38,542 bases of DNA from an uncultured Actinomycetes bacterium. GTDB taxonomy: Bacteria > Actinomycetota > Thermoleophilia > RBG-16-64-13. The position numbers and the translations under genes were made by a program. The notes below the pieces were generated by a model. The model was not told where the DNA came from, did no database searches, and saw only the letters and a program-made list of their open reading frames with translations. The stretch spans positions 1 through 38,542 of the forward strand of contig CAIQPS010000146.1 of the NCBI GenBank assembly GCA_903873715.1, in the 5' to 3' direction. Positions 1 through 38,542 of this stretch are shown piece by piece; the stretch's first letter is position 1, and each line of letters begins with the position of its first letter.

Positions 1-1059
1 CCCATCCAGAGCACGCCCAAAGACGCCGGTCCCTTTTTCAACATGGGCCTGCTTCGCGCCGAGGATCCCGAGACCGGAGTCTCCGACGTGACCATCCACC
101 GGATGTGCGTCCAGGGGCCGGACCGCATCAGCGTGAGCATCAGCATCGGCCGGCATATCGGGGCCTTCCTCGAGAAAGCCTGGGCTATGGGCAAACCGCT
201 ACCTGCCTCCTGCTCCATCGGCATCGACCCGGCCATCCTTCTGGCCACCTCGTTCGAGGCGCCCACTACCCCCATCGGTTTTGACGAACTGACCATCGCC
301 GGCGGCCTGCGCGGCCGAGCGGTGGAACTGGTCGACTGCGTCACTCAGCCCACCAAGTCGATCGCCCGGGCCGAACTGGTCCTGGAGGGCGAGTTCCGCC
401 CGAACGACCGGGTGGACGAAGACGCATTGACCGGTCTCGGCTGGGCCATGCCCGAGTTCCCCGGGTATGTGGGCCAGGCCCAGAAGAACCTCGCGGTCTT
501 CACCGTCACCGGCATCACCCACCGGGTCGACCCCATCCTGCAGATCCTGGTGGGCCCCGGCGAGGAACACGTGACCCTCACCGGCCTTCCCACCGAGACC
601 AGCATCTACCGCCTCCTCAACGACGCCCTGCCGGGCTTCGTCAAGAACGTCTACTGCGCCTCGTCGGGCGGCGGCAAGTATCTGGCCATCCTGCAGGTGA
701 AGAAGCAGAAGGCCCACGACGAAGGTATGCAGCGGCAGGCCGCCCTGGTGGCCTTCACCGCCTTTTTCGAGCTGAAGCACGTCATCCTCGTGGACGACGA
801 CATCGACATCTTCAACATGAACGACGTCATGTGGGCCATGACCACCCGCTACCAGGGAGACGTGGACACCGCGTTCATACCCGCCACCCGCGGTCACGCC
901 CTCGATCCCTCTGCGACGCCCGAGTTCAACCAGTTGCTGCGGGGCCCGGGCATCACCTGCAAGACCATCTTCGACTGCACGGTGCCGTGGGGGTTGCAGG
1001 AGCGCTTTGAACGGTCTCAGTTCGTGGATGTGGACCTCAGCAGATACGACATCAAGTAA
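1..1059 (+). CDS. UbiD-family decarboxylase, C-terminal part (5' end outside window)
   Basis: The frame is open from base 1, so the N-terminus is missing; about 352 residues remain and the ATG at 43 is internal. UbiD enzymes use prenylated FMN for reversible decarboxylation of aromatic or unsaturated acids. Family marks seen here are an EDPETG stretch followed by an HRM motif near the start, FDELTIAGGLRG in the region that carries the catalytic Glu in the family, AELVLEGEF after it, and the strongly conserved VDDDIDIFN...DVMWAMTTR block near residue 250. The substrate cannot be told from sequence; phenolic acids or ubiquinone/menaquinone-type precursors are possible. No UbiX partner is in the window. 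The gene ends 210 bases before rex and is probably a separate transcription unit. Confidence 0.93.
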   Translation, partial: PIQSTPKDAGPFFNMGLLRAEDPETGVSDVTIHRMCVQGPDRISVSISIGRHIGAFLEKAWAMGKPLPASCSIGIDPAILLATSFEAPTTPIGFDELTIAGGLRGRAVELVDCVTQPTKSIARAELVLEGEFRPNDRVDEDALTGLGWAMPEFPGYVGQAQKNLAVFTVTGITHRVDPILQILVGPGEEHVTLTGLPTETSIYRLLNDALPGFVKNVYCASSGGGKYLAILQVKKQKAHDEGMQRQAALVAFTAFFELKHVILVDDDIDIFNMNDVMWAMTTRYQGDVDTAFIPATRGHALDPSATPEFNQLLRGPGITCKTIFDCTVPWGLQERFERSQFVDVDLSRYDIK

Positions 1060-1060
1060 G

Positions 1061-1140
1061 GCCGCGAAGGGCACCACCCCTCGCTCACTCTGCGCCAGAG
1101 TACCGTCGCAATGTTCGCTCGGGGCAGCGCCCTTCGCGGC
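1061..1140. repeat. 80-base foldback element after the UbiD gene
   Basis: It starts one base after the UbiD stop codon. The outer arms GCCGCGAAGGGC (1061-1072) and GCCCTTCGCGGC (1129-1140) are perfect 12-base inverted repeats. Inside lies a second perfect hairpin, CTCTG-CGC-CAGAG (1088-1100), and a CCCC/GGGG pair (1077-1080 with 1121-1124) that could extend the outer stem. There is no T-tract, so it is not a classical intrinsic terminator. It could be a structured 3' end, a bidirectional terminator of the high-GC kind or a member of a dispersed repeat family. Only one copy is seen here. Confidence 0.6.
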
Positions 1141-1205
1141 GTCCCTTCACATCGCCGTTCCTTTCACGTCCACATCCGCGCTCTGATACTGTCATTGCTG
1201 TCATA

Positions 1206-1235
1206 TTGACAAGAATCTGAGTGCTGTGATTAAAT
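1206..1235 (+). promoter_or_regulatory. Probable rex promoter
   Basis: A perfect -35 hexamer TTGACA (1206-1211) is followed after 18 bases by TTAAAT (1230-1235), a four-of-six match to the -10 consensus with a TGTG stretch just upstream. It lies 35 bases before the rex ATG. The -10 is embedded in the Rex operator at 1225-1240, the arrangement expected for autorepression. Confidence 0.6.
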
Positions 1236-1240
1236 TCACT
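1225..1240. promoter_or_regulatory. Rex operator in front of rex
   Basis: TGTGATTAAATTCACT fits the Rex consensus TGTGA-N6-TCACA with one mismatch at the last base. It overlaps the -10 of the putative rex promoter and lies 29 bases from the start codon. Rex repressors of Gram-positive bacteria commonly control their own gene. Confidence 0.8.
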
Positions 1241-1269
1241 GTGTAAGGGCGAACAGTAGCGGGGCGGAC

Positions 1270-1935
1270 ATGGCACCGACCGACAAGAAAGATCAGAAGG
1301 TCTCCCTCCACACGGTGGAGCGCCTCAGCGTGTACCGGCGCAAGCTCGAGGAGTTGAGCGCCGACGAGGTCGAGTACATCCACTCCCATCAACTGGCGGC
1401 GCTCGTCGGCGTGACGCCCGCGCAACTGCGGCGGGACCTGGCCAGCTTCGGCAGCTACGGCAACATCGCCCGCGGCTACGGCGTCAAGCAGATGAGCCGC
1501 ACCATCAGCCAGATAATCGGCACGGACAGCATGCAGAACGTCGGCCTGGTGGGTGTCGGCGACCTGGGGCGCGCGCTCCTCTCCTACCGGGGCTTCGAGG
1601 AACGGGGCTTCCACATCGCCGCCGCCTTCGACGTCGACCCGGACAAGGTCGGACGGGTCTTCGCCGGCCGGCGCTGCTACTCGCTCGACAAGCTGGAGAC
1701 CGCACTCGTCGATCTGCAGATCCGCATCCTGGTGCTGGCCGCACGGCCGGAGGGCCTCCAGGAGATCGTGGACCGGGGCGTGGCGGCGGGCATCCGGTCG
1801 TTCCTCAACTTCGTGCCCAAGACGCTCACCGTCCCCGAAGGATGCTTCGTGGAGCACATCGACATCTCGGCCAAGCTGGAGAAGCTCTCCTTCCTCAGCC
1901 GGCAGCAGAACGATAGGACGGAGGTGGCCGAGTGA
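1270..1935 (+). CDS. rex: Redox-sensing transcriptional repressor Rex
   Basis: 221 residues, the usual length for Rex. Rex binds DNA when NAD+ is bound and releases it when NADH rises, so genes that dispose of reducing power are induced under reduced conditions. The N-terminal winged helix runs from about residue 12 to 80 and includes the family motif RRDLASFGSYGNIARGYGV. The Rossmann dinucleotide site is GVGDLG at 95-100, followed by the C-terminal dimerisation helix that would be domain-swapped. The ATG is preceded by a purine-rich GGGGCGG. A Rex operator lies upstream of this gene and two more lie just downstream in front of the hydrogenase operon, so Rex very probably controls both. Confidence 0.97.
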   Translation: MAPTDKKDQKVSLHTVERLSVYRRKLEELSADEVEYIHSHQLAALVGVTPAQLRRDLASFGSYGNIARGYGVKQMSRTISQIIGTDSMQNVGLVGVGDLGRALLSYRGFEERGFHIAAAFDVDPDKVGRVFAGRRCYSLDKLETALVDLQIRILVLAARPEGLQEIVDRGVAAGIRSFLNFVPKTLTVPEGCFVEHIDISAKLEKLSFLSRQQNDRTEVAE

Positions 1936-1985
1936 GCGGACGATCGGGGATATGGGCCAAGAGACCCTCTTTTTTTGCCGTCGAT

Positions 1986-2016
1986 TGTGAATGTATTCAC
2001 TGTGAAGCTAGTCACC
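1986..2016. promoter_or_regulatory. Tandem Rex operators in front of the hydrogenase operon
   Basis: Two sites abut, sharing base 2001: TGTGAATGTATTCACT (1986-2001) and TGTGAAGCTAGTCACC (2001-2016). Each matches TGTGA-N6-TCACA except at the final base. Their centres are 15 bases apart, about one and a half helix turns. They lie 55-85 bases before the first ATG of the operon, where a promoter is expected; I see no convincing -35/-10 pair (TACGGT at 2024-2029 is a weak -10 candidate). Confidence 0.8.
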
Positions 2017-2071
2017 AATCTGGTACGGTGACGGCGTGGGCGCACGCCGAGTGGGAAGTCAAGGAGGAGCG

Positions 2072-2506
2072 ATGAGCGCCAAGAAGATCCTGTTGGTGGA
2101 TGACGACAACGACCTGGTGGCGTCCGTGGAGGCATTCCTCAAGGCCAGGGGCTACGTCGTGAGCACCGCCGGCAACAGCAAGGAAGCGTACAAGCGGATC
2201 GTGGCCGACAGTCCGGACCTCATCGTCCTCGACGTGATGATGGACTACGACGAGGAGGGCATGGTCCTGGCCAGCGCCCTCAAGACCGACGGCCCCACCC
2301 GCGACATCCCGATCATCATGCTCTCCGGCTTCAGCGTGCAGAAGGACGTCCGCGAGAAGGTCCTCGCCTCCCTGATGGGGCAGGACTGGCCGGCAGAGAG
2401 CTTCATGCAGAAACCCGTGCGGCTGGCCGAGCTGGCCGAGCGCATCGAGATGCTTCTGACCCGAGTGGAAGCGCGGCGCAAACCCTGGCCCATCGAGGAG
2501 GCGTGA
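2072..2506 (+). CDS. Stand-alone response-regulator receiver protein
   Basis: 144 residues comprising a single CheY-like receiver. The acidic pocket is D10-D11-D12, the phospho-acceptor is D54 in LIVLDVMMD, the conserved Ser is in IIMLSG and the Lys is in FMQKP. There is no output domain. I chose the ATG at 2072 over an in-frame upstream ATG at 2036 because a perfect AGGAGG sits at 2062-2067. It is the first gene after the tandem Rex sites, and its stop overlaps the start region of the NuoE-like subunit. A likely phosphodonor is the hydrogenase-like histidine kinase encoded at 7028. It is similar in design to the receiver at 9073 (both carry an LD-MM motif). Confidence 0.9.
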   Translation: MSAKKILLVDDDNDLVASVEAFLKARGYVVSTAGNSKEAYKRIVADSPDLIVLDVMMDYDEEGMVLASALKTDGPTRDIPIIMLSGFSVQKDVREKVLASLMGQDWPAESFMQKPVRLAELAERIEMLLTRVEARRKPWPIEEA

Positions 2507-2508
2507 GA

Positions 2509-3012
2509 GTGAGTCCTGTACACGAGGCGAGTCGCGTGGAGGCGTTGCTGGCCGAGCGGCCCGACCACAGCCGCGACCAGCTGATCCCCATGCTGCAGGA
2601 GATCCAGGTGCGGGAGGGCTACCTCTCCCAGGCGGCCATGACCGAATTGGCCGTGGCCCTCGACACCCCGGTGGCCAGCGTCTATGGGGTCGCCACCTTC
2701 TACAACCAGTTCCGCTTTGCCCCGCTCGGCACCCATGTGATCGAGTTGTGCCGGGGCACGGCCTGCCACGTGAAGCAGAGCCTCGCCCTGCAGCAGCACT
2801 TGCAGCGCAGGCTCAAGCTCCGCCCGGACGGCAACTCCGCCGACAAGCGCTTCACCGTCCTCAAGGTCGCCTGCCTCGGCGCCTGCTCGATAGCCCCGGT
2901 GATCAAGCTGGACGGCGAGTTCTACGGCCACCTGACCATCGAGAAGTTGGACTCGCTGCTCGACGCTCTGGACCGCGACTGCTATGCGGCTGAAGAGGCA
3001 GGTGTGGCATGA
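2509..3012 (+). CDS. hydC: [FeFe]-hydrogenase NuoE-like subunit (thioredoxin-like [2Fe-2S])
   Basis: About 167 residues, typical of NuoE/HydC subunits, which carry one [2Fe-2S] cluster and pass electrons between the flavin subunit and the rest of the complex. The N-terminal helical bundle contains GYLSQAAM and GVATFYNQF. The cluster cysteines are in CRGTAC (C-x4-C) and CLGACSIAP (C-x3-C). GTG codons occur at 2503 and 2509; I prefer 2509 because GAGGAGG at 2495-2501 is then seven bases away, while it would be one base from 2503. The end overlaps the next gene as ATGA (3009-3012), indicating translational coupling with hydB. Confidence 0.93.
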   Translation: MSPVHEASRVEALLAERPDHSRDQLIPMLQEIQVREGYLSQAAMTELAVALDTPVASVYGVATFYNQFRFAPLGTHVIELCRGTACHVKQSLALQQHLQRRLKLRPDGNSADKRFTVLKVACLGACSIAPVIKLDGEFYGHLTIEKLDSLLDALDRDCYAAEEAGVA

Positions 3013-5060
3013 CCACCAGCGTGCTGCTCCAACCCTGCTGCTCCAAGTGTACGCACGCCCCCGGGCAGCCGTGCCCGGACCTCATCTCCTGCGTGACGAC
3101 GGGGCCGGTCTGCCACGATGATGCGGAGTGTGCCGCACTACGGGCCGAGCGCCTGGCGGCCGTCCGCCGCGGAGGCGAAGGCTCGGTCCTCTTCGTCGGC
3201 GCCGGCACCTGCGGCCGGGCCAACGGCGCGATGCGCATCATGGGCAAAGCCAAGGCCTTCATCGCCGAACACGGCCTGCCTGTGAGCATCGTCGAGGTGG
3301 GCTGTGTAGGCTACTGCCAGCGCGAGGTCTTCGTGGACCTGCAGCCGCCCAGCGGCCCCCGCCTCTCCTACTGCGACCTCACGCCGCAGAACGCGGACGA
3401 GTTCCTCGACCTGGTGTTCGTGAAGGGTGAGTTCGACAACAAGTTCCTGTACGGGCGCTACCCGGACGCGCCCGCTCCTGGGACGGCGGGCACGGCGGCC
3501 GCCGGCGCTCCCGGCGCCGGCGCCGCGCCGGCCGGTCTCGAGGACGTGCCACTCGTGGCCGACACCCCGTTCTTCGCCCGGCAGACCCGGGTGGTGCTCG
3601 ACAACTGCGGCATGATCGATCCGGCCAGCCTCGATGCGGCCCTGGCCGCCGGCGGCTTCGCCGCAGCTGCCCGGGCGCTCACCTCCATGACGCCCCAGGA
3701 GGTCTGCGACATGGTCAAGTCCTCCGGCCTGCGCGGCCGGGGCGGCGCGGGCTTCCCCACCGGCCAGAAGTGGCAGGTGGCGCACGATCAGGCGACCTCC
3801 CAGAAGTACCTCATCTGCAACGCCGATGAGGGCGACCCCGGCGCGTTCATGGACCGCGCCGTCCTGGAAGGCGACCCGTTCCGGGTGATCGAGGGCATGC
3901 TCGTGGCCGCCTACGCGATCGGAGCCAGCAAAGGCTACGTCTACTGCCGGGCGGAATACCCACTCGCCATCGCCCGCCTGCAGGACGCCATCGTGCAGTG
4001 CCGCAAGGCCGGACTGTTGGGCACGAACATCCTGGGCAGCCTCACCGACTTCGACATCACCATCAAGCAGGGCGCCGGAGCATTCGTGTGTGGCGAAGAG
4101 ACGGCCATCCTGGCGAGCATCGAAGGCGGACGGGGGATGCCCCGGCCGCGGCCCCCGTTCCCCGCGGTCTCCGGCCTGCACGGCAAGCCGACCGTCCTCA
4201 ACAACGTGGAGACCCTGGCCAACGTCCCCGCCATCCTCCGCAACGGGCCCAAGTGGTTCAAAGATCTCGGGATCGGCGACGCGGCAGGCACCAAGGTCTT
4301 CGCCCTGTCGGGCCGAGTGCGGAACACCGGGCTCGTGGAAGTCCCGGTCGGCATCCCGCTGCGGGAGGTCATCTACGACATCGGCGGCGGCGCGCCGGAG
4401 GGCCACGAGATCAAAGCCGTGCAGTTGGGCGGCCCGAGCGGCGGCTGCATCCCCGAGGCCTACCTCGACGTGCCCACGGATTACGGCAAGCTCCAGGAAC
4501 TCGGCGCCATGATGGGCTCCGGCGGGATGGTCGTCATGGACGAGCGCACCTGCATGGTGGACGTGGCCAAGTACTTCATGGAGTTCATCCGCAACGAGTC
4601 CTGCGGCAAGTGCACCCCCTGCCGGGAAGGCACCACCCGCATGCACGAGATCCTCATCGCCCTGACGGAACGCCCGGTCGGCGACGAGATGCGGCGGCTG
4701 GAACGGTTCCGCGGGCTTCTGCATCTCGAGGAACTGGCGCAGACCATCAAGGACACCTCGCTGTGCGGCCTCGGTCAGTCGGCCGCCAACCCGGTGCTCT
4801 CCACCCTCCGCTTCTTCCGCGACGAGTACGAGGCCCACATCATGGAGGACCGCTGCCCGGCCGGCGTGTGCCAGGGGTTGCGGACCTACGAGGTGGACAA
4901 CGCGGTCTGCATCGGCTGCATGGCCTGCAAGAAGGTCTGCCCGTCCGGCGCGATCGTGGGCGAGCGCAAGGCCGCTCACTACATCGTGGTGGACAAGTGC
5001 ATCGGCTGCGCCGCCTGCCTGGAAGCCTGCCCCAAGAACTCCATCGCCCTGGTCGCCTAG
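3009..5060 (+). CDS. hydB: [FeFe]-hydrogenase NuoF-like flavin subunit, NAD(P)H-binding
   Basis: 683 residues with the HydB domain order. A cysteine-rich head (C10, C11, C14, C22, C28, C35, C41) leads into a thioredoxin-like [2Fe-2S] module around residues 55-140, with GTCG and GCVGYC. A NuoF core follows: GLRGRGGAGFPTG and NADEGDPGAF form the FMN/NAD(P)H site, then an SLBB domain and the 4Fe-4S motif ESCGKCTPCREG. Two C-terminal [4Fe-4S] motifs, CIGCMACKKVCP and CIGCAACLEACP, complete it. The family oxidises or reduces NAD(P)H and, in trimeric HydABC enzymes, can bifurcate electrons with ferredoxin; bifurcation here is an inference. Only three canonical cysteines are visible in the [2Fe-2S] module. 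A 192-base gap filled by a foldback element separates it from hydA. Confidence 0.95.
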   Translation: MTTSVLLQPCCSKCTHAPGQPCPDLISCVTTGPVCHDDAECAALRAERLAAVRRGGEGSVLFVGAGTCGRANGAMRIMGKAKAFIAEHGLPVSIVEVGCVGYCQREVFVDLQPPSGPRLSYCDLTPQNADEFLDLVFVKGEFDNKFLYGRYPDAPAPGTAGTAAAGAPGAGAAPAGLEDVPLVADTPFFARQTRVVLDNCGMIDPASLDAALAAGGFAAAARALTSMTPQEVCDMVKSSGLRGRGGAGFPTGQKWQVAHDQATSQKYLICNADEGDPGAFMDRAVLEGDPFRVIEGMLVAAYAIGASKGYVYCRAEYPLAIARLQDAIVQCRKAGLLGTNILGSLTDFDITIKQGAGAFVCGEETAILASIEGGRGMPRPRPPFPAVSGLHGKPTVLNNVETLANVPAILRNGPKWFKDLGIGDAAGTKVFALSGRVRNTGLVEVPVGIPLREVIYDIGGGAPEGHEIKAVQLGGPSGGCIPEAYLDVPTDYGKLQELGAMMGSGGMVVMDERTCMVDVAKYFMEFIRNESCGKCTPCREGTTRMHEILIALTERPVGDEMRRLERFRGLLHLEELAQTIKDTSLCGLGQSAANPVLSTLRFFRDEYEAHIMEDRCPAGVCQGLRTYEVDNAVCIGCMACKKVCPSGAIVGERKAAHYIVVDKCIGCAACLEACPKNSIALVA

Positions 5061-5221
5061 GACTCGATGAATGATGAAGCCACGCCGATCAGGCCGCGCT
5101 GGGTATGCGCAAGGCGAGGACGCAGGGAGGGCTCGTAGCAGCGCTACGGGCACGACCGAGAACACAGCATTGTGCCGCCCAGAGCGGACTCGGCGGCCGC
5201 GGCTTCATCACGAATCGAGTC
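5061..5221. repeat. 161-base foldback (MITE-like) element between hydB and hydA
   Basis: It begins on the base after the hydB stop. The outer arms 5061-5081 and 5201-5221 are inverted repeats matching at 18 of 21 positions (perfect over GACTCGAT/ATCGAGTC and over the inner ten bases). A nested pair follows, CCGCGCTGGG (5094-5103) with CCCAGAGCGG (5178-5187), nine of ten. In the centre GCTCGTAGC-AGC-GCTACGGGC (5131-5151) folds into a nine-pair stem with one G-T pair, flanked by two related direct repeats (GGCGAGGACGCAGG near 5113 and ACCGAGAACACAGC near 5154). It encodes no protein and shows no clear target duplication. It is the only sizeable gap in an otherwise overlapping operon. Confidence 0.65.
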
Positions 5222-5252
5222 AAAACGCCGTCCCGACAGCGGAGAAATGATC

Positions 5253-7028
5253 ATGAACATCACCATCAACGGTAAAGAGATCGCCTTCGAACACGGCGAC
5301 ACCGTCCTCCAAGTGGCCAAACGAGCGGGCATCCGGATACCGCATCTGTGCTCGCTCGACTGGGCGCCCTCGCCCTCGGCGTCCTGCCGTCTGTGTGTGG
5401 TCGAAGTGGAAGGCTCCCCCCGCCTTCAGACCAGTTGCACGCTGCAGGCCGCCGAGGGCATGAAGGTGCAGACCCATACCCCGCGGGTCATGAAAGCCCG
5501 GCGTAACATCGTCGAGTTGCTCGTGGCCAACCATCCCCAGGATTGCCTCGCCTGCGACCGCCAGGGAGCCTGCGAACTGGCCGAACTCACCCGCGAGGTC
5601 GGCGTGCGGCCGCGGCAATACGCCGGCATGAAGAAGGACCAGCACCTGGACATCTCCTCGCCGGCCATCTACCGCGATCCCAACAAGTGCGTGCTCTGCG
5701 GGCGCTGCGTGACCATGTGCCATCAGATCCAGGGCGTTGGCGCCATCGACTTCACCGACCGCGGGTTCCGCACCCAGGTGGCGCCGGGCTTCTCGGCCGG
5801 CCTCAACGTCTCGGGCTGCACCTACTGCGGCCAGTGCGTCCGGGTCTGCCCAACGGGCGCCCTCATGGAGCGCAGCCACGTGAGCGCCGTGGTGGCCGCC
5901 CTGAGCGACCCGAACACAGTGGTGGTCGCGCAGGTGGCCCCGGCCGTCCCCGCCACTCTCGATCAGGAGCGGACCAAACACGAGGGCGTGCCCGTGATGC
6001 TCGAGCACCTCGCCGCCGCCCTCAAACGGGTGGGCTTCACCGCGGTCTTCGATACCGGCTTCACCGCCGACCTGACCATCATGGAAGAGGCCAACGAGCT
6101 GGTCGAGCGGGTGAAGACAGGCGGCGTCCTGCCGATGTTCACCAGCTGCTCCCCGGCATGGATCCAGTACGTCGAGCTCCACCGGCCGGACCTCATCCCG
6201 CACCTGTCCACCTGCAAGTCGCCGCAGCAGATGGCCGGCGCGCTCATCCACGAGATCTATCCGAAGTTCGCCGGGTTCGTCGCAGGCGACGGGACACGTG
6301 GGACCAAGCGCCTGGTGGTCGTATCGCTGATGCCCTGCACCGCCAAGAAGTTCGAGGCGGAGGACGTGGGCGACGTGGAATACGTCCTCACCACCCGGGA
6401 GCTGGGCGCTCTGTGGGAGCGGTTCGGCATCGACTTCGATTCGTTCACCGACCGAGCCCCGCTCGATCCTCCGTTCGCGGAAGCCACCGGCGCGGCCCGC
6501 CTGTTCGGGGGCACCGGCGGCGTCATGGAAGCGGCCGTGCGCACCGCGGCCACCCTGCTGGGCGGCGCCGCACCCGCCGGTCCGTTGCCCGAAGCCCGGG
6601 GCCTGGACGGCTTCAAGTGCTTCAATGTCGATGTGAACGGCATCACTCTCAACCTGGGCGTCATCAACGGTCTCGGCCGGTTGCCGTCCACCCTCCCGGC
6701 GGCCCTCTCGGGGATGCACTTCGTGGAAGTCATGTCCTGCCCGGGCGGCTGCTCCGGTGGCGGCGGCCAGCCCTACAACAGCGACATGACCGACGTCAAG
6801 AAGCGCATCAAGCGCATCTACGAGGCCGACAAGAAGGCGGAGGTCAAGTACTCCCACGAGAACAAGAGCGTGGCCGAACTCTATGAGGAGTTCCTCGGCC
6901 GTCCGCTCGGCGAGGTGTCGCACCACCTGCTGCACCGCTCCTACACCGACAAGAGCGCCCTGACTGCTCTGCACGGAGCGGAAGCGGACACCGGCGCCGT
7001 CTGCGCGGCCGCGGAGGCCGCCGCCTGA
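5253..7028 (+). CDS. hydA: [FeFe]-hydrogenase catalytic subunit (group A, trimeric type)
   Basis: 591 residues catalysing reversible proton reduction/H2 oxidation at the H-cluster. In order: a plant-type [2Fe-2S] domain (C33, then SCRLC and SC), the His-ligated [4Fe-4S] motif HPQDCLACDRQGAC, two [4Fe-4S] motifs (CVLCGRCVTMC and CTYCGQCVRVCP), the H-cluster domain, and a C-terminal small-subunit-like segment (about 508-575). H-cluster motifs are TSCSPAW (C299, S300), MPCTAKKFE (C362) and EVMSCPGGCSGGGGQP (C496, C500). The first motif has Ser where the usual TSCCPxW has its second Cys. I chose ATG 5253 over upstream in-frame ATGs (5172, 5247) because the homology starts there and GGAG lies eight bases upstream. 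Its stop overlaps the next start (TGATG). Confidence 0.96.
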   Translation: MNITINGKEIAFEHGDTVLQVAKRAGIRIPHLCSLDWAPSPSASCRLCVVEVEGSPRLQTSCTLQAAEGMKVQTHTPRVMKARRNIVELLVANHPQDCLACDRQGACELAELTREVGVRPRQYAGMKKDQHLDISSPAIYRDPNKCVLCGRCVTMCHQIQGVGAIDFTDRGFRTQVAPGFSAGLNVSGCTYCGQCVRVCPTGALMERSHVSAVVAALSDPNTVVVAQVAPAVPATLDQERTKHEGVPVMLEHLAAALKRVGFTAVFDTGFTADLTIMEEANELVERVKTGGVLPMFTSCSPAWIQYVELHRPDLIPHLSTCKSPQQMAGALIHEIYPKFAGFVAGDGTRGTKRLVVVSLMPCTAKKFEAEDVGDVEYVLTTRELGALWERFGIDFDSFTDRAPLDPPFAEATGAARLFGGTGGVMEAAVRTAATLLGGAAPAGPLPEARGLDGFKCFNVDVNGITLNLGVINGLGRLPSTLPAALSGMHFVEVMSCPGGCSGGGGQPYNSDMTDVKKRIKRIYEADKKAEVKYSHENKSVAELYEEFLGRPLGEVSHHLLHRSYTDKSALTALHGAEADTGAVCAAAEAAA

Positions 7029-9076
7029 TGGAAGGCATCATCACCACGATCAAGCAGAACTGCCGCAAGTGCTACACCTGCGTGCGGGACTGTCCGGCCA
7101 AGGCCATCCGCATCGAGGATGGCCAGGCGTCGGTGGTCGCGGAGCGGTGCATCAGCTGCGGCAACTGCACCATCGTGTGCTCGCAGGACGCCAAGGCCTA
7201 CGCGAGCGGCATCGACGGAGCGCTGCGGCTGCTCGAGCAGAGCAGGAGTTCGGTCCAGAGCGGCGGCCCGGTGGCGGCGCTGCTGGCCCCGTCCTTCCCA
7301 GTGGGTTTCTCCACCAAGCCTGACAAGGTCATCGGGGCGCTACGGGCGGCCGGGTTCGAGTACGTGGTCGAGGTGGCCTACGGCGCCGACCTGGTGAACG
7401 AGGCCTGCCACGAGTACCTGGGCAAGAACCCCACCGGGCTGCACATAGCCAGCGCATGCCCGGCCGTCGTGGAGTACGTGCGGAAGTACCACCCCGAGCT
7501 GACGGACCGCATCATGCCGATCGTCTCACCGATGGTGGCGACGGCGTTGGCGGTGAAAGAACGGTACGGCGAGCAGGTGCGGTGCGTGTTCATCGGTCCC
7601 TGTGTGGCCAAGAAGGCGGAGGTCCTCGACCCCGAAGTCGACGGCGTGATCGATGAAGTGCTGACGCTCACCGAGTTGGAGCGGGTCTTCGCCGCCCGGA
7701 ACGTCGACCTCCACAAGGCCGAATCCGGGGATTTCGACCCGCCGCACGCCGGTAGCGCCCGCATCTACCCCATCCCGGGCGGGCTGTTCGACAGCGCCGG
7801 GATCGGCGACGGCCTGCGCGACCCACGCCTCGTGGTGGTGAGCGGCAAGGACGAGACCCTCGAGATGCTGGCCGGCATCCCGGTCGGCCCACCGGAGGAG
7901 GAGGACAACGGGCTGCAGCTGGTCGAGGCGCTCATGTGCAGGGGCTGCTATGCCGGGCCCGGGGTCAAGAGCAAGGAGCCCGTGATAGCGCGCGGGCGCC
8001 GGGTGGCCGAGTTCGCCTCCAACTCCGACCTGCGCCAGAAGCACGGCACGCTGCCGCCGTACGAGCCGGCCGAGACCAGGCTGGACCTGTCTCGGCGGTT
8101 CACGCCACACGATCAGCGCAAGACCGGGCCTACCGAGGAAGAGATCCGCAGCATCCTCGCACACACGAACAAGTACTTCCCGGAGGACGAGCTCAACTGC
8201 GGCGCCTGCGGCTATCCGACCTGCCGGGCCAAGGCGGTGGCCGTCCACGCCGGCATGGCCGAAGAGGCCATGTGCCTGCCTTTCATCATCGACCAGGCCG
8301 AGCGGGTCTGCCACGAGCTCAACGTCCCGTGGAGCAACCTGCGCGACGTTCACAGCCACCTCATCAACAGCGAGAAGCTGGCGTCGATGGGACAGATGGC
8401 CGCAGGCGTGGCGCACGAGCTCAACAACCCGCTGAGCACTATCCTGCTCTACTCCCATATCCTCCAGCGGAAGCTGCACGACCGTGGCGACCTGGACCAC
8501 GACCTGCAACTGCTGGCCGAGGAGTCGGCGCGCTGCAAGAAGATCATCGGCAACCTGCTCGACTTCGCCCGGCAGAGCAGGGTGCGCATCGAGAGCGTCT
8601 CGGTGGAGCAGTTGGTGGCTTCTTCCGTGGATGGCGCTGTCGCGGCCATCCCCGCCGGCCCGAACACCCACATAGAGGTCAAGGCGGAGGTGGAGCCGGG
8701 CCTCAAGGCCGACCTCGACCGCGACCAGATGACGCAGGTGCTGGTGAACCTCATCAAGAACGGGGCGGAGGCGATGGAGGGCCGGAGCGGGACCATCCGG
8801 GTGACCGCCTGCGCGATGCCGGAGACCGGCCGGGTGCGCTTCAGCGTGAGCGACCAGGGCACCGGTATCTCGGCCAACGCCCGGGAGAAGATCTTCCAGC
8901 CCTTCTTCACCACCAAGAGCATCGGAAAAGGGACGGGCCTCGGCCTTCCCATCTCCTACGGCATCGTGAAGATGCACAACGGCAACATCTGGTACGAGAC
9001 GGAGCCGGGGCACGGCACCACTTTCTACGTCGAGATACCTATCACCCGGAAGGGTGTGGAAAGGAGCGCGCAATGA
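7028..9076 (+). CDS. Hydrogenase-like (group C type) sensor fused to histidine kinase
   Basis: 682 residues. Residues 1-55 hold a 2x[4Fe-4S] ferredoxin (CRKCYTCVRDCP, CISCGNCTIVC). Residues 80-340 are an [FeFe]-hydrogenase large-subunit domain with H-cluster-type motifs ASACPAVVEY (C144), GPCVAKKAE (C192) and MCRGCYAGPG (C304, C307), the shortened C-x2-C form I associate with sensory group C proteins. Residues 370-420 form a further Fe-S domain (C391, C394, C399, C416). From about 440 comes a histidine kinase: H463 in GVAHELNNPLS, LVNLIKNGAEAM, DQGTGIS and GKGTGLGLPIS. Known sensory hydrogenases often end in a PAS domain; here no PAS is evident and the kinase follows directly. It probably senses H2 or redox state and phosphorylates the neighbouring receivers. 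It is coupled to both neighbours by overlapping stops and starts. Confidence 0.93.
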   Translation: MEGIITTIKQNCRKCYTCVRDCPAKAIRIEDGQASVVAERCISCGNCTIVCSQDAKAYASGIDGALRLLEQSRSSVQSGGPVAALLAPSFPVGFSTKPDKVIGALRAAGFEYVVEVAYGADLVNEACHEYLGKNPTGLHIASACPAVVEYVRKYHPELTDRIMPIVSPMVATALAVKERYGEQVRCVFIGPCVAKKAEVLDPEVDGVIDEVLTLTELERVFAARNVDLHKAESGDFDPPHAGSARIYPIPGGLFDSAGIGDGLRDPRLVVVSGKDETLEMLAGIPVGPPEEEDNGLQLVEALMCRGCYAGPGVKSKEPVIARGRRVAEFASNSDLRQKHGTLPPYEPAETRLDLSRRFTPHDQRKTGPTEEEIRSILAHTNKYFPEDELNCGACGYPTCRAKAVAVHAGMAEEAMCLPFIIDQAERVCHELNVPWSNLRDVHSHLINSEKLASMGQMAAGVAHELNNPLSTILLYSHILQRKLHDRGDLDHDLQLLAEESARCKKIIGNLLDFARQSRVRIESVSVEQLVASSVDGAVAAIPAGPNTHIEVKAEVEPGLKADLDRDQMTQVLVNLIKNGAEAMEGRSGTIRVTACAMPETGRVRFSVSDQGTGISANAREKIFQPFFTTKSIGKGTGLGLPISYGIVKMHNGNIWYETEPGHGTTFYVEIPITRKGVERSAQ

Positions 9077-9501
9077 GCGACCCGGCGAACGGACACGGCA
9101 GCGCCGACAGCGGACCCTGGACCATGCTGTTCGTGGACGACGACACCGATTTCCTGGCAGCCCAGGAGGCCTTCTTCGGCAGCCGCGGCCACAAAGTGGT
9201 GACCGCGGACAGCAGCGCGGACGCGCTGGAGATACTCGAGGCTCTCAACCCGGACATAGTCTTCCTCGATCTGATGATGGAGCGCTACGACAGCGGCTTC
9301 CGGCTGGCCCACGAACTGCGCAAACGCGAGCACCTCAAGGACGTGCCCTTCGTGATGCTGAGCGGAGTGGCCCGGGAGACCGGCGAGCGGTTCGACCAGG
9401 AGGGCAAAGGCCTGCTTTCGTGGACCAAGCTCGACCGGTTCGTGGACAAGCCGGCCACCGGCAGACAACTGCTGGCCGTGGCGGAGGAACTGCTGTCATG
9501 A
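9073..9501 (+). CDS. Second stand-alone receiver protein
   Basis: 142 residues, a single receiver domain after a short, low-complexity head. The acidic pocket is D22-D23-D24, the phospho-acceptor D66 in IVFLDLMM, the Ser in VMLSG and the Lys in FVDKP. There is no output domain. The ATG overlaps the stop of the sensor kinase (ATGA, 9073-9076), with AAGGAG at 9061-9066, so the kinase and receiver are translationally coupled and probably cognate. It resembles the receiver at 2072. Confidence 0.9.
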   Translation: MSDPANGHGSADSGPWTMLFVDDDTDFLAAQEAFFGSRGHKVVTADSSADALEILEALNPDIVFLDLMMERYDSGFRLAHELRKREHLKDVPFVMLSGVARETGERFDQEGKGLLSWTKLDRFVDKPATGRQLLAVAEELLS

Positions 9502-11057
9502 GCGACCCGGCGGCGAAACCCGGCACGGAGGCCCCGGCGGCGCCGGGCAGCGCCGGCACGGCCGCCGCTGCGCCGGGCCCAGGAACGGAGCCGGCCGCTG
9601 CGGCGGCCCCCGCCCGTATCCTCGTCGTCGACGACGAGTACGGCGTCCGCTCCGCCGTCGCCCAGATCCTCGAACTGGAAGGCTACGAAGTGGCCAGCGC
9701 CGCCAGCGGCGAGGAGGCTCTCGCGCTCCTCGCCTCCCCCGGCTTCGACATCGCCCTGCTCGACTACCGGCTGCCAGACACCGACGGCCTGGCCCTGCAC
9801 AAGGACATCCTGGCCACCGGCCGGCAGATCATGACCTGCATGATCACCGCCTACGCCGACATCGACCTGGCCTGCGCCGCCACGTTCCAGGGCATCGACT
9901 TCTTCCTGCCCAAGCCCTTCATGCCGGACGACCTCCTCAACGTCGTCGCGACGCTGGTGAAGCGCCGGCAGGCCCGCGCCGAGGAAGAGCGGCTGCGCCG
10001 GGAGCACGAGGCGAGCCTCCTGGCCCTGGCGGAAGAGAAGTCGCAGACCCACTCGCTCATCTCGTCGCTGCGCGACGCGGTGCTCGTCATCAACCAGACA
10101 GGCGACGTGGTGCTCGCCAACCAGGCGATGACCGCCCTTCTGGAATCGACCGAGCCCGAGGTCCTGCGCCGCCCTGTGGCAGGGCTCCTACGCGGCGGCC
10201 CGCTCGCCTCCCTCATCGATACGCTCGAGTCGCCGGCCAAGGACCGCACCATCGGCCAGCTCTCCATCGGGGAGCGGGACTTCATGACCAGCATCGTCAC
10301 GTTCCGGGCGGAGGACGGCAGCGCGCTGGGACGCATCCTCACGCTCTCGGACATCTCCCAGGTGCGCCGCCTGGCGATGGAGAAGGAGAAGTTCATCCGG
10401 ACGATGGTGCACGAGCTCAAATCGCCCCTGGGAGCGGTGAGGAGCATCATCGAGGTGACCACCGACAAGAGCATGGGCGACGACCTGGAGGCCTATCTGC
10501 CCCTGTTGCGCCGGGCGGAGACCCGCATCGACGACCTCGTGCAGCTCATCAGCGACCTGCTATCGCTCTCCAAGAGCGAGCAGGCCAAGGCGGCGAGCGA
10601 GCCCCAACTCCTGGAGGTGGCGCCCCTCGTGGAGGCGGCGCTGGCCGGCCAGGCTGAACACCTGGCGGCCCGAGGCATCACCGCTTCGGTGCAGGTGGAG
10701 CCGGGACTGCCGCCGGTGCTCGCCCCCATCGAGGACCTGGAGCTCATCCTCAACAACCTCGCCGGGAACGCCGTCAAGTACAACCGGGTGGGTGGCTCCG
10801 TGACGATCTCCGCGCGCCACGAGGGCGAATGGGTGCGCATCGACGTGGAGGACACCGGCATCGGCATCGCGGCCGAGAACGTCGACCAGGTGTTCACCGA
10901 GTTCTTCCGCGAGAAACGGCCCGAGACCAAGGGCCTGGAAGGCAGCGGCCTGGGTCTCTCCATCGTCAAGCGTCTCACCGAGCGCGCCGGCGGGCGCCTG
11001 CAACTGGCCAGCGGACTGGGCGAAGGTTCTGTATTCTCGGTCTTCCTACCGGCGTAG
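9498..11057 (+). CDS. Receiver-PAS-histidine kinase hybrid
   Basis: 519 residues, cytoplasmic, with no transmembrane segment. After an Ala/Pro-rich head (1-38) there is a receiver with D45-D46, phospho-acceptor D89 (ALLDYRLPDTDG) and FLPKPF, then a coiled linker rich in Arg/Glu. A PAS-like domain follows at about 185-285 (DAVLVINQTGDVVLANQAM). The kinase has H305 in MVHELKSPLG, an N-box LNNLAGNAVKYN, DTGIGI and EGSGLGLSIVKRL. The order receiver-PAS-kinase suggests that an upstream phosphate signal tunes a second kinase. The start overlaps the previous stop (ATGA). No DNA-binding output is encoded near it, so its target is unknown. Confidence 0.92.
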   Translation: MSDPAAKPGTEAPAAPGSAGTAAAAPGPGTEPAAAAAPARILVVDDEYGVRSAVAQILELEGYEVASAASGEEALALLASPGFDIALLDYRLPDTDGLALHKDILATGRQIMTCMITAYADIDLACAATFQGIDFFLPKPFMPDDLLNVVATLVKRRQARAEEERLRREHEASLLALAEEKSQTHSLISSLRDAVLVINQTGDVVLANQAMTALLESTEPEVLRRPVAGLLRGGPLASLIDTLESPAKDRTIGQLSIGERDFMTSIVTFRAEDGSALGRILTLSDISQVRRLAMEKEKFIRTMVHELKSPLGAVRSIIEVTTDKSMGDDLEAYLPLLRRAETRIDDLVQLISDLLSLSKSEQAKAASEPQLLEVAPLVEAALAGQAEHLAARGITASVQVEPGLPPVLAPIEDLELILNNLAGNAVKYNRVGGSVTISARHEGEWVRIDVEDTGIGIAAENVDQVFTEFFREKRPETKGLEGSGLGLSIVKRLTERAGGRLQLASGLGEGSVFSVFLPA

Positions 11058-11072
11058 AGAACGAGGTCGAAC

Positions 11073-11426
11073 ATGTTCTGGTTCTGGAAGAAGTCAGGCC
11101 CTGGCGTCGTCACGGTCAGCGCGCAGGAAGCGTACGATCGGCTGCAGGCCGACAAGCAGGCGAAGATCGTGGACGTCCGCGAGCCCCGCGAGTGGGACTC
11201 CACCGGCACGCCCTCCAAGGCCGTGCGCATATCGCTGGGCAACCTGGCCCGGAAGGCTCTGGAGAAGCTCCCCGCCAAGGACAAGCCGGTCTACGTGATC
11301 TGCGCGAGCGGCCACCGCAGCAGGACCGGGGCCAAGACACTCCTCAAGCTCGGCTACACGGACGTGTACAGCGTCTCGGGCGGCATGCAGGCCTGGATGC
11401 GGGCCGGACTGCCGGTCAAGCGCTAG
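11073..11426 (+). CDS. Rhodanese-domain protein, cytoplasmic
   Basis: 117 residues, a single rhodanese module. The persulfide-forming Cys lies in the active loop ICASGHRSR, and VDVREPREW is the usual CH2 motif. It has no signal peptide and only a short Trp/Phe-rich head (MFWFW) that might dip into the membrane. It starts 15 bases after the hybrid kinase with GAGG upstream of the ATG and is probably the last gene of the hydrogenase operon. A role in sulfur supply for Fe-S clusters is possible but not shown. Confidence 0.93.
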   Translation: MFWFWKKSGPGVVTVSAQEAYDRLQADKQAKIVDVREPREWDSTGTPSKAVRISLGNLARKALEKLPAKDKPVYVICASGHRSRTGAKTLLKLGYTDVYSVSGGMQAWMRAGLPVKR

Positions 11427-11462
11427 CCCGAGGGCCGCGCGCCCCGGCTGCCCACGACTGTG

Positions 11463-11491
11463 CGGATGGCCGGGCCACAACCGGTCATCCG
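11463..11491. terminator. Possible terminator hairpin after the rhodanese gene
   Basis: CGGATGGCCGG (11463-11473) pairs with CCGGTCATCCG (11481-11491) at ten of eleven positions around a seven-base loop. No T-tract follows, so an intrinsic terminator is only possible. It lies 37 bases after the rhodanese stop, where the operon may end. Confidence 0.35.
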
Positions 11492-11562
11492 GCCAGCTTC
11501 GCGACGCAGCGGCTCGTGTTACAACTTCTTCTAGTAGGGATCACTTTCCGATGGGAGGGGAC

Positions 11563-11763
11563 ATGAGCGGTTACTTCAAGATCCTTGGCGCCATCCCGGG
11601 CTTCTTCATCAGCTCGCTGATCCTGTGGGCGCTGTGGGGGCCGGTGTCCGGCAAGCTGGACCTCCCCGGCATCAGCTACACGACCGCGATGCTCTTCACC
11701 ATAACCCTGTGGCTGGTCGTCGCGCCGCTTGCCGCTGTGGGCGGCGGGAACAAGTCCAAGTAG
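11563..11763 (+). CDS. Small two-helix membrane protein, unknown function
   Basis: 66 residues. Two hydrophobic helices (about 8-28 and 39-60) are separated by a short loop containing a Pro-Gly pair, and the C-terminus is basic (GGGNKSK). The ATG at 11563 follows GGGAGGGG at a good distance; an in-frame ATG at 11551 has no such site. I do not recognise the family. It stands between two rhodanese genes and ends at a strong hairpin. Confidence 0.6.
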   Translation: MSGYFKILGAIPGFFISSLILWALWGPVSGKLDLPGISYTTAMLFTITLWLVVAPLAAVGGGNKSK

Positions 11764-11771
11764 TGCCGGCT

Positions 11772-11805
11772 GCCGGGCGGGCCGAGGTTCGCCGGCCCGC
11801 CCGGC
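11772..11805 (+). terminator. Strong GC hairpin after the small membrane protein gene
   Basis: GCCGGGCGGGCCG (11772-11784) and CGGCCCGCCCGGC (11793-11805) form a perfect 13-pair stem with an eight-base loop, nine bases after the stop codon. There is no T-run, as is common for terminators proposed in high-GC bacteria. Confidence 0.6.
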
Positions 11806-11843
11806 GCCCTCTGTGCCGCGCGTAGCTGGTAAACTGCCGCACT

Positions 11844-12374
11844 ATGAGCAGGTCATTCATCAGGACTGCCGGGGCCGCACTTCTCATGCTGGTGGCACTG
11901 GTCGCCCTCTCGCTCGGAGCGGCAGGTTGCGGCGGCGATACGCCGGCCTCCACCACGGCCTCACCCACCACTGCCTCTACCCAGGCGCCTACCACTGCCT
12001 CCACGGCGCCCGCCACCACGGGCACGTCCACGGTGGACCCCTCCGGATACGTCACCGTCGACGTGCAGGAGACCCGCAACGCGCTGCAGACCGACGACGA
12101 CGCCCAGATCGTCGACGTGCGCGAGCCGAGCGAATGGGCGGCGACCGGAGTGGTACCCGGGGCGCTCCTCATCCCTCTCGGGGAACTGGAGCAGAAAGCC
12201 CCGTCCCGCCTGGCCAGGGACAGGCAGGTCTACGTGATCTGCAACAGCGGCAACCGCAGCCGGACGGCCAGCGAGATCCTCATCAAGCTCGACTACCGCC
12301 AGGTCTTCAACGTGGCCGGCGGCATCCAGGCCTGGCTCGAGGCCGGATTCCCCGTTCTCCCCTACAGGCCCTAG
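11844..12374 (+). CDS. Secreted lipoprotein with rhodanese domain
   Basis: 176 residues. A lipoprotein signal peptide (basic start, hydrophobic 9-27, lipobox LGAAGC with the lipidated Cys near 29) is followed by a Thr/Ser/Ala/Pro-rich linker to about residue 65. A rhodanese domain comes next, with IVDVREPSEW and the active loop ICNSGNRSR. The protein would be anchored on the outer face of the membrane. Its rhodanese domain resembles the cytoplasmic one at 11073, including the GG-x-QAW-x-x-AG-x-PV ending, so the two may be paralogues. It ends at a perfect palindrome shared with the convergent exporter gene. Confidence 0.9.
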   Translation: MSRSFIRTAGAALLMLVALVALSLGAAGCGGDTPASTTASPTTASTQAPTTASTAPATTGTSTVDPSGYVTVDVQETRNALQTDDDAQIVDVREPSEWAATGVVPGALLIPLGELEQKAPSRLARDRQVYVICNSGNRSRTASEILIKLDYRQVFNVAGGIQAWLEAGFPVLPYRP

Positions 12375-12378
12375 ACGT

Positions 12379-12394
12379 CCCGGCGTACGCCGGG
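12379..12394. terminator. Bidirectional terminator palindrome
   Basis: CCCGGCGTACGCCGGG is a perfect 16-base palindrome lying between the stop of the lipoprotein rhodanese and the stop of the convergent MMPL gene (12395). Its position suits a two-way transcription stop, though no T-tract is present. Confidence 0.5.
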
Positions 12395-14842
12395 TCAGAC
12401 GTGCCGGCCGGCCACACCCGGTTTGGTGCGCTGCTTGGATCCCTTGGTGGATTTCCGGCCGGCCCTGCGGGTGGCCGTCTCCAGGGGGTCCGAGTCGGCG
12501 GCGGGATCGTCGGTGGAGTCATCGGCAGAGTCGTCGCTCGTGGAGCTGCCGGTGCCCTTGCCTCCCAGACGTCCCGCCCAGCCGAATTGCGGCCACCACC
12601 AGTTGGCGCCGCCGACGTAGGTCATGATGGCCGGTAGCAGGGTGAAGCGCACCAGCACCGCGTCGGCGATGATGGCCAGCGGTATGCCGAACCCCAGCAT
12701 CTTCGTCTGGGTGATGTTCGTGAAGGCGAACGCCCCGGTGACAACCACCACGAGCAAGGCCGCGCTGGCGATGATCCGCCCGGTGCGGGTGACACCGGTG
12801 ATGATGCTCTCGTTGTTGTCGTGGGTGCGGTTCCAGCGCTCGTGCATGCGCGTGAGCATGAACACGGCGTAGTCCATGGTTATCCCGAAGAGCACGCAGA
12901 GGATCACCACCGGCATGATGGCGTCGATACCGCCCGTGGATGTGAAGCGCAGCACCTTCTCGAACGTCGTCCCCTGGAAGAGCAGCACCAGCACGCCGTA
13001 GCTCATGCCGATGGTCAGGAGGTTGACGGCCACGGCCAGCACGGGCAGGAAGACGCTGCGCAGCAGCACGATGAACACGATGAGACTGGTGATGACCACC
13101 CAGGCGATGACCCAGGGGAAGTAGCTGCCGATCTGGTTGAAGAAGTCATAGGTGGAAGCCTGCTCGCCGGCGACGTACACGTGGTACCCGGCAGGCGGCG
13201 CGGCGGTGGTGAGCGTCTTGATGAGTTCCTGCGCGGACGGGGAGTTCGGAGACCCGGTGGCGGTCACCTGGAAGAGGACGGCCCCCGGAGCCACCGACGC
13301 CTTCACCAGTTGTTTGAACTGCTCCAACTGCGCAGCGGTTATCGTTGTCCCGTTGATGGTGATGCCTTCCGCCGGGATGACGAAGCCGTCGGGATCGTTG
13401 AGCAGCTTCTGGAACTGCGCCCAGAACGCGACCATGGCGGAGGCGTCGCCGCTCATGCCCTGCAGCGTGAACGGGCTGAGCACGGATGCGACTCCCGGCG
13501 TGTTCTGCAGCTGCTGTCCGAACGCGAAGATGGCGCCGGCCCGCAGCATGTCTATCTGGCCGTCGCCGCTCCAGGTGAACATCACCGAGACAGGTGACAG
13601 GGCCGTACGGTCGTACTGGGTGTCCAGTAGCTGGAGACCCTGCCGGGATTCGGCCTTGGCGGGCAGCGTCGTGGCCCCGCTCATCTGGCGGTTCATGGTG
13701 GCGGCCGGCCCGGCCAACAACCCGATGATGACCACCGCGACTATGATGGCGCCCCACGGGCGCTTGACCACAAGGTTCGCCCACCGCCGCCAGATCCGCC
13801 CTTCCCGCGCCTCGTGCAACCGAATGACCGGCACCCGGTCCACCCGATGCCCGAGCACGCCCAGCAGGGCGGGCAGGAACGTCACCGACGACGCCACGGA
13901 GAAGAAGACCACCAGCGCGCCCCCGATGCCGACCGAGCGCAGCCCGGGCATCGGGAAGAACACCAACCCCACCACACCGACGACCACAGCCAGGCCGCTG
14001 AAGAACACGGAGCGCCCCGCCCGGGCCACCGTCACCCCCACCGCCTCCTGGACCGTGGCCCCCTTGTGCAACTCCTCCCGGAACCTCGAAACCATGAAGA
14101 GGGCGTAGTCGATGGCCACCGCCAGGCCCAGCAGGGTCGCAGTGTTCATCACGAAGATGGACATGCTCGTCGCCCGGCCTATGAGGTAGAGGCCACCGAG
14201 CGTGACGGTCACGGCGAGCCCCCCGGTGATGACCGGCAGTGCCGCCGACACCAGGCTCCCGAAGACGAAGATGAGCGCCACCAGGGCTATCGGCAGCCCG
14301 TAGATCTCGACCTTGCGCAGGTCCTCGAAGGACAGGGTGGTGAGCTCGGAGTTGACCGCCGGACTGCCGGTGATGTAGGTCTTGAGCGGGCCGCCGGAGA
14401 GCGAGGCCTTGATGTTCGGCACTTCCCTCTGCACCTCCTGGAGAGGCGCGGAGAAGCTCAGTACCGCCACCGAGCTCATCCCGTCCTTGGACACCAGGAT
14501 GGAGCTACCGGTGCTCGCGTAGGTGGTGACGCTCTGCAGGTTGGCGATCTTCTTCTCGACGAGGAGGTCGAGCGCCTTCTGCTCGACGGCCTTGAACTCC
14601 TCACTGGTGGCCTGGATGTTGTCGCTCTTGAAGATGATCAGCAGGTTCGTCTCGCCCTGGTGGAACGTCTTCTGGATCTGCGTCGCCGCGATCTCTGAGG
14701 GAGCGTTGGGGTCGTTGAAGCCGGCATTGAGCACGTTGGCCAGGTGCGGCGTCGCCACGATGCTCACGCCGAACATGACCACCCATACCGCGATGACTAT
14801 CCAGCGGAAGCGATAACAGAGATTGCCGATGGCATGGAACAT
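12395..14842 (-). CDS. MMPL/RND-family exporter
   Basis: 815 residues. Two halves each carry a transmembrane helix, a large extracytoplasmic loop and a five-helix bundle, the twelve-helix plan of MMPL proteins. The first half has RWIVIAVWVVMF and the conserved block GLAVAIDYALFMVSRFREEL; the second half repeats it as LFGITMDYAVFMLTRMHERW. The paired Asp residues in these helices carry the proton current in the family. The C-terminus is a Ser/Asp-rich then basic tail. Relatives export lipids, drugs or siderophores; the cargo here is unknown. It lies 35 bases downstream of a TetR gene in the same direction, and the pair is probably an operon under that repressor. Confidence 0.93.
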   Translation of the reverse strand: MFHAIGNLCYRFRWIVIAVWVVMFGVSIVATPHLANVLNAGFNDPNAPSEIAATQIQKTFHQGETNLLIIFKSDNIQATSEEFKAVEQKALDLLVEKKIANLQSVTTYASTGSSILVSKDGMSSVAVLSFSAPLQEVQREVPNIKASLSGGPLKTYITGSPAVNSELTTLSFEDLRKVEIYGLPIALVALIFVFGSLVSAALPVITGGLAVTVTLGGLYLIGRATSMSIFVMNTATLLGLAVAIDYALFMVSRFREELHKGATVQEAVGVTVARAGRSVFFSGLAVVVGVVGLVFFPMPGLRSVGIGGALVVFFSVASSVTFLPALLGVLGHRVDRVPVIRLHEAREGRIWRRWANLVVKRPWGAIIVAVVIIGLLAGPAATMNRQMSGATTLPAKAESRQGLQLLDTQYDRTALSPVSVMFTWSGDGQIDMLRAGAIFAFGQQLQNTPGVASVLSPFTLQGMSGDASAMVAFWAQFQKLLNDPDGFVIPAEGITINGTTITAAQLEQFKQLVKASVAPGAVLFQVTATGSPNSPSAQELIKTLTTAAPPAGYHVYVAGEQASTYDFFNQIGSYFPWVIAWVVITSLIVFIVLLRSVFLPVLAVAVNLLTIGMSYGVLVLLFQGTTFEKVLRFTSTGGIDAIMPVVILCVLFGITMDYAVFMLTRMHERWNRTHDNNESIITGVTRTGRIIASAALLVVVVTGAFAFTNITQTKMLGFGIPLAIIADAVLVRFTLLPAIMTYVGGANWWWPQFGWAGRLGGKGTGSSTSDDSADDSTDDPAADSDPLETATRRAGRKSTKGSKQRTKPGVAGRHV

Positions 14843-14877
14843 GTATCTATCCTTCGGTGGTGCCCCTCATCGGTCCG

Positions 14878-15498
14878 TCAGTGCGGGGCTTTCAGTAGAT
14901 CGACATACATCTCGAGGACGAGGCGCGGGTCGGCCGCGATCTCCGTGGCCACCTCGCTGAGGTCTATCCCCGTCACGGTCACCATCCCGTGCACCAGCGA
15001 CCAGAGGCCGTAGGCCATCTGCGGGGCGGTACACAGACCGTCCTGGCGGAACACTCCCTCCTGGACGCCCTGGCGCAACGTCTCCCCGATCATGCGCGCG
15101 GCCCCCAGGCCGAGGGCCTTCCCGCTCGAAGGGGGAAGCTCGAGGGAGGTGGAGAGCATCATGCAGCGCAGGTCCATGGGGTTGTCGTTGGCGAACTCCA
15201 TGTAGGCGACGCCGAGCTCCACGATGCGCCGGTCGGGGGGCAGATCGGTGGGGACCCGGCGCAGATAGGCGTCCAACCGTTCGAACGACTCGCCGAACAG
15301 CGAGGCGATGAGCGAGTCCTTGCTCGGGAAGTAGGTGTAGAGAGCGGCAGGGCTGAAATCGGCGCGGCGCGCGACCTGGCGAAGGCTGAGACCCTCGGGG
15401 CCCACCTCCAGCAGGAGCTCCCTGGCTGCGTCGAGGATCTCGGCGCGGGTGCTGAGGCGTCTGCGATCCCGGCGAGAGAGAGATACCGTCTCGTCCAT
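14878..15498 (-). CDS. TetR-family regulator of the MMPL exporter
   Basis: 206 residues. The N-terminal helix-turn-helix is typical: ILDAARELLLEVGPEGLSLRQVARRADFSPAALYTYFPSKDSL (about residues 20-62). The C-terminal ligand-binding part resembles the WHG-type TetR group. I chose ATG 15498 because GGGAGGAAG lies upstream at a proper distance; longer in-frame starts up to 15582 would run through the palindromic operator region. It precedes the MMPL gene in the same direction and probably represses both genes through the GAAC palindromes upstream. Confidence 0.92.
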   Translation of the reverse strand: MDETVSLSRRDRRRLSTRAEILDAARELLLEVGPEGLSLRQVARRADFSPAALYTYFPSKDSLIASLFGESFERLDAYLRRVPTDLPPDRRIVELGVAYMEFANDNPMDLRCMMLSTSLELPPSSGKALGLGAARMIGETLRQGVQEGVFRQDGLCTAPQMAYGLWSLVHGMVTVTGIDLSEVATEIAADPRLVLEMYVDLLKAPH

Positions 15499-15538
15499 GC
15501 CCGTCTCTTCCTCCCAGACTGCGGTCGGAGCGGTTTTC

Positions 15539-15587
15539 GAACATCCATTGTTCAATAGAACGCTGCGCGACATTCCGAACACCGTTC
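15539..15587. promoter_or_regulatory. Cluster of GAAC/GTTC palindromes, likely TetR operator
   Basis: GAACA-TCCAT-TGTTC (15539-15553), GTTC-AATA-GAAC (15550-15561) and GAAC-ACC-GTTC (15577-15587) overlap or follow closely in the region between the leftward TetR gene and the rightward membrane-protein gene. Dyads like these directly upstream of a TetR gene are typical of autoregulatory operators. No confident promoter hexamers were identified. Confidence 0.5.
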
Positions 15588-15703
15588 TGAAAGCAATGAT
15601 ACCCCTTGGTAACGGATATCGACCTGAAAGCTTCCTTAAAGAAGACAGCGGGCGCTATCATGGCGCGCGACCACATCCGCCGATAGCCTCTAGGGAGGAT
15701 TCG

Positions 15704-16162
15704 ATGAGGGCAGGACGCTCAGCGCGACGACCCGGTTCCGCGATGGTCCAACTCGTCTTGGCCGGACTGCAAGCGGCCGGCGCCATCGGGGGAGGCATCG
15801 GGCTCGTCCGGGACCCGGTCAAGAACATCGGGATGCCTGTGAGTCTGCTGGAGGGGACCCCGTTCAAGGACTACCTCATCCCGGGACTGATCCTGTTGAT
15901 CGTCGTGGGCCTGTTCTCGTTGCTGGTGTTCGTGGGGCTGCTGCTCAAGTGGAGGGCGGCCTGGTGGCTGTCGCTCGCCTCGGGCGGGGGGCAGATGATC
16001 TGGATCGTCACCGAGGGCGTCCTGCTCGGCTACCTGTCGGGCGCGGGCATCGGACTGCAGATAGTCTTCGGCCTCGTCGGGCTCGGTGTGGTGGTGACGG
16101 CACTGCTGCCGGCGGTCCGGCGGTACTACGGCATCGGGCGCTGGGCGGCCACCCGGCGCTGA
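15704..16162 (+). CDS. Four-helix membrane protein, unknown function
   Basis: 152 residues. Four hydrophobic helices are visible (roughly 13-33, 60-82, 86-108 and 112-134), with basic ends that place both termini in the cytoplasm. The ATG has AGGGAGG at 15692-15698. I do not recognise a family or motif. It is divergent from the TetR-MMPL pair across a 205-base region with palindromes, so it could belong to the same regulon, and it runs head-on into hydE with only three bases between the stops. Confidence 0.75.
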   Translation: MRAGRSARRPGSAMVQLVLAGLQAAGAIGGGIGLVRDPVKNIGMPVSLLEGTPFKDYLIPGLILLIVVGLFSLLVFVGLLLKWRAAWWLSLASGGGQMIWIVTEGVLLGYLSGAGIGLQIVFGLVGLGVVVTALLPAVRRYYGIGRWAATRR

Positions 16163-16165
16163 GGG

Positions 16166-17311
16166 CTACCCGGCGCGGCGCCGGCCACCGGGCCCGGACC
16201 CAGCGCTCCGGCCTATCGATTCGATGCGTCCTACGAGGCGGCCCCGGCCCATATCGGCGGTCTCGTTGATGCAGGCCTTGTCCGGGTAGATCTCGTACAG
16301 CACGCGGTACTTGGGCGGGGTGAGGTTCGGCATGACGATGTTGGCGCCCCGCTGCAGGCCCAGTTCCCGGCCGGATTCCTTGTTGATGGTGGCGAGCGCT
16401 GTGGTGCTGGGGATGTTGGCTTCGGGGCAGACCATCCGGGTGACGGCCACCGCGCGGTAGACCATGAGTTCGTCGTTGGGGACCTGGTCCGTCGGCGGCG
16501 GGGCCGAGCCGCCGCTGCCGAGCGGGGTCCCGGGGTGTGGGATGTAGGGGCCGATGCCGATCATGTCTAGGTCCAAGGCGCGGAAGGTCTCAATGTCCCG
16601 GGCGACGGTCTCGTATGTCTGCCCGGGGATGCCCACCATGATGCCGCTGCCTATCTCGTAGCCCATGTCGCGGAGATGGCGCAGCAGGTCCAGCCGGTCG
16701 TTGGGGTGCGAATCGCCGCGCCGGCCGGGGCCGGGCGGGTGGATGCGCCTGTAGAGAGCCGGGTCGGAGGTCTCGAAGCGGACGAGATAGCGGTCGGCCC
16801 CGGCCTCCCGCCAGGCCCGCACGTCCTCCAGGGAGCGCTCGCCCAGGCTGAGCGTCACCGCAAGCCCCGTCTCCGCCTTGATGCGGCGCACCACCCCGGA
16901 GATGAACTCGCGGGTGAGCCCCGGGTCCTCGCCGGCCTGGAGCACGGTGGTGCCCCAGCCGTAGGCCAGAGCCTCGCGCGCGCAACCGACGATCTCGTCC
17001 TCGGTCATGCGGTAGCGGTCGACGGACGTGTTGCCGCCGCGGATGCCGCAGTAGCCGCACAGGCGCACGCAGTGGTTGGAGATCTCCACGAGACCGCGGA
17101 GGTGCACCTGGTCGCCGACGTGCTCGCGGCGGACGGTGTCGGCCTGTTCCCACAGGTCTTCCAGGCGCGCCGGGTCGGTCTCGCGAAGCCGACGCAGGAT
17201 CTCCTCGTGACTGAGGAGGGTGACGGGCGGGGCAGCCACCGGGGGGACCGGCCCGGCGACCTGGACGGCTGCCGCGGCGGCCGGCGCTGCGCCGCACGCC
17301 GGCGCAGTCAT
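16166..17311 (-). CDS. hydE: [FeFe]-hydrogenase maturase HydE (radical SAM)
   Basis: 381 residues. HydE is a radical SAM enzyme that acts on the HydG-made Fe(CO)2CN-cysteine complex on the way to the diiron subcluster of the H-cluster. The SAM cluster motif is CVRLCGYC (C81, C85, C88). GVVRRIK, TLSLGE and the Gly-rich IGSGIMVGIPGQT are in the expected places, and the C-terminus ends in an Arg/Gly-rich tail. The first 30 residues are Ala/Pro-rich and not part of the barrel. The ATG overlaps the hydF stop by one base; a longer open frame to 17626 only shadows hydF. It is the last gene of the operon hydG-aspA-hydF-hydE. Confidence 0.96.
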   Translation of the reverse strand: MTAPACGAAPAAAAAVQVAGPVPPVAAPPVTLLSHEEILRRLRETDPARLEDLWEQADTVRREHVGDQVHLRGLVEISNHCVRLCGYCGIRGGNTSVDRYRMTEDEIVGCAREALAYGWGTTVLQAGEDPGLTREFISGVVRRIKAETGLAVTLSLGERSLEDVRAWREAGADRYLVRFETSDPALYRRIHPPGPGRRGDSHPNDRLDLLRHLRDMGYEIGSGIMVGIPGQTYETVARDIETFRALDLDMIGIGPYIPHPGTPLGSGGSAPPPTDQVPNDELMVYRAVAVTRMVCPEANIPSTTALATINKESGRELGLQRGANIVMPNLTPPKYRVLYEIYPDKACINETADMGRGRLVGRIESIGRSAGSGPGGRRRAG

Positions 17312-18693
17312 CAGCGGCCTCCCGCCATGCCGAGCGGCCTGATGGCCGGAGCGCGGCCCGTGGCTGCGCGCACGATGTCGAGCGCCGCCGGGAAGGGCTG
17401 CAGAGCCCGCTCGAAGATGCCGAGGCTGTAGGCGATCGACAGGCCGTAGTTGGTGACCGGCACACCGGCCTGCTTGCACCGCAGGATGCGGGTGAGCATC
17501 GCCCGGCGGTTGGCCGTGCAGGCCCCACAATGGATGACCGCGCTGTAGCCGGACAGATCCTCGGGGAAGTCGTGCCCCTGCACCATGTCGACCTCGAGCT
17601 TGCCGCCCACGTACTGGTTGAGCCACCGCGGGATCTTCACCCGCCCGATGTCGTCGGCGATGGGATGGTGGCTACACGACTCGGCGATGAGGATGCGGTC
17701 GCCGGGCCGCAGGTTCTCGAGCGCCAGCGCTCCTTCCACCTGGGCGGTCAGGTCGCCTTTGAACCGGGCGAACAGGATTGAGAAGCTGGTCATGGGGATG
17801 TCCGGCGGAGTGTCCGCCGCCACTTTGAGGAAGGCCTGGGAATCGGTGACCACCAGCTTGGGCGGCGTGTTGAGGCGCGCGAGAGCCGTGCGCAGTTCCC
17901 GCTCCTTGACCACCAGCGCCATGGCATCGGCGTCGAGCAGGTCGCGGATGGACTGCACCTGCGGCAGGATGAGCCGGCCGCGCGGAGCTTCCTTGTCGAC
18001 CGGTACCACCAGCACCGCGAGGCCGTCGGGGCCCACCAGGTCGGAGAGGATGGCCGGGTTCTCGATGAAGTGCTCCGGCGCGCTCTGCAGCAGCGCCTCC
18101 CGCACGTCGAGGATGCCTTCGCGGCGAAGGGCCGAGACCGCCACCGTCTTGACCTTGGCCGCGGCAAGAGCCGCGGCGGCAGCCGCAGGCACCGCGGCCT
18201 TCCCGTCGATGGTGTCGATCTTGTTGAAGACGGCCACGGCCGGGATGCCGCGCCCGCTCAGTTCGGCAAGGATCTGCTCCTCGAAGTCGCCCCACTCCGC
18301 CGCTTCGGTCACGATCACGCCGAGGTCGGTGCGATCGAAGACCTGGAGCGTCCGGCGGGCCCGCAACTCGCCCAGGGCGCCCACGTCGTCCAGACCGGCC
18401 GTGTCGATGAACAGCACCGGGCCGAGGGGCAACAGCTCCATGGGCTTCTCCACCGGGTCGGTGGTCGTCCCCGCCTGCTCCGACACGATGGACACGTCCT
18501 GCCGGGTGATGGCGTTGAGCAGGCTGGACTTGCCGACGTTGCGCCGGCCGAAGAAGGCGATGTGCAGGCGCATGCCCCGCGGGGTGTCGTTGAGGCCGCC
18601 GGCGAAGCCGGCGCCGGGGGTGACCGCCGAGGCTGGGGCGGCGAAGCCGCCGGTGGGCGCGGCGCCTCGGCCCGCGCCGGGGGTCATGCTCAT
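17311..18693 (-). CDS. hydF: [FeFe]-hydrogenase maturase HydF (GTPase scaffold)
   Basis: 460 residues. HydF is the GTPase and scaffold that carries the diiron subcluster precursor and delivers it to HydA. The GTPase domain has GRRNVGKSS (49-57), the switch TTTDPVEK, DTAGLDD and NKID. The C-terminal cluster site is C340-S-H342 with HCGAC (C389, C392), matching the family's CxH...HCxxC pattern. The first 40 residues are a low-complexity Gly/Ala/Pro head not usual for HydF. The start overlaps the aspA stop as ATGA (18690-18693). Confidence 0.96.
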   Translation of the reverse strand: MSMTPGAGRGAAPTGGFAAPASAVTPGAGFAGGLNDTPRGMRLHIAFFGRRNVGKSSLLNAITRQDVSIVSEQAGTTTDPVEKPMELLPLGPVLFIDTAGLDDVGALGELRARRTLQVFDRTDLGVIVTEAAEWGDFEEQILAELSGRGIPAVAVFNKIDTIDGKAAVPAAAAAALAAAKVKTVAVSALRREGILDVREALLQSAPEHFIENPAILSDLVGPDGLAVLVVPVDKEAPRGRLILPQVQSIRDLLDADAMALVVKERELRTALARLNTPPKLVVTDSQAFLKVAADTPPDIPMTSFSILFARFKGDLTAQVEGALALENLRPGDRILIAESCSHHPIADDIGRVKIPRWLNQYVGGKLEVDMVQGHDFPEDLSGYSAVIHCGACTANRRAMLTRILRCKQAGVPVTNYGLSIAYSLGIFERALQPFPAALDIVRAATGRAPAIRPLGMAGGR

Positions 18694-20228
18694 AGCGTGT
18701 CCGTCCTCCCTCCGGCCGGGGTGCGGCCGGGAGCGATGTCGGGGCTGCCCAGGCGGGTGACCGCCTCGGGCGAAAGAAGCTGGTCGACCTCGGCCTCGGT
18801 GAGGATGCCGTCGTCCACGACGGTCGCCCGGATGGTCCGGCCCGTCTCCAGCGCACGGGCGGCCACGGCCGCCGCGCCCTCGTAGCCGAGCGCCGGCAGG
18901 AGCGCCGTCACGCTCGCGGTCGAGGACTCGACCTGGGCGCGGCAGCGAGCCTCGTCCACGGTGATGCCCTCCACGCAGTGCCGCCGCAGGATGTCGCAGG
19001 CCCCACTCAGCAGCCGGATGGACTCGAGCAGACAGTCGGCGATGAGCGGCAGGTAGGGGTTCAGGTCCAGCGATCCGCCGGCCGCGGCGGCGGCTATCGC
19101 CTGGTCGTACGCCATCACCATCATGGCCGCCTGGGCGACGGCCTCCGGGATCACCGGGTTGACCTTCCCCGGCATGATGCTTGAACCGGCCTGCCGCTGC
19201 GGCAGCCGGATCTCGCCGAAGCCGGCTTCCGGCCCCGAGGAGAGCAGGCGCAGGTCGTTGGATATCTTGAGCAGGGTGGCGGCGCAGGCCTTGAGGATGC
19301 CCGACACCTCCACGAACACGTCTGCGTTCTGCGTTGCTTCCACCAGGTTCTCCGCCCGGGCGAAGCCGATGCCGGTGAGCTCCCGCAGGGTATCGACCAC
19401 GCGGAAGATGAACTGCCGCGGCGCCGCCAACCCGGTCCCGATGGCGGTGCCTCCCAGGTTGACCACCCGCAGCCGTTCCTCGCATTTGTAGACCCGCCAG
19501 CGGTCCCGGCTGAGGGCCTCCGCGTAAGCGCCCATCTCGCGTCCGAGGGTGGTGAGCACCGCGTCCTGCATCTCCGTGCGCGCGACCTTCACCACGTGGG
19601 CGTACTTCTGTTCCAAAGCCTGGAACGCTTCCTGCAGGGCCACGAGCCGGTCCTCGAGCGCGTGGAGCAGGAGGATGGCCGCCAGCCGCAGGGCCGTCGG
19701 ATACGTGTCGTTGGTGGATTGATGCAGGTTGATGTCGTCGAGAGGCGAGATCTGGCCGTAGGAGCCGGGGGCGCTGCCGCGGAGCTGCAGCGCGCGGTTC
19801 GCCAGCACCTCGTTGACGTTCATGTTGGTGCTCGTCCCGGCCGCACCCTGAAGGCGGTCGACCAGCACGTGCTCCGTAAGCCGGCCCTCGGCCATCTCCC
19901 GGCAGGCCGCCTCGATGGCGTCCGCCTTCTCCGGTTCCTCGGCCCATGCGCCGAGCGCACGGTTGGTGAGCGCGCAGGCGAGCTTGACGGCGCCGTATGC
20001 GGCGACCAGTTCGGCGTGCACCGGCCTTCCGGCCAGGGGGAAGTTCGCGAGGGCCCGGACCGTGTGGATGCCGTACAGGGCGTCCGCCGGCACCTCCTGG
20101 AAGCCGAGCAGGTCGCGCTCCAGGCGGAAGCCGGGCGCGGCGCCGGCAGGCGCCGGGGGGAAAGCGCCTACCGGTGCCGCGCCGTCGCTGCGGCCTCCGC
20201 TCGCGTCCTGCCTGCTAGCAGAAGACAT
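18690..20228 (-). CDS. aspA: Aspartate ammonia-lyase
   Basis: 512 residues. It converts aspartate to fumarate and ammonia. The superfamily signature GSSIMPGKVNP is near residue 350, followed by VIPEAV, as in aspartases rather than class II fumarases. The N-terminal RLERDLLGFQEVPADALYGIHT block and TSTNMNVNEVLANRA also favour aspartase. The first 33 residues are Ala/Pro/Gly-rich and extra. The ATG at 20228 lies 14 bases inside the end of hydG, and the end overlaps hydF, so the gene is an integral part of the maturation operon. Ammonia for the azadithiolate nitrogen is a plausible job, which is an inference from position. Confidence 0.92.
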   Translation of the reverse strand: MSSASRQDASGGRSDGAAPVGAFPPAPAGAAPGFRLERDLLGFQEVPADALYGIHTVRALANFPLAGRPVHAELVAAYGAVKLACALTNRALGAWAEEPEKADAIEAACREMAEGRLTEHVLVDRLQGAAGTSTNMNVNEVLANRALQLRGSAPGSYGQISPLDDINLHQSTNDTYPTALRLAAILLLHALEDRLVALQEAFQALEQKYAHVVKVARTEMQDAVLTTLGREMGAYAEALSRDRWRVYKCEERLRVVNLGGTAIGTGLAAPRQFIFRVVDTLRELTGIGFARAENLVEATQNADVFVEVSGILKACAATLLKISNDLRLLSSGPEAGFGEIRLPQRQAGSSIMPGKVNPVIPEAVAQAAMMVMAYDQAIAAAAAGGSLDLNPYLPLIADCLLESIRLLSGACDILRRHCVEGITVDEARCRAQVESSTASVTALLPALGYEGAAAVAARALETGRTIRATVVDDGILTEAEVDQLLSPEAVTRLGSPDIAPGRTPAGGRTDTL

Positions 20229-22113
20229 CTCGTCTGCCCTCGCGCACCCGCGCGATCTGCCTTTCGGCCACCTGGCGCTCGAACGGGTCCATGGCTTCCA
20301 ACTCGGCCACGATGCGGGCCTCGCCGGCGGCACGCGTCCGCTCGGAAGCGAAATCCATCAGGTACTCCTCGAAGGTGGACAGGGCGTTGGGCTGGCACAT
20401 GTGCTTGATCTCGCCCGGTTTGGCCAGGTCCATGAAGTCGTGGCCGGTGCGGCCCAGGCGGTAGCAGGCGGTGCAGAACGACGGGGTGTAGCCCAGTTCG
20501 GCCACATCCCGCATGACCTCATCCAGCGACCGGTGGTCGCCCATCTGGAACTGCTGCGCCTCGAACTCCTCGTCGTCGGCGTAGCCGCCGGGGTTGGTGC
20601 GGCTGCCGCCGGAGATCTGCGACACGCCCAAGGCAAAGGTCTCGCGCCGGATGTTGGGCGTCTCCCGGGTGGACATGATGATGCCCGTGTACGGCACCGC
20701 CAGACGCAGGATGGCGACGATCTTGCGGAAGTCCACATCGGACACCGCGTAGGGCGGATGGCTGGCATAGTCGGAACCGACGGCCGGCTCCATCCGCGGG
20801 ACGCTCAGCGTGTGCGGACCGACCCCGTAGGCGTCCTCGAGGTGACGGATGTGCTGGAGCAGCGCCAGGATCTCGAAGCGCCAGTCGAACAGCCCGAACA
20901 GCACCCCGATGCCCACGTCGTCCACGCCGGCCTGCATGGCCCGGTCGGGCGCGGTGATGCGGTAGTCGTAGTCCTTCTTCTTGCCGGCCACGTGCATCCG
21001 GGCGTAGGTGTCGCGGTGGTAGGTCTCCTGGAAGATCTGGTACGTCCCGATGCCGGTGGCCTTCAGCTGCTTGAACTCCTCGACGGTCAGGGGCGCGACG
21101 TTCACGTTCACCCGGCGGATCTCGCCTTTGGGCCGCTTCACCGCGTACACCGACTCGATGCTCTTGAGCACGTAGTCGAACCCTTCGCGCGGATACGACT
21201 CGCCCGCCACCAGCAGCACGCGCTTGTGGCCCTGGTCGATCAGCAGGCCTACCTCGTCCCGGATCTCTTCCTGGGTGAGTGCGCGGCGCTTGATCTCCTT
21301 GTTGCGGGCCCGGAAGGCGCAATAGAGACACTCGTTGCCGCACAGGTTGGAGATGTAGAGCGGCGCGAACATGACGATGCGGTTGCCGTATATCTGCTCT
21401 TTGACCTTGCGGGCCGTGGCGAACAGTTCGCCGAGCAGGTCGGGCTCGCTCACCTGGGCGAGAGCCGCCACTTCCTCTTCTTCCAGGCCCTTGAGCTCGA
21501 GGGCCTTGGTCAGCACCCTGCGCACGTAGTCCGCGTCGCGGCTCCTCGACTCCTGCAGCACCGCGAAGATACGTTCCTCGTCTATGGGGACCTTGCCGCC
21601 GTTGCGGCGCAATGTCTCCGCCTCGGCTTCGGCATCCGCCCCCGACGTCGCCTCGGCCGCGGCTTTCACCGGCCGGCGGTGGGCGTGCCGCGACACGAAC
21701 TCGGTGACCCGCTCCAGCGTGTCGCCGGCGATGGCATGCTCTACGGCGCATGCCTCCTGCTCGGCGTCGTCGCTTGGAAGACCGAGGATGTCGGAGAACA
21801 GGTGGATCAGCACCTGGTGACGGTCGAGCATCTCGTTGGCCACGCGCCAACCCTCGGCCGTCAGTTCGACGGCGCCGTAGCTCTCGTGCTCCACCAAGCC
21901 GCGTTTGGCCAACTGGGAGATGGCCTCCGAAGCCGAGGGGACTTTGACGCCCCGAGCGGCCGCGATGTCGGACATCTTGGCGCTGCCCTCGGCCAGCGAG
22001 AGCGAAGCGATGGTCTTGAGGTAGTCCTCCATGCGGGAGGTGAGATCGAGCGCGGCGGTCATCGGACCGTCGCCCGGATCAGGAACGCTCTGGGGGGTGA
22101 GTTCGGCGTTCAA
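20215..22113 (-). CDS. hydG: DtxR/MntR-type repressor fused to HydG (CO/CN-forming radical SAM maturase)
   Basis: 632 residues in one uninterrupted frame. Residues 28-143 are a complete DtxR/MntR module: MEDYLKTI, a winged helix (MSDIAAARGVKVPSASEAI, then LTAEG) and a dimerisation/metal part with RHQV and EACAVEH. D30, C122, E125 and H126 match the primary metal site of the family. After an Ala/Glu-rich linker (144-174) comes full HydG, which splits tyrosine to make CO and cyanide bound to iron. Its radical SAM cysteines are C258, C262 and C265 (CGNECLYC), and its C-terminal cluster is C547, C550 and C573 (C-x2-C-x22-C). I chose TTG 22113 because a perfect AGGAGG is seven bases upstream; ATG 22170 would overlap the promoter, and ATG 22062 has no good site but would still include both domains. 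Confidence 0.92.
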   Translation of the reverse strand: MNAELTPQSVPDPGDGPMTAALDLTSRMEDYLKTIASLSLAEGSAKMSDIAAARGVKVPSASEAISQLAKRGLVEHESYGAVELTAEGWRVANEMLDRHQVLIHLFSDILGLPSDDAEQEACAVEHAIAGDTLERVTEFVSRHAHRRPVKAAAEATSGADAEAEAETLRRNGGKVPIDEERIFAVLQESRSRDADYVRRVLTKALELKGLEEEEVAALAQVSEPDLLGELFATARKVKEQIYGNRIVMFAPLYISNLCGNECLYCAFRARNKEIKRRALTQEEIRDEVGLLIDQGHKRVLLVAGESYPREGFDYVLKSIESVYAVKRPKGEIRRVNVNVAPLTVEEFKQLKATGIGTYQIFQETYHRDTYARMHVAGKKKDYDYRITAPDRAMQAGVDDVGIGVLFGLFDWRFEILALLQHIRHLEDAYGVGPHTLSVPRMEPAVGSDYASHPPYAVSDVDFRKIVAILRLAVPYTGIIMSTRETPNIRRETFALGVSQISGGSRTNPGGYADDEEFEAQQFQMGDHRSLDEVMRDVAELGYTPSFCTACYRLGRTGHDFMDLAKPGEIKHMCQPNALSTFEEYLMDFASERTRAAGEARIVAELEAMDPFERQVAERQIARVREGRRDVFC

Positions 22114-22114
22114 G

Positions 22115-22143
22115 TTAGGGCCTCCTAAGTAAGGGTGCCCTAA
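22115..22143 (-). promoter_or_regulatory. Two tandem DtxR-type boxes over the hydG leader and ribosome binding site
   Basis: TTAGG-GCCT-CCTAA (22115-22128) is a perfect dyad and TAAGG-GTGC-CCTAA (22130-22143) an almost perfect one, separated by a single base. TTAGG/CCTAA half-sites are those of DtxR/IdeR operators (consensus TTAGGTTAGGCTAACCTAA), although the spacing here is shorter. Read on the minus strand, the proximal box contains the Shine-Dalgarno AGGAGG (22126-22121) for the TTG at 22113, and the distal box touches the -10. Confidence 0.7.
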
Positions 22144-22170
22144 GTTTACAGCAAGCTGTGAAACTTTCAA
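22143..22170 (-). promoter_or_regulatory. Probable promoter of the hydG-aspA-hydF-hydE operon
   Basis: On the minus strand TTGAAA (22170-22165) is followed after 16 bases by TAAACT (22148-22143), giving a leader of only about 23 bases. The -10 touches the distal DtxR-type box. TGTGAAACTTTCAACA (22157-22172, plus strand) overlaps the -35 and is a degraded Rex-like dyad: the left half is perfect and the right half matches three of five. Confidence 0.5.
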
Positions 22171-22312
22171 CAGATTAGATAGGCAGGTCGTGTATTTTTC
22201 GTGGAGCCGTCACCCGACCCCGCGCAGAGGGGTAGGCGAAGAGAAGAGTAGAATGACCTTCTGTGCCCATCCCGGCGCACTGCAAAGACCTCGAAGCGAG
22301 GATCGCCAGACG

Positions 22313-23323
22313 ATGACTGCCGAGAAATTCGATTACAGCCACGAAGAGAAACTCGAGCACTGCGAGGGCCGCCCCGTGGTGCTGTCCACCCACGGGCTGA
22401 CCAAGGACTTCAAGCACCTCAGGGCCGTCGACGGACTCGACCTCTCGGTCTGCAGAGGGGACGTGTTCGGCTTCCTCGGCCCCAACGGCAGCGGCAAGAC
22501 CACGACAATCCGCATGATCTTCGGACTCATCTACCCGACGAGCGGGTACGCGCAGGTACTCGACCATAAAGTGCCTGCAGATAGGCAAAAAGCGCTGCGG
22601 CATCTGGGCGGTTTCGTCGACGACCCCATGTTCTACGGCAACATGACCGCGCGGCGCAACCTCCGCATGTTGAGCCGCATCAACGGAGAGGTGAGCGAGG
22701 AGCGCATCTCCGAGGTGCTCGACATGGTCGGGCTGCTCGACCGAGGCAACAGCAAGGCCGGCGGGTTCTCCCACGGTATGCGGCAGCGCCTCGGTATCGC
22801 CCTGGCGCTCATCCACAAGCCGGACGTGATCGTGCTCGACGAGCCCACCAGCGGCCTCGACCCGCAGGGCATGAAAGACGTCCGCGAGCTCATCCGCCAG
22901 TTGGGCTCCGAGGGCATCACGATCTTCCTGTCGTCGCACCTGCTCCACGAGGTCGAACTGGTCTGCAACCGCGCCGTCATCCTCAACAAGGGCCGGGTGA
23001 TCGTCCAAGGACCGGTGTCAGAACTGCATCCTGCGAGCCATGCCGTGAAAGTCCTCACAGGCGACCAGGGCAAAGCGCTCGAGGTCATCAACAAGATGGC
23101 TGCCCCCGGAGGCGTCCGGGAAGACGAGGGATACATCATCGTCGAGTCGGGCGACGGGTTCGTCCCCGAGATGGTCCGGCGGCTCGTCGCCGACCAGATC
23201 GACATCCTGGCAGTCGTGCCGGCGGTGGAGCAAGGGCTCGAGGACATGTTCCTCGAACTCACCTCCGAGACCTCGGCCGCGGCGCCGCAACCTACCAAGA
23301 CTCGCAAAGGAGGCAGGCGATGA
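22313..23323 (+). CDS. ABC-2 exporter ATP-binding protein
   Basis: 336 residues. It has Walker A GPNGSGKTT, the signature FSHGMRQRLG, Walker B VIVLDEPTSGLDP and the switch His in SSHLLHEV. The layout is that of DrrA/CcmA-type exporter ATPases with a C-terminal regulatory extension, plus a 25-residue acidic head before the fold. ATG 22313 has GAGGAT upstream; longer in-frame starts exist. The end overlaps the permease start as ATGA. The transported substrate is unknown. It is divergent from hydG, so the DtxR-type boxes might also affect it. Confidence 0.93.
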   Translation: MTAEKFDYSHEEKLEHCEGRPVVLSTHGLTKDFKHLRAVDGLDLSVCRGDVFGFLGPNGSGKTTTIRMIFGLIYPTSGYAQVLDHKVPADRQKALRHLGGFVDDPMFYGNMTARRNLRMLSRINGEVSEERISEVLDMVGLLDRGNSKAGGFSHGMRQRLGIALALIHKPDVIVLDEPTSGLDPQGMKDVRELIRQLGSEGITIFLSSHLLHEVELVCNRAVILNKGRVIVQGPVSELHPASHAVKVLTGDQGKALEVINKMAAPGGVREDEGYIIVESGDGFVPEMVRRLVADQIDILAVVPAVEQGLEDMFLELTSETSAAAPQPTKTRKGGRR

Positions 23324-24144
23324 GCAGCATCCGGCGGGAGTTCGTCAAGACACTCTTCCAGAGGCGCACGTACATCGGGTGGGGCGGCCTGTTCATAGTG
23401 CCGTTCCTCATCATGCTCGCATTCCGCTTCTCCGACGGCGGCCACGGGCAGAACGCCGGCCAGGCCGACGTGGGCGGGTTCATCATGATGGGCGTGCGCA
23501 GCAACGGGATGTTCCTCGTGATCGCCGCGCTGTTCGTCATGTCCACCTTCTTCCTGCCGATGTTCGCCTCGATGTCCGGGAGCTACACCGTCGCCGGGGA
23601 GGCCGAGAAGGGCACCCTGCGCACCATGCTGATGCAGCCGGTGCGCCGCGGCACGCTCCTCATGTCCAAGTGGCTCGTGTCGAACCTGTACGTGGCCATC
23701 TGCCTGTTCCTGCTCGGGATCGCCTCCCTCATCGCCGGCGGCGCGGTCTTCGGGCTCAAGGCGACGCCCCTGTTCACCGGGCAACTCGTGAGCGTCTGGC
23801 ATGCGCTCGGGCTGGCGGCCGCCTCCTACCTGTTCATGTTCGTCGGGATGATGTGCGTGGTCTCGCTCGCGGTCCTGTTCTCCACGCTCACCGACTCGAG
23901 TCTCACAGCGGTCGCGTCGGCGCTGGGACTGGTGATCGTGATGCTCGTCCTCGGAGCGATCCCGCAGTTCGACTTCCTGAAGCCGTACCTCTTCCCGGGC
24001 AAGTTCATGGAGTTCACGAACTTCCTCCGGTCTCCGGTGGCGTGGATGCCCGTGATCAAGGCCCTCATCACCTTCGGCGTATGGATCATCGGGACCACCG
24101 GGATCGCCTTCTGGAGGTTCAGCCGCAAGGACATCCTGTCGTAG
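23320..24144 (+). CDS. ABC-2 exporter permease
   Basis: 274 residues with six hydrophobic helices. The first is near residue 20-35; the following cytoplasmic region contains the EAEKGTLRTMLMQPVRRG motif common to ABC-2 permeases. It overlaps the ATPase gene by four bases and pairs with it. Relatives export drugs, lipids or polysaccharide precursors, or act in resistance; nothing in the sequence settles which. Confidence 0.9.
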   Translation: MSSIRREFVKTLFQRRTYIGWGGLFIVPFLIMLAFRFSDGGHGQNAGQADVGGFIMMGVRSNGMFLVIAALFVMSTFFLPMFASMSGSYTVAGEAEKGTLRTMLMQPVRRGTLLMSKWLVSNLYVAICLFLLGIASLIAGGAVFGLKATPLFTGQLVSVWHALGLAAASYLFMFVGMMCVVSLAVLFSTLTDSSLTAVASALGLVIVMLVLGAIPQFDFLKPYLFPGKFMEFTNFLRSPVAWMPVIKALITFGVWIIGTTGIAFWRFSRKDILS

Positions 24145-24146
24145 CT

Positions 24147-25586
24147 GTGCCCGATTTCTTCCGTACCGACTCGGCCGCCCGCGTCCGGCCCGGCCACGTG
24201 CTGTTGATCATGTCGATGATCAACTGGCTGGCCGCGTTCCTGACCACGGGCCTCAACATCGCCCTGCCGGTCATCAAGGACGAGTTCCATCTGGGACCGG
24301 TCGCACTCGGCTGGGTGCCTCTCTGCTACATCCTGGGGATGGCGGTGATAATGGTGCCCTTCGGCCGAATCGCCGATATGAAAGGCCGGCGCCTGGTCTT
24401 CGTGGCCGGCATCTGGGTGCTGTTCGTCAGCGTGGTGGCCATGATCTTCGTGCGCTCGTACGCGCCGCTCATCGTGTTCCGGTCGCTGTCCGGGCTGGGG
24501 AGCGGGATGTGCTTCGCCAGCGCCACCGCCATCGTGGCTCTGGCCTATCCCAAGGAGCGGCGGGGCTTCGCGATGGGCATCATGGCCATGATGGCCTACC
24601 TCGGGCAGGCCTCCGGACCGGTGCTGGGCGGAGTGATCGTCGGTGCCGTCGGATGGCGCTACATCTTCGTCGTGGCCGCGGTCTATGCCCTTGTCAACGC
24701 CGCCCTCGACCTGTGGCTGCTCCGCCGTGCGGAATGGAAGGACGGAGGGGGCGGCCCGTTCGACTGGCAGGGATCCGTCGTCTACGCGGTCGCGTTGATG
24801 GCGTTCCTGCTCGGCCTCTCGTGGATGCCGACGATACAGGGGCTGGTGCTCACCGTGGTGGGCATAGTGACCTTCGTGGCCTTCGGTTGGTGGGAGTCGC
24901 ACAGCCGGACCCCGGTGTTCAGCGTCAGCCTCTTCCGGCACAACCGGCTGTTCCTGCTGTCGAACCTCACCTCCGTCATCAGCTACGCGTCTTTGTGGGC
25001 GATGACCTACCTCATGAGCCTCTACCTGCAGCTGGTCAAGGGGCTCAGCCCGGAGATCGCCGGTCTGGTGCTGGTCTCGGGGGTCGTCCTGCAGACCATC
25101 GTGGCGCCGTTCGGCGGACGGTTGTCGGACAGGATCCAGCCGCGATGGGTGGTCTCCGCGGCCATGGGGCTCTGCGCCGTCAGTCTGGTGGTCCTGGCCT
25201 TCCTGAAAGCGGACAGCTCGTACTGGATGATCTTCGTCGGCCTCTGCGTCCTCGGCATCGGCTACGGCGTGTTCTCGGGCCCGAACCAATCGGCCATCAT
25301 GGGCAGCGTCGGGCGCCAGGACGTGGGCCCCGCGGGAGCCATGGTCGGCACCATGCGGGTGGTGGGCCAGGCGTTGAGCGTCGCGCTGGTGACCCTCGTC
25401 CTGGCGGTCACCGTCGGCCGGCACGAGTTGACGATCGCCGACAACCCGCAATTCCTGACCGGGCTGCGCATCGCTTTCATCATCATGGCGGCCCTGTCGG
25501 CCGTGAGCGTGGTCACCTCGCTGTCGCGGGGCGACGTCAAGCGGCCCCAGAAGCCCTCGGGACCCACGCCGGTCGCCGAGACCTGA
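24147..25586 (+). CDS. MFS transporter, DHA2-type (14 helices)
   Basis: 479 residues. The start is a GTG two bases after the permease stop with only a weak AAGGA upstream, so a later ATG is possible. Motif A is GRIADMKGRRLVF after helix 2, and the antiporter motif C region is GQASGPVLGGVIVG in helix 5. About fourteen helices suggest a drug/H+ antiporter of the EmrB/QacA group. It is in the same direction as the ABC-2 genes and probably cotranscribed, giving an export gene set beside the hydrogenase maturation operon. Confidence 0.9.
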   Translation: MPDFFRTDSAARVRPGHVLLIMSMINWLAAFLTTGLNIALPVIKDEFHLGPVALGWVPLCYILGMAVIMVPFGRIADMKGRRLVFVAGIWVLFVSVVAMIFVRSYAPLIVFRSLSGLGSGMCFASATAIVALAYPKERRGFAMGIMAMMAYLGQASGPVLGGVIVGAVGWRYIFVVAAVYALVNAALDLWLLRRAEWKDGGGGPFDWQGSVVYAVALMAFLLGLSWMPTIQGLVLTVVGIVTFVAFGWWESHSRTPVFSVSLFRHNRLFLLSNLTSVISYASLWAMTYLMSLYLQLVKGLSPEIAGLVLVSGVVLQTIVAPFGGRLSDRIQPRWVVSAAMGLCAVSLVVLAFLKADSSYWMIFVGLCVLGIGYGVFSGPNQSAIMGSVGRQDVGPAGAMVGTMRVVGQALSVALVTLVLAVTVGRHELTIADNPQFLTGLRIAFIIMAALSAVSVVTSLSRGDVKRPQKPSGPTPVAET

Positions 25587-25649
25587 CGCCGCGCCGGCTC
25601 CGGCCGCAGGCGCGTCCGGGCGATACGGTCAGGCCCGGCCGGCCTCCCT

Positions 25650-26951
25650 CTACCAGATCGTCATCGAGTCCAGGAACATCTGCCGGAAGTCCGCGGCAGT
25701 GGCAGGCCGCGGCGACAGCTTGATCACCCGGTGCTGCGGCAGAACGCCCTCCACGAGGGCCGGTATGTCGTCCTCCGTGTAGCCGACTTCCTTGAGGCCG
25801 TTCGGCATGCCGGTCTTCTTCATCACGTCGATGACCGCCCCGGCCAGCAGGTCTCCGGCGTCGTCCGGGCCCGCACCCCGCGTGTCGGCGCCGATGAGGG
25901 CCGCCGCTTCCAGGCACGCCTGCGGGTTGGCCGGCGCCATGAAGCGGAAGGCCGCCGGCGCGCCCAGGATCACCGACATCCCGTGCGGGATGAGCGGGTG
26001 CTCCGTCGTGTAGCCCTCGGGCATGTACTCCTTGACCAGCCCGGAGATGGGATACGACATCCCGTGCGGCAGGGTGACCCCCGCCGACCCGAAGCCCACG
26101 CCGGCGATGGCCGCCGCGAGGATCATGTTGGTGCGCGCCTCGATGTCGTCGGGGTCGTCCATCGCCCGGACTACGTACTTGCCCCCGAGTTCCAGCGCCT
26201 TGGCCGCCCAGATGCTGCTGATGGGGTTGGCGCCCTGGTAGGCGGGGCGGACCCGCGGGCTCGCGGGCGCTTCGCGCCGCTCGAAGGGCAGCGCGGTGTA
26301 CGACTCGATGGCGTGGCAGAAGACGTCGAGCGCCGTGCAGGCGACCGCCAGGCGGGGCAGCGTGCGGGTGTTGTCCGGGTCGACGATGCCCAGGCGGGGC
26401 CGAAGCTGGCGGTGGGAGATGCCTGTCTTGGCCCGGATCTCGGTGAGGTCGAAGATGGCCTGCCCGGTGGCTTCGCTGCCGGTACCGGCCGTCGTGGGGA
26501 TGGCGGCCATGGGCATCAGCGGCCCGGGTACCGGGGTGGCCTTGCCGATGGGGGCGTTGACGTATTCGAGCAGGTCCGCCGGGTAGGTGGTGTACAGGTT
26601 GGCGACCTTGGCCGTGTCGATGGTGGAACCGCCGCCGATGGCCACGTAGCCGTCGAAGGCGCCGGCAGCCGCGAAATCGATGGCTTCCTTGAGAGAGACG
26701 TCGGTCGGCTCTATGCGCACCCGGTCGAAGACGACCGTCTCGATGCCCTCCGCCTTCAACGACTCCAGCGCGATGGCCACCGTGTCGCTCTCGGTGAGGT
26801 TGGGGTCGACGACGGCCATGACCCGGGTGGCGCCCATCGACTTCATGTCGTAGCCCACCTCGCGCGTGGCGCCCCGCCCGAACTTGATGCTACCCGCATC
26901 GACGGTGAAGATTGTCTCGTAGACGGTGCCTCGGGTGCTGTCGTCGCTCAT
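25650..26951 (-). CDS. Hydroxyacid-oxoacid transhydrogenase (iron-containing alcohol dehydrogenase family)
   Basis: 433 residues. It shows the iron-type alcohol dehydrogenase fold with GGGSTIDTAKVANLY, PTTAGTGSEATG and the metal-binding FCHAIESYT and LPHGMSYPISGLVKEY. The PAYQGANPISSIWA stretch and HPLIPHGMSV closely follow my memory of mammalian ADHFE1, which transfers hydride from 4-hydroxybutyrate to 2-oxoglutarate without free cofactor. A simple NAD-linked dehydrogenase role cannot be excluded. ATG 26951 has GGAG upstream; an open frame continues to 27119 but without homology. It is divergent from a TetR gene across 206 bases with two clear dyads. Confidence 0.9.
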   Translation of the reverse strand: MSDDSTRGTVYETIFTVDAGSIKFGRGATREVGYDMKSMGATRVMAVVDPNLTESDTVAIALESLKAEGIETVVFDRVRIEPTDVSLKEAIDFAAAGAFDGYVAIGGGSTIDTAKVANLYTTYPADLLEYVNAPIGKATPVPGPLMPMAAIPTTAGTGSEATGQAIFDLTEIRAKTGISHRQLRPRLGIVDPDNTRTLPRLAVACTALDVFCHAIESYTALPFERREAPASPRVRPAYQGANPISSIWAAKALELGGKYVVRAMDDPDDIEARTNMILAAAIAGVGFGSAGVTLPHGMSYPISGLVKEYMPEGYTTEHPLIPHGMSVILGAPAAFRFMAPANPQACLEAAALIGADTRGAGPDDAGDLLAGAVIDVMKKTGMPNGLKEVGYTEDDIPALVEGVLPQHRVIKLSPRPATAADFRQMFLDSMTIW

Positions 26952-27061
26952 CGGATGCTCCGTTCGCTCCTGGTCTCCAGACTGCCTGGCTGGTACGACT
27001 TTAGCAGGACGCCGACTCGGCGCAGAGAGCGCCCCGGCATTGGCCCTTGGTCCATACTTTG

Positions 27062-27110
27062 TTGACCTTAGGGTCATAGTAACCATATGTGGGTATCTAC
27101 CGTGAGATAC
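27062..27110. promoter_or_regulatory. Promoter region with two dyads between the transhydrogenase and TetR genes
   Basis: TGACC-TTAG-GGTCA (27063-27076) and GTATCT-ACCGTG-AGATAC (27093-27110) are both perfect inverted repeats. TTGACC (27062-27067) could be a rightward -35 with a weak TATGTG (27086-27091) after 18 bases. The dyads sit 48-95 bases before the TetR start and are candidates for its operator. Confidence 0.5.
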
Positions 27111-27157
27111 TCTGGTCAAAGGCTTGGCAGCTTTCGGAACATCATGAGGGGGGCACT

Positions 27158-27781
27158 ATGGGAGCACCACGGGGCGTGTCTGAAGTGACCAAGGCGAAGA
27201 TCCGCGAGGCCGCCCGTCGCCTGTTCGCCGAACGAGGGATCAACGGAGTGACGGTCCGGGAGATCGCCGCCGCGGCCGGCGTCACTCACGCATTGGTCCA
27301 CAGGTACTTCGGCACCAAGGAAGAGATGGCCAAAGAGATCCTCTTGGCGGAGTTGGAGCGCACGAACACCCTCATCGGCGCTGCCGACGATCCGGAGGAC
27401 GTAGGGGCGATAGTGCGCCGCATCCTCTCGCACGAACTGATCGAGGACCCGACCACCCTCCGCCTCATCCTCCGCGCCGAACTCGACGGGATAAAGCTCG
27501 AGGATATCGTCGGCGCGACGGCCCCACGCCCGTTCGCCCTCCTGGCGACGTGGCTCCAGGAGCACCCGTCCGGCCCCGCCGGGCTGGATCCGGGCATCGC
27601 CACGATGATCATCGGCTCTTCGATGTTCGGGCTCGCGTCGGTCACTCCGTGGCTGGCGGCGGCAGTGGGCGTGGAGGGCAAGGACGAGGCCACCATCCGG
27701 CGTGAGTGCATCGAGGTGCTGGTGGGCATGGTCGAGATGGCGGGGGGCAGACGCCCGTACGCCGTGCCCACGAACAGCTGA
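27158..27781 (+). CDS. TetR-family regulator
   Basis: 207 residues. The helix-turn-helix is clear: KIREAARRLFAERGINGVTVREIAAAAGVTHALVHRYFGTKEEM (about residues 13-56). The C-terminal domain is helical and not recognisable to subfamily. ATG 27158 follows GAGGGGGGC; a longer frame from 27089 would run through the second dyad. It is divergent from the transhydrogenase gene and probably controls it and itself. It ends directly against the radical SAM gene on the other strand, with adjacent stop codons. Confidence 0.93.
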   Translation: MGAPRGVSEVTKAKIREAARRLFAERGINGVTVREIAAAAGVTHALVHRYFGTKEEMAKEILLAELERTNTLIGAADDPEDVGAIVRRILSHELIEDPTTLRLILRAELDGIKLEDIVGATAPRPFALLATWLQEHPSGPAGLDPGIATMIIGSSMFGLASVTPWLAAAVGVEGKDEATIRRECIEVLVGMVEMAGGRRPYAVPTNS

Positions 27782-28909
27782 TCAGATAAAGCGCTTCACC
27801 ATCTCGTCGGTGGCGTCGTCGACGTTCTCCGGCGTCACCCCGAACTCCCGCACCAAGCGCTCGGCCCGGTCGCGCCGCTTCTCCTCCGCCATGTCCGAGA
27901 GGCCGCGGAAAAGCCCTGCTCTGCGGCCTATCCGGTAGAGGACCTGCTCGCGCGGCTCCATCGCCAGGAACCCGCGTATCTCAGAGGTCATCGCATCCCG
28001 GTCCCCGGGCAACGTGCCACCGACGTCCTCGAACAGGTTGAGGATGTGGTCGCTCACCACCGTGCTGGTGATGCCCGAGAGGTTCTCGAGGAAGAGCAGG
28101 ATCTCCTGGGCGTTCTCCAGGTCGCCGGCCTTCTCGAACGTGCCCTGGGCCACGTCTTCCGCCAGCACCAGATGGTCCGGTATCGCGAGAGTGCGCAGAC
28201 GTATGAAGTCGGGGTCCACCTGGTTCATGAGGTCGGCGGTCTCGAGGGCGTTCTCGCGCCACGACCGCTTGCCGCCCAGACCGGGCATGTAGTAGGCGGA
28301 GAGCTCCATGCCGGCCCGCTTGATCTTCCGCCCCGCCACTATCTGCTCCGCCTTGGTGACACCCTTGTCCATGAAGGCGAGGACCTCGTCCGATCCGCTC
28401 TCGAACCCGATGTGCACGCGGTCGAGGCCGGCGGCGCGCATGGCGGCAAGATCGTCGTCGGAGATGCGGGCCACCGTCTTGGACCGGGCGTACGTGGTTA
28501 TACGCTCGATCCCCGGGAAGCGCGCCTTGAGCAGGCTCAGTATGGCTATGGTCTCTGCCGGCGGGACGGCCAGCGGGTTGGCGTCCTGCAGGAAGACCGA
28601 CTTCATCCCGTTGCGGTACCAGTTCCAAGCGGCCATCTCGGCGGCGGGGTCCGCGGCGGGACCGGACGCCGCCTCGCGGCAGACCGCCGTCGGGGCGTAG
28701 GTCTCCATCCAGGCGGCCACGGCTTCGATGTCCGCGAGGACGTGGGCCAGAGGGCGACGGCTGAAGTCGGCCCCTTTGTACACCGGGCAGAAGCGGCATC
28801 GGTTCCAGGGGCAGTTGCGCGTGACCCGGATGAGCAGGCTGCGGGCCTCGCTCGGCGGCCGGATGGGCCCCTGTTCGAACCCGCGGTAGAACGTGTCGGC
28901 GGAAGGCAT
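27782..28909 (-). CDS. Radical SAM protein of unknown substrate
   Basis: 375 residues. The cluster motif is CPWNRCRFC (C33, C38, C41), that is C-x4-C-x2-C rather than the usual C-x3-C-x2-C, followed by PVYKG. The Elp3/B12-binding-like core shows SVFLQDANP, RITTYARSKTV and HIGFESGSDEVLAFM. The last 120 residues are helical, with a highly charged end. There is no cobalamin domain. It resembles widespread uncharacterised radical SAM proteins; no neighbour suggests a substrate. The ATG is preceded by AGGGAG. Confidence 0.85.
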   Translation of the reverse strand: MPSADTFYRGFEQGPIRPPSEARSLLIRVTRNCPWNRCRFCPVYKGADFSRRPLAHVLADIEAVAAWMETYAPTAVCREAASGPAADPAAEMAAWNWYRNGMKSVFLQDANPLAVPPAETIAILSLLKARFPGIERITTYARSKTVARISDDDLAAMRAAGLDRVHIGFESGSDEVLAFMDKGVTKAEQIVAGRKIKRAGMELSAYYMPGLGGKRSWRENALETADLMNQVDPDFIRLRTLAIPDHLVLAEDVAQGTFEKAGDLENAQEILLFLENLSGITSTVVSDHILNLFEDVGGTLPGDRDAMTSEIRGFLAMEPREQVLYRIGRRAGLFRGLSDMAEEKRRDRAERLVREFGVTPENVDDATDEMVKRFI

Positions 28910-29003
28910 GGCTGCTCCCTGTCGTTGTCAGCGGGATTCTACCCGGTGCGGGGACAGGTGGTGCGCCGGGCGCCGGTGCCGCGGGCCTACTGCCTCGGCT
29001 GGA

Positions 29004-30092
29004 TCAGCCCGCTACGCGCCGCGCGCGGGGCGCGATGGTGAGCATGCTCGGCTGCCGCTCGTAGACGCGGATGAGCGCCGAGACAACTTCCGGGTCGAAC
29101 TGCCACCCTGCCTCGCGCTTGATCTCGTCCAGCGCCGCGGAGATGGAGCACGGTTCCTTGTACTGGTTGGGATGCGTCATGGCGTCGAAGGCGTCGGCCA
29201 CCGCCACGATGCGGGCCGGCGCCGGGATCTCCGTGTGCGACAGCCCCTGCGGGTATCCGAACCCGTCCCAGCGCTCGTGATGGTTGAGAGCTATGACCTC
29301 GGCCATCTGCAGCACGGCGTTCTCCGCGCCGTGGAGCAGGTAGGCGCCGAGTTGCGCATGCTGCCGCATCTGACGGCGCTGCTCTTCGGTGAAGTTGCCC
29401 TCCTGCTGCACCAGTTGGTCGGGGATGCCCACGTTCCCGAGGTCGTGGAGAGGAGCGGCGCGCAGCAGGCACCGCGTCTCTTCGGCCGGGAGCATCAGTT
29501 CTTGGGCGATGAGGCCGGCCAGCCGGCCCACGCGGCCGGGATGCCCGCCGCTGGGGTCGTCCTTCAGTTCCGCCACGCGGGAAAGCCGTTCGAGCAGTTC
29601 GAGGTGGCTCTCCTGACACTCGCGGGTGCGCCTGCGCAGCGTCTCCTCGGCGGCATGCTTGCTCTCCCGCAGCCGGTTGCAGACAGAGCGGATCTCGAGG
29701 AGGACGTGCGTCCTGGACAGGAAATCGGCACGGTCCAGCGGCCATTCGACGTATTCGCTGGCCCCCGCTTGGAGCGCCTTGACGCTCAGCCTGGCGGCAT
29801 CGAACGGCCCGACCGCCAGGATGGGCAGGAAGTCCTCCGAGGAGGCCCGCCTCCTGACGAGGCTTATCAGGTCGATGCCCTCTCTCTCCAGCCCTCGCAG
29901 GTCGAGCACCAGGAGGTCCGTCTCCCGGGCGGTGAGCGACTCCTGGAGCGGGAGTTCGCACTGTCCGGAAGCGGTCACGTCCCGGTATCCGGCCTCGTGG
30001 AGCAGGTCGGTCAGTTCGCGCGCTGCGCCTGAGCCGGAGTCGATCACGGCGATCTTTGCGTCGCTGAATGTACTTATGTCCGTAAGTGGCAC
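29004..30092 (-). CDS. HD-GYP protein with degenerate receiver domain
   Basis: 362 residues starting at GTG. Residues 12-130 are a receiver fold in which an Asp remains in LLVLDLRG, but the acidic pocket is reduced (VIDSGSG), the Thr/Ser position reads AVGP and the Lys position reads EWP. Residues 165-340 are an HD-GYP domain: LLRAAPLHDLGNVGIPD, QHAQLGAYLL, NHHERWDGFGYPQGL and ARIVAVADAFDAMT. The family hydrolyses cyclic di-GMP, so turnover of that messenger is likely; the usual Lys in HDxGK is Asn here. No membrane segment is present. The start faces a rightward operon across 141 bases. Confidence 0.9.
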   Translation of the reverse strand: MPLTDISTFSDAKIAVIDSGSGAARELTDLLHEAGYRDVTASGQCELPLQESLTARETDLLVLDLRGLEREGIDLISLVRRRASSEDFLPILAVGPFDAARLSVKALQAGASEYVEWPLDRADFLSRTHVLLEIRSVCNRLRESKHAAEETLRRRTRECQESHLELLERLSRVAELKDDPSGGHPGRVGRLAGLIAQELMLPAEETRCLLRAAPLHDLGNVGIPDQLVQQEGNFTEEQRRQMRQHAQLGAYLLHGAENAVLQMAEVIALNHHERWDGFGYPQGLSHTEIPAPARIVAVADAFDAMTHPNQYKEPCSISAALDEIKREAGWQFDPEVVSALIRVYERQPSMLTIAPRARRVAG

Positions 30093-30233
30093 TGGCCCGT
30101 CCCTGTCGGCTTGGTGCTGGTTATATCGACAGCATCGCGTGGATTCTTTATCAACCTAAGGAGCGTGTGCTAGCTTGGCGGCACAGCCGCCGCAACGGCC
30201 GCTGAAAAGCTACGCTGCGCCTAAGGGGGAACC

Positions 30234-30614
30234 ATGAGCGGTCAAGAGACCGAGGCGGCCGCCGCCGTCCGGAAGGTGATGGAGCGCTACTGCGAGGCGG
30301 TTTACAGAGCGGACGTTGCCACGCTCCGCGAACTCTTCCATCCGGCTGCTGTGATGAGCGGCTATCTCGGCGACGATCTTCTCGCCGGGTCCCCGGAGCC
30401 CTTCCTGGAAGACGTGAAAGGAAGGCCGTCCATGCGGACCATGGGGGCGCCCTATGCGGCACAGATCCTGGACATCCATGCCTCGCCCCGCTGCGCCTCC
30501 CTCCGCCTGGAGGAGACCGGCTTCTTCGGCGTGTTCAGCTTCGTCAACTACTTCCACCTGCTCAAGGTGGGCGAAGAGTGGAAGATCGTCGCCAAGACCT
30601 TCGAATCGCGCTAG
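30234..30614 (+). CDS. NTF2-like/lumazine-binding-type protein
   Basis: 126 residues with the cone-shaped alpha+beta fold typical of SnoaL/NTF2-like proteins: VMERYCEAVYRADVATLRELFHPAAVMSG at the N-terminus and the closing strand pair FSFVNYFHLLKVGEEWKIVAKTF. The second half is most like the putative lumazine-binding group (PF12893), whose role is unknown. AAGGGGG precedes the ATG. The DUF169 gene starts nine bases later, so they form an operon. Confidence 0.85.
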   Translation: MSGQETEAAAAVRKVMERYCEAVYRADVATLRELFHPAAVMSGYLGDDLLAGSPEPFLEDVKGRPSMRTMGAPYAAQILDIHASPRCASLRLEETGFFGVFSFVNYFHLLKVGEEWKIVAKTFESR

Positions 30615-30623
30615 GAGATCCGT

Positions 30624-31361
30624 ATGAGCGAACTCACCCCCCTCACCCGTGACCTCTCGGTCTTCAACAAGCTCGAGCTCGAAAAGCCTCCGGTGGGCGT
30701 GAAGTTCCTGTACGGCGAGCCGGAGGGACTGACCCGGCTGGAGCGCACCCTCGGCCTCTGCGAGATGATCCCGGAGGCCCAGAAGGGCCGGGCGTTCTAC
30801 GCCGGCTTCGCCGACCACGAGTGCGCCGGCCCCGTGCCTCTCGGCATGGTGGACGTCGACCCGTTCTACTGGAGCGGCCAGATCGGGCCCTGCCTCGAGG
30901 TGTTCAAAGAAGCCAGGGCCAACCGGCGCATCTACGACGTGATCCCCACGCTCGAGCGTGGCACCTGCAACTACACGGCCTTTGCGCCGCTCGACCTCCT
31001 GACCTTCGATCCGGACATCATCGTGTTCACCGGGCGGGCCCGGAAGATGGAGATCGTCCTGCGGTCCATGAGTTGGACCACCGGGCAGATGTACGAGGCC
31101 AAAGGGACGCCGGTGCTCGGCTGTGCTTGGACCATGGTCTATCCGTACGTCACCGGCAAGATCAACTACGGCGTGACCGGCATCACCTTCGGGCACATCG
31201 CCCGTGAGGTGGGCACCGAAGGCCACGTCTGGGTGTCGGTGCCGTGGGACGCCCTGCCGACCATGGTGGAGAACCTCAACGAGATGCCGTTCGTCCTGCC
31301 GGCCTACGAGGACGGGCGGGACAACTACAGCAAGCGGTTCGATCGGGTGACCGGGCACTAG
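30624..31361 (+). CDS. DUF169-family protein
   Basis: 245 residues. Family marks are the N-terminal PPVGVKF, LCEMIPEAQKGRAFYA, the Cys-containing CAGPVPLGMVD, then VYVFTGRA-like IIVFTGRARKMEIVLRS and GCAWTMVYPYVTGK. DUF169 proteins are cytosolic, frequent in anaerobes and of unknown function; the conserved cysteines have led to metal-binding proposals. It lies between an NTF2-like gene and an N-acyl-D-amino-acid deacylase-like gene, all in one direction. Confidence 0.9.
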   Translation: MSELTPLTRDLSVFNKLELEKPPVGVKFLYGEPEGLTRLERTLGLCEMIPEAQKGRAFYAGFADHECAGPVPLGMVDVDPFYWSGQIGPCLEVFKEARANRRIYDVIPTLERGTCNYTAFAPLDLLTFDPDIIVFTGRARKMEIVLRSMSWTTGQMYEAKGTPVLGCAWTMVYPYVTGKINYGVTGITFGHIAREVGTEGHVWVSVPWDALPTMVENLNEMPFVLPAYEDGRDNYSKRFDRVTGH

Positions 31362-31422
31362 AGGGCGCCGCGGCCGGCGGCGCGGCCGGCCGGATATGGC
31401 GCCGGACCACTTGGGGGTGGAC

Positions 31423-33078
31423 ATGGACGCCGACGTACTCATCCGCAACGGCAAGATCGTGGACGGGACCGGCAACCCGGCCTTCGTGGGAGACGTGGCC
31501 TTCGCCAGGGGGAAGATCGCTGCGGTGGGGCCGCGCTTGGAGGTCGAGGCGAGCCGGATCGTGGACGCTACCGGGCTGGTGGTGAGCCCGGGGTTCGTGG
31601 ACCCTCACACCCACTGCGACGTCACCGCCTTCGTCTGGCCGGAACAGCGGAACCTGGCCACGCAGGGCACCACCACCGCCACGTCCGGGCAATGCGGGAT
31701 CTCCGCGGCGCCGGACTCGCGCACCTTCTGGGAATACATCCGCACGATCTGCCCCTACAGCGCCACGGTGTTCTGGGGGAACGTCATCCCCGAGGACCGG
31801 CAGTGGGAGTCACAGGCCGAGTACGCGGCCGCGGTGAACCGCACAGGCGTGGCGATAGACATCGTGCCTTCGATAGGGCACGGCAACCTGCGCCTGAGCG
31901 TCGGCGCCCGTGGCCCCGAACCGGCCACGCCCGAGCAACTGGAGGAGATGAAGCGCCTGCTCCGGCAGGGCCTGGACGACGGCGCCGCCGGCGCCACCGC
32001 CGGCATGAGCTACGACCCCAACCGCTACGCCAGCTACGAGGAAGTGCTGGCGCTCGCCCGCATCTGTGCGGAGTACGGCCGGGTGTACCAGTTCCACGCC
32101 CCCTATTGCGCGAACGCCGAAGCCGCGCGCTACTCGGTACGGTTGGTCCGGGATTCGGGCGTGCGCCTCTCCATCGCGCACTTCCAGGCGCCTCCCCAGT
32201 TCGCGGACGAGGCCGAGGCGATGCTGGCCATCGTCGAACAAGCGAGAGCCGAGGGCGTCGACATCAGCTTCAACGTCATGCAGGACCCGCACATGGTCTA
32301 CAGCGCCGCCGGCTGGAAGTCGATCTTCCAGTGGATCGCCAACACCTACGGCGGCCAGACGTGGACTCCCGAGGGGTTCGAGCGGGACAGCGCAGACCCG
32401 GCATTCCGGCGGAGGCTGGCGCGGATCGTCAAGGAGCACATCGGGCAGGCGGCCGACATCCTGCCCGGCTACGTGCGGTGGCTGCCGAAGGCCACCCTTC
32501 TCCGGACCGGTTCGGCGGACATCGACGGCTGGACGGTCGCCGACCTGGCCCGCGAGCATGGCGCCGATCCGGAGGAATTCGCCTTCGATGTCATCTGCGG
32601 GCGGTCGGGGCTGGTCCCCGAGGGGCAGGACCCCATCCTCAGCCTCGAGTTCGCCGGCACGGAGGCGTTCATCGAGGAGGCGACTCTGCACGAGGCCGGG
32701 ATGCCCTGCACGGACCTCAATACCAACGAGTCGCTCCCCGGCCTGGCCGACATGACCCCGTGGCCGGGCGCCTACAACACCATGCCGGCGTTCTTCAGGG
32801 CGAGCCTGCGCCGTGGAGCCGGCACGGAGGAGACGGTCCGGCACATGACCAGCCTTCCGGCGGCCAGCATGAACCTCTTCGACCGGGGCATCCTGCGCCC
32901 GGGACTCAAGGCCGATGTCGTGGTGTTCGACGAGGCGGCGTTCGCGCCGCGGGCCACCTATGAGGACCTCACCGCCCCGGCGGCCGGGCTGTCCTGGTCG
33001 TTCGTCTCCGGCGTCCCGATAGTCGAGCAAGGCCTTCAGAACGGCGAGTCACCCGGCAGGATGGTGAGTGTGGGCTGA
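31423..33078 (+). CDS. N-acyl-D-amino-acid deacylase-like amidohydrolase
   Basis: 551 residues. It has the D-aminoacylase plan: a small beta sandwich (DADVLIRNGKIVDGTG), the metal site DPHTHCDV (HxH), TSGQCGIS with the bridging Cys typical of the subfamily, a long insertion, and the closing sandwich GLKADVVVFDE. Enzymes of this group hydrolyse N-acyl-D-amino acids, dihydropyrimidine-like rings or other amides; the substrate is open. ATG 31423 has GGGGGTGG upstream; ATG 31396 is an alternative. It probably ends the three-gene operon started at 30234. Confidence 0.9.
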   Translation: MDADVLIRNGKIVDGTGNPAFVGDVAFARGKIAAVGPRLEVEASRIVDATGLVVSPGFVDPHTHCDVTAFVWPEQRNLATQGTTTATSGQCGISAAPDSRTFWEYIRTICPYSATVFWGNVIPEDRQWESQAEYAAAVNRTGVAIDIVPSIGHGNLRLSVGARGPEPATPEQLEEMKRLLRQGLDDGAAGATAGMSYDPNRYASYEEVLALARICAEYGRVYQFHAPYCANAEAARYSVRLVRDSGVRLSIAHFQAPPQFADEAEAMLAIVEQARAEGVDISFNVMQDPHMVYSAAGWKSIFQWIANTYGGQTWTPEGFERDSADPAFRRRLARIVKEHIGQAADILPGYVRWLPKATLLRTGSADIDGWTVADLAREHGADPEEFAFDVICGRSGLVPEGQDPILSLEFAGTEAFIEEATLHEAGMPCTDLNTNESLPGLADMTPWPGAYNTMPAFFRASLRRGAGTEETVRHMTSLPAASMNLFDRGILRPGLKADVVVFDEAAFAPRATYEDLTAPAAGLSWSFVSGVPIVEQGLQNGESPGRMVSVG

Positions 33079-33163
33079 CGGCGGCTGCCGCCCGGCCCTC
33101 CGGCGGCCGGTGCGCGGCGTCGCCGGCCTGCGGCGAACCGCCCGCCGGCGCCTGTCTCGGGGC

Positions 33164-33221
33164 AAAAAGAAAGGGACTGCTCCAGGCACGAGGGGGGGAT
33201 GAGCCTGGGGGTGCAGCCCCT
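33164..33221 (-). terminator. Intrinsic terminator of the leftward liv/amidohydrolase operon
   Basis: The arms 33172-33187 and 33203-33221 form a long imperfect stem (AGGGACTGC with GCAGCCCCT, and CAGGC with GCCTG) around a G-rich loop. On the minus strand the stem is followed by TTTCTTTTTG (33173-33163), the expected T-tract. It lies about 135 bases after the stop of the amidohydrolase at 33356. The rest of the 277-base gap (33079-33355) holds only GC-rich short dyads such as GCCGCC/GGCGGC (33087-33107) that may end the rightward operon. Confidence 0.6.
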
Positions 33222-33355
33222 GTCTGGTGAATGATGCTACACCTTCAGCGCAGGGCCTTCAAGGAGCGCTGCTCCCACTTTATGCCCATTTTATAGGACT
33301 CTGTTCCACCTGCCGGAAGCGGCATCAGCCGATAAGTGAACGCGCCGTCGCTGAT

Positions 33356-35059
33356 TCACGCTTCGTAAACCAGCTTCCCGCCCGCCACCGTGGCGACGTT
33401 CGCGATGGTGTGGATCTCCTCCGGGCCGGTGGTGAGGATGTCCCGGTCGAGCACGCAGAAGTCCGCCAGCTTGCCCGGCTCGAGCGACCCTTTGATCCGC
33501 TCCTGGTGGTCCTGCCAAGCGCCGCCCATGGTGTATCCGCGGATGGCTTCGGCAACGCTTATCCTCTGGGCCGGCCCTCGCACGGTGCCAGACGCCCTGG
33601 ACTTCCGCAGCACGGCAGCCTCGATGCCTTGGAGCCAGTCGGGCTCGGCCACCGGGGCATCCGAAGACAGGCTCACCGGGACGCCGGCATCCAGCAGAGA
33701 GCGCACGGGGAACTGCCACTCGGAGCGCGGGATACCGATCATCTGGTCGATGACGTCCGAGAACGCCCATTTGAGAAGCGGCTGGGTGCTGCAACCGATG
33801 CCGAGCGAGAGCATGCGGCGGATGTCGGCGGGGGTCACCAGGTCGCAGTGCACCAGGTAGTGCCGCAATTCTTTCGGCGCCTCCCGCTGCGCCCGCTCGA
33901 TCCCGTCTATGCAGGCCGTGATGGCCCGGTCCCCGATGACGTGGATGGCGCACTGGAACCCATGTTCGTGGGCCACGCCGATCATCTCCGTGAGCTCGCG
34001 CACCTGGTCCTCGGGTGTCGCCCCCGGGATGACGAGGCCCCCGTGGCCGCCGCTCGGATACTCCTCGCTCAGCCAGGCGGTCTTGGTCTGTGGGATGCCG
34101 TCGCCGAACAGCTTGATCCCGCCGATCTTGAGCCATTCGTCGCCGAAGCCGCTGTGGATGCCTATCTCCAGGATGCTCCGCTGGAAATCCTTGAGCGAGA
34201 TGGCGCCGTACTCCCCGAACAGGTACAGGACGTTGACCCGCACCGTCATCGCCTCTTCGTTGTGCAGGTCGTTGTAGACGCTGATGCACTCCGAGCCCAG
34301 GAGCCCGCCCTGGTAGCCGATGCCGCCGGGGCCGAGGGCCGCGTCGGTGACGCTGGTGATGCCCCGCGCGTTCATCATCCGCATCATCTGCAGGATGGCG
34401 GCCCGCTTCTCGTCGCGAGTCCACAGCGGGACCACCCGCATGAGGATGCCCTGGGCCGGCAGTTCGATCAGTCCGCCGGTGGGCTCCCCTGTGACGGGGT
34501 CCTTGACCACTTCCGAGCCCGGCTCGGTGGTGGTTTCGCGGGTGATGCCGGCCAGCTTCAGGGCCAGGCTGTTCGCCACCAGCTGGTGCTGGGTGAAGTC
34601 CACCAGGTAGACGGGGTTGTCGGGAGCCACCTCGTCGAGGTCGTGACGGGTCATGCGCCGGGTGGGGTCCGCCTTGATCTCCTCGATGAAGCCGGTGTCC
34701 CATCCCATCCCGCGGATCCATTCGCCCGGTTTGAGCTCCGCAGCGCGGGCGGCGACCGTCTGCTTGATCTCGGCGATGGACTTCACCGCGGGGTAGCCGA
34801 CGTCGAGCGTGAGCGGCGGGCGGCTCCCCCCGTACATCGCGGCGTGGGTGTGCGAGTCGTTGATGCCGGGCAGCACGGTCTTGCCGCCCAGGTCCACCAC
34901 CTTGGTGGAGGCGCCTGCCCAGTCCTGGATCTCGGCGTTGGAGCCGACGGCCAGGATGGTGCTTCCCTTGACCGCCAAAGCCTGGGCGATCCTGTCCGAG
35001 GGATCGACGGTGACGATCTTGCCGTTCAGGTAGATGGAATCAGCGGACCAAGAAGCCAT
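33356..35059 (-). CDS. YtcJ-like amidohydrolase
   Basis: 567 residues of the amidohydrolase_3 type. The metal site is NDSHTHAAMYG (HxH), later HVIGDRAI and the Asp in SLSSDAPVAEP complete the usual set, and the closing sandwich is LEPGKLADFCVLDRD. The family hydrolyses N-substituted formamides or similar amides; the natural substrate is rarely known. GGGGAG precedes the ATG. It lies 18 bases after livF in the same direction, so the imported compound is probably its substrate or a precursor of it. Confidence 0.9.
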   Translation of the reverse strand: MASWSADSIYLNGKIVTVDPSDRIAQALAVKGSTILAVGSNAEIQDWAGASTKVVDLGGKTVLPGINDSHTHAAMYGGSRPPLTLDVGYPAVKSIAEIKQTVAARAAELKPGEWIRGMGWDTGFIEEIKADPTRRMTRHDLDEVAPDNPVYLVDFTQHQLVANSLALKLAGITRETTTEPGSEVVKDPVTGEPTGGLIELPAQGILMRVVPLWTRDEKRAAILQMMRMMNARGITSVTDAALGPGGIGYQGGLLGSECISVYNDLHNEEAMTVRVNVLYLFGEYGAISLKDFQRSILEIGIHSGFGDEWLKIGGIKLFGDGIPQTKTAWLSEEYPSGGHGGLVIPGATPEDQVRELTEMIGVAHEHGFQCAIHVIGDRAITACIDGIERAQREAPKELRHYLVHCDLVTPADIRRMLSLGIGCSTQPLLKWAFSDVIDQMIGIPRSEWQFPVRSLLDAGVPVSLSSDAPVAEPDWLQGIEAAVLRKSRASGTVRGPAQRISVAEAIRGYTMGGAWQDHQERIKGSLEPGKLADFCVLDRDILTTGPEEIHTIANVATVAGGKLVYEA

Positions 35060-35077
35060 GGACGTCTCCCCCCGTCG

Positions 35078-35785
35078 TCATTCCCCCAGATACGCTTTCC
35101 GGACGTGCTCGCTGTGCAGCAGGTCGGCTGCGTCGCCCTCCACCACGATGTTGCCCGTCTCGAGGACATAGGCCCGCGTGGCCAGCTTGAGGGCCAGCCG
35201 GGAGTTCTGTTCCACCAGGAGCACGGTGGTGCCGGCATCGTTTATCTCCCGGATGATCTTCCCGATCTCTCCCACCATGAGCGGCGACAGGCCCATGGAT
35301 GGCTCGTCGAGGAGCAACACCTTGGGCCGGCACATCACGGCGGTGGCTATGGCCAGCATCTGCTGCTCCCCGCCGCTCAGCGTGGACGCCTGCTGGCGGG
35401 CCCGCTCCTTGAGCCGCGGGAAATGCTTGAGGATCTCCTCGAGGTCCGCGGCGGTGGCCTTGCGGTCCTTGCGCAGATAGGCGCCCACCTTGAGGTTCTC
35501 GGCGACCGTCATGTAGGGGAAGAGCCCCCTGTCCTGAGGCACCTGCACGATGCCCATCTTGACGATGGACTGCGGCTTCTGGCCGTCCACCCGGTGCCCG
35601 TCGAACCGGATCTCGCCGCGCGCGGGCGCCTTGAGGCCGGAGACGGCCCGCAGGATGGTGGACTTGCCGGCGCCGTTCCTCCCGATGAGGGTGACGATCT
35701 CGCCCTGCTCCAGGTGCATCGAGACGCCCTTGACCACCTCGGCGCCCTCGTACCTGACCGCCAGATCCCTTATCTCAAGCCACAT
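35078..35785 (-). CDS. livF: Branched-chain-type ABC importer ATPase LivF
   Basis: 235 residues, the standard LivF length. Walker A is GRNGAGKST, the signature is LSGGEQQMLAIATAV, Walker B is VLLLDEPSMGLSP and the switch region is VEQNSRLAL. It overlaps the end of livG by about ten bases. LivF pairs with LivG to drive uptake of branched-chain amino acids, amides or urea in this transporter class. Confidence 0.95.
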   Translation of the reverse strand: MWLEIRDLAVRYEGAEVVKGVSMHLEQGEIVTLIGRNGAGKSTILRAVSGLKAPARGEIRFDGHRVDGQKPQSIVKMGIVQVPQDRGLFPYMTVAENLKVGAYLRKDRKATAADLEEILKHFPRLKERARQQASTLSGGEQQMLAIATAVMCRPKVLLLDEPSMGLSPLMVGEIGKIIREINDAGTTVLLVEQNSRLALKLATRAYVLETGNIVVEGDAADLLHSEHVRKAYLGE

Positions 35786-36548
35786 CGTGATCGGTCCCCA
35801 GATAGGCTTCGATGACGGCCGGGTCGGCGACGCACTGGCGCGGCGTCCCCTCGGTGAGCTTCTGCCCGTAATTGAGCACCACGCTCCTCGCGCACAGGCC
35901 CAGCACGGCGCGGACGTTGTGCTCCACCACGATGATGGTGGTGCCGCGGGTGGCGTTCACTTCCTTGATGATGCGGATCATCGAGTCGGTCTCCTCGGCG
36001 TTCATCCCGGTGAGCGGCTCGTCGAGCAGGAGCAGGGCCGGGTCGGACGCCAGCGCGACGGCGACGCACAACTCGCGCTGGCTGCCGTGCGGCAGGCTCA
36101 CGCAGAGTTCGTGCGTCCGGTCCTCGAGGCCGACGAACTCCAGGAGGTCCATGCAGTGCTTGAGGGTCTCCGGCTGCCTGCGGACCCGCTCGTACGTGTG
36201 GCCGATCATCCCCCACGGACCGTGCCTGGTCAGCAGGTAGGAACCGGCCATGACGTTCTCGAGCACCGTCATGCCTTTGAAGAGGGCGTTCTTCTGGAAC
36301 ACCCGGGCGATGCCCAGATGCGCCCGGCGGTGGGGCGGATAGCGGGTTATGTTGTGGCCCCTGAAGGCGATGGTGCCGCTCGACACTTTGAGGGTCCCGT
36401 CGATGAGGTTGAGCATGGTGCTCTTGCCGGCGCCGTTGGGGCCGATGAGGCCCAGTATCTCGCCGTCCTCGACGTCCACGCTCACATGGTTGACCGCGGC
36501 CAGGCCGCCGAAGTGGCGCGAGAGGTCTTTGACTTCCAGGATCGCCAT
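35775..36548 (-). CDS. livG: Branched-chain-type ABC importer ATPase LivG
   Basis: 257 residues from ATG 36548. Walker A is GPNGAGKSTMLN, the signature is the LivG-type LPHGSQRELCVAVAL, and Walker B is LLLLDEPLTGMN, followed by VEHNVRAVLGLC. A GTG at 36557 overlapping the livM stop is an alternative start, but AGGGGTG is correctly spaced only for the ATG. The characteristic C-terminal LivG tail GTPRQCVADPAVIEAYLG is present. Confidence 0.94.
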   Translation of the reverse strand: MAILEVKDLSRHFGGLAAVNHVSVDVEDGEILGLIGPNGAGKSTMLNLIDGTLKVSSGTIAFRGHNITRYPPHRRAHLGIARVFQKNALFKGMTVLENVMAGSYLLTRHGPWGMIGHTYERVRRQPETLKHCMDLLEFVGLEDRTHELCVSLPHGSQRELCVAVALASDPALLLLDEPLTGMNAEETDSMIRIIKEVNATRGTTIIVVEHNVRAVLGLCARSVVLNYGQKLTEGTPRQCVADPAVIEAYLGTDHDVA

Positions 36549-36553
36549 GCCGG

Positions 36554-37666
36554 TCACCCCTGTCCTGTCTTTTCGGAGGGGGCCGCAGCCGGCGGTGCGG
36601 TGGCAGGCGCGCCCGCGCCCACCGCGGTCGCCTCTCCCGCGGCCGCCGTGGCCGGCCTGCGCGCATCCTCGGCGGCCGCCAGGGTGGTCAGCTTCCGGGT
36701 GCGCCAGGAGCTCTTGATCTGGCGCGGTAGCCCCACCAGCCCCATCGGCATGAAGATCATCACCAGGATGGCGATGGCTCCGATGATCATGGGCTGGTAT
36801 TCCTGCATGAAGCGGGTCTCCTCGGCCAGCAGCGTCAGCACGGCCGTACCGAGCAGCGGCCCGACGAAGTAGTCCTTGCCGCCCACCACCATGTACACGA
36901 GCAGGTAGATGGACATGGTCACGCCGAAGCGGGAGGTGCTGTCCGGGCTGAGGTTGTGCTGGAACGAGGCGAAGACGGCGCCGGACAGACCCGCCATGAA
37001 GGCGGCGATGACGAAGTTCACCATCTTGTAGCCGATGACGTTGATGCCCACCGCGCCGGCCAGCGTGTTGTCGTCCTTGATGGCCCGCCAGGGGAAGCTG
37101 ATGTAGGCCCGCTCGAGGTAGTAGAGGATGAGCAGGGCTATCACCACGATGCCGATGGCGATGTAGTAGTAGTTGCCCGGCTTGTTGAAGTCCACCAGAG
37201 CGCCGGCGATGTGCACCTTGCCGGGCCCGGGCACCCCGGTGAGCCCCAGGGAGCCGCCGGTCATGGAGGTCCAGTAGTAGGCCACCAGCCGGAAGGTCTC
37301 GGCGGTGAGCAGGGTGAGTATGGAGAAGTAGATGCCCCTGACCTTGAGGAACGGGTACGCGAGGATCAGGGCTATGAAGGCCGCCACCAGCGCGCTGATG
37401 ATCAGCGAGGCCCAGAAGTTCACATGCCCCTTCATCATCAGCGTGGCGTGCACGTACGCCCCTATCACCACGAAGCCCACCTGCCCCAGAGATATCTCGT
37501 TGATGAGCGTGATGCTGCGCAGGCTGCTCACCAGCAGGACGTTGATTGCGAGCAGAGCTATGACGGTGATCCAGTAGGCGTTGCCCCGGAGGATCTGGGG
37601 CATGAAGACGACGATCAGCAGGATCGCCACCCAGATGGCTGTCTTGATGCCGCCGCGCTTACTCAT
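36554..37666 (-). CDS. livM: Branched-chain-type ABC importer permease LivM
   Basis: 370 residues from ATG 37666. It has about ten hydrophobic helices and the family stretches NEISLGQVGFVVIGAY, KVRGIYFSILTL and GKDYFVGPLLGTAVL. The last 40 residues are an unusual Ala/Pro/Thr-rich cytoplasmic tail. The start overlaps the livH stop by eight bases; the longer open frame upstream is only a shadow of livH. Confidence 0.94.
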   Translation of the reverse strand: MSKRGGIKTAIWVAILLIVVFMPQILRGNAYWITVIALLAINVLLVSSLRSITLINEISLGQVGFVVIGAYVHATLMMKGHVNFWASLIISALVAAFIALILAYPFLKVRGIYFSILTLLTAETFRLVAYYWTSMTGGSLGLTGVPGPGKVHIAGALVDFNKPGNYYYIAIGIVVIALLILYYLERAYISFPWRAIKDDNTLAGAVGINVIGYKMVNFVIAAFMAGLSGAVFASFQHNLSPDSTSRFGVTMSIYLLVYMVVGGKDYFVGPLLGTAVLTLLAEETRFMQEYQPMIIGAIAILVMIFMPMGLVGLPRQIKSSWRTRKLTTLAAAEDARRPATAAAGEATAVGAGAPATAPPAAAPSEKTGQG

Positions 37667-38525
37667 GGCCCAGCAGCCCCTTGGGCCGGAAGAGCAGGAC
37701 CAGCACGACGATGACCAGCGGGGCGATGGCCGCGGCCGCCGCTCCGCCGAACACCGGCACGATGCCGTCGATGAGCCCGAGCACCAACCCCCCGATGACC
37801 GCCCCGGGGATGCTCCCCAGACCGCCAAGCACGATGATGACGAGGCCCTTGATCATCGGCAGGCCGCCCATGTAGGGCTGGATCTGCAGGATGGAGCCGG
37901 CCAGCGTGCCGGCGAGGGCCGCGAGCGCGCAACCGATGGCCATGGCCGACATGGACATGACGTTGGGGTTGATGCCCTTCAGGAACGAGCCTTCGCGGTT
38001 CTGGGCGCTGGCCACCATGGCGAGGCCCAGCCGGGTGCGCTTGAGGAAAGCGTAGAGCAGGAGCAGCGCGACTATGGAGAACGCGATGGCCACCATGCGG
38101 TCCTTGGGCACCGTGGCGCCGGCGATAGTGAACGAGCCCGGCCACAAGTATGGCAGGCTCTTGGTGTACAACCCGAAACCGACCACCGCGCCGCTGGCGA
38201 GGATCAGGGTGAGCCCCGTCGAGATGACGATGGAGCTCAGCACCGGATCGCGGCCGGCGCGAGGCCGGAACAACCCTCTCTCCAAGGCCACGCCGAAGGC
38301 GGCGAGCAGGACCATGGAGACAGCGATGGCCGGGTAGAGCCCCAGCCCCTTGCCCACGAGGTAGTAGACGGCGAAGGCCCCGAGCATGTAGATCTCGCCG
38401 TGGGCGAGTTGGAGGATCCCCATGATGCTGAGGATCAGCGTCAAGCCCAGAGCCATCAACACGTAGAGCCAGCCGAGGGCTATCCCGTTGATGATGGCTT
38501 GTAACCAGAGGGCGGTGGAGCTCAA
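37659..38525 (-). CDS. livH: Branched-chain-type ABC importer permease LivH
   Basis: 288 residues, standard for LivH. Eight or so helices are visible, with MALGLTLILSIMGILQLAHGEIYMLGA at the N-terminus and the conserved VLGGLGSIPGAVIGGLVLGLI near residue 230. The start is TTG 38525 with AAGGAG five bases upstream. No periplasmic binding protein is in the window; it would be expected beyond the right edge. With livM, livG, livF and the YtcJ-like amidohydrolase it forms one leftward operon. Confidence 0.94.
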   Translation of the reverse strand: MSSTALWLQAIINGIALGWLYVLMALGLTLILSIMGILQLAHGEIYMLGAFAVYYLVGKGLGLYPAIAVSMVLLAAFGVALERGLFRPRAGRDPVLSSIVISTGLTLILASGAVVGFGLYTKSLPYLWPGSFTIAGATVPKDRMVAIAFSIVALLLLYAFLKRTRLGLAMVASAQNREGSFLKGINPNVMSMSAMAIGCALAALAGTLAGSILQIQPYMGGLPMIKGLVIIVLGGLGSIPGAVIGGLVLGLIDGIVPVFGGAAAAAIAPLVIVVLVLLFRPKGLLGHE

Positions 38526-38542
38526 GAGATCTCCTTGACGGC

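Follow-up and report, generated by a model that had tools for sequence, protein, structure and literature searches.

The protein encoded at 7028-9076 (plus strand, 682 amino acids), here called HydS-HK, is best explained as an Fe-S sensor kinase of a hydrogenase operon that probably responds to H2 through an H-cluster, a reading to which we assign a probability of about 0.6. The gene lies in a 38,542-nt stretch of DNA from an uncultured Actinomycetes bacterium (GCA_903873715.1 CAIQPS010000146.1:1-38542; the window). An initial annotation had proposed that ferredoxin clusters, an [FeFe]-hydrogenase-like H-domain, a further Fe-S domain, and a histidine kinase are joined in one chain at these same coordinates, and the ORF call and Pfam agree. 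The domain order, ligand cysteines, complete kinase, operon, maturases, and conservation described below are read from the sequence. The N-terminal 2x[4Fe-4S] ferredoxin domain (7052-7192; Pfam 4Fe-4S dicluster, residues ~9 to 55) contains C12/15/18/22 and C41/44/47/51; in the family alignment, the ferredoxin-domain cysteines are kept across output types. It is followed by the H-domain (Fe_hyd_lg_C; 7271-7960, residues 82 to 311, 6e-43, 147.6 bits) and a C-terminal Fe-S domain (PF04060; 8192-8281, residues 389 to 418) with the motif C391-x2-C394-x4-C399-x16-C416. The kinase core (8387-9046) consists of HisKA (residues 454 to 516), with its H-box and H463, and HATPase_c (residues 564 to 673; N578, D609/G611/G613), in which the N, G1, F, and G2 boxes are all found by Pfam and alignment; it is thus complete, as had been anticipated. 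Pfam matched no PAS domain in HydS-HK, and HisKA comes directly after the Fe-S domain.

The H-domain motifs are SAC144PAV (L1), GPC192VAKK (L2), and EALMC304RGC307 (L3; 7925-7963). All four ligand cysteines are present where the initial annotation placed them and correspond to C300, C355, C499, and C503 of CpI; what that annotation missed is that the gap between C304 and C307 is one residue short, giving CxxC in place of the canonical CxxxC. L1 has Ala at the C299 proton-transfer position. C144, C192, C304, C307, and H463 are invariant in seven Actinomycetota orthologues (66 to 74% identity) and likewise in a 42%-identical full-length paralogue, which belongs to a second HydABC/HydS-HK module on another contig (C2) of the same genome. 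The best match of a predicted model of residues 1 to 426 was to [FeFe]-hydrogenases, with CbA5H (8zqd) giving a Z score of 28.8 and an rmsd of 3.3 over 303 aligned residues; the L3 region mostly had pLDDT values below 50 in two AlphaFold predictions made with only 8 sequences. The eight homologues rule out chance or a frame artefact as the source of the ORF.

HydS-HK is embedded between the catalytic subunit and a receiver, as had been noted before. The genes on the plus strand, assigned by domain matches, run Rex (an NADH/NAD-responsive repressor; 1270-1935), a stand-alone receiver (2036-2506), HydC (NuoE-like; 2503-3012), HydB (NuoF-like, FMN/NADH; 3009-5060), the bifurcating-type catalytic subunit HydA (5172-7028), HydS-HK, a second stand-alone receiver (9073-9501) that is the first candidate phospho-acceptor, a receiver-PAS-HisKA-HATPase protein (9498-11057), and a rhodanese gene. 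The HydA stop overlaps the HydS-HK start in TGATG, and ATGA overlaps join HydS-HK to the receiver and the receiver to the receiver-PAS-kinase gene. Taken together, the domains, the residues invariant in orthologues, the fold match, and the gene overlaps indicate that HydS-HK is genuine and conserved and that its operon is tightly packed.

The same gene order recurs in two loci whose source shares its phylum with a Stygiobacter MAG (L159 and L160), in one whose source shares it with a Syntrophaceae MAG (L161), and, Rex included, in L169. The second protein downstream is a receiver-kinase, usually with PAS, as in L159, L161, L163, and L169; in L165, a sigma54-type regulator instead comes right after HydS-HK. 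A same-strand receiver lies downstream in 40 of 41 kinase-fused loci. The nearest solved structures to the window HydA are HydA1 of T. kivui and of A. woodii. Its L1 motif is TSCSPAW, with Ser at the position of the CpI ligand C300. This residue does not mark the window HydA as inactive, since A. woodii HydA1 (7q4v) also has TSCSP and Ser at this position is common among BfuA subtypes (PMC11406978).

The maturases are encoded on the opposite strand of the window: a HydE ORF at 16166-17626 (TIGR03956, matched at residues 138 to 473), HydF at 17311-18585 (TIGR03918), and HydG at 20215-22170 (TIGR03955); an aspartate ammonia-lyase-like gene separates HydF from HydG. All three exceed the curated NCBIfam cutoffs. 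The N terminus of the window HydG is a complete DtxR/IdeR-type iron-dependent repressor (Fe_dep_repress plus Fe_dep_repr_C), and a relative (L170) carries the same uninterrupted DtxR-HydG fusion; it would be unusual for a maturase to be coupled to DNA binding that responds to iron. Relatives at L009/L180 and in genomes G396, G397, G1002, and G1003 have HydABC and HydS-HK with HydF and HydG unmatched, for which MAG gaps are a possible cause; G396 retains the flanking MMPL gene, but HydE does not come after it.

A survey of kinase-fused members, which had been suggested as a check, was carried out on ~1,000 genomes and a plasmid collection; output types were assigned with local profiles, and a subset was checked with Pfam. 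HydS-like proteins ended in a histidine kinase at 41 loci from several phyla, in GGDEF at 28, in PAS at 20, in a sigma54-AAA-HTH module at 8, and in an MCP domain at 1. Five further forms had no C-terminal output; one had an N-terminal HATPase. The GGDEF-fused loci (L045 to L072) are all from Actinomycetota. The sigma54 fusions (L134, L138, L139, L140, L148, L150, L151, and L152; three checked with Pfam) place an AAA+ activator and HTH on the H-domain, in the manner of a one-component enhancer-binding protein, with the canonical CxxxC and His at the C299 position. The MCP form (L158:928-2778) realizes the "chemotactic" C2 idea of HydDB in one chain. At L028:17974-19668 (same genome), an N-terminal anti-sigma-type HATPase sits on a degenerate HydS-like domain beside a small DRTGG-like gene, and in Parabacteroides (L077), DRTGG and PHP genes occur in a comparable split cluster. 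We found no published GGDEF- or sigma54-fused [FeFe] proteins in the open-access literature.

The placement of the hydrogenase domain as group C-like was supported. In the tree, from which group D and TmHydS sequences were absent, the H-domain of HydS-HK groups with HydS, apart from groups A and B. By its sequence, HydS-HK is thus a group C-like (HydS) protein, groups C and D not being separated by this tree. When the L3 columns were removed, a branch supported at 99/94 set the kinase, GGDEF, and sigma54 sequences apart from the others.

The spacing in L3 divides the family by output. CxxC was found in 41 of 41 kinase-fused and 28 of 28 GGDEF-fused sequences, while CxxxC was found in all 20 PAS-ended and all 8 sigma54-fused sequences, in the single MCP form, in the five other forms, and in the window HydA. 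Loci from the phylum of the Stygiobacter MAG, with the layout of BfuT clusters, also have CxxC. A single origin of CxxC, with the kinase and GGDEF fusions as one clade, was not rejected (AU P = 0.48). We found no mention of the L3 shortening in the open-access literature, which does not prove novelty. A second marker is lysine K358 of CpI, which binds a cyanide of the diiron site. Its equivalent in HydS-HK is Lys195, and this lysine is kept in 34 of 40 kinase-fused and 20 of 20 PAS-ended sequences but in only 3 of 28 GGDEF-fused and none of 8 sigma54-fused sequences. HydF was matched in 13 of 17 genomes with the PAS type, in 15 of 30 with lysine-keeping kinases, and in none of the 22 and 8 genomes with the GGDEF and sigma54 types, respectively. 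Genomes with any lysine-keeping member had HydF in 26 of 46 cases versus 1 of 33 for those with lysine-less members only (Fisher P = 2e-7, a value that is descriptive only, since the genomes are related and unevenly sampled).

On these contrasts, the H-cluster is probably absent from the GGDEF and sigma54 branches, which would then respond to some other signal, most simply the Fe-S redox state. If the short L3 held only a cubane where the H-cluster used to be, HydS-HK would be a diiron-free redox sensor that reads the ferredoxin/NADH pool through its Fe-S potential and not H2. In favor of this explanation, CxxC is common to all 69 kinase- and GGDEF-fused sequences, with one origin unrejected, and the GGDEF branch shows the losses just described; a kinase-fused sub-branch within the Desulfobacterota-type set lacks the lysine, and HydF is missing in 5 of 6 of its genomes; and for some close relatives that carry HydABC and HydS-HK, neither HydF nor HydG was matched. 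However, the window's own branch retains the lysine and adjoins HydA, and HydE, HydF, and HydG are encoded in the window. Moreover, a missing HydF in MAGs is weak evidence, since HydF likewise went unmatched in 7 of the 21 genomes whose HydA is of the canonical TSCCP form; the GGDEF zero is more telling, because those genomes are 81 to 100% complete. We regard a diiron-free redox kinase as the main, though rather unlikely, alternative and favor the H2-responsive kinase over it. A broader scenario is possible, though still doubtful: the CxxC branch could have begun with one L3 deletion that made a diiron-free Fe-S redox sensor out of a hydrogenase active site, with kinase and diguanylate cyclase outputs swapped, which would make the window protein a ferredoxin-pool sensor still residing in a hydrogenase operon. 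In terms of sequence features, the window protein is intermediate, having the short L3 of the GGDEF type, yet keeping the lysine, the HydA operon, and the maturases.

The H2-sensor reading is strengthened by the invariant ligands, the H-domain fold, the grouping with HydS, Lys195, and the maturases in the window; by the Cx2Cx4Cx16C motif and the noncysteine residue (Ala) at the C299 position, as in published HydS; and by the HydA and receiver adjacency, the overlapping genes, and the second module on C2. It is weakened by an L3 that lacks one residue relative to the catalytic and PAS-ended [FeFe] proteins used for comparison and by the HydF counts, both for the GGDEF branch with the same spacing and for the lysine-keeping kinases. 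Two other explanations fare worse. HydS-HK could be a regulatory partner that docks on HydABC and senses electron flow rather than free H2, as its ferredoxin-type N terminus, the overlap of its start codon with the HydA stop, and a HydA gene just before it in 24 of 41 loci would allow; this is improbable, since L011 and L014 have Rex, the receiver, and HydS-HK with no HydABC between them. The other, a relic hydrogenase domain on a constitutive kinase, might draw on the catalytic residues having been lost at the C299 and M497 positions but is hardly credible given cluster-ligand cysteines that are essentially invariant family-wide.

In the H2-responsive mechanism that we infer, which extends to cofactor loading, H2 as the ligand, the direction of the signal, the receiver partners, and the regulon, HydS-HK would be cytosolic, and its H-domain would be loaded with the H-cluster by the HydE, HydF, and HydG encoded nearby. 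H2 would reduce or bind the H-domain, or else ferredoxin would poise it via the two N-terminal clusters. The state of the H-domain, or a resulting conformational change, would be passed to the C-terminal Fe-S domain and, through a short PAS-free helix, to the DHp helix. Autophosphorylation at H463 would thereby be altered, as would phosphotransfer to the pair of receivers downstream, and these may then adjust the bifurcating HydABC alongside Rex. Because the sensor and its output, a soluble kinase, share one chain and receivers are encoded alongside, autophosphorylation can report on putative group C H2 sensing. L3 length and the HydF contrast predict that PAS-type HydS takes up diiron and that the GGDEF type does not; the kinase type decides where the line between diiron and no diiron falls.

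The fusion itself is of a known type, and the earlier view that putative sensory [FeFe] proteins are mostly PAS ended with an unclear output was overstated. HydDB proposed in 2016 the putative classes C1, "histidine kinase-linked," C2, "chemotactic," and C3, "phosphatase-linked" (PMC5037454). In 2024, Hydrogenedentota were described as having C1 proteins with HATPase_c domains and, beside A3 hydrogenases, the C3 protein BfuT with a His-kinase domain, and bfuT adjoins bfuA in Calditrichota and Bacteroidota (PMC11406978). Linked kinases were also noted in Vallitalea (PMC6163223) and Cloacimonadota (PMC8542988). The first two of these reports rule out the kinase fusion as a first. In the literature searched, we found no H2 response of any kinase-fused member. 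When the PAS-type hfsB is deleted in thermophilic clostridia, ethanol yield and hydrogenase activity both change (PMC5707799), which is indirect evidence that the HydS family regulates.

Group C HydS is defined by two N-terminal [4Fe-4S] motifs and a C-terminal Cx2Cx4Cx16C, the latter motif being described for groups C and D (PMC8163306). HydS-HK has both the N- and C-terminal Fe-S motifs but lacks the C-terminal PAS domain that also marks the group. By domains and neighborhood, rather than by HydDB's own classifier, it shows the features of the kinase-linked C1 and C3 proteins, namely, a histidine kinase fusion near a bifurcating hydrogenase. BfuT (C3; subtype V BfuABC clusters of Hydrogenedentota, Calditrichota, and Bacteroidota) similarly combines an H-domain and a histidine kinase beside the A3 bifurcating bfuA, although in another phylum (PMC11406978). 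HydS-HK shares with HydDB C1 the proposed sensing of H2 through a histidine kinase (PMC5037454); however, C1 of Hydrogenedentota hardly shows H-cluster motifs (PMC11406978), whereas HydS-HK keeps all four ligands. The PAS-ended RaHydS (Ruminococcus albus) and TmHydS (Thermotoga maritima) likewise have ferredoxin clusters, an H-domain, and a C-terminal Fe-S domain, and TmHydS also has a noncysteine residue at the C299 position; unlike HydS-HK, both have a PAS end and no kinase, and RaHydS, a published putative sensor, has CxxxC in L3 and an adjacent SpoIIE-type phosphatase gene. Finally, the regulatory [NiFe]-hydrogenase with HoxJ resembles HydS-HK as an H2 sensor steering a two-component system, but its active site is unrelated, and its sensor and kinase are separate proteins (see also PMC5707799).

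Follow-up and report, generated by a model that had tools for sequence, protein, structure and literature searches.

How H-cluster maturases are matched to metal supply in cells is, to our knowledge, poorly understood. The genes of these maturases have a known companion in aspA (PMC11736057), and HydG (TIGR03955; PDB 4wcx) normally has about 470 residues and no DtxR-like domain. Among metalloregulators of the DtxR family, the iron selectivity of IdeR rests on Met10 and Cys102, whereas the corresponding MntR residues are Asp or Asn and Glu (PMC10317159); the MntR of P. gingivalis, with a D-C-E-H metal site, binds both Mn(II) and Fe(II) (PMC4805248). Repressive IdeR boxes overlap the -10 element or the start site (PMC10317159). 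Enzymes that also contain a DNA-binding part, such as BirA, PutA and NadR, have been described as trigger enzymes (PMC8249747).

The window analysed here is a stretch of 38,542 nucleotides from an uncultured Actinomycetes bacterium, whose genome (G000; 3.3 Mb, 97% complete) encodes a protein in which a DtxR-like module precedes a complete HydG. One intact open frame of the minus strand (22113–20215), with a TTG start and a Shine-Dalgarno AGGAGG at 22126–22121, gives a product of 632 residues. Residues 22–146 (21676–22050) form a DtxR/MntR-type module of a winged helix followed by metal-binding and dimerisation helices, matched by Pfam Fe_dep_repress (PF01325, residues 23–82, 46.8 bits against a cut-off of 26) and Fe_dep_repr_C (PF02742, residues 85–142, 51.6 bits against 27). 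An Ala/Glu-rich, variable linker (residues 147–172; 21598–21675) leads to the HydG part, from about residue 173 to 632 (20215–21597), which contains Radical_SAM (253–409) and BATS (437–543) domains; residues 178–630 match rSAM_HydG (TIGR03955) with 541 bits against a cut-off of 312, covering positions 13–468 of the 470 in the model. Both cluster motifs, CxxxCxxC (C258, C262, C265) and CxxCx22C (C547, C550, C573), are invariant among 15 aligned HydG sequences. The fusion protein is made of known parts in a new combination, and the description of a DtxR-like module and full-length HydG with both cluster sites in a single frame, as given by the first-pass annotation, agrees with domain models and motifs alike.

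The second genome in which we find the fusion (G001) belongs to another genus of the same family and encodes it end to end, with 79% identity overall and the same gene order. Because a second assembly from another genus contains the whole fusion, a frameshift joining two genes, a chimera or an assembly artefact is ruled out, which answers a reservation attached to the initial description. Just 5′ of the HydG part the two species have in common no in-frame start codon preceded by a good Shine-Dalgarno, although each has weak single candidates (in-frame GTG or TTG codons). The DtxR module is 71% identical between the genera (NG86 dN 0.20, dS 1.40) and the HydG part 83% identical (dN 0.12, dS 1.04), with dS at or above 1, and so close to saturation that the dN/dS ratios are rough. 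Rough as they are, these ratios exclude decay of the DtxR half, and purifying selection acts on the module and HydG alike. The winged-helix and metal halves of the module are equally conserved, at 71% each, while the linker retains 54% identity and is 17 residues longer in G001. Third-position GC is high in every segment of the gene. The G001 gene also has an imperfect tandem duplication of its Shine-Dalgarno and start region (L045 444–478; repeats 444–460 and 462–478): the first start position reads TAG, and the repeat apparently provides another Shine-Dalgarno and TTG in place of the lost start codon.

In the AF2 model of the full-length protein confidence is high for the HydG part only; the DtxR half, covered by 2 sequences, is of low confidence, with helices and wing in the expected order. 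Modelled with 17 sequences, the module alone reaches a pLDDT of 91, and Foldseek matches it to B. subtilis MntR (TMq 0.83, prob 1.00), DR2539 and IdeR. The metal-ligand positions are D30, K33, H99, C122, E125 and H126. Both fusions have D30, H99, C122, E125 and H126, in agreement with the four ligand residues named in the first-pass annotation (D30, C122, E125, H126). Compared with the MntR set (Asp8, Glu11, His77, Glu99, Glu102, His103) the module differs at two of six positions, one being K33 at the position of Glu11, where the manganese-dependent repressor DR2539 likewise has Lys, and it falls short of the MntR equivalog models NF008273 (77 bits against 153) and NF003025 (60 against 138). 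With respect to the sulfur ligands of IdeR and DtxR, Met10 and Cys102, C122 is present and D30 replaces Met10. The predicted site is a hybrid, MntR-like at D30, DtxR/IdeR-like at C122 and with K33 instead of Glu11, so that the label 'DtxR/MntR-type' stands at the level of family and fold but does not describe the ligand set. D30, C122, E125 and H126 give the same D-C-E-H combination as in P. gingivalis MntR, a regulator described with both iron and manganese elements (PMC4805248) that differs in carrying FeoA domains and no enzyme. The module shares with MntR, DR2539 and IdeR a two-domain fold, most metal ligands and IdeR-type half-site boxes over its promoter; it differs from them in its attachment to an enzyme, its hybrid site and the lack of an SH3/FeoA domain.

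The fusion gene heads an operon of the order hydG-aspA-hydF-hydE, all on the minus strand and overlapping throughout: aspA, for aspartate ammonia-lyase (18690–20228), overlaps the end of hydG by 14 nt, hydF (17311–18693) that of aspA by 4 nt and hydE (16166–17311) that of hydF by 1 nt. A sigma-70-like promoter, TTGAAA-16-TAAACT, lies at 22143–22170 on the same strand (TTTACA-16-TATACT in G001). Between the end of its -10 element and the Shine-Dalgarno of the fusion gene there are two tandem TTAGGnnnnCCTAA boxes on the minus strand, a sequence published as the IdeR half-site (PMC10317159). Box 1, TTAGGGCACCCTTA, with one mismatch (22130–22143), adjoins the -10, and box 2, TTAGGAGGCCCTAA, an exact match (22115–22128), includes the AGGAGG. 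The CCTAA-repeat operator of IdeR/DtxR regulators is thus present as two tandem half-sites over 22115–22143, and it is kept in G001, where TTAGGCTGCCCTTA and TTAGGAGGTCCTAA stand at the corresponding positions; the rest of the upstream region is poorly conserved between the two genomes. Mononucleotide shuffles of the 217-bp region gave an exact box in 0.016% and the tandem pair in 0 of 200,000, frequencies at which a chance origin of the boxes is rejected.

The exact box occurs at one other site in G000, ahead of the gene for an FTR1 iron permease, which the long dtxR gene follows. In relatives the box precedes FTR1 (G003) and FeoAB (G003 and G005), and it stands shortly upstream of dtxR genes in eight genomes (G001, G005, G008, G015, G019, G024, G039 and G054). 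A control pattern, the motif read backwards, is commoner than the box itself, and about as many box matches must be due to chance, so the motif alone is weak evidence; some matches, for example one within a MiaB-like gene of G001 (contig C33), are probably fortuitous. What counts is the tandem placement of the boxes, their conservation and their gene context. In a set of 15 unfused hydG genes, none is preceded by a box at 0–1 mismatch, and the unfused hydG of G008 has one with two mismatches. At unfused hydG the boxes are missing even from genomes with standalone DtxR genes, which speaks for their arrival with the fusion.

The fusion is rare among the Actinomycetota sampled. A survey of HydG homologues within this phylum, of the kind proposed in the first-pass annotation, found it in 2 of about 59 HydG-bearing genomes, from about 1,250 sampled (round numbers), and no DtxR domain occurs in any other HydG examined. 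Two of the three HydG genes among 18 genomes of the order are fused, the third (G008) being unfused and more distant. At the level of the class, 16 of 399 genomes have HydG, counting a fragment at a contig edge whose N-terminus is not covered (G029), and only G000 and G001 carry the fusion. HydG of the sister family (13 of 15 genomes) is never fused. The phylum sample added one further clear HydG (G608), in whose class HydG is present in 43 of 400 genomes, none of them fused. Phyla beyond Actinomycetota were covered by plasmids, which contained no DtxR-HydG fusion, and by a contig scan with the DtxR module, which brought up a single fusion, that of the G001 record, besides nine relatives with no HydG nearby. 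We found no paper on a DtxR-HydG protein in the open literature.

In trees the HydG parts of the two fusions group as a clade close to the HydG of the sister family, and the fused modules make up a long branch of their own among short MntR-like proteins. A derivation of the module from the standalone DtxR genes of G000 is not supported, the fused pair grouping with neither paralogue. The nearest free relatives, at 39–43% identity, come from WOR-3, Latescibacterota and Krumholzibacteriia; where the contig continues they head dtxR-feoA-feoB operons, and they are preceded by TTAG...CTAA pairs covering the -10 and Shine-Dalgarno. Since these relatives share a similar two-box operator, module and operator probably arrived together, and a single fusion event in the ancestor of both genera would be the simplest history. 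At four loci of WOR-3 and Krumholzibacteriia MAGs (L046, L047, L049, L051) the operon consists of dtxR and feoB, with or without feoA, behind an operator of two boxes with the Shine-Dalgarno inside it. Two genomes also carry a second HydG gene, divergent and grouping with that of G008 (L067 and L068; G049 C265 and G044 C208), with no other homologue of the window's hyd maturases nearby.

Because boxes resembling those of an iron switch lie just upstream of its gene, the fusion enzyme probably controls its own production. We think it reasonably likely that this HydG maturase acts as a trigger enzyme, in which the DtxR half, once loaded with metal, represses the hydG-aspA-hydF-hydE operon. When the labile pool of a divalent metal is high, most likely Fe(II) and possibly Mn(II), the DtxR halves would take up metal, dimerise and occupy both tandem boxes, which reach from the -10 as far as the Shine-Dalgarno; occupancy of the boxes would repress the operon, which would be released when metal is scarce. 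DNA binding, dimerisation, repression and the identity of the metal are what we infer from sequence and models. The self-regulating maturase first suggested for this locus accordingly stands as far as the fusion and its place at the head of the operon are concerned, and the conserved tandem boxes are new evidence for control from upstream, with repression itself the putative step. Some points count against self-repression, a reading drawn from two genomes only. Glu63 in the module occupies the position of IdeR Gln43, a residue that contacts bases, and the benefit of repressing maturases under plentiful iron is not obvious, although supply might be matched to scarcity, or the loop might serve simple homeostasis of HydG. 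It is doubtful, if conceivable, that iron occupancy or turnover of HydG also alters metal loading or pairing of the module, in which case the operon would read the demand for H-cluster assembly and not the bulk metal pool alone.

The main rival to self-repression holds that a separate DtxR protein controls the operon, the free regulators of both genomes having similar boxes. The operon would then belong to an ordinary DtxR/IdeR iron regulon, with the fused module as a passenger or competitor of little regulatory role. G000 has two standalone DtxR-family genes (C5 and C133) and G001 has one (C67), similar boxes lie upstream of standalone dtxR genes and iron transporters, and these proteins could act at the fusion promoter. 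We nevertheless consider this unlikely, given that hydG has no boxes where such regulators coexist with an unfused gene, that the fused module is under purifying selection and that no long IdeR-like gene turned up in G001 (96% complete).

Two other explanations appear much less probable. The module might have lost its DNA role and serve HydG as an aid to metal binding or dimerisation, for instance by supplying Fe(II) for the fifth iron in the auxiliary cluster of HydG; its metal ligands are kept, and HydG requires an extra 'dangler' iron according to the title of reference 47 in PMC6212873. Such a role accounts poorly for a winged-helix half as conserved as the metal half, and for the matching operator conserved beside it. 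It is similarly improbable that DtxR and HydG arise from the gene as separate proteins, through an internal start or cleavage of the linker: the variable linker and the possible GTG/TTG codons in each species would allow it, but the two share no internal start with a Shine-Dalgarno, and both keep a single stop-free frame.

Like BirA, PutA and NadR, the fusion joins an enzyme to a DNA-binding part and would likely control its own genes; those proteins respond to the enzyme's substrate or ligand, whereas here a dedicated metal sensor is placed on a radical SAM maturase. If self-repression is true, a dedicated metalloregulator joins the short list of enzymes controlling their own genes, and the operon would be a self-contained, metal-controlled unit of maturation. 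A maturase with its own metal repressor and a visible operator makes the question of metal supply directly testable.

Further along the window, a frame at 14867–15676 on the minus strand, between hydE and an MMPL transporter gene, has a 36% identical counterpart in the same place in G001 and matches nothing in Pfam or NCBIfam. Downstream of hydA, a plus-strand gene at 7028–9076 joins a [FeFe]-hydrogenase-like N-terminal half (TIGR04105 at residues 75–315) to a histidine kinase and is followed by a second histidine kinase gene (9054–11057); its product looks like a sensory hydrogenase.
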